Source: a virus
DNA: 29,827 bases
Direction: 5' to 3' (one strand)
IMG/VR virus record: IMGVR_UViG_3300037847_001380
Coordinates: 1 to 29,827 of that record
How positions within the stretch are numbered: the first letter of the stretch is position 1; the number at the start of each line of letters is the position of its first letter. This document shows, in pieces, positions 1-29,827 of this stretch. The translations under genes and the position numbers were made by a program. The notes under the pieces are model-generated. The model saw nothing but the letters and a program-made list of their open reading frames with translations. It searched no databases and was not told where the DNA came from.

Positions 1-965
1 TTCAAAGGCTCTAGTGGTTCTAGTAATTGACTCTTTTCCATACACCCTACGCTCAAGTCACTTTCCCAAGCCCAGTCCATAACCTCTAACATCTTCTTAT
101 TAATTCTCCAAGGGACTCGTTGTAGTTTGTTCAAAGGCTCAAAAGCCACGGACAAATTACGGTCACTTATGCCGTCTTTATTTTTGATCTTCATGACTGG
201 CATTAAAGGTAGTCCTTTGTCAGACTCATACCCTCCTCCATAATTCTCTGTCCAGTCAACTGGAACATCAGGTAAAGCCATGTAAAACGGACGCAATATC
301 TCCGTGTTCTTGTCAAACTTCTCAACCCACTTAAAAAGTTCTGGGTTTGCTGTAAGACATTTCCTTGGAATATCACTTCGCAACCACTTCAACCTGATAT
401 GAAACAAGTCACTTTGCATTCTTATAAGTTCAAGTAACCATGACCCCATCCTTATCTTGTTTCTTTCACTCCAAAGTTCAAAGCGTTTATACCTTCCCTT
501 CTTATGGTACTTTCTTTCCTTGTCCCAAAACTTATTAATGTAACGATGTCTGCTAAGCACATCCTTTTGGTCTCTCTTTAACAAGAGCCAATCGCTTTCG
601 GTTACATTCTCTTTGAAGTATCTGTACCTGACCTCATCCTCGATAGCTTTAGCGACCTGAAAAGAAGCATCGGTTACCCAAGGCTCGGTTGATATAATAT
701 CGAACAATACCTTTATTCCTAAGACTGCTATAATATTAGGGTCTAAGTCCCAAATAAATGGAAGCCAGTTAGGTACTGGAGCATTCGGTTTAGCGTTATC
801 TTTGAAGAATTTATCTATTGCGTACCTAACTGGTTCATGCACACTTTTACCTAGCTTCTTAAAAGCTTCGGTCTCGGACGCATAACCTTGGCTTTTAAAT
901 AATTCCTGAGCTTTTCTGTATCTCGCTCGACCCCATTGCAACATCTCGAATTCTTGTGAGTTCAC
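1..965 (-). CDS. T7-like single-subunit RNA polymerase, N-terminal part (runs off left edge)
   Basis: DNA-directed RNA polymerase that in T7-type phages transcribes the middle and late genes. I translated about 321 residues before the window ends. The segment NKLQRVPWRINKKMLEVMDW aligns with T7 RNAP INIAQNTAWKINKKVLAV, and upstream stand the family's RPFYM-LPDVPVDWTENYGGGY block (T7: QPCVVPPKPWTGITGGGY) and AIEDEVRYRYF (T7: AIEDEARFGRI). The palm and fingers catalytic motifs lie outside the window. I chose the GTG at 965: an AGGAGG stands 4 nt upstream, and it overlaps the previous gene's stop as GTGA, which suggests translational coupling. An in-frame ATG at 944 is the alternative. It is the last gene visible of the early module. 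Confidence 0.93.
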   Translation of the reverse strand, partial: MNSQEFEMLQWGRARYRKAQELFKSQGYASETEAFKKLGKSVHEPVRYAIDKFFKDNAKPNAPVPNWLPFIWDLDPNIIAVLGIKVLFDIISTEPWVTDASFQVAKAIEDEVRYRYFKENVTESDWLLLKRDQKDVLSRHRYINKFWDKERKYHKKGRYKRFELWSERNKIRMGSWLLELIRMQSDLFHIRLKWLRSDIPRKCLTANPELFKWVEKFDKNTEILRPFYMALPDVPVDWTENYGGGYESDKGLPLMPVMKIKNKDGISDRNLSVAFEPLNKLQRVPWRINKKMLEVMDWAWESDLSVGCMEKSQLLEPLEPL

Positions 966-1177
966 TCTTCCTCCTTTTTGTTTTTTCGGTTTCCAAAGGT
1001 AAGATCCATTTTGTTGTTTGGTTTCTTACGAGGTATGTCCGTGCGTATAACCTTTCCGTTTTTGTCGTAACCAAGCTGAGTGTTCATCCAAAATTTATCG
1101 GACGCTACTTGGACTTCTCTTGCGAACTCAACATTGTTCATGATGATAGAGTCCCAGTCTTCTAATCTAATCCTCAT
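962..1177 (-). CDS. hypothetical early protein, 71 aa
   Basis: Not recognised. It begins MRIRLEDWDSIIMNN and ends in a basic-then-acidic tail (RKNKKEEE). The stop overlaps the RNA polymerase start by 4 nt (GTGA), and the start lies inside the end of the 47-aa gene before it. The tail DNA encodes the polymerase's AGGAGG ribosome site, so the two genes are probably translated together. Soluble, with no membrane segment. Confidence 0.7.
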   Translation of the reverse strand: MRIRLEDWDSIIMNNVEFAREVQVASDKFWMNTQLGYDKNGKVIRTDIPRKKPNNKMDLTFGNRKNKKEEE

Positions 1178-1310
1178 TGTCTTCCTCCTCCTCTTCCTCG
1201 TTGTCGTACTCGTTCAAATACCCATGACCACGCTTAATTCTAAGGTCATGCCTTAGCTCTTCTTGGTACTCCCATCTAAGAGAATCGTATAAATTTATAT
1301 CTTCATCCAT
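1167..1310 (-). CDS. small acidic early protein, 47 aa
   Basis: Begins MDEDINLYDSLRWEYQEE and ends in a strongly acidic tail (NEEEEEEDNED). A clear GGAGG lies 7 nt before the ATG. It overlaps the previous gene by 8 nt and the next by 11 nt, the usual packing of phage early genes. Function unknown. Very acidic small early proteins are sometimes DNA mimics or inhibitors of host proteins, but nothing here proves that. Confidence 0.65.
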   Translation of the reverse strand: MDEDINLYDSLRWEYQEELRHDLRIKRGHGYLNEYDNEEEEEEDNED

Positions 1311-1500
1311 TTTCTTTCCTCCATAATTCATAGTATCCTTCAGATTCTACTAATGCTTTGAAACATTCTAATACATCATCGCTATTACTGACATCTTCCC
1401 ATTCGTCTGTGTCTCGATCTCGGTTAATCTCATCCAACACTTCGGACTCAGTCCAGTAGTGTATCTTTCCAGTTTCTTTATCTTTTATTTTATATTTCAT
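1303..1500 (-). CDS. hypothetical early protein, 65 aa
   Basis: Not recognised. Starts MKYKIKDKETGKIHYWTES and is rich in acidic and aromatic residues (DTDEWEDVSNSDDVLECF). The start overlaps the stop of the preceding 49-aa gene as ATGA. The leader reads ACTAACCG directly before the ATG, a variant of the AACC motif found before many early genes here, and has no Shine-Dalgarno sequence. Confidence 0.7.
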   Translation of the reverse strand: MKYKIKDKETGKIHYWTESEVLDEINRDRDTDEWEDVSNSDDVLECFKALVESEGYYELWRKENG

Positions 1501-1646
1501 CGGTTAGTTTTATTATTATTATACTCATCCAGTAAGTGTTGTAAGGACACATAAAGGTCAAAGTATTTATGGTTGTAATATTCGTTGTTCTTCAACTTAT
1601 CTTTGAAGTAAGTAATAAAGATATAGTGCATGGTTTCTTCTATCAT
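1497..1646 (-). CDS. small early protein, 49 aa
   Basis: Reads MIEETMHYIFITYFKDKLKN and continues with a Tyr/Asn-rich half. Its ATG overlaps the previous stop (ATGA) and its own TGA overlaps the next ATG, so it is flanked by coupling overlaps on both sides. That is the main evidence that it is real, as there is no Shine-Dalgarno. The first five residues (MIEET) are the same as those of the preceding 127-aa gene. Function unknown. Confidence 0.6.
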   Translation of the reverse strand: MIEETMHYIFITYFKDKLKNNEYYNHKYFDLYVSLQHLLDEYNNNKTNR

Positions 1647-2026
1647 GATTTTTCAAAAACTATTTTTCTATTTCCATCTTTATTATAATTAAACAAATAT
1701 TGTGTTCTATCTGTATCTATTGAATGATACTTAAATTCTTCAGTAGGTGGATTGACTGCATAGCAAGCAACATCCCAAGACCATGTGCTAGGGTCAGTAT
1801 ATTCATACTTTCCATCTTGCTTCAATTCACAGACCTCATCCCCACAATAAATATTGTAGTCTATGTAAGTACCATCCTCTAGTTCGTAGCTATACCAATA
1901 GTCAAAGTTATCCCCTTCGGTTTTAACTTCAGGATCATTTTCAACTTTTTTAATATGAGCCAATGCCAAATCAATAATAGCTAATCTAACTTTTTTAGAT
2001 GCTTGCCAAGGTGTTTCTTCAATCAT
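1643..2026 (-). CDS. hypothetical early protein, 127 aa
   Basis: Not recognised. Rich in Tyr, Asp and Trp (FDYWYSYELEDGTYIDYN, STWSWDVACY), so probably a compact soluble protein. A GGGAGGAG lies 8 nt before the start, and the start overlaps the upstream stop as ATGA. The stop overlaps the next start in the same way. Shares an MIEET start with the following gene. Confidence 0.75.
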   Translation of the reverse strand: MIEETPWQASKKVRLAIIDLALAHIKKVENDPEVKTEGDNFDYWYSYELEDGTYIDYNIYCGDEVCELKQDGKYEYTDPSTWSWDVACYAVNPPTEEFKYHSIDTDRTQYLFNYNKDGNRKIVFEKS

Positions 2027-2217
2027 ATCGGTCTCTCCTCCCTTTCTATCTCTCCATCTCGATCATATCCATAGCCTAGTTCTTCCATGATCCATGCCAT
2101 GCCAGTCTTAACATCATCTTCACTATATTCTTTATCGGTAGCTTGTTCATTCCATTCATGGATAGCTTCCCACACTACCTCTAAGGATTGTTTGATACTA
2201 AAGTTTGTTGGTTTCAT
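2023..2217 (-). CDS. hypothetical early protein, 64 aa
   Basis: Not recognised. Begins MKPTNFSIKQSLEVVWEAI. The middle is acidic (DKEYSEDDVKTGMAWIMEELGYGYD) and the end is charged (EIEREERPI). ATGA overlaps join it to both neighbours. No membrane segment or known motif. Confidence 0.7.
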   Translation of the reverse strand: MKPTNFSIKQSLEVVWEAIHEWNEQATDKEYSEDDVKTGMAWIMEELGYGYDRDGEIEREERPI

Positions 2218-2480
2218 AGTATTCTTTCAGGATGGTTTAACTGGACTCGTATGTATTCGCCATTCTCATCTTCATCATGATCAGCTATATTATACTCATC
2301 TGTTTCGACTACATTCAAGCTATGCTGAATGAGGTTAAGCTTAGTTAGTAGCTCAAAGTTGAGGTTCAATTCTACTATATCGTTTCCGTTGTAGTCTTCT
2401 ATTTTTATTCTTTTTATCATATTATCTATTGGTTGTTTTATGGTTTGTCTAATGACTCCCTCAATTGTGCTATATTTCAT
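2214..2480 (-). CDS. hypothetical early protein, 88 aa
   Basis: Not recognised. The first half is basic (MKYSTIEGVIRQTIKQPIDN then MIKRIKIEDYNG), the second half acidic (ETDEYNIADHDEDENGEYI). The stop overlaps the next start (ATGA). The start is joined to the upstream 23-residue reading frame as TAATG. No Shine-Dalgarno. Confidence 0.7.
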   Translation of the reverse strand: MKYSTIEGVIRQTIKQPIDNMIKRIKIEDYNGNDIVELNLNFELLTKLNLIQHSLNVVETDEYNIADHDEDENGEYIRVQLNHPERIL

Positions 2481-2551
2481 TACTCTTTATACAACAAACT
2501 AAATCCTAAGATAAGTATTATCATATAAAATAAAAACATTTCGATGCTCAT
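2480..2551 (-). CDS. possible 23-aa single-span membrane peptide
   Basis: MSIEMFLFYMIILILGFSLL followed by YKE: almost entirely one hydrophobic helix with a charged C-terminal end. Its stop and the next gene's start share one base (TAATG), which suggests coupling. There is no Shine-Dalgarno and the frame is very short, so it may be chance. Directly upstream (2584 to 2555) is a 9-codon frame, MSVTEYHQD, whose first five residues match the 67-aa gene at 3995. Confidence 0.35.
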   Translation of the reverse strand: MSIEMFLFYMIILILGFSLLYKE

Positions 2552-2580
2552 AAGTTAATCTTGATGGTATTCAGTAACGC

Positions 2581-2889
2581 TCATGATAAAATGTAGTTTG
2601 ATAAAGCATCAAAACCAATACGATCAGTATCTGTAAAGTCATCTCGGTTGTCATCAAACCATTCAAAGGCACATTGCACATCATAAGGTAAGTGATTGGT
2701 TGAAATAATCTCATACTCCCCTCTTTTCAATAACAATTCAATAGGTAAGTCATCGTTAGGTCGAACAAAAATCTTTCCCTCCTCTTTCCAATTGTCTTGG
2801 TTGGTTGCTTCAAAAGCAGAATAGATTTTGTCTTTGTTAAGTTGTCCGTATTTAGACATTGAATAATTAAGTTTTGGTTTTATTTTCAT
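2581..2889 (-). CDS. hypothetical early protein, 102 aa
   Basis: Not recognised. Begins MKIKPKLNYSMSKYGQLNKD. The C-terminal half is acidic and aromatic (FEWFDDNRDDFTDTDRIGFD). The leader is A/T-rich with no ribosome site. Upstream lies a 90-bp gap that contains coding-like sequence from the preceding gene in a shifted frame. Confidence 0.7.
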   Translation of the reverse strand: MKIKPKLNYSMSKYGQLNKDKIYSAFEATNQDNWKEEGKIFVRPNDDLPIELLLKRGEYEIISTNHLPYDVQCAFEWFDDNRDDFTDTDRIGFDALSNYILS

Positions 2890-2978
2890 AGGTAATTATT
2901 TTTAATTTCTTGTTTCTTTCTATTGTTCAAATTGTTCAAAGATACTATCAAAAGCATTTTGAAATCTATAAACTAGTT

Positions 2979-3224
2979 CTACTTTAGACCAAGGAAGGTT
3001 ATCTCTCTTAGTAAATAATTAGTAAGCCATCGATTTATATCACCGCCTCTGAAGATAGTATTAACATCTTGATTTTCATTGTCAAAGTATTCGCTGTTAG
3101 AATTAGCTACTACTTTTCTTAAAGCTCGGATAAGTTCATCTTTGTTGTCAGCTATCCATTTAATCTTTTCTATTTCCGTGGTCACTTGTTCGTGTTGTAT
3201 TTTAAATAATTCTTCTTCAGTCAT
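2979..3224 (-). CDS. hypothetical early protein, 81 aa (possible frameshift near its end)
   Basis: Begins MTEEELFKIQHEQVTTEIEK, a charged helical N-terminus. Residues 52-57 read ENQDVN and lie in a DNA segment nearly identical to the end of the preceding gene. The frame stops at 2979, but a -1 shift around TTATTTACTAAG opens a further 30 or so codons to 2920 that read NLPWSKVELVYRFQNAFDSI, more protein-like than the present tail (LREITFLGLK). That extension would fill the otherwise empty gap before the next gene. The leader carries AACCAAATA and no Shine-Dalgarno. Confidence 0.65.
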   Translation of the reverse strand: MTEEELFKIQHEQVTTEIEKIKWIADNKDELIRALRKVVANSNSEYFDNENQDVNTIFRGGDINRWLTNYLLREITFLGLK

Positions 3225-3251
3225 AATTTTATTTGGTTTTCTTTCTATCGT

Positions 3252-3464
3252 TTAAACATCTTGATTTTCATGGTCTTGTTTCCATTCTTTGCAAGCTCTT
3301 ATGCTTATCCAATATTCACCCATAGGATCGTAATAAAGTATCTCATCTAAAGCTCTTTCAGCGTGGTGTCTATAATCGAAAGACTCTATAGTAATACTTC
3401 TTTTAGCTTTAACCATGTTGCCGTTTTCTAAAGTGAGTCTTGGTCTATAATTAATGTAATACAT
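3252..3464 (-). CDS. hypothetical early protein, 70 aa
   Basis: Not recognised. Begins MYYINYRPRLTLENGNMVKA; basic and Tyr-rich. It ends DHENQDV, copied almost exactly inside the following gene. The start is directly preceded by CTAACCAAT, the recurrent early leader motif, with no Shine-Dalgarno. Confidence 0.7.
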   Translation of the reverse strand: MYYINYRPRLTLENGNMVKAKRSITIESFDYRHHAERALDEILYYDPMGEYWISIRACKEWKQDHENQDV

Positions 3465-3469
3465 ATTGG

Positions 3470-3769
3470 TTAGCCTTTAAGTTTTTCGATCAAGTGAAGA
3501 GCTGTTCTTACGATATTGTAAGAGGTTACTTTGATGCTGTAAGGATGGTTGCGTGTGTTAAGTTTACCTCCTCCTAATTTACGGATAGCTTTGACCAAGT
3601 TATTGTAAGCAGTTTCGGATTGGTTATAGTCTATACAAGCGAGTTCAGATAAATCACTTGCAGATATTTTATAACGAGGATTGCCGTAAACATCATTTTT
3701 TAACTTAGTAAAATATGTAAGTACATTTTGATTATTGATAGTGGTTGGTTGTGTAGTAGTATTTTTCAT
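3470..3769 (-). CDS. hypothetical early protein, 99 aa
   Basis: Not recognised. A Thr/Asn/Gln-rich N-terminal tail (MKNTTTQPTTINNQN) precedes a helical body with basic patches (KAIRKLGGGKLNTRNHPYS) and a final helix (VRTALHLIEKLKG). The size and basic character would suit a small nucleic-acid-binding protein, but no motif confirms it. The leader contains AACCAATATAACC. Confidence 0.7.
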   Translation of the reverse strand: MKNTTTQPTTINNQNVLTYFTKLKNDVYGNPRYKISASDLSELACIDYNQSETAYNNLVKAIRKLGGGKLNTRNHPYSIKVTSYNIVRTALHLIEKLKG

Positions 3770-3791
3770 TGTCTTAATGGGTTATATTGGT

Positions 3792-3995
3792 TCATTTTTT
3801 GGTTTTATTTCTATTTAATTTTCGAAGCTCTTTAATGGCTTGTTTCCATTGCTCAACCTTTTCCTCATGTGAATAAGCAATACCATTAAATAAGTCTGGC
3901 AACTCTTTCATGTTCCATTTTATATAAGCTCTGTTTTTTGAGCTTAATATTCTATAATAGAACTGAACATTCTCTATAGTTTCTGTAACGCTCAT
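3792..3995 (-). CDS. hypothetical early protein, 67 aa
   Basis: Not recognised. MSVTETIENVQFYYRILSSK is followed by a basic helical end (KQAIKELRKLNRNKTKK). AAGGAT about 10 nt upstream is a weak ribosome site. Only five bases separate it from the preceding gene. Confidence 0.65.
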   Translation of the reverse strand: MSVTETIENVQFYYRILSSKNRAYIKWNMKELPDLFNGIAYSHEEKVEQWKQAIKELRKLNRNKTKK

Positions 3996-4000
3996 TATGT

Positions 4001-4267
4001 TTATCCTTTTTGAATTGTTTCGATATCTTTCTTGGATAGTTTTTTTCCAACTAAATCTTTAATGTCGTTATCTTGAAGAGTGATATTAATGTTGGATAAA
4101 CATAGAACCAAGTTCTCGACATCGGCATTGTGCCAGTCACAATCTTCATCACAGAGATTCCACAAGTCACCTCCTAGTCTTTTCTCTATTGCCCATCCTA
4201 ACCAAGAAATAGTTTCTTCTGCTTTTTGGAATTTCTTGTATTCTGTTTTTGTAAGTAACTGCTTCAT
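4001..4267 (-). CDS. hypothetical early protein, 88 aa
   Basis: Not recognised. Begins MKQLLTKTEYKKFQKAEETI. The central part has closely spaced Cys, His and acidic residues (WNLCDEDCDWHNADVENLVLC), which could bind a metal, although the spacing fits no zinc-finger family I know. The start overlaps the upstream stop as ATGA. Confidence 0.7.
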   Translation of the reverse strand: MKQLLTKTEYKKFQKAEETISWLGWAIEKRLGGDLWNLCDEDCDWHNADVENLVLCLSNINITLQDNDIKDLVGKKLSKKDIETIQKG

Positions 4268-4416
4268 ATCTTGAAAGCCTTTCTAAGTTCTACTATCTGA
4301 TTTTTAATATCTTGGATTATGCGGAGGTGACTTCCACTATGCTGAATTGCTTTTAATGCTATCCCAAGAGTTATGATCGCATTTTCTGCGACTTCTTTTT
4401 GTGTCGGTTTGTCCAT
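4264..4416 (-). CDS. small early protein, 50 aa
   Basis: MDKPTQKEVAENAIITLGIA followed by an amphipathic basic helix (LRIIQDIKNQIVELRKAFKI). No cysteine or membrane span. Supported by length without stops and by the ATGA overlap with the next gene; there is no clear ribosome site. Function unknown. Confidence 0.6.
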   Translation of the reverse strand: MDKPTQKEVAENAIITLGIALKAIQHSGSHLRIIQDIKNQIVELRKAFKI

Positions 4417-4426
4417 GTTATAATGT

Positions 4427-4558
4427 TTAGTTCTTATTCCCATCGATACATAGCCATATTAACAATAGCCATGAAAAGATACAGAGTATTGGTGAAAGTA
4501 ATAGGATCCACCAGTTGACTTTTTGATTGGTTAAATATTTAGGTAATTCTTTATTCAT
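4427..4558 (-). CDS. small early membrane protein, 43 aa
   Basis: MNKELPKYLTNQKVNWW, then one hydrophobic span of about 20 residues (ILLLSPILCIFSWLLLIWLC), then IDGNKN. The basic residues before the span predict the N-terminus inside the cell. The leader has AATAACCAAATA and no Shine-Dalgarno. A small inner-membrane early protein could act in superinfection exclusion or host takeover; that is a guess. Confidence 0.6.
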   Translation of the reverse strand: MNKELPKYLTNQKVNWWILLLSPILCIFSWLLLIWLCIDGNKN

Positions 4559-4588
4559 AGTTATTTATATTTGGTTATTTGATGTTTA

Positions 4589-4831
4589 TTAAATTGATCT
4601 GTATCTATTTTTTAACTGGTTTTTTTTCCATTTATCATTATGTTCAATGTCATGAGCTAAATCTTTTCTCAAGGCTGACTCATCATTATAGCCTATGTCT
4701 TTCATTACTTTTATATATTCATTACTAGCCTGAATAATTAAAGCTTCTAATATATCAGCTTTTCGTCCTGAACTATCAGCATTCAGTAATGAATTAAACC
4801 TTAATTGGTGGAATGAAGTTATTGCTCTCAT
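4589..4831 (-). CDS. hypothetical early protein, 80 aa
   Basis: Not recognised. MRAITSFHQLRFNSLLNADS, then helical segments and a very basic end (NDKWKKNQLKNRYRSI). The leader carries CTAACCAATATAA with no Shine-Dalgarno. Soluble; could bind nucleic acid on charge alone. Confidence 0.65.
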   Translation of the reverse strand: MRAITSFHQLRFNSLLNADSSGRKADILEALIIQASNEYIKVMKDIGYNDESALRKDLAHDIEHNDKWKKNQLKNRYRSI

Positions 4832-4854
4832 AATAGTTTTATATTGGTTAGTTA

Positions 4855-5253
4855 TTACCAGACACCCATAGAAGATAATTTTGCTCTATCCTTATCTAAG
4901 TGTGCTAGGAATTGAGAGATTGGTGTTAGTATTTTATCTATAGACTTAAATAAATCTTGTTGGGATCTATCCCAAAAAAACATAGTTGATACCTCCATTT
5001 TGTAAGGATTTGCATTACTTGTAATTGACCACCATAAGGCACAAAATAATTCTCTTTTGTTATCATCTTCAAATTTCTTCAATCGATTATTTAAAGTTGA
5101 TTTACTAACAAGAAACAAGTCTTTATTAAATAGCGTGGGTAATATATCAGCACAATCATTACCAGTAATATGTTGAGGTAGTTTATCTCTAGTAATTTTC
5201 TTAAAAGCTTTTACTAAAGTATCGATTATTAGTTTTCTATTTTCTATGTTCAT
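4855..5253 (-). CDS. hypothetical early protein, 132 aa
   Basis: Not recognised. MNIENRKLIIDTLVKAFKKI, with a helical middle (LNNRLKKFEDDNKRELFCAL) and an aromatic stretch (FCALWWSITSNANPYK, TMFFWDRSQQDLF). The start lies at the end of one copy of a 29-bp direct repeat (5251-5279) that contains TAACCAATAAATATATATG. The next gene upstream begins with the same repeat, so the two are probably controlled alike. Confidence 0.7.
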   Translation of the reverse strand: MNIENRKLIIDTLVKAFKKITRDKLPQHITGNDCADILPTLFNKDLFLVSKSTLNNRLKKFEDDNKRELFCALWWSITSNANPYKMEVSTMFFWDRSQQDLFKSIDKILTPISQFLAHLDKDRAKLSSMGVW

Positions 5254-5279
5254 ATATATTTATTGGTTAGTATTAATTA
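5251..5279 (-). repeat. 29-bp direct repeat, copy 1 (early gene leader)
   Basis: Exactly identical to 5505-5533. It covers the start codon of the 132-aa gene and the stop codon of the gene before it. Core on the minus strand: TAACCAATAAATATATATG. Either a duplicated regulatory leader or a trace of recombination. Confidence 0.85.
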
Positions 5280-5507
5280 GCAAGTTCTATTAGCAAGTTC
5301 TATATTTTTTTTAAAATTTTCCATTGCTAAAACATTTGACCAATGCTCTATATCTTTATTAGCTGATTCCAATTGAATTTCTAATGCTCTCTGTTTAGCG
5401 TAAAGTTTGGCTTGTTCATTCATTATTTCTTTTAAGCTATCCTCTCTTAATCTTTTGGTCATTTTAGCCGTGTAAAGATATTTTTCTGTTGGGTTATTAA
5501 GATTCAT
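5277..5507 (-). CDS. coiled-coil early protein, 76 aa
   Basis: Not recognised. The middle (about residues 15-60) is charged with regular hydrophobic spacing (LREDSLKEIMNEQAKLYAKQ, ALEIQLESANKDIEHW), as in a coiled coil, so it probably dimerises. Its last codons hold a perfect 13-bp tandem duplication (5278-5303) that changes the end from IELA to IELANRTC. The leader is copy 2 of the 29-bp repeat. Confidence 0.65.
   Translation of the reverse strand: MNLNNPTEKYLYTAKMTKRLREDSLKEIMNEQAKLYAKQRALEIQLESANKDIEHWSNVLAMENFKKNIELANRTC
5278..5303. repeat. 13-bp perfect tandem duplication
   Basis: TAGCAAGTTCTAT occurs twice with no spacer (5278-5290, 5291-5303), inside the 3' end of the coiled-coil gene. 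One copy looks like a recent slippage event that moved the stop codon. Confidence 0.85.
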
Positions 5508-5533
5508 ATATATTTATTGGTTAGTATTAATTA
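5505..5533 (-). repeat. 29-bp direct repeat, copy 2 (early gene leader)
   Basis: Identical to 5251-5279, at a distance of 254 bp. It covers the start of the 76-aa gene and the stop of the 234-aa gene upstream. Confidence 0.85.
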
Positions 5534-6231
5534 CTTATTGATTGTTCGATTGCTCTTTTCTTTTTGCTTCCGTGAGGATTTATCCATATGGATTTTGCTC
5601 CTATACGATTACCCTTGCACAACTGGCATTGATCGCAAGAAAGACCACGACTATCGGATAAGCATTCTATCGTATCTTTTGGTTGGGTAGGACTAACATG
5701 GAAAAACCTCAGATTCTTTTCTTTTGCTCTTCTTACACTATCGTTAGTCTCTGTACTAGCCATGAAATACTTGCCATATGCTGAAGCTTTTTCTTTGGAC
5801 ATCTCTTTCCAGTCGTGAAAGTATCCCGTCCATCCATCACAACTTTCTGTTATCATTTTAATAATGGACAATGGAATTAGAGAAGGATTGCCATAAGCTC
5901 CAAAGCGTACCTTGCGTCCATTAAAGACATTGTCATATAAGAAAGGGTCAAGTTTAGGATATTTATTTGCTTTGTAACTTTTCCAAATTTGTAGTGGTGC
6001 TTGTCCGACATTAACATAGCAACCTTGTCCGCTAGCAAACTTGCAACCTGTACAAATTGTACTAGCATCGAGTCCTGACTTAACACCATCAACTGGGCTA
6101 TAGTCTGACAATATAATCCAAAGTTGAATCATGTCGCCAGTCTTGCGATTACTTGTTTTAAGGGTAGCTATCACGGCAAACTTTTCGCCGTTCTTACTCC
6201 CTTCATGTATTATAAATCCATTTGGTTTCAT
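5527..6231 (-). CDS. Cys-rich conserved phage protein, gp88/DUF7227-like (tentative)
   Basis: 234 aa. Two cysteine groups can be seen: C60-x2-C63-x7-C71 (STICTGCKFASGQGCYV) and C190, C199-x2-C202-x2-C205 (CDQCQLCKG). Between them are KVRFGAYGNPSLIP, GWTGYFHDW and YFMAST, which I recall as conserved blocks of a widespread phage family similar to mycobacteriophage gp88. Function unproven; the cysteines suggest zinc or an iron-sulfur cluster. I chose ATG 6231, five bases after the previous stop. A TTG at 6291 would add 20 residues but overlaps the upstream gene. The largest early gene other than the polymerase. Confidence 0.6.
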   Translation of the reverse strand: MKPNGFIIHEGSKNGEKFAVIATLKTSNRKTGDMIQLWIILSDYSPVDGVKSGLDASTICTGCKFASGQGCYVNVGQAPLQIWKSYKANKYPKLDPFLYDNVFNGRKVRFGAYGNPSLIPLSIIKMITESCDGWTGYFHDWKEMSKEKASAYGKYFMASTETNDSVRRAKEKNLRFFHVSPTQPKDTIECLSDSRGLSCDQCQLCKGNRIGAKSIWINPHGSKKKRAIEQSISN

Positions 6232-6236
6232 ATTAT

Positions 6237-6365
6237 TTAATCGCTTAGGAGAACTTCTTTTAATTCTGCAATTGACCACCCCGAAAGCCAAGAAAGCTCC
6301 AATAGTGTTATCGATAAATTATTATCAAATGTGTCTATTACTTTTTCTTTTGTCCATTTATTCAT
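6237..6365 (-). CDS. small first gene of the early run, 42 aa
   Basis: MNKWTKEKVIDTFDNNLSIT followed by LLELSWLSGWSIAELKEVLL; acidic and helical, Trp-rich. The first reading frame after the long non-coding region and only 5 nt before the Cys-rich protein gene. The long A/T-rich leader has AACCAAATTT about 35 nt upstream and no Shine-Dalgarno. Not recognised. Confidence 0.55.
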   Translation of the reverse strand: MNKWTKEKVIDTFDNNLSITLLELSWLSGWSIAELKEVLLSD

Positions 6366-6604
6366 TTTTATGTTTTTCTAATTTTTAATTAATAAATTTG
6401 GTTACGATTCAATCCTATCATTGATGTCAATAGTTATAGCTTATAATCTTTTCATAACCTATTGATTTACAATGAATAAAAAATATAAAACTTTTTTTAT
6501 AAAAGTGTTTTTTAAAGGTAAAGTCTATTGGAAACAATTGCCTATCAGTACTTTACAAAATAATTTTTATTGACTTTGTAGTGTTTATCTAGGTTGCAAG
6601 CTCT

Positions 6605-6722
6605 ATTTTGATTAGTCAAAGTACATAGTTTGATAGATAGAAGTCTATAGTTTGATTAACAAATCTTTAAAGTTTGATAAGTGAAAGTAAAGAGTTTGAA
6701 AGGTAGTACTTTATAGTTTGAT
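6605..6722. repeat. six AGTTTGAT-like boxes at exact 22-bp period
   Basis: Boxes start at 6605 (ATTTTGAT), 6627, 6649, 6671, 6693 (AGTTTGAA) and 6715; the other four are AGTTTGAT. Every start-to-start distance is 22 bp, about two helical turns, while the 14-bp spacers differ except for a T/A-rich bias before each box. This is what a protein-binding iteron array looks like. T7 also has arrays of short repeats next to its terminal repetition. Confidence 0.85.
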
Positions 6723-6763
6723 AGATGAAAATTAAACGAAAAAGAAAAATCAAATTTACAAGT

Positions 6764-6828
6764 GTCTCAACAAAGTCTCAATAAGCAAAAATGGATCTAC
6801 TCTTTAGTCAGTCTCAATAGCGTCTCAA
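6764..6828. repeat. four GTCTCAA boxes in two 11-bp-spaced pairs
   Basis: GTCTCAA starts at 6764, 6775, 6811 and 6822. Within each pair the distance is 11 bp, one helical turn, so the boxes face the same side of the helix. It lies 42 bp from the 22-bp array and looks like a second set of binding sites. Confidence 0.8.
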
Positions 6829-6931
6829 TAAAGATAAATATCCTATTAATTAGACATAATCCTTATTGTACGAATTATTGAAGCGTTGATAATCAACAAC
6901 TTATGTTTTTAACAAGAAAAATTTAACAATA

Positions 6932-6996
6932 TCCTACCCCGACAGAGATTTTTTACTAGGGGATGATGGGGAGTAGGACGGCAGCGTATATAGCGT
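6932..6996. repeat. GC-rich inverted repeat with adjacent 9-bp direct repeat
   Basis: TCCTACCCC (6932-6940) can pair with GGGGAGTAGGA (6968-6978) with one bulged A. Immediately after comes AGCGTATATAGCGT (6983-6996), a direct repeat of AGCGT with a 9-bp period around TATATA. This GC-rich island stands out sharply in A/T-rich surroundings; it could be a structured RNA, a packaging or cleavage site, or a binding site. Confidence 0.6.
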
Positions 6997-7041
6997 AACC
7001 CCCTCAAATTTTTTCAACTTAAATTTAAAAGGATCTAATAA

Positions 7042-7248
7042 CTACAAACCTTGAGTATCCTCATCAATGTCATCATCTTCTAGGAAGTCTGGATCAAATT
7101 CTATTACACTGGTAGCTAGTAGGTCATACTTAACGAACTCCAGGATGCCTATAATGGTTTGGTCATTCAAATCGAATTCCTTTTTATAACGATTTATTAT
7201 ATTGCATAAGTCGTTGGTTAGCATATCTGTCTGAGTGTTTATATCCAT
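7042..7248 (-). CDS. hypothetical acidic protein, 68 aa
   Basis: MDINTQTDMLTNDLCNIINR, then a helical body and a strongly acidic end (EFDPDFLEDDDIDEDTQ). Not recognised. It stands alone in the junction region, just downstream of the best sigma70-like promoter candidate (TTGCTA-17-TATAAT at 7285-7313), so it may be the first gene transcribed after infection. No Shine-Dalgarno. Confidence 0.6.
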   Translation of the reverse strand: MDINTQTDMLTNDLCNIINRYKKEFDLNDQTIIGILEFVKYDLLATSVIEFDPDFLEDDDIDEDTQGL

Positions 7249-7284
7249 GATGTTATATTTAAAGCTTTACAAATCTGAAAATCG

Positions 7285-7313
7285 ATTATAATCTTATCTA
7301 TAAGTTATAGCAA
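7285..7313 (-). promoter_or_regulatory. candidate host sigma70 promoter for early genes
   Basis: Minus strand: TTGCTA (7313-7308), 17-bp spacer, TATAAT (7290-7285). The -10 is perfect and the -35 matches 4 of 6. It would start transcription about 30 nt before the 68-aa gene. In T7-type phages the host polymerase transcribes the early genes from this side of the genome. Confidence 0.5.
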
Positions 7314-7399
7314 CTTAATATCAAGATACCCATTTAAAGAACAACCATAAAATACCCTGTCTTAGAAGTCGATACTTCGTTCTTCTCCTTCTAAATTTT

Positions 7400-7429
7400 A
7401 ATATACTATAAATACCATGTCCTTGACAA
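7400..7429 (-). promoter_or_regulatory. second candidate sigma70 promoter for early genes
   Basis: Minus strand: TTGTCA (7429-7424), 18-bp spacer, TATATT (7405-7400). Each box matches 5 of 6 consensus bases. It lies about 115 bp upstream of the other candidate and points the same way. Confidence 0.4.
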
Positions 7430-7512
7430 TTACTTTTACACTAAAACATTTTTAAGGATAGGTGTGTCTATAGACATAGACTAATAATAACATAGCTTTA
7501 AGAAGTATTAAT

Positions 7513-7545
7513 AAAAAAGGAGGGTCTTCGTCAGAGTCGACCCTC
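7513..7545 (-). terminator. intrinsic terminator after the late operon
   Basis: On the minus strand GAGGGTC (7545-7539) pairs with GACCCTC (7526-7520) around a 12-nt loop, followed by one C and six T (7518-7513). A 7-bp GC-rich stem plus a U-run is a classic rho-independent terminator. It would end late transcription 140 bp after terL and separate it from the early genes. Confidence 0.85.
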
Positions 7546-7643
7546 TTCTAGTGTACGATAATAAATACATATTTAAACTAACTATCACAGCACTTATATA
7601 AATAACTAAGATGTAAAAGATATGTTAATAGAAGGATACATGA

Positions 7644-7711
7644 GTCTTTATCGAACAGAGTGAGTAAAGACGAAAGGTAATAGCAAAGCTATTGCCAGAG
7701 CATAGCTCTGG
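7644..7711 (-). repeat. three consecutive hairpins across the end of terL
   Basis: Perfect inverted repeats: CCAGAG-5-CTCTGG (7695-7711, last terL codons), AATAGC-AAA-GCTATT (7679-7693, includes the stop codon), and GTCTTTA-14-TAAAGAC (7644-7671). No U-run follows, so these are not simple terminators. They may protect or process the mRNA 3' end, or mark DNA near the packaging end. Confidence 0.7.
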
Positions 7712-9368
7712 GACCTTTAAGACTTCTCTTATAAAAGCTATCAGTAAACTTTGTTAACTCTTCATCAAGTAGTTCTTGTTTCCTAAAGTTTATGTTATTA
7801 TCAACATCCTGATTCATTTGTTCTACCCAATAGTTAACAGCAATACTTAAAGCATCTAATCTATCATCGTGATTAAGACTGCCTTTATCTTTTGTTATCC
7901 TTGATAGTTGATACATAAGCATATACTTAGCTTGGTGTTCTATAGGATAGCTTTGAGCACTTTTATAGTCATGTTGAATGACAGAAGGGTCAACGATAAG
8001 TTTATGTTGATTAAGGACAGGTTCAAGGACATCAATGATTCTAAGTTCCTTTTGTTTGTTATGTCTTACTTCTTCAATGGAACAAGGGTATGAGGTAACA
8101 AACAGAGGAGTTATAAGCTCTTTAAACATACCATCACCAAAGTTAGACTCTATGATGACTTTGTTAACTTTGTTATTCTTAGCTATATAGACTAGTTGTT
8201 TAAGTGTTTGTTCATCGTAACCACCTTTTAGACCACCAGCTTCAGGAACAAAGAGTTGACCGTTAAGCATCTTAACTACAGCGTACCCTGTTTCATCGCT
8301 TCCTCGACCACTGGGGTCAATAGACAAGACAGAACCTGTGTACTCCACCATATCACCTATAGTTTTGTAAGGTCTATGGTATCTGTCTCCACCTAGTCCT
8401 ACATTGGGAAGATCTTTGTTTTCGTTATCAGGGTCACTGGACCACATGATTTTTTCAGGGGCAAGGTCTACATCTACATCAGAAACAATAAGATCGTTAA
8501 TCTTCAAGGGATACCTGTCAGCATCTGAAAGCCTTGGGTTAAGCATGAATTGAAGAGCATACCCAGTTCTACCGTAGGATAGCTTTCTTTCCTCTAAGTC
8601 CATATCAGAGAACCTTAAAGGCTCTGTAGAGCGTCCTACTGTATCTTCATTGATTTGATCCTGTATAAAGGGTGCTATGTCGTTATCATAGTTCTTCAGT
8701 ACTAAATCCTTACTAGGGTACTCAGAAGTCCATATACGAGCGTCATAGCCTCTTTCTCTCAGTTTGTTATAGATGGAGTCCTCGCATTGGGGAGTGCCTA
8801 GAAAGAGTATCCTGGAGGTGTCTAAGGGCTTTATGATAGCTTCAAACTCCTTTACTTGTTCATCTAGCTTATCACGCATACCTTGGGTAGCAGAGTTGTT
8901 AGGTACTTCTATATCGTCAGCAATGATGATGTCAGCACGGCTACCTGTTAACTGGGAGGATATACCCAGGGATTTAACGGAGGGAGCGTGAGCAGCAGGA
9001 GCAGGACCTACATCAAAAGCTATCTTAGAGAATCTTTGGTCACCCTTTGGTACTAGACCTTGAAGAACGGGAATGTCGTGTATGATTTTCAAGGTGAAGG
9101 TGGAGAAGTCATCAGCTCTGTTTTTAGAGGCAGACACTACAAGGATGTTCTTAGTGGGGTCTAGGAGTAGTTGATGGACAGCATAAGCTGAACATATCCA
9201 GGACTTACCTACTCCACGAAAAGCCATGATTAACGATCTTTTAGGACCGTGTTGCATGAAGTCAGCTATATCGTATTGCAGATCAGTAGGATCAGGTAGG
9301 TTAAGGTGCTTCCAAACTATATATAAGAAGTTACGGAAGTCCTTGAGTTGGTTAAGTTTTTCTTTCAA
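7689..9368 (-). CDS. terL: terminase large subunit (DNA packaging ATPase/nuclease, T7 gp19-like)
   Basis: Motor that pumps DNA into the prohead at the portal and cuts the concatemer. 559 aa (T7 gp19: 586). Walker A at about residues 50-56 (FRGVGKS; T7 FRGIGKS), Walker B at 147-154 (IIIADDIE), and nuclease acidic residues D351 (SIDPSGRGSDETGYAVV), the NFGDGMF block near 409-415, and D501/D502/D505 (HDDRLDAL). The match to T7 gp19 continues through most of the protein. The start is a TTG: no ATG lies between the upstream in-frame stop and the conserved N-terminus (FLYIVWKHLNLPDPT; T7 FLFVLWKALNLPVPT). The last codons form a hairpin. Last gene of the late operon. Confidence 0.97.
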   Translation of the reverse strand: MKEKLNQLKDFRNFLYIVWKHLNLPDPTDLQYDIADFMQHGPKRSLIMAFRGVGKSWICSAYAVHQLLLDPTKNILVVSASKNRADDFSTFTLKIIHDIPVLQGLVPKGDQRFSKIAFDVGPAPAAHAPSVKSLGISSQLTGSRADIIIADDIEVPNNSATQGMRDKLDEQVKEFEAIIKPLDTSRILFLGTPQCEDSIYNKLRERGYDARIWTSEYPSKDLVLKNYDNDIAPFIQDQINEDTVGRSTEPLRFSDMDLEERKLSYGRTGYALQFMLNPRLSDADRYPLKINDLIVSDVDVDLAPEKIMWSSDPDNENKDLPNVGLGGDRYHRPYKTIGDMVEYTGSVLSIDPSGRGSDETGYAVVKMLNGQLFVPEAGGLKGGYDEQTLKQLVYIAKNNKVNKVIIESNFGDGMFKELITPLFVTSYPCSIEEVRHNKQKELRIIDVLEPVLNQHKLIVDPSVIQHDYKSAQSYPIEHQAKYMLMYQLSRITKDKGSLNHDDRLDALSIAVNYWVEQMNQDVDNNINFRKQELLDEELTKFTDSFYKRSLKGPRAMLWQ

Positions 9369-9394
9369 CTCTCTTCGGTGTTGTGATTGTTAAA

Positions 9395-9634
9395 TTACTT
9401 AACCTTTTCTTTTAGTTCAGGATCTTCTTCAAAAGGTAGTACTTCATTGAGTAAATCATTAAGAGGAGTATCTTGTCCGCTCATTAAAATAACATCGTTA
9501 TCTTTGAGGTGTTGTCTGGCACAGTTAAGAAGGGAGGGATTATACTCCTCAGTCATGTGCATTTGTTTAATACCTTTACTTAAAGTATCAGTTAGAAGTA
9601 TATGCAGTTCACCTAGTTCTTCTCTTGTTTTCAT
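9395..9634 (-). CDS. terS: terminase small subunit (DNA maturase A, T7 gp18-like)
   Basis: 79 aa (T7 gp18: 89). Recognises the concatemer and helps the large subunit start packaging. The segment NPSLLNCARQHLKDNDVILM resembles the core of small terminase subunits in T7-like marine phages, and the position directly before terL fits. The end is acidic then basic (FEEDPELKEKVK). It lies 26 bp upstream of terL and 5 bp after the fibre-like gene. Confidence 0.82.
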   Translation of the reverse strand: MKTREELGELHILLTDTLSKGIKQMHMTEEYNPSLLNCARQHLKDNDVILMSGQDTPLNDLLNEVLPFEEDPELKEKVK

Positions 9635-9639
9635 AGTTG

Positions 9640-11286
9640 TTAAGTTACAATAGTTACATCGTTAATTCTAGCACCTACCGACCAAAACGACACATCGAGA
9701 TACAAATCGTTTCCGTTGGTTAGGTTTGGTTCGGTGAAAAAGGTAACATAATCCTGACCTGCTTCTTCGACTACCTCAAACCTTACTCCACGAGTTCCTT
9801 GTCCATGCCATCCGTGAGCGTTGCCGTCTAAGTCTCTTAAATATACTGCTTGGTCAGACGCTCTAACACTATAAACCTTATATAATTGATTTATAGTAAG
9901 AGTCCCTGATCCGTCTAATGAAATTACTTTTGGTCGTGATGCAGAGGGATAACTGTAGTTACTGCCTGAAGCAGTTTGAAAAACAAAGTTTGGATTCTGA
10001 CTATAAACAGTTTCTTTGAGTTGATACTTTATTTCATTCGTAAATGCGTAGTGCCTTATTCTGAACCAATCACCTGGCGATATGCTTTTACCATTAGCTG
10101 TGTTAGTAGAAGAACTTATGTTTAAGTAAGGCGAATCGACATCAAAATCTGTATCGCTATATTTTAAGCCTATCCTTACGCTTTTAGAGTTCCATTGAAA
10201 TTGTACATATCCATCTGAATTACCATCTATCTTTTGTACTGAAGAAGCTCCTGTGTTCCACCCCCCTGTACCGCTTATTTTTTCTAAACCACCTCCAGCA
10301 TACGCTTGAACTGTGCCTCCGCTTATTGCTCCTTGAAAGATTGAGATAGAACTGAATTCTCGTAAGCCGTTGACTGTGCTTACCTTAAATCCTGATATAT
10401 TAGTTTGGGTAGTATATTCAGCGTATTCATCTGCTCCGAATACAGTAAAATCATTATTTAAATCAGATTGTCCGTTAACTTTTATAGGGGTAAATTTTAT
10501 GTCATCGTTGCTCGTAACTTTAATAACTAATTCAGTTCCTGAAGCGATGTTCTGAGAAAATGTTTGTTGGATCGCAACTTGACCCCCTGAACCTTTTATA
10601 ATCCCTTCAGCTAATTTAGTTTGATTGAGACTCCCACCTGATACAGTCCACTTAGTAGGAACTTTATCAACTACTTCCCAATTGACACCTCGATAGCTAG
10701 TCCACACTAAGTTACCACTTGTAATTTCAATATTTGCTTTTCCATTCCCGACATGGTATCGATGCATTTCGTATACTTCACCTTCAGTCATTCCGTCTAT
10801 ACTTTTTAAAGCAATAACAAGAGGACGATTCGTGGATTCAAAAACATAGTGGGTGTTGTGATTTCCGTTTGGACTTGTAGGAAAAGTATAGGAAGTGTTT
10901 TCAACATAACCTAACTGCGAAAAGTCTCCATTTACTAACTTCTCACCACTCAGGTTTATCTCCGTAAGATTCGTCCAACTAACGGCATTACTAATACCTT
11001 TGATACCTAGAGTCTCTAACGCTGTTACACGATCTATTAAAGCTGTCATATCCGACTCCATTGAGGACATCTTTGTGTCCTTATCGGTTTTATCAGACTC
11101 TAATGTAGCTATCTTAGTATCTTTAACTAGCTTGTCTGATTCAAGGGCAGCAACCTTAGTATCCTTGATAGCCTTATCTGTTTTAAAATCAGTTTCTAAC
11201 TGCTTAATATTACCAGCAGCAGACACTGCTAGAGTGCGAGACGCAGCAGCAGTAGGGTCTATTCTAACTACAGGTCTTCTAGGCAC
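9640..11286 (-). CDS. fibre-like virion protein with coiled-coil stalk
   Basis: 548 aa. Residues 37-78 are three tandem 14-residue repeats (DKAIKDTKVAALES, DKLVKDTKIATLES, DKTDKDTKMSSMES), a trimeric coiled-coil-like stalk ending in DRVTALETLG. The rest is beta-rich, full of Gly, Ser, Thr and aromatic residues (FSQLGYVENTSYTFPTSPNG, YSDTDFDVDSPYLNISSS), typical of receptor-binding or tail-fibre domains. No catalytic motif seen. It sits just before terS, where T7 has no fibre gene. Probably a second adhesin, a fibre accessory protein or a tail spike; the exact role is unknown. Confidence 0.7.
   Translation of the reverse strand: MPRRPVVRIDPTAAASRTLAVSAAGNIKQLETDFKTDKAIKDTKVAALESDKLVKDTKIATLESDKTDKDTKMSSMESDMTALIDRVTALETLGIKGISNAVSWTNLTEINLSGEKLVNGDFSQLGYVENTSYTFPTSPNGNHNTHYVFESTNRPLVIALKSIDGMTEGEVYEMHRYHVGNGKANIEITSGNLVWTSYRGVNWEVVDKVPTKWTVSGGSLNQTKLAEGIIKGSGGQVAIQQTFSQNIASGTELVIKVTSNDDIKFTPIKVNGQSDLNNDFTVFGADEYAEYTTQTNISGFKVSTVNGLREFSSISIFQGAISGGTVQAYAGGGLEKISGTGGWNTGASSVQKIDGNSDGYVQFQWNSKSVRIGLKYSDTDFDVDSPYLNISSSTNTANGKSISPGDWFRIRHYAFTNEIKYQLKETVYSQNPNFVFQTASGSNYSYPSASRPKVISLDGSGTLTINQLYKVYSVRASDQAVYLRDLDGNAHGWHGQGTRGVRFEVVEEAGQDYVTFFTEPNLTNGNDLYLDVSFWSVGARINDVTIVT
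11053..11178 (-). repeat. three 42-bp repeats coding for a 14-residue coiled-coil unit
   Basis: Encodes residues 37-78 of the fibre-like protein. The amino-acid repeats are close (pattern DKxxKDTKxxxxES), so the stalk could lengthen or shorten by unequal recombination. Confidence 0.8.
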
Positions 11287-11287
11287 T

Positions 11288-11536
11288 TTAACACTTCCAC
11301 CTTCTAAGAGCTAAAGCTTTTCTAGTAGGTCTACCTTTGGAATCTTTCATTGGTCCTTTAACTCCTGACATTCTAGCACAGAAGGAACGCTTTCTAGGAC
11401 CACCACCAGGTTGAGGAGCTTTAAGATTAGAACCAGTAGCCCTGTTATATTTAGCTCTACCCTTTGCAGTCAGACCACCCTTACGGGACTTTTCGCCTCT
11501 ACCTAGAGATAACGATACTCCTTTACGCTTTGCCAT
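11288..11536 (-). CDS. small basic late protein, 82 aa (DUF6321-like)
   Basis: MAKRKGVSLSLGRGEKSRKG then GLTAKGRAKYNRATGSNLKA and CARMSGVKGPMKDSKGRPT. Very Lys/Arg/Gly-rich. The GLTAKGRAKYNRATG block is one I associate with a small-protein family common in marine phages (DUF6321-like); the function is unknown. Strong basic charge suggests DNA or RNA binding. Second of two overlapping genes; only one base separates it from the fibre-like gene. Confidence 0.75.
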   Translation of the reverse strand: MAKRKGVSLSLGRGEKSRKGGLTAKGRAKYNRATGSNLKAPQPGGGPRKRSFCARMSGVKGPMKDSKGRPTRKALALRRWKC

Positions 11537-11630
11537 CTTTCTTCTTCTTTTTCTTAATAGCTAAGTTCTTGCGTTTATTCATAGGAGGTCTTCCTACTTG
11601 TGATCCGTATGTACCTTTACCGTATGGCAT
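11523..11630 (-). CDS. small basic late protein, 35 aa
   Basis: MPYGKGTYGSQVGRPPMNKR followed by KNLAIKKKKKKDGKA. Short, but I recall the MPYGKGTYG start from similar marine phage genes, and it exactly fills the space between two basic genes, overlapping the next start by 14 nt. Function unknown; nearly a pure polycation at its end. Confidence 0.6.
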   Translation of the reverse strand: MPYGKGTYGSQVGRPPMNKRKNLAIKKKKKKDGKA

Positions 11631-11631
11631 A

Positions 11632-11889
11632 TTATTTATCCTTCCTTATTTTAAGTGAAACTCTTGCTGCTGGTGTGTTACTAACAAATTGTTTACCCTT
11701 GGCACCTGCTTTCTTTTTCTTTCTTGCTGTGGCTTGTCTTTGTGATTTAGACAGGGACTTAGCTTTGGACATAGGTAAACATCTATCAGGATTCTTTTTA
11801 TTCTTAGAAGTACCGCAAGGACCTTTTATGTTACCATCTGACCCAATGCGTACCCAGTTCTGTGCTCTCCACTTGGCTAACTCTCCCAT
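11632..11889 (-). CDS. small basic Cys-containing late protein, 85 aa
   Basis: Residues 1-40 include MGELAKWRAQNWVRIGSDGN and GPCGTSKNKKNPDRCLPM, with two Cys 13 residues apart; then a lysine-rich part (SKSQRQATARKKKKAGAKGK). The RIGSDG-GPCGTSK-NPDRCLP pattern is conserved among small marine phage proteins. Likely nucleic-acid-binding, perhaps metal-binding; unproven. Confidence 0.72.
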   Translation of the reverse strand: MGELAKWRAQNWVRIGSDGNIKGPCGTSKNKKNPDRCLPMSKAKSLSKSQRQATARKKKKAGAKGKQFVSNTPAARVSLKIRKDK

Positions 11890-11891
11890 AA

Positions 11892-12044
11892 CTATTTCTT
11901 CTTTTTAATTGAAAGTTTCCGTTTACCTTTTCCGTACTTAGGGTCTTTGCAGTACTTAGAAGCAGCCATGTTAGCGTAAGCAGAAGGATACTTATCAAAG
12001 GTGCGTTTAGCCCAAGCAATTCCTTTTGGACATATCTTACTCAT
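11892..12044 (-). CDS. small basic Cys-containing late protein, 50 aa
   Basis: MSKICPKGIAWAKRTFDKYP then SAYANMAASKYCKDPKYGKG and a polylysine end. Two Cys (5 and 32) flank a helical segment. ATGA overlap with the holin-like gene before it and only two bases from the next. It belongs to the same group of four consecutive basic genes. Function unknown. Confidence 0.65.
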   Translation of the reverse strand: MSKICPKGIAWAKRTFDKYPSAYANMAASKYCKDPKYGKGKRKLSIKKKK

Positions 12045-12292
12045 TTCTTCATTAACATCTCCATCATTCTATCAAGTTTACCGTTAATTTCTTTTACAGT
12101 TGTTTCAAGACCACTCATGCGATTCTCAACAGCAGTATCCCGTTCCCTTTGAGTGGCTAGTTCCACCTCTATCTTTGTAAGACGATCTTCATCCCTTTCC
12201 AAACGGTCTGACAGCTTTTTAATGACCCATCCAATAACTCCCAGAATAACAGCAAGAGCAGTGTCCAGGAAATGTGAGATTGATTCAGTCAT
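12041..12292 (-). CDS. holin-like membrane protein with coiled coil, 83 aa
   Basis: A short N-terminal tail, one membrane span (residues about 10-26, LDTALAVILGVIGWVIK), then a long charged coiled coil to the end (LSDRLERDEDRLTKIEVELA...KLDRMMEMLMKK). It stands directly after the tail fibre, the place of the T7 gp17.5 holin (67 aa, one span). This position makes a lysis role likely: forming or timing holes in the inner membrane. No endolysin gene is visible in the window. The start shares one base with the fibre stop (TAATG). Confidence 0.55.
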   Translation of the reverse strand: MTESISHFLDTALAVILGVIGWVIKKLSDRLERDEDRLTKIEVELATQRERDTAVENRMSGLETTVKEINGKLDRMMEMLMKK

Positions 12293-13938
12293 TAGCTGTG
12301 GGTCTCAGGTTTTATTTTAATGGTGTTATCTGTAGTATCAATCCAAAGCTGACCTGCCTCTGCCCAACTCGGTTCAGAAGTACCTTGTGGAAGACCTATA
12401 AGTTTAATCATGTTATACAGGACATTACTTTCTTCGTGTCTTCTAATTATAAAGGTAGAGTTAGTATCGTTTGGAGTGACAGTTGTAGGATAATCTGTTG
12501 AAGTTGTGAACTTAGGAACAACAAATTGCGTAGTGGAGGGGACTCCTATTACCTCGGTAACTCCGTTCCAATCTCCAGTAGACCCAGAAAGAACTACATA
12601 TTGACCTTCTTTGAGTCCGTGTGTTGTAGCGGTTTGAAAGGTAGTCGCTGTCGATGTCGAGCTTACATGAGTAACAGTTGTTATCGGAGTACCTGCTGTT
12701 GCTATGTATCCTATTCCAAAACCTCCTCTTGCTGAACTGTCAGGATTAGAAGATATGTTAAATATCTGACCGTTTGTGCTTTGATCGTTGAGTTGTAAAA
12801 CTGCTCCAGCAGTACCTTGCATTATAACAGCAGGTGAATTATCACCGTTGGTGTCTTGTACTAACACATCTCCGTTGACTGATAACTTATGAGATCCAGA
12901 AGCTGCTATACCAAGCCCTGTGTTTCCTCCCCCACTCACATTAAAGTTTACATCTGAAGTACTTATCTTAGAGGAAGTTACAGCACCACTTGCTATGACT
13001 GTCGCTCCATCTGCTGTGGAAGTAACATCACCTGTATGATTAGGGTGTGTGTAATTATTAGCACCGTCTGCGACATTTAACAAAGTCCTTGCATCACTTG
13101 CTGATAACTCCTGCACATCCTGAGAAGAACCATTGTCGTTACCTAGCAGTACATTATTAGAAGCTACCTTTTGTATTTTAGCGTAGGTAACGGCATCGTC
13201 TACTATCTGAGATGTACCTACTGTACCTTGTGTTAAAGGAATGCCTAGTCCTCGTTGAATGATGACAATGTCTTCGCCTCCTGTTAAAGTGGGAATAATT
13301 GTTAAAGTGTCCGTGTCTGGGTCAACTGTGTAATCAACTGTAGGTTCTTTTACTAAACCGTTAATACTTACATCGTATGCACTGTCCCCCACTACATCAG
13401 CACCAGTAACTGCATAAGTTGTGTTCGCTCCTGTAGATCCTGTGAATTGCCATTTAGTTGGGGGGTTAGAAGCACCAGTAGCAATCTGCTCTACTTTTTG
13501 ATCTACATAGTTTTTAGTGGCTGCGTCTGCTGACAGGGTAGGTGAACTTACATTTAATATCTTATTAGACTTACCGTCCCAATCTGTGCCTCCTGGTCCT
13601 ACTTGTAAGGAAGCTTCATTTAACTCTGCTATTTCTTCGTTGAGATACCTGTTGTGAAGATAAGCACGATCTAATTCCGATTCCGTTAATACAGAACCAT
13701 TTACAAAGTCTACAAGGTCAGTATCAGGTTGGCTAGACCTACGCACTCGAACTATATCACCTGCGGTAGCTCCACTGTTAAGAACTACTTTATTAGAAGG
13801 AGAGGTTGATATGGTAAAAGCTGAAGTGTTAACACCGTTGATTTCAACTTTGACATGAGCGTCTTCAAGATAAGAAAAGGAAAAAGCAAAATCTGTTTGG
13901 TCAGCAGTCGCTGTATAGTCTACATATGTATTAGCCAT
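12292..13938 (-). CDS. tail fibre protein (T7 gp17-like N-terminus)
   Basis: 548 aa (T7 gp17: 553). The first 150 or so residues have the T7 tail-fibre attachment domain: MANTYVDYTATADQTDFAFS, FSYLEDAHVKVEINGV, VRVRRSSQPDTDLVDFVNGS, LTESELDRAYLHNRYLNEE. It anchors the fibre to the tail tubular proteins. The middle has phage fibre-type repeats (SASDARTLLNVADGANNYTH), and the distal part (from about residue 340) is an unrecognised receptor-binding region. It determines host range. Near the end, GQLWIDTTDNTIKIK is a common fibre C-terminal motif. Confidence 0.9.
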   Translation of the reverse strand: MANTYVDYTATADQTDFAFSFSYLEDAHVKVEINGVNTSAFTISTSPSNKVVLNSGATAGDIVRVRRSSQPDTDLVDFVNGSVLTESELDRAYLHNRYLNEEIAELNEASLQVGPGGTDWDGKSNKILNVSSPTLSADAATKNYVDQKVEQIATGASNPPTKWQFTGSTGANTTYAVTGADVVGDSAYDVSINGLVKEPTVDYTVDPDTDTLTIIPTLTGGEDIVIIQRGLGIPLTQGTVGTSQIVDDAVTYAKIQKVASNNVLLGNDNGSSQDVQELSASDARTLLNVADGANNYTHPNHTGDVTSTADGATVIASGAVTSSKISTSDVNFNVSGGGNTGLGIAASGSHKLSVNGDVLVQDTNGDNSPAVIMQGTAGAVLQLNDQSTNGQIFNISSNPDSSARGGFGIGYIATAGTPITTVTHVSSTSTATTFQTATTHGLKEGQYVVLSGSTGDWNGVTEVIGVPSTTQFVVPKFTTSTDYPTTVTPNDTNSTFIIRRHEESNVLYNMIKLIGLPQGTSEPSWAEAGQLWIDTTDNTIKIKPETHS

Positions 13939-13950
13939 AGTAATATATTA

Positions 13951-16900
13951 TTAATTTGTTTGTTGTAAAAGTTCAAGCACATCTTCTCTTTGCATTCCAC
14001 CTCTAAATTCTGCTTTAGCTCTTGTAAGATTCGAGTATTGCCTGTCTAGTTCAGGATATTCTCTAAGCATTTGTCTCCTAGCTTCTTTTCTAAATCTTGT
14101 AAGAATACTGTTAAGCTGTTGAATACGAGGACTAGGAAGACCTGGTTCAGATTCAGGAGACAAACGCTGATAGTTCCTTGACTTTATAAGTTTATTTAAG
14201 GTCTGCCTAAGAGAAAGACCTCTAAGTTTAACAGATTTAAGAAGCTCTAATTGCCTATCATATGCTGATTGACCTTTCTCATTTTCATACTCTCTTAAAT
14301 CAATCTGACCTCCTAAGTTTGGTTCAGGATTCCTAAACGCATGATTCAAGTTTGCCATCTCATTTAGAATTGGATCGTTTTTCTTAGTAGACATACGAAT
14401 AGGATTTATAAAACCTGTACCCATCCACTGTTCAGCTATGTACTCTTCTCCTAATATATTACGCTTAGTATCTAATGAACCTCTTAGACCTAGCTTTCGT
14501 TTCACTGCGTCTGTAACAGATCTTGCCTCCTTGATAGCTTGTGTATCATAGTCTGCTCCTTGGGATATAAGATTAGGTACTAATGAGCTAGTGTAATTTC
14601 TACCTAGTTTTTCAATATATCTATCAGGGTCCCCTAAAGCATCTGCCCACATTTGAATACCAGCTAAGTAAGATTTATTTGTAGAATTTCTAGTTAAAGC
14701 TAACATCATAGAGGTAACACCATGCTCAATTAAAGATTCATCAAACGCTTTTTCTTCTTTAACTCCAGTTTCGACTAGATCAGCAACTATTCCTAAAGGA
14801 GTAGCCAATGGGTCAAGTCTTTGGTAGCTGTAATAAGTATCTCCTATTTTAATACTGTAAGGTCTCCAACCTGTTGCCATTAAAGCTTCTTTTTCTCTTT
14901 CGTTGCTAGGACCACCTCCTGTTATGTATTCTCTATTATTGAAAGCAACATCAAATAAACCTCCTACAGTAAGTGCTCCTGTTACTACCTTACCTCTTGT
15001 TCTTGCTCTTAAAATAGGGTCTTCACTGTTAAATTCTTGAAACAACCTCTCACGCTCTTCTTTTAAAACAGTAACAAAAGGAGTTCTTTCAAACGCAAAT
15101 TTTAATATATTAGTAGGAGTGCGTACAAAAGGTACAACAAGTCTTAGATAAGGTAGTTTATTAGTCGCTTGCTGTAGTACTTTACCTAATGTCTTGTCTT
15201 GTAATTCTTTAGTAAAAGTTAAATACTGAGCTTCTTCAGCAGCGTATTGTATTAAAGCAGATGCGTCAGGATTAAAGTTATCGTCCTTGTATTTAATGAT
15301 AAAATCAGCCTTCTCCTCATCTTTTAGACCTTTTTTATTTGCAATTTCTGTAGCTTCCCTAACAAGACCCTCCTTAGATGCCATCCGACCACCTTCAGTA
15401 ACAATACCGTTTATTGTTTTAACAATATGTTCAGATAGAGCTTTAGGATCACGAATACCTTGTTGTAAACCTGACATAGCTGCTTTCATTCTAGCAGCCC
15501 TGCGATAAGCTAACTGTTTAAAAAACTCATCAGAAGTTAACAATAACCTACTCGGAAGTCTAATCCACTTAGCATACTTATCTATTGAATCTTTAGCGGT
15601 ATCAGATACTAAGCTACCTATAGGTCCTTCCTGTAATCTTTTACCTGTAATAGCTGCTCGTTGACCTTCCTCAAAAGCACGGTTAGATGGGTCTAGTAAG
15701 TTGTCTTGCTCTTTGAAAGCTTGTTTTGCAAACTTACCTGCTTCTTTAAACATCTCACCGTCAGACCAAGAAGCTATAACAGCTTTAACAACATCCATGT
15801 TTCCACTAGCAATTCCACCAGCAACAGCTTCTAAAGAGGTCATCACCTGAGTCAAAGCATTACCCATGATATTAACCATCTGCGTCTTAGGACCACTCAA
15901 TATAGAGTTCATCCAGTATTCAGTAGGCATATCCAGGAAATGTTTACCTTGTGCCTTCCTAGTAGTCTTTAACAACCTGTCTAAACTACCTTCTACATCA
16001 TTAGGGTCTATATGCTCCTTAACAAGATCAACCATTCGTTTGATGTCCATATCCGTGCTGTTTACAAACTCATTGCGTAGTTCTTCTATTGCTGTGTCAG
16101 CTTCGCTTAGTCCTATTTTATTTCTACTGAAGTTTTCTCTTCTTGCTTGTAGTGTAATAGCTGTTTCTCTACCTATCCTACGGTATACATCAGCAACTGT
16201 TAATAATTGTTGAAAAGCGTTCTTCAGTTTTGTAGCTGCTACTGTACCTCCAACTCCTTCATTAAATTCTTTAACAATATCACTAATATTATGTACAAGT
16301 GCTTTACCTTGTTCTCTGTAAGCTTGTTGAGTTATGCGAATATCACGCAGTACTTTTTCAGCGTCTTCACCTTCCTTGGCTTGCATTCTTACTGTCTTCT
16401 CAATTTGTTCATCTACTTCAGACACAGCGTCAGAAACAGTAACCTTATCAGGATTTTCTTTGTAGTACTTTTCTAGTATATCTTTAAGTACGATAACATC
16501 TTCACCTGTCTCTAATGCAAACTGTGGTAGTCTAGGAGTTCCTCCTTTTAGTAATTCGTCAGCATATCCACGAAACTTCTCAGGTATAGCATTTAAGAAC
16601 TCAGCCTCTTTACCTTTCTTAAAGTCAGGCAACTCAGCAAAAGTCTTACCAAAATCTAAAGGTGCTTCTGCTCTCTTAGTTACATTACGCTGTTTAAGGA
16701 AGTCGTTAAATATTTTCTGCCTTTGGTCTACACCTAACTTTGCTTTTAAAGAAGCGAACATATCCTTAAACATTATCGCTACTTCTTGTGCTATTCTTTT
16801 AAGTGTACCTGAAGGAGCTAGGTCTTTCTCATCCAACTTCTTCAAGAAAGCATCAGTCATCTCCTCTGCAAAGTATTCATCTACATCTTTAAATCTGTAG

Positions 16901-18309
16901 TTCTCAGATGTATGTTTACCTTTTAAAAATCTTTCTAGTTCTTTAGGTATTGTTTTTTTAAGTAAGGAAGAAGGATCAACAGTGTCATCTAAATCAACAC
17001 CAAAACTTCTGATGTAATCTCTCCTAGCTTTATCAAATTGTTTAGTTAACGAAGTAACATCAGCCTTTGGCAAATAACGACTAAGACCGTGCCATAATTC
17101 ATGGATCATAGTACGCTTAATGCCACCTTCGTCTATAACAGACTGTCTTATTTGTAGTAGATTATTACCAAAGTTATAACGACCAGCAGATGGTATCTTA
17201 TTTGTTATTGATAACGATACATCTCCGAAAAGACGCTGACCCATTACATTTATAAACTTCTCTACATCTGCTGCATCTTTTGGATCAGCTCCTTTAATTG
17301 GAAACTTTTTATTTAGCCTATTTATTAAATTCTCAGCCCCTCTAGGAATCTCATCCATCATGGCTTCTTCTTCGTAGGTCTTAAACGGACGAGGTCTTCT
17401 TTCTACAATAGTATCAAAATCTTCTAAAGTTTCGTCTAGTTCTTCTACTCTTTCCTGTAGTTCTCTTTCTTCTGCTGCTCTTACTCTCTCCTTTACATCG
17501 GCAGTTCTAACATCACCTAACACACGAAGATCAGCTTCTTTACCTTCTATACGGTTTTCAAGCATAGAGATTCTAGTCTCATCAGCTCCAGTAGCTTTAC
17601 CTTCTTCTTTCTTTTTTAACAACTCATCTAACCTAGTTTTATCTTGGTCTAGTTCTTTTTGTAAAGCTACTGCTTCATCGGTGAATCTAGGCATATCAGC
17701 AAAAACCTTACCACCTTCAAGAGTATCATTAACTACCTGTGCTTGTTGTTCAGCAGTTCCTCCTTCTTCTTTTACTTTCCTTCCTCTCTTTATAGCTTTC
17801 AGTCCTGCAATAAAAGTACCTGCTACTGCTTCAAGACCTAGACCTTCCAACACATTCTTCATGCGTCCTTCTAGCTCACCCTCGTCACCATCGTAAGCTA
17901 AGAACTCTGTTACTGGATTCTGTAACTCTGGTACTTGTTGGATAAGATTAGAAAGTCTAGCTTCCTGTCCATTAAAGAAAGTGAAGTCAGTAGCAGCACC
18001 AGCAACAACAGCTTTAGTAGCAGTACCTGCTTTAGCGAGTCTACCTGCTTTACCTGCAAGACCAAACAAAGGAATAAATCCTGTAGCAAATTGAGATATA
18101 CCTTCTACAGCTCCTCCTGCCATAGTTTTAGATGTACCAAGGAATCTAGTATCATAGTCAGGGAGTATATCAAAAGACAAATAATCCGCTAAATTGTAAG
18201 CACCTTGAACAGCACCTTCTATTCCACGAAACGGAGCTGCTAATACATCTCCTGCATAATCAAAAAAATCGTTATCGTCTTTCTTTAAAATATCTTCAGG
18301 TAATGCCAT
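13951..18309 (-). CDS. large ejected internal virion protein (gp16 position) with HExxH metallopeptidase motif
   Basis: 1452 aa (T7 gp16: 1318). In T7 the gp16-like protein leaves the virion and helps form the DNA channel across the envelope; its N-terminus is a lytic transglycosylase. I see no transglycosylase here. Instead residues 403-407 are HELWH, followed 70 residues later by DEYFAEE (477-483), the layout of a gluzincin zinc peptidase. Residues 210-300 are a charged coiled coil. Residues around 790-840 (NSILSGPKTQMVNIMGNALT) and the N-terminal block LSNLIQQVPELQNPVTEFLA recall large phage polyvalent proteins. Immediately downstream of gp15-like. Confidence 0.85.
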   Translation of the reverse strand: MALPEDILKKDDNDFFDYAGDVLAAPFRGIEGAVQGAYNLADYLSFDILPDYDTRFLGTSKTMAGGAVEGISQFATGFIPLFGLAGKAGRLAKAGTATKAVVAGAATDFTFFNGQEARLSNLIQQVPELQNPVTEFLAYDGDEGELEGRMKNVLEGLGLEAVAGTFIAGLKAIKRGRKVKEEGGTAEQQAQVVNDTLEGGKVFADMPRFTDEAVALQKELDQDKTRLDELLKKKEEGKATGADETRISMLENRIEGKEADLRVLGDVRTADVKERVRAAEERELQERVEELDETLEDFDTIVERRPRPFKTYEEEAMMDEIPRGAENLINRLNKKFPIKGADPKDAADVEKFINVMGQRLFGDVSLSITNKIPSAGRYNFGNNLLQIRQSVIDEGGIKRTMIHELWHGLSRYLPKADVTSLTKQFDKARRDYIRSFGVDLDDTVDPSSLLKKTIPKELERFLKGKHTSENYRFKDVDEYFAEEMTDAFLKKLDEKDLAPSGTLKRIAQEVAIMFKDMFASLKAKLGVDQRQKIFNDFLKQRNVTKRAEAPLDFGKTFAELPDFKKGKEAEFLNAIPEKFRGYADELLKGGTPRLPQFALETGEDVIVLKDILEKYYKENPDKVTVSDAVSEVDEQIEKTVRMQAKEGEDAEKVLRDIRITQQAYREQGKALVHNISDIVKEFNEGVGGTVAATKLKNAFQQLLTVADVYRRIGRETAITLQARRENFSRNKIGLSEADTAIEELRNEFVNSTDMDIKRMVDLVKEHIDPNDVEGSLDRLLKTTRKAQGKHFLDMPTEYWMNSILSGPKTQMVNIMGNALTQVMTSLEAVAGGIASGNMDVVKAVIASWSDGEMFKEAGKFAKQAFKEQDNLLDPSNRAFEEGQRAAITGKRLQEGPIGSLVSDTAKDSIDKYAKWIRLPSRLLLTSDEFFKQLAYRRAARMKAAMSGLQQGIRDPKALSEHIVKTINGIVTEGGRMASKEGLVREATEIANKKGLKDEEKADFIIKYKDDNFNPDASALIQYAAEEAQYLTFTKELQDKTLGKVLQQATNKLPYLRLVVPFVRTPTNILKFAFERTPFVTVLKEERERLFQEFNSEDPILRARTRGKVVTGALTVGGLFDVAFNNREYITGGGPSNEREKEALMATGWRPYSIKIGDTYYSYQRLDPLATPLGIVADLVETGVKEEKAFDESLIEHGVTSMMLALTRNSTNKSYLAGIQMWADALGDPDRYIEKLGRNYTSSLVPNLISQGADYDTQAIKEARSVTDAVKRKLGLRGSLDTKRNILGEEYIAEQWMGTGFINPIRMSTKKNDPILNEMANLNHAFRNPEPNLGGQIDLREYENEKGQSAYDRQLELLKSVKLRGLSLRQTLNKLIKSRNYQRLSPESEPGLPSPRIQQLNSILTRFRKEARRQMLREYPELDRQYSNLTRAKAEFRGGMQREDVLELLQQTN

Positions 18310-18315
18310 AATGTT

Positions 18316-20463
18316 TTACTTTATAAGTCTTAGTCTTTTAGCGAACTCTCTTTGATCCTCAACAAATTGTACAAGATCATCAATGCCTATTATACTGGCT
18401 TTATCTTTTACTTCTTGAGGCATATCCTCGTCATTTTTTATGTCTTTAGCTTGTTCTAGTGTAGCTACTGATAGAAGTCTAGTTATTCTTGTTCTGCCTT
18501 TAAACTCAGTAGCATCGAACCTTATTCTTCCATCAGGTGATAAACCTCTCATAAGAGTGTCTGTGCTAGTAAAGGTTTCTAAAAACCCATTTATATTCAT
18601 CCATTCGTTAAGCATTGCTTCTCGTTCTTCTATACTATAACGAACACCAGGTTTTCCTTTAACAGTCATAGGAACTGGACCTGCCATAACAGCTGTATCT
18701 AAAGTCGGTTCTACTTTCCAAGCGTTAGGATCTAACTGTTCAGATAATATAGCAGAAGTCCTAATACCGTATGATCTAAGAAATTCAAAGGATTTCTGCT
18801 TGTTTTCTGGTGTAGCTTCTTTTGCTCCTAACACTTTCAAAGCTTTAGTAGTCTCTGCTAAGTCTCCTTTTTTCTTGTCGTATCCAAAAAGATTTTCAAG
18901 AACTTTATCGAACATACCTTTTTCAGGTGCTTCTAGTCCTTCTTGTCCTGTTTCTAAATAGTCAGCGACTCTTTTAGCTTCGTTATCCTCTTTAGTTTTT
19001 TCAATTGTACGAGTTTTAAGTTGTTTTTGTAACTCCTTATAAAGTCGTTCGTCTTCTTTCCTAGTAAAATCTAAAAGTCTATCTTGTCTTTCCTTGTTTG
19101 ATATAGGTGTCTGTGTAAGCTGTAAAGTAAAATTATCTACATTTGTTTCAAACTCAGCTAAAGAATTTGTTAGTAGATTAAGACCTTCAGCATCGCCAGT
19201 TAAAAGACCTTGTTGATCAAAATAACCTTTTACTTTCGTAGAGAAACCATCGCTTATGAATCTTAAACCAGGAGTGTTTCTTTTTAGTTCTTCTTTTTTC
19301 CTTACATTAAAATTTACATTAGTAGCTAACCATGATTTAGCTTGGTCATTAAAACTAACAAAAGCTTCTTTATCAGCTGCAAGATTAGGATTGTTTAAAG
19401 CAAACCTTTCTAAATCGTTTTTGTTTGTAAACTTTTGTCCTCCAAACTCAACTTCTTGTTCTCCACTGTTTAATTGATCATGTGCAAACTTAAAGTCAGT
19501 AAGAGTGTTTTCAGTTAATTCAGCACTAGCATCCTCTTCTTGACCTTCAAATATTTCAGCAGCTTTATTTATGACTCTTTCGTATTCTAAATACTCATCA
19601 TCATTCATTTTAGCGTTACCAAAATTTAAGTTTTCTGCTGCCCAATTCAAGAATCCATCTGCTCTATCTTCATTGCCACTTGCAGCTAGTTTCCTTATAA
19701 CAGAAGTAAAGATAGCCCGTTGCTCTTTTGGAGAGTAAGCGTTTAAATTACTCCAATCTTCAGTTAAAGAATTAAGAGTTTCTAAGTCATATATACCAGC
19801 TCTAGCGTCATCATCTAAAGCCCCTGTTATATTTCTTACTGTTTCAAAAAGAGCTGAACTAGTAGAGAAAGCTAATTCTTCTTTAGCTACAGCTGACTGT
19901 CTTAATTCAAAGTTCGTTACAAGCGGTTGTATCTGTGGGTTTATAGCTTTTTGTAAACCTTGCCTAGCTAATAAAGAATCTCTTAAAGCAGGATTGTTTT
20001 CTATGTATTCATCTCTTACTTTTTGTACAATAGAAGCACCGTCTTCAGGATCATCTTCTAAAGGGTTAGCTAAACGCTTATTAACCTCAACCATCAAATC
20101 TCTACTAGCTAACTTACCTATAGCTTCTAACTTCCTTTTCTGATTCAAAGGAGAAGTCAACCAACTCATAGTACCTTTGCGTACTTGTTTATCTAACTCT
20201 CCTTCTGTCTTTTGGAGCATAGCTTGGATCTCTTCAGGACTCTTCCTAGCTAACTCCTCCTCAAACTGTTCAGCTTCTATATCGGCTACTTGTGTGTACT
20301 GTTTCAATATGGGATTAACTTGACCTAGAGCATCTGCAAGGTCCATCAACTTATTCCTACCTGCTCTTTGCTGTGCTACACCGTACTGCCCTGCTCTTTG
20401 AATAGTAGGTTGAATACCTGGAACTGCATCTCCTAATCCTTGTACTTGTACTCGTTCTGCCAT
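18316..20463 (-). CDS. internal virion/ejection protein (T7 gp15-like)
   Basis: 715 aa (T7 gp15: 747). Identified by size, position between gp14-like and gp16-like genes, and composition: mostly helical, Gln/Glu/Lys/Leu-rich, no membrane span (for example PILKQYTQVADIEAEQFEEE, ARKSPEEIQAMLQKTEGELD). In T7, gp15 forms a tube in the inner core and in the periplasm during ejection. No enzymatic motif seen. Six bases separate it from the gp16-like gene and two from gp14-like. Confidence 0.82.
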   Translation of the reverse strand: MAERVQVQGLGDAVPGIQPTIQRAGQYGVAQQRAGRNKLMDLADALGQVNPILKQYTQVADIEAEQFEEELARKSPEEIQAMLQKTEGELDKQVRKGTMSWLTSPLNQKRKLEAIGKLASRDLMVEVNKRLANPLEDDPEDGASIVQKVRDEYIENNPALRDSLLARQGLQKAINPQIQPLVTNFELRQSAVAKEELAFSTSSALFETVRNITGALDDDARAGIYDLETLNSLTEDWSNLNAYSPKEQRAIFTSVIRKLAASGNEDRADGFLNWAAENLNFGNAKMNDDEYLEYERVINKAAEIFEGQEEDASAELTENTLTDFKFAHDQLNSGEQEVEFGGQKFTNKNDLERFALNNPNLAADKEAFVSFNDQAKSWLATNVNFNVRKKEELKRNTPGLRFISDGFSTKVKGYFDQQGLLTGDAEGLNLLTNSLAEFETNVDNFTLQLTQTPISNKERQDRLLDFTRKEDERLYKELQKQLKTRTIEKTKEDNEAKRVADYLETGQEGLEAPEKGMFDKVLENLFGYDKKKGDLAETTKALKVLGAKEATPENKQKSFEFLRSYGIRTSAILSEQLDPNAWKVEPTLDTAVMAGPVPMTVKGKPGVRYSIEEREAMLNEWMNINGFLETFTSTDTLMRGLSPDGRIRFDATEFKGRTRITRLLSVATLEQAKDIKNDEDMPQEVKDKASIIGIDDLVQFVEDQREFAKRLRLIK

Positions 20464-20465
20464 AA

Positions 20466-21077
20466 TTATTGAGGTAAAGTGTATGTAGGAAGACCACTAG
20501 CATCAACCGATGGTACTGACCCTTTAGGTATGGTTGTTGTTGTTCCTCCCATTCTGCTGCTTATATCCATCCCTGTAGCATACCCACTAAGTCCACCACT
20601 GACAGCACCTAACAAAGCTGAGATAGGACTTGGTTTATCTATAGGTTGTTGAATACTTAAAAGTCTTTGTCGAGAAGCTAATCCTACTTGCTCTAAAGCC
20701 AACCCAGTACCTATTGTACTTAACTCTTGTTGTCTTTGAAGTGCTGATCTATACCCTGCTTCTTGTCTAGTATAGTCATCCATTAAAGCTTGAACACTAG
20801 CACCAGCAACTCCTGCTTCTCCAGCAGATACTCTAGCTCTAGCTAAAGCTTCTCTTGACTTCCTGCTTACTTGTTCAAGTTCTCTTGCTGTGGCTTCCTG
20901 CTCTTGTGCTTGTCGCATACGCAGCGAGGTCTGTTCCTGTAACGCTCTTTGTCGTTCTGTTGCTGCTGCTTGAGCTTGAAAAGCTGCTTGTTGTTTAGCT
21001 TGTTTTCTTTGTCCTGCATATTGAAAACCTTGTTGGGCTACTTGAACCACTGCCATTGCTGCTGCTGGATTACACAT
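20466..21077 (-). CDS. internal virion/ejection protein (T7 gp14-like)
   Basis: 203 aa (T7 gp14: 196). Begins MCNPAAAMAVVQVAQQGFQY, then a long Ala/Gln/Arg-rich helix (QAAATERQRALQEQTSLRMR) and a Gly/Ala hydrophobic stretch (SALLGAVSGGLSGYATGMDI) near residues 152-171. T7 gp14 forms the outer-membrane end of the ejection channel; the CNPAA start is common in its relatives. GAGGAAG lies about 10 nt before the ATG, inside the lost C-terminal coding region of the gp13-like gene. Confidence 0.85.
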   Translation of the reverse strand: MCNPAAAMAVVQVAQQGFQYAGQRKQAKQQAAFQAQAAATERQRALQEQTSLRMRQAQEQEATARELEQVSRKSREALARARVSAGEAGVAGASVQALMDDYTRQEAGYRSALQRQQELSTIGTGLALEQVGLASRQRLLSIQQPIDKPSPISALLGAVSGGLSGYATGMDISSRMGGTTTTIPKGSVPSVDASGLPTYTLPQ

Positions 21078-21084
21078 AATAAAG

Positions 21085-21180
21085 TTACTTCCTCTCTATC
21101 TTAAATGACTTATAACCAGGATAATTGCAATCTTCAAAAGTAGCACCTAACCAAGTCAACCACCTGACACTCAGTGACAT
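21085..21180 (-). pseudogene. displaced C-terminal part of the gp13-like gene (shifted frame)
   Basis: In the +1 frame relative to the gp13-like gene the DNA continues VRWLTWLGATFEDCNYPGY and ends KSFKIERK, stopping 8 nt before the gp14-like start. T7 gp13 ends with NYVWVGNTSHIRFLKTIGAV and FHEEY, so RWLTWLGATFE corresponds to RFLKTIGAVFH. The gene was therefore once longer. An ATG at 21180 could also start it as a separate 31-aa peptide. Confidence 0.7.
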
Positions 21181-21511
21181 AGTTCGTTAAGTAGTCGAAT
21201 CCATCCATTAGATCATCTATCCACATCTGTGATTCCTTAACAAATTTCTTCTTTATCTTATAAAAGTTTCGAGTACCTAACAACCAAGCTACTCCGATGT
21301 TACCTCTTGGACTCACTCCAAAGCAAGCTAACAGACCGTCTTGACAAGTCCTGACGCTGTAACATTTACTGCTTGATTCAAAAGAATTGTACACAGCATC
21401 TTTAGGATGAAACATCAAACCTATACATTCCATCATGTCCTCCTCTCTTAAATCATCATATAAGGTAGGAGCGTCAAGGTCTGCCATAGAAGGTTCTATC
21501 CTAACTTCCAT
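21134..21511 (-). CDS. gp13-like internal virion protein, C-terminus frameshifted
   Basis: 125 aa. In T7, gp13 (138 aa) is required for virion assembly. The match lies in MEVRIEPSMADLDAPTLYDD, GVAWLLGTRNFYKIKKKFVK and MDGFDYLTNYV (T7 YDTLWNYV). After NYV the frame reads TECQVVDLVRCYF and stops, while the family's usual end continues in the +1 frame to 21085. Restoring it gives about 141 aa. I chose ATG 21511 because AAGGAG lies 8 nt upstream; a TTG at 21544 is less likely. It overlaps the tail tubular B stop by 11 nt. Confidence 0.75.
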   Translation of the reverse strand: MEVRIEPSMADLDAPTLYDDLREEDMMECIGLMFHPKDAVYNSFESSSKCYSVRTCQDGLLACFGVSPRGNIGVAWLLGTRNFYKIKKKFVKESQMWIDDLMDGFDYLTNYVTECQVVDLVRCYF

Positions 21512-24470
21512 ATCTTTTACTCCTTGGTATGACGGTAGATTCAAACTCAGCAGCCAATATCTTCACAGGTAACGCACTATCACTTTTAACTTCAATAGTG
21601 GCATCTCCTGGTTGTGCTTGTACAGGGAATCGGAAATGTCCGTCCTGTGGAGTAAAAGTGTTAAGTGTTAAGTTAGACCCTAGTATGTCAGGATTAAAAG
21701 CGTAGCTGTAGGTATCCCTGAACTTAGGAGTCACTTCAACAGTAAAGTGTCCACTCTCTGCATAGTTTAAACTACCATTACGAATTGTTTGAAAAGTATA
21801 ATCAGATGCACTGCGTCCACCTCTTTCTGTGGGTTGCTTCAAAACTTGATTAGAGAACCTGTACAACATATTGTACGGTACACCAGCAAAGAAATCAGTA
21901 GATGTTAAGTCTCCGCTGACCGTACCTGCTGTAGCTGATGTTCTAGTAAAATCTACCTTATGACCTTTCTTTGTATATATCTCTACACCTGTTGGATCAA
22001 AGGGAAAGTTGGATATAGTAGTAATCTTAGTAGCAGCATCGTAGCTCTTAGTTAATATACTTCCGTCTATTCTACTGTCTAGAAGTAAATTATAACCACT
22101 CTGATCTTGTAGCTTGTTTTCCATAGGTAACTTCTCTAAGAAGGTCTCACTGGAATCTTTAGTTATAATATATAAGTCAGACTCTATAAAATTAAAACTA
22201 ACTATAGACCTTGAAAAGGTGAATTTCTGCCAAGCACTTTGTATTTTTTCTTTGTTTTGCCAAAAGAATTTATATACGAACAATGTGGTTCTATCACTGC
22301 TAACAGTTACCAATAAATTTTCAACAGCACAACCAGCCATCAACTCGGTAGTAGAAGGAATGTAAGTAGGAACTTGTGCAGTTATTTCACTAGCATCAAA
22401 AATGTTATTATCGTTATCGACATAGTATTCCATTAACCCATCATTACTGCTGTTTCTTTTAAAACTAAAATATAAGTAATTATTCAGCACTAATGGTGTT
22501 ACTGTTTCTGATGAGTCATATTCAGTGGCAGGTGTTATACTTACTGTTTTTGGACTTAACAACTCATTACCTCGTAATACAAACTGTGTTTTGTTTGAAA
22601 ATAAAAGAAGCTTTTCTTGAAACGCTATTGCGTGTTGTAACTCCGTTACTTTCGTGTGGCTTATTCCCACATCGATTGGAGCTGAATCTAATAAACTTAA
22701 AACGCTTGTCCTCCAAAAGTTAAAATACTCATCAGATTCGCTAAAGATTATATCATGTTTAGTTATAAAACCTAACCTATTCTTGAAGAAGAAAATATCT
22801 TTTATCTTACTACCTACAAAACTAGGAGCTGGGTTACTTTTATCGTCTCCTGCTTTTCTGGATGTCCAATCGATAGTAGATAAAGTCCAATAATTAAAAG
22901 AAGTGTCTGTAGGTTTTAATTGTAAAGGTAAAGTGCTTTTGTTTAGTTTTGTGGTTATACCTCTAGAAACTCCTATTTCATTTGTCTCGTCTTCCCATCC
23001 TATTGTTTCTACCCAACTCCCCTCTCCAAAGTCATTACCTTCTTTTGTTTTAAACTTAACATAATAGTCATCTTGTACTAACTCAGTATCCCCTATGACT
23101 TTCACTCTAAACGAGTTATAACACTTAGCAGGTAAATCTGTAATGCTTTGTACTTCTTTATATATAGCCGTTAAACCTTGATCTGCTAAACCGTCTGATG
23201 TCCTTATATTAAAATCAGAACCTTCACTATAATCAGTACCACTCGACCAAGCGGAAGCTAAATCTGTACTGTGTATTAATAATTCCCAGTAATCTTCATA
23301 AGAAGTCCCAACACCTGGTTCATTACTGGCTGCTGCTGTGTGACTTTGAATACATCTGTAGTATTGGTTATTATTAGTAACATAAGAAACACCTGTGATT
23401 TTAATTACAGCATCTTTTACAACACTTTTAAAACTAGATTGAGTCCCCAAAGTAGCTGTAGCAGTCGCTGGAGTTTGCACATATAAAAATCCAAAACCTA
23501 TAAAATTATTTTCAGAATCATATATAAGAGGAATAATATTTACTACAGGAGTTTGATACGAAGAGTCATATCCTGATCCACTATAAAACAAGTCAACACT
23601 TTGTATTGAGCCGTTAATTATATTAGCCCAACCTTGAGCACCTGTACCTCTTAAAACACCAGAAGAATCATATTGATCCACTTCTACAAAGACCTTTATA
23701 GTCTGCCCTTCTCCTGCTACATATCCTGACCCTCCGTTAGTTACTGTGATACTTTCTACTATACCTGTGTTAGTACTAAGTCGATGAGCTATTAATGTGT
23801 TTAAATCTTTAGCTATATGTTCTGTATCTGCATCAAAACCTCCGTGACTCGATGATGATCCACTACCGCTCCTATAAGTGGCAGGGTAATCAGAGCTTAC
23901 TGTTCCTCCGCTGGTTGTGACACTAGAAGTATTTGGTATTACTGAGTCATTAATATATACGCTATAATTTTTATCATAGTCCCCTAAGTTAACTACTATC
24001 AAAGCTTCCTTTTCTAAAGGTAAAGATAAATTAGAAGAGGAAATTGATACAGTTTGTTCTTTGTTAGCTATAAGGGTATAGTCGGCTACAGTAAGTGCTT
24101 TAACATCCTCTCTAGGATTCGATATATTATTTAAGTATGTTTGAGCTTCAGTACTTATACTTACTTGAGTAACAGGATTACCTGTATTCAGATTAAAAAG
24201 AGATACAGCACATACTGATACTTTATTCTCTAATACACAAGCAAACCTATTATTCGCATCCCTGTCTATATATTGGACATATGAATCATCGTTTATAGGA
24301 CGATTAAATAGTTTATTTATGTGCCTAGTGTTAGGTCTCTTTACTAATCCTTCAACGACAGTAGCCCAAGCGTTTATCTGCTCATCGCATTGTCCTGGAT
24401 AACGAAGGTTATCAGGTTGTTGAGAGACTCCTTGGGCTAAGTTAGGTACACTATTAACTAACAGGGGCAT
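21501..24470 (-). CDS. tail tubular protein B (nozzle, T7 gp12-like) with an inserted region
   Basis: 989 aa (T7 gp12: 794). Forms the tail nozzle through which DNA leaves. The N-terminus is typical (PNLAQGVSQQPDNLRYPGQC, EGLVKRPNTRHI), as are FHxSRLGF-like KNRLGFITKHDIIFSESDEY and the end (ILAAEFESTVIPRSKRYGS). The extra length lies about residues 236-440: two Gly-Ser-Gly-Tyr units (VTNGGSGYVAGE, FYSGSGYDSSYQTP) and a segment (YYRCIQSHTAAASNEPGVGT..YWELL) resembling carbohydrate-binding modules of type 5/12. The start shares one base with the tail tubular A stop (TAATG). Confidence 0.93.
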   Translation of the reverse strand: MPLLVNSVPNLAQGVSQQPDNLRYPGQCDEQINAWATVVEGLVKRPNTRHINKLFNRPINDDSYVQYIDRDANNRFACVLENKVSVCAVSLFNLNTGNPVTQVSISTEAQTYLNNISNPREDVKALTVADYTLIANKEQTVSISSSNLSLPLEKEALIVVNLGDYDKNYSVYINDSVIPNTSSVTTSGGTVSSDYPATYRSGSGSSSSHGGFDADTEHIAKDLNTLIAHRLSTNTGIVESITVTNGGSGYVAGEGQTIKVFVEVDQYDSSGVLRGTGAQGWANIINGSIQSVDLFYSGSGYDSSYQTPVVNIIPLIYDSENNFIGFGFLYVQTPATATATLGTQSSFKSVVKDAVIKITGVSYVTNNNQYYRCIQSHTAAASNEPGVGTSYEDYWELLIHSTDLASAWSSGTDYSEGSDFNIRTSDGLADQGLTAIYKEVQSITDLPAKCYNSFRVKVIGDTELVQDDYYVKFKTKEGNDFGEGSWVETIGWEDETNEIGVSRGITTKLNKSTLPLQLKPTDTSFNYWTLSTIDWTSRKAGDDKSNPAPSFVGSKIKDIFFFKNRLGFITKHDIIFSESDEYFNFWRTSVLSLLDSAPIDVGISHTKVTELQHAIAFQEKLLLFSNKTQFVLRGNELLSPKTVSITPATEYDSSETVTPLVLNNYLYFSFKRNSSNDGLMEYYVDNDNNIFDASEITAQVPTYIPSTTELMAGCAVENLLVTVSSDRTTLFVYKFFWQNKEKIQSAWQKFTFSRSIVSFNFIESDLYIITKDSSETFLEKLPMENKLQDQSGYNLLLDSRIDGSILTKSYDAATKITTISNFPFDPTGVEIYTKKGHKVDFTRTSATAGTVSGDLTSTDFFAGVPYNMLYRFSNQVLKQPTERGGRSASDYTFQTIRNGSLNYAESGHFTVEVTPKFRDTYSYAFNPDILGSNLTLNTFTPQDGHFRFPVQAQPGDATIEVKSDSALPVKILAAEFESTVIPRSKRYGS

Positions 24471-25048
24471 TATCTATCAAGCACTCGAAGTACGCTGTAG
24501 TGATCAAATATGGTTCTATCTGCATTCTCAGAGTCACTTTCTATAGCTCTTGCTTTAGCCTCTATTTCATCCCTTAAAGCAAATCCTTCTATCTCTCGAC
24601 TTCCTAAGAACCTAGCAGCAAATATACGAGCTGCCTTAACAGATATGTAATGTCTAAATTGTTCAGGCATCTCTTCGTAGTCTAATTCAAAAGTAATAAT
24701 AGCTTTTAAATTTTTAGTCCAAGTATCCCTGTGGTTTTTCCTGTCATATAAAGTTAGACCTCTTTGCACAGGATCAGTGTCCGTGTTTAAGTCAGGGTCT
24801 AAGTCCACCTTTAAAGTGTTAACAGGAAGAGTAATCTTACCAGTACCTGAATCAGGAACTAAAGGGTAATCATACTCAGTATTGAAATGCCAACCTTCTG
24901 ATTGTATTGCTTTGCTTGTTTCATCTAAAACAGATTCCGCTTGGACTACTGTTACTGGGACGCTTGCCCCTCCTAAAGTATTAACAGGAGATTCTCCTAT
25001 TACAGCAATCATTATATTTACTGCGTCTAGTTTAGTGGTTAAAGCCAT
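24470..25048 (-). CDS. tail tubular protein A (adaptor, T7 gp11-like)
   Basis: 192 aa (T7 gp11: 196). Ring between portal and nozzle; also an attachment site for fibres. MALTTKLDAVNIMIAVIGES, GWHFNTEYDYPLVPDSGTGK and LYDRKNHRDTW are typical of the family, as is FRHYISVKAARIFAARFLGS. First gene after the terminator that follows the capsid gene. The leader has GAAAG about 6 nt before the ATG. Confidence 0.93.
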   Translation of the reverse strand: MALTTKLDAVNIMIAVIGESPVNTLGGASVPVTVVQAESVLDETSKAIQSEGWHFNTEYDYPLVPDSGTGKITLPVNTLKVDLDPDLNTDTDPVQRGLTLYDRKNHRDTWTKNLKAIITFELDYEEMPEQFRHYISVKAARIFAARFLGSREIEGFALRDEIEAKARAIESDSENADRTIFDHYSVLRVLDR

Positions 25049-25067
25049 AGCATTCTTTCAGTAAATT

Positions 25068-25122
25068 AAAAAAAAATCAGTGAAGGGGAGCGGAACGAAT
25101 CCAACGACCTCCCCAACACCGA
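25068..25122 (-). terminator. intrinsic terminator after the capsid gene (T7 T-phi position)
   Basis: On the minus strand TCGGTG pairs with CACTGA, then a 2x2 T/T internal loop, then GGGGAG pairs with CTCCCC, with a small apical hairpin. Nine T follow at once (25076-25068). It sits between the major capsid and tail tubular A genes, exactly where T7 has T-phi, which raises capsid mRNA relative to tail mRNA. Confidence 0.85.
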
Positions 25123-25133
25123 GAGAAAACAAG

Positions 25134-26195
25134 TTAAGCTATTAATTCAATAGCACACTCAGGACGGAGAACTCCGTGACCCATAGCATACTTAGCAACA
25201 AATAGTGTACCTTGACGCTCAATCTGATACTCAGACTCGGTAGCAAGATCAAGCAATTTAACAGTTCCAACAGCAGCGGAATGAGAAACAATACCTTTAG
25301 TAGTGGTGAAGTTTCCGTTATATCCTACTCCGTTACCTCCGAACACATCATTACTAGCCTCACCGTCTCCAGTAGAAGTGGAGCTAAGATCAGTCGAAGG
25401 AATGTGGTTAGACTTGTAAAGGCTGATACCTGCAATTTGTGGTATATTTCCTGAAGCAAGACTTCCAGCTCCTCCGATATCTTTATTGATAGCTGAAGTA
25501 AGGCTGAATCCATTAGAAGCATCAGCACCTGTTACTAACTTGTAGTACTCAGCAGGACGCAATACACAGAAACGACCTTCACTAGGAACATCGTGTTCAT
25601 CCATGCGTTGAGCAGCACTGAATAAAGCAGCTACTAACTCAGCACCTGTAGGATCTCCTGTATCAGAATTAGCGTCTCCGAAGTTTACGAAGGTGTTAGC
25701 ACTGATATCAAGGATACTTCCTCCTTTTCCAGTTTGAGTCAAGTTAGCTCCTGAACGAGCAGCAGCGATGAATACTTTAGCAAGAGCAGTGTCGAAACGA
25801 ACAGCAAGTGCTTTACCCAACTCGTTAGCGTATACTGAACGAATGTCGTAGTGATTCTTTACATCGTCAATGTTAGCCAAGAAAGTAGAAGCAACAAGCA
25901 TCTTATCGATGGTGATTACTTTTTCAGACTTCTTGATGTCACTGAGATAACTATTACCACCATCAGCGATGTTTTCGCCTGGAGTGTGATAATTAGCAGA
26001 AGCTATGCCAGTCACAGGGAACTGAGCAGACTTGCCGTTTTCGATAGTGCGAATTGTGTGTAAAGGCTTAAAGATATTGGACTCTTCAAAGGTCTGCAAA
26101 ATCTCTCCAGAAAACTTCTTGAGAAACAAAGCATCATTATCAGAACCACCTTCAATAAGACCTACACGACTGGGAGATGTATTTCCATTAGCCAT
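25134..26195 (-). CDS. major capsid protein (T7 gp10-like, HK97 fold expected)
   Basis: 353 aa (T7 gp10A: 345). It builds the icosahedral shell. Typical start (NDALFLKKFSGEILQTFEES), followed by HTIRTIENGKSAQFPVTGIA, IDKMLVASTFLANIDDVKNH and PSEGRFCVLRPAEYYKLV, all family blocks. The leader has TAGGAAA about 10 nt before the ATG. There is a terminator 12 bp after it. No slippery site for a gp10B-type extension is obvious. Confidence 0.95.
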   Translation of the reverse strand: MANGNTSPSRVGLIEGGSDNDALFLKKFSGEILQTFEESNIFKPLHTIRTIENGKSAQFPVTGIASANYHTPGENIADGGNSYLSDIKKSEKVITIDKMLVASTFLANIDDVKNHYDIRSVYANELGKALAVRFDTALAKVFIAAARSGANLTQTGKGGSILDISANTFVNFGDANSDTGDPTGAELVAALFSAAQRMDEHDVPSEGRFCVLRPAEYYKLVTGADASNGFSLTSAINKDIGGAGSLASGNIPQIAGISLYKSNHIPSTDLSSTSTGDGEASNDVFGGNGVGYNGNFTTTKGIVSHSAAVGTVKLLDLATESEYQIERQGTLFVAKYAMGHGVLRPECAIELIA

Positions 26196-26244
26196 AATAT
26201 ATATTTCCTATTTTAAACTATTATTAGTTATACTAATTGTCGAT
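26196..26244 (-). promoter_or_regulatory. leader of the capsid gene with overlapping palindromes
   Basis: Contains TTAGT-ATA-ACTAA (26224-26236) and, overlapping it, AACTA-ATAA-TAGTT, in A/T-rich DNA. T7 has its strongest late promoter (phi10) here, so this leader is where a phage-polymerase promoter would be expected. I could not match it to a known promoter consensus. Confidence 0.3.
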
Positions 26245-26349
26245 TTAAAGTAAATTAAGTATTATAATCCCACTTAAACATAGAACAGTCAAGACAATAG
26301 CTTTTTCCTTTTTGTTCAATGAGTTATAAAATTGTAGTATTTTATTCAT
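26245..26349 (-). CDS. small membrane protein, 34 aa
   Basis: MNKILQFYNSLNKKEKAIVL, then TVLCLSGIIILNLL: a basic N-terminus and one hydrophobic C-terminal span. The start overlaps the stop of the lipoprotein-like gene by 8 nt, which suggests coupling. There is no Shine-Dalgarno. Size and layout would fit a small holin-like or lysis-control protein, but the position before the capsid gene is unusual. Confidence 0.5.
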   Translation of the reverse strand: MNKILQFYNSLNKKEKAIVLTVLCLSGIIILNLL

Positions 26350-26770
26350 GTTTTATTTTAGATTTGTTGTGTACATAGCGAGTGTAAATTAAAGGAACTA
26401 CATTCCAAAGGATAACACCTATGAGACATAGTTTCAAGAAACCATATACTTCATCTAACATAGAGTCAAAGAATCCATCATCCATTTTTTCATCTAGTTG
26501 TTGTTGTACAAGTTTCTGTACATCTCCTTCAGATATAGCTTTAACTTTGTTAGCTAGTCCTTTGTTCTGCTCCATTAGCTTTGCACCTTCTCCTATACCC
26601 CATCCAAGGGCAGCACCACCAGCAGCAGGACCAGGACCACCAAGGCTACCAATAGTTGCTCCACCTACACTCCCTGCTAAAGGGTAGAAAGAAGCCTTGG
26701 AACATCCGCTAAAAAGAACCAGAACCAACACTGGCAAGAAAAATGACGGAGTCCAAGGCTTCCACCCCAT
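26342..26770 (-). CDS. lipoprotein-like membrane protein with glycine zipper, 142 aa
   Basis: Residues 1-23 look like a lipoprotein signal (hydrophobic FFLPVLVLVLFSGC, lipid Cys at 23; the -3 residue is Phe, less usual). Residues 33-62 are Gly/Ala-rich with GxxxG spacing (GSVGGATIGSLGGPGPAAGG), then a charged helix (QKLVQQQLDEKMDDGFFDSM) and a second membrane span at about 111-130 (FLKLCLIGVILWNVVPLIYT). T7 has nothing like it between scaffold and capsid. It may act in lysis (spanin-like), in superinfection exclusion, or in the virion. Confidence 0.7.
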   Translation of the reverse strand: MGWKPWTPSFFLPVLVLVLFSGCSKASFYPLAGSVGGATIGSLGGPGPAAGGAALGWGIGEGAKLMEQNKGLANKVKAISEGDVQKLVQQQLDEKMDDGFFDSMLDEVYGFLKLCLIGVILWNVVPLIYTRYVHNKSKIKHE

Positions 26771-26787
26771 AATATAATTAATACAAA

Positions 26788-27573
26788 CTAAATGTAATTG
26801 TGACTTACTGCTATGCGTCTGTCAATCTCTTCGTGATAAGCTTTATCACCACTCTTGTATCTAGGATCAGACATAGCTCTAGCAAGTTCCTGGTTAGATT
26901 TAAAAGGCATAGTGGAAGAACCATTCACAGCACCTTGTGTTAACCTTGGTGCAACTCCGTTCTCCGCTTTGTATTGTGCGTAAAGTCCTTTAGCTGCAAG
27001 CTTTGCTTGTTCAACTGTGCCACTTTGTACAATATCATCAAAAGTATCTATCTCTTCCTGAGACAAGTTGTTAGCTGCCCATTCTGCCATTTGGTCCCAA
27101 TTACCGTCTGCTACTGCTTTGATGCTCCCTTCTTCACTTTGCATAAGAGCCTGTTGACCAGCAGCATAGCTATCTACTAACTCCTTCGGTAACCCAATCT
27201 CAGCAAGATTCTTATAGGTCTCTTCAGATATAACACCGTCATTCTCAAAGAACTCTTTACTAGCTTCCACAATAACATCGTTAGTATTCGTATCTTGTTC
27301 AGTGTTGTCCTCTTTGTTTTGTTCATCGTTTGTTGGTTGTTCTTCTTGTTGTTCTTCTTGTTCGTTAGCCCCTGCTCCCAATTTCTTTTCAAGTTCACTA
27401 TAGGCATTAGCCATATCTTCAGCACTCTTGAATTTTTCAGGTAACCAATCAGGTCTATCCTCTTGCGTTTCTTGTGTTTGTTCTTCAGATACTGCATCAA
27501 CAGCTTCCTCTGACTCAGGGTCAACTTCCTGTGGTGCTTTTTCATTTATCTCTACTCGGTGTAAATCAGCCAT
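26788..27573 (-). CDS. scaffold (capsid assembly) protein, T7 gp9-like
   Basis: 261 aa (T7 gp9: 307). Guides prohead assembly and leaves before packaging. Acidic, Gln/Glu-rich N-terminal half with a run of NEQEEQQEEQPTNDEQNKED, preceded by DWLPEKFKSAEDMANAYSEL, and a conserved C-terminal segment (PFKSNQELARAMSDPRYKSG, DKAYHEEIDRRI) likely to bind the capsid protein. ATG 27573 chosen because the family begins MADLHRVEI-like; a frame extending to 27627 overlaps the portal gene. Confidence 0.9.
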   Translation of the reverse strand: MADLHRVEINEKAPQEVDPESEEAVDAVSEEQTQETQEDRPDWLPEKFKSAEDMANAYSELEKKLGAGANEQEEQQEEQPTNDEQNKEDNTEQDTNTNDVIVEASKEFFENDGVISEETYKNLAEIGLPKELVDSYAAGQQALMQSEEGSIKAVADGNWDQMAEWAANNLSQEEIDTFDDIVQSGTVEQAKLAAKGLYAQYKAENGVAPRLTQGAVNGSSTMPFKSNQELARAMSDPRYKSGDKAYHEEIDRRIAVSHNYI

Positions 27574-27580
27574 ATCTCTC

Positions 27581-29134
27581 TTATTCTTCTTGTTGTTGTT
27601 GTGCCATGTACTGCTCCTGTGCAGCATTGATAGCAGGGGCTACAGCAGGTTGACCTAACTTCATTAACATCTCTTGTTGTTGTGCCATCTGCATAGCTTG
27701 TTGAATTTCTTCTTCTGTCTTGATCAATCCTTCAGTCTCAATACCTAATGCTGTGGCTCTTCTTTTGAAGTAGTCAGATACATTAACATACTCTGCAACT
27801 GCTTGAGGACCAACGATTTGATTAGCTCCTGCAAGGAATAGATCAAGCTTCTGTAAATCATTACCTCGTCCTAGTGCTTCAACACCAGTAACAATAGTAG
27901 GTTTAACAATGTCTTTAGGTAACTTAGGTAGTCTTCTTTCTTTTGACATCCTAGCCATCAACCTTGTTACTACAGGCATTTGAAACTCTTGAGACAGTAA
28001 CGAATAAAGACCACCTAGTGCAGCTTCCAACTCCTGAGATAACATTCTTATCTCCTCTGCTGTTACTCGTTCTGCATCTCTGACTACTCCACTATTCAAT
28101 AGGAATGCTTGTGATAAACGATCACTGATTCCATTCATTACTGACTGTGCAGTTCTGAAGTCATTGAACTTGTTAAGTTGTAATACAGATACATCTCCGT
28201 CACTGCCTTGTACAATAGCACCGTTAGGAGATTCAGATAAAGTCTTAGCTCTTGTCGTACCGTTAGGATTAACCATGAACAATACTTTAGCTGCTGCTGC
28301 ACTACCCTCTACGATAGCTTTAGTCAGAGCTTCAAGGGATTTAAGATCTCCTATATACTCCTCTACAAATCCTCTACCGTAGTCTTCACCGTCTATCCTG
28401 GTGTATCTGAGAGGCAGGAATGGAGTCTTTTCTATTGGATATCTACCTATCGACTCTTCTATGACCATTCCTTTTACATCCTGTTGTACTACAAACTCAT
28501 TGCCTTCTCTAACTACAGAGGTGTACAAGTCACAACTATTCTCTTTCTCTTGACGATATACTTCATCTCTAACAGACTCAGGTAACATCATAGGAGCAAC
28601 AGTTTCCTTGATAGCTATGTGTGTTACATTGCCCATTGGGTCTCTTTTAACTACATAACGGTCTAACCTGAACACCCTCATACCACCCTCATCAGGTAAG
28701 TATAACAAAGTATTTCCTGTTACTAATAAATTCTTTAACGCTTCAAAGACTCCTACTCTAAATGCTTCTACCTCAACCTCTTGTGAAACACTTCGTTCTA
28801 CATCTGCTAAAGCTTTCTCTAAATCAGATCGTAGTTGCTCTGCTCCCTCTGGTCCTAACTCCTGTTTTGCTTTATCCAATTCGTACCTGTCAATGACAAG
28901 GCGAAAGAAAGGAGCGTTAGGTGGTAACAAGGCTAACAAAAGTTTAGAGGCAAGGTTGTTAACTCCTCTAGCCCCTACTCCTTGATACGGTGTGTAATAC
29001 TTAGTAGCGTAGTTATGTCCATCAGGAGGCATTACATAAGGAATAGTCAACTCAGATGAGGTTCTACCTCTATCCAAGAAAGACCACCTTTGGTTCTCTA
29101 AGCTACTGTATAGCCCTTGTGCTGTTTCGTGCAT
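27581..29134 (-). CDS. portal (head-tail connector) protein, T7 gp8-like
   Basis: 517 aa (T7 gp8: 536). Twelve-fold ring at one vertex through which DNA enters and leaves. Typical blocks: LENQRWSFLDRGRTSSELTI, YQGVGARGVNNLASKLLLAL, LPPNAPFFRL, VTGNTLLYL, RYTRIDGEDYGRGFVEEYIG, RVTAEEIRMLSQELEAALGG. The C-terminus is Gln-rich. The stop is 8 bp before the scaffold start. A short 3-bp gap separates it from the 77-aa gene upstream. Confidence 0.96.
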   Translation of the reverse strand: MHETAQGLYSSLENQRWSFLDRGRTSSELTIPYVMPPDGHNYATKYYTPYQGVGARGVNNLASKLLLALLPPNAPFFRLVIDRYELDKAKQELGPEGAEQLRSDLEKALADVERSVSQEVEVEAFRVGVFEALKNLLVTGNTLLYLPDEGGMRVFRLDRYVVKRDPMGNVTHIAIKETVAPMMLPESVRDEVYRQEKENSCDLYTSVVREGNEFVVQQDVKGMVIEESIGRYPIEKTPFLPLRYTRIDGEDYGRGFVEEYIGDLKSLEALTKAIVEGSAAAAKVLFMVNPNGTTRAKTLSESPNGAIVQGSDGDVSVLQLNKFNDFRTAQSVMNGISDRLSQAFLLNSGVVRDAERVTAEEIRMLSQELEAALGGLYSLLSQEFQMPVVTRLMARMSKERRLPKLPKDIVKPTIVTGVEALGRGNDLQKLDLFLAGANQIVGPQAVAEYVNVSDYFKRRATALGIETEGLIKTEEEIQQAMQMAQQQEMLMKLGQPAVAPAINAAQEQYMAQQQQEE

Positions 29135-29137
29135 AGA

Positions 29138-29371
29138 TTAGTAAGGTTCGTTAGAAGTCCATTCACTCGTTGCTAATATAGCAAGAATTTCAGAATGATT
29201 GTATTGTGTCTTGCCCTCTAAAAAAGAAGGGGTTACATCAGAATCAAATTTTACAAAAGTTTTTGTGCCATCGACTGAGCATCGGACTGTATCAGCACTC
29301 GATTCCAACACTTGACTAAAATCAACGGAACTAAGCTCACTCGAATCTATGATTACATATTTTCTGCTCAT
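29138..29371 (-). CDS. conserved small protein, 77 aa
   Basis: MSRKYVIIDSSELSSVDFSQ, then SSADTVRCSVDGTKTFVKFD, ending HSEILAILATSEWTSNEPY. I recall very similar small proteins next to fibre or adhesin genes in marine phages. Function unknown; possibly a virion accessory or chaperone of the adhesin. A longer frame to 29536 exists but its N-terminal part overlaps the LamG gene in another frame, so I chose ATG 29371, four bases after the LamG stop. Confidence 0.7.
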   Translation of the reverse strand: MSRKYVIIDSSELSSVDFSQVLESSADTVRCSVDGTKTFVKFDSDVTPSFLEGKTQYNHSEILAILATSEWTSNEPY

Positions 29372-29375
29372 AATT

Positions 29376-29827
29376 TTAAGATGGTACTGTTGTTGAAAAG
29401 GTTGGTCCGTTTGTTCCTGCCATATTACCTTCTCCTGACCCAGTATTAACTGAGCCTTGATTAGCAACTGTGCCAACAGTACTAGTATCCGCTGGAGAGC
29501 CTCCACCTGAAGCAGTATCCCCTGTGCCGTCACCATTTCTCCACCAGCCTTTCGGACTTAATGTGGATAAATCTCCTGGTACTCCGTCATTATAAATACT
29601 ATCTATGTCTGAACTACTTAATGCAGAGTGAAATACGCTAACCTCATCAATTTTACCGTTAAAGTAAGCAGTAGTATAAAGCATACCGCCAATAGCTGTG
29701 TTGCTGTAGCGAGCATCAGATATAACACCAATAGTAAAACTCTGTGTTCCTTTATCTACCCCATCTAAATAGACACGAACAGTTCCTGCACTAGCAGAAA
29801 AAATCGCAGCTACATGATACCATCTGT
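29376..29827 (-). CDS. LamG / concanavalin-like adhesin, C-terminal part (runs off right edge)
   Basis: About 150 residues visible. RWYHVAAIFSASAGTVRVYL then DGVDKGTQ and GKIDEVSVFHSALSSSDIDS form the end of a LamG (concanavalin-type jelly-roll) domain, a carbohydrate-binding fold. After it comes IYNDGVPGDLSTLSPKGWWR and a Gly/Ser/Thr-rich tail ending SGEGNMAGTNGPTFSTTVPS. The gene continues beyond the window. Likely a virion adhesin or decoration protein; T7 has no counterpart before its portal gene. Confidence 0.82.
   Translation of the reverse strand, partial: RWYHVAAIFSASAGTVRVYLDGVDKGTQSFTIGVISDARYSNTAIGGMLYTTAYFNGKIDEVSVFHSALSSSDIDSIYNDGVPGDLSTLSPKGWWRNGDGTGDTASGGGSPADTSTVGTVANQGSVNTGSGEGNMAGTNGPTFSTTVPS

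Follow-up and report, generated by a model that had tools for sequence, protein, structure and literature searches.

What is the function of two sets of regularly spaced short repeats that lie between the terminase gene and the early genes of a T7-like marine phage? The window analysed here is the whole of a 29.8-kb virus record (IMGVR_UViG_3300037847_001380; 29,827 nt), whose genes are on the minus strand. It carries the gene set of a T7-like podovirus, namely a T7-type terminase, a tail fibre N-terminal domain, a nozzle, a Gp10A-like capsid and a head-tail connector, together with a partial RNA polymerase gene. The terminases nearest to that of the window are 60-65% identical and belong to marine phages, while megablast against phage records gave no match to a close phage record. 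For comparison, about 100 close relatives were identified in IMG/VR with the terminase and an early gene. Read in the coding orientation, the order is terminase, orf68, a GC-rich motif, a dif-like site, two TTGAGAC pairs, a conserved core, the 22-bp array, an AT-rich spacer and the early genes, so that the arrays sit between the terminase and the early genes. The features are as follows:

7689..9368, minus strand: terminase large subunit (T7 type), upstream neighbour of the array region (PF22530, E=5e-40; phrog_38, E=3e-116).
7042..7248, minus strand: orf68, a small acidic protein conserved beside the array region (found by tblastn in most relatives).
6984..7002, minus strand: GC-rich motif GGGGTTACGCTATATACGC, just after orf68 (a single copy per genome, nearly invariant in seven genomes).
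6849..6876, minus strand: dif-like (XerCD) site, AATTCGTACAA-TAAGGA-TTATGTCTAAT (pattern matches in GTDB contigs; present in relatives).
6811..6828, minus strand: putative Fur-type operator pair 1, TTGAGAC-GCTA-TTGAGAC (a like element precedes host fur and leuC).
6764..6781, minus strand: putative Fur-type operator pair 2, TTGAGAC-TTTG-TTGAGAC (a like element precedes host fur and leuC).
6733..6760, minus strand: conserved, promoter-like core that separates the two operator slots and reads TGTAAATTTGATTTTTCTTTTTCGTTTA in the window (present in 37 distinct relatives regardless of which operators flank it).
6605..6730, minus strand: 22-bp array, cassette B1, six putative MntR/DtxR-type operator boxes (period test, arm analysis, matches upstream of host mntR/dtxR, copies in unrelated phages).
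6721, 6699, 6677, 6655, 6633 and 6611, minus strand: starts of the TCAAAC(T) right halves.
6607-6620, minus strand: perfect palindrome TTTGA-CTAA-TCAAA.
5527..6291, minus strand: early-side neighbour gene, phrog_2554, of unknown function (E=1e-46; conserved in 36 loci).
3470-3769, minus strand: 99-aa protein (TreK, E=2e-6; weak Rep3_N match, E=0.009, below its cut-off).

Both arrays are present as the original prediction described them. Six AGTTTGAT-like octamers follow one another in exact 22-bp steps (starts 6605 (ATTTTGAT), 6627, 6649, 6671, 6693 (AGTTTGAA) and 6715), and GTCTCAA forms two pairs 11 bp apart (starts 6764 and 6775, 6811 and 6822), with one copy only, at 27735, elsewhere on the plus strand of the whole window. 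In the minus, gene-coding orientation, the 22-bp boxes read TCAAAC(T) and the pair boxes read TTGAGAC. Because the region is AT-rich and variable, it might hold chance or neutral repeats left by slippage, but the probability of this is close to negligible. Using a period statistic based on the best 8 columns over 6 copies (periods 9-30, maximum 48), the region scored 46 at period 22; the intergenic region, shuffled 1000 times with dinucleotides preserved, reached at most 38 (mean 34.0, sd 1.0), and 50 whole-window shuffles never exceeded 37. The periodicity is thus far outside that of shuffled DNA (46 vs <=38), which is the comparison that had been proposed for it. Chance and slippage are also contradicted by the recurrence of the array in at least 17 distinct relatives, where the box is kept and the spacer is not, and in an unrelated phage family.

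The box of the 22-bp array makes up half of a palindrome of 14 bp, TTTGA-N4-TCAAA. Only one of the six boxes in the window is a perfect copy (6607-6620); the left arm is 4/5 in two boxes and a degenerate 2-3/5 in the remaining three, which, like the other imperfect boxes, keep mainly the right half of the palindrome. Since only one box is the full palindrome, the array of the window may be a weaker or derived form.

The dif-like site bears on the identity of the host. Run on the GTDB collection, the search pattern CGYACAATAnnnATTATGTCYAAT matched at least 118 contigs, and the names among the matches listed are nearly all those of Opitutia or other Verrucomicrobiota; the consensus derived from the host matches is CGCACAATATATATTATGTCTAAT. 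The same pattern is found in at least 119 viral contig stretches, many of them from the phage family of the window. The relatives carry the chromosomal dif consensus of Opitutia, which is therefore the probable host group. Taken together, the dif and operator matches, on which the assignment is based, point to Opitutia (Verrucomicrobiota) as the host.

On the phage genomes, the 6-bp centre of the dif-like site is variable, and its orientation is inverted in several relatives (L014, L042, L056, L063 and L076). In one 38.5-kb relative (L006/L083), both contig ends are at the dif-like site, three bases apart as judged against its close relative L004. A dyad such as GTTGATTATCAAC (TAAGTCGTTGATAATCAACGACTTA-like), at about 6885-6905 on the minus strand of the window, flanks the site both in the T7-like phages and in a second group of marine phages, termed C75C1-like; it is absent beside the host dif sites looked at, and may assist Xer recombination as an accessory site. 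Host XerCD/dif is used by CTXphi and other filamentous phages (PMC3025954, PMC5357621), which are similar to the present phages in having a dif-like site with a variable centre on the phage genome. The present phages differ in that they are tailed and T7-like, with no integrase or repressor found and no integrated copy at the 118 host dif loci. Phage genes were found at none of these 118 loci and TerL in none of 286 Opitutia genomes; hence, there is no sign of lysogeny, and prophage integration at dif is unsupported, though the site is kept.

The definition of the 14-bp palindrome came from phage DNA and preceded the host search. In a separate check on 30 homologous regulators, 12 of the 30 Opitutia genomes have it in perfect form upstream of their mntR/dtxR-family gene, as compared to none of 30 fur upstream regions (binomial P ~1e-30 for the regulator upstream regions, with the background rate from G010). 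In G010, a marine Opitutales genome, the palindrome lies in the intergenic region that separates a DtxR/MntR-family regulator from a ZnuA-type metal ABC transporter, and the extended form CTTTGA-N4-TCAAAG has its one exact copy in 1.72 Mb (about 3/4 of the genome) at this locus. In another genome (G054), the palindrome precedes a ZnuA-type metal transporter gene. The name MntR/DtxR is based on Pfam domains and on the transporter neighbour, and the metal sensed is given as Mn or Fe. The 22-bp boxes are accordingly named here as predicted operators of a host MntR/DtxR-family repressor, which we infer to bind them. Hosts carry single sites, and so the 22-bp array itself is not above chance in host genomes (3 genomes vs 2 for the reversed control).

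An iteron replication origin was one of the readings first proposed for the array. R6K carries 22-bp iterons, and the period of the direct repeats, which lie in AT-rich DNA, is like that of plasmid iterons; the product of the ORF at 3470-3769 also has the weak Rep3_N match listed above. However, neither the other full relatives nor the other B1-bearing phages tested have this ORF, no initiator (Rep) gene is conserved in the early regions, and the box is the predicted operator of a host metalloregulator family, all of which makes an iteron origin very improbable. The same ORF was rejected as the source of a cognate regulator, since the other B1-bearing phages tested lack it. A search of the phage early regions for HTH or repressor genes gave none that was convincing, only C5 methylases and the TreK-like protein.

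The TTGAGAC pairs have a different counterpart. In Opitutia, the exact TTGAGAC-N4-TTGAGAC pair is directly upstream of a Fur-family gene (PF01475, E=7e-23), and the element is found just ahead of the fur start codon throughout Opitutales. Among Opitutales fur upstream regions, 19 of 30 score at least 12/14 for the pair; in the 30 mntR upstream regions used as control, the maximum is 10. A similar pair, TATTGAGACnCTTTTGAGAnT, is conserved before leuC, which encodes an Fe-S enzyme, in six Opitutia genomes (L422, L423, L424, L425, L427 and L428), leuC being the single further iron-related target found. The pair as the mark of a large host regulon was rejected, given that no more than 3 of 286 genomes have an exact match, which in two of the three is at fur. 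By inspection, the pair does not have the form of the canonical 19-bp palindromic Fur box (GATAATGATAATCATTATC): unlike the palindromic E. coli Fur box, the element of host and phage is an 11-bp direct repeat, and this lineage-specific Fur-family assignment is based on position, not on consensus. We conclude that the TTGAGAC pair is a Fur-family operator of the host group, presumably bound by the Fur-family protein itself. The suggestion of an early operator was close, but it did not foresee two different regulators, both of them the host's.

Comparison with the relatives indicates which parts of the region are under constraint. The 11-bp spacing inside the TTGAGAC pair is fixed, while the distance from pair to pair varies between 38 and 72 bp. 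Arrays of the B1 type occur in 17 distinct forms with 2-6 boxes, in which spacings of 23 bp (25 cases) are commoner than those of 22 bp (16 cases); the exact 22-bp period is hence not universal. Across at least 17 distinct relatives, boxes are kept and spacers are not. This bears out the claim that boxes and phase are conserved, and suggests that the boxes behave like sites for a DNA-binding protein, as had been proposed.

The arrays occupy two slots on either side of the core. Slot A, upstream of the core, contains A1 (the TTGAGAC pair), A2 (TTGATAATnnGTTATCA), A3 (with TGACGTCA) or A4 (ending in TGATGCGTTGATG), and slot B, downstream of it, contains B1 (the 22-bp array of the window) or one of B2 to B6. 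Cassette B6 consists of six tandem TGTATA-N5-TATACA palindromes after the core (L240, L256 and L026). The A and B types are in almost free combination among the relatives, which is the signature expected of swappable binding sites. Related phages without the boxes and the spacing had been named as a refutation, and on this point the result is mixed: many of the relatives do not have these boxes, yet the same place holds another operator set. In 37 relatives, the distance from the end of slot A to the core (TGTAAATTTG...) is 0-7 bp, and that from the core to the start of slot B is about 10-12 bp.

This geometry raises the question of control in cis, whereby host Fur and MntR, or other host regulators in the relatives, would flank a promoter core and gate early transcription according to metal or metabolite status. 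The region precedes the early genes, the first TTGAGA of pair 2 is 17 bp before the TAAATT of the core, and the fixed distances of the operators on either side of the core in the 37 T7-like relatives fit control in cis at least as well as they fit decoys. On the other hand, the TTGAGA-17-TAAATT match in the window is not above shuffle expectation, and, by our own reading, the -35-like hexamers are missing with cassettes A3 and A4. A variant of control in cis takes in the adjoining host dif site and sees in the region a possible switch for lysogeny or dormancy, built from parts of the host; against it stand the absence of phage genes at the dif loci and of TerL in the Opitutia genomes. Overall, we give control in cis a serious chance, though one well short of even. 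In two relatives (L010 and L014), a sigma-54-like promoter (TTGGCATCAAGTTTGCTT) stands in for the usual early-gene leader upstream of the first early gene.

The position beside the terminase genes, which holds in both phage families, is also that of the T7-like terminal repeats, and T7 has short repeats, SRL and SRR, beside its terminal repetition. The arrays had been proposed as a functional analogue of these, in which case they would be a packaging or terminus signal bound by the small terminase subunit. Short spaced repeats at the terminase/early-gene junction are indeed common to both, but sequence and period are different, the boxes of the window match host operators, including the predicted mntR operator, and close relatives differ in the sequence. 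Phages with closely similar TerL have among them at least six different slot-B arrays, and the arrays in the slot differ widely even where TerL is about 90% and the small terminase subunit 67-91% identical. Moreover, contig ends, taken as a proxy for physical termini, are scattered over the region with no clustering at one base. We therefore regard a packaging role for the arrays as improbable. The GC-rich motif GGGGTTACGCTATATACGC is a possible candidate for a terminase, packaging or terminus signal; as a late promoter it was rejected, since there is one copy only per genome.

Other cassettes were also compared with host genomes. In G010, cassette A4 has an exact match before metH, whereas its copies before metF and metK carry 1 or 2 mismatches. 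The full A4 element is the palindrome CATCAACGCATCATGATGCGTTGATG, with sites at L543:17655, L530:9555 and L584:9201 (metH, metF and metK, respectively, of the marine Opitutales genome), and these sites constitute a predicted methionine/SAM-cycle regulon. The A4 core is present in 61 viral contigs, 56 of which have proteins in common with the two phage families. Three copies of element Uc (TGCAA-N5-TTGCA) are present in the 1.72 Mb of G010, and two of these immediately precede genes; the element is tentatively a zinc (Zur-type) operator. Uc-like sites (L541:8229, L608:4770 and L549:4355) are found before a MerC-like gene, recognized by eye, and two other genes for small or outer-membrane proteins. 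The A2 palindrome has one match in hosts, before a TonB-dependent receptor, which is too little for naming a regulator. For cassettes A2, A3, Ua, Ub and B2-B6, a host-operator match is absent or tentative only.

The C75C1-like marine phages (about 36-39 kb; L441, L450, L454, L457, L458/L471-L472 and L461; G007-G009) are unrelated to the T7-like family in their core genes and have in common with it an MntR-type array, a SAM operator, a Fur-type pair or dif. On account of these shared elements, their host is probably also Opitutia. Their array, which stands upstream of the terminase operon, is cleaner than that of the window: it comprises 6 or 8 perfect TTTGA-N4-TCAAA palindromes in exact 22-bp steps, and it ends 116-122 bp before the putative -35 of that operon. 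Simple occlusion is disfavoured in these phages because of this distance, which likewise speaks against control in cis. Tandem MntR-type palindromes are found in 22 contigs, five of which add to the C75C1-like group and have two palindromes each; four of these five have the site at about 150-260 bp from the small terminase gene. A search for proteins common to the two families, as a possible phage-coded binder, gave only weak, short or fibre-type matches. These comparisons show operator-like boxes, at two-turn spacing, to be swapped as modules between phages, even unrelated ones.

The explanation that we put first is that the arrays are Opitutia host-operator cassettes that titrate host repressors, a view that we hold to be evenly balanced between true and false and that, like all the conclusions here, comes from sequence comparison. 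The region would be an operator cassette copied from the Opitutia host, with two Fur-family pairs and a six-box MntR/DtxR array in which the 22-bp spacing would line up neighbouring dimers along the same face of the DNA. Host Fur and MntR would bind the phage boxes, and, as the phage genomes multiply, the many copies of the boxes would, with about equal probability either way, titrate the repressors. Host metal uptake would then be derepressed, along with the methionine/SAM cycle in the relatives, in favour of phage production, and the regular spacing would pack the most independent sites into a short stretch. Titration is put first because the sites exceed what a promoter needs (6 boxes in the window and up to 8 in C75C1-like phages vs single sites at host promoters), because the C75C1-like array is 116-122 bp from the -35, and because each regulator identified controls the supply of nutrients or cofactors. 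It is the most likely of the explanations, with control in cis close behind, and the two are not exclusive. Two points bear on its extent. The affinity of the MntR-type boxes of the window may be low, since five of the six left arms are imperfect, and Fur is abundant in known bacteria, so that two pairs per genome may titrate little.

Titration by operator copies has a laboratory parallel in the Fur titration assay (FURTA) and other multicopy-operator methods, in which many copies likewise sequester a repressor and derepress its host regulon; the case proposed here from sequence differs in being natural, phage-borne and multi-regulator. Fur boxes are known in phage and prophage promoters, as in the Fur control of the stx1 promoter. 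Such boxes also represent a host metalloregulator site on phage DNA, whereas the present phages have tandem arrays for two regulators in two exchangeable slots, in unrelated phages and with no evident cargo gene. A literature search found no paper on phage-borne operator decoys.

The arrays may thus tie infection to metal supply, either by pulling repressors off host genes or through repressor control of the phage. In its widest form, to which we give slightly less than an even chance, the proposal is that two families of Opitutia phages carry exchangeable decoy operators (for Fur, MntR/DtxR, methionine/SAM, possibly Zur, and others) that would open host nutrient acquisition during infection with no protein involved, the choice of cassette recording the nutrients that limit phage production. 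Predicted operators are gained for Fur, MntR/DtxR and a methionine/SAM regulator in Verrucomicrobiota, and dif offers a route to host assignment for many unassigned marine virus contigs. If the proposal is true, unrelated phages of a single host group would exchange operator sites as modules, and viruses would be able to reprogramme the metal and SAM metabolism of their hosts by means of DNA sites only, with no need of auxiliary metabolic genes; it would become a testable question which regulons of the host marine phages have to open.
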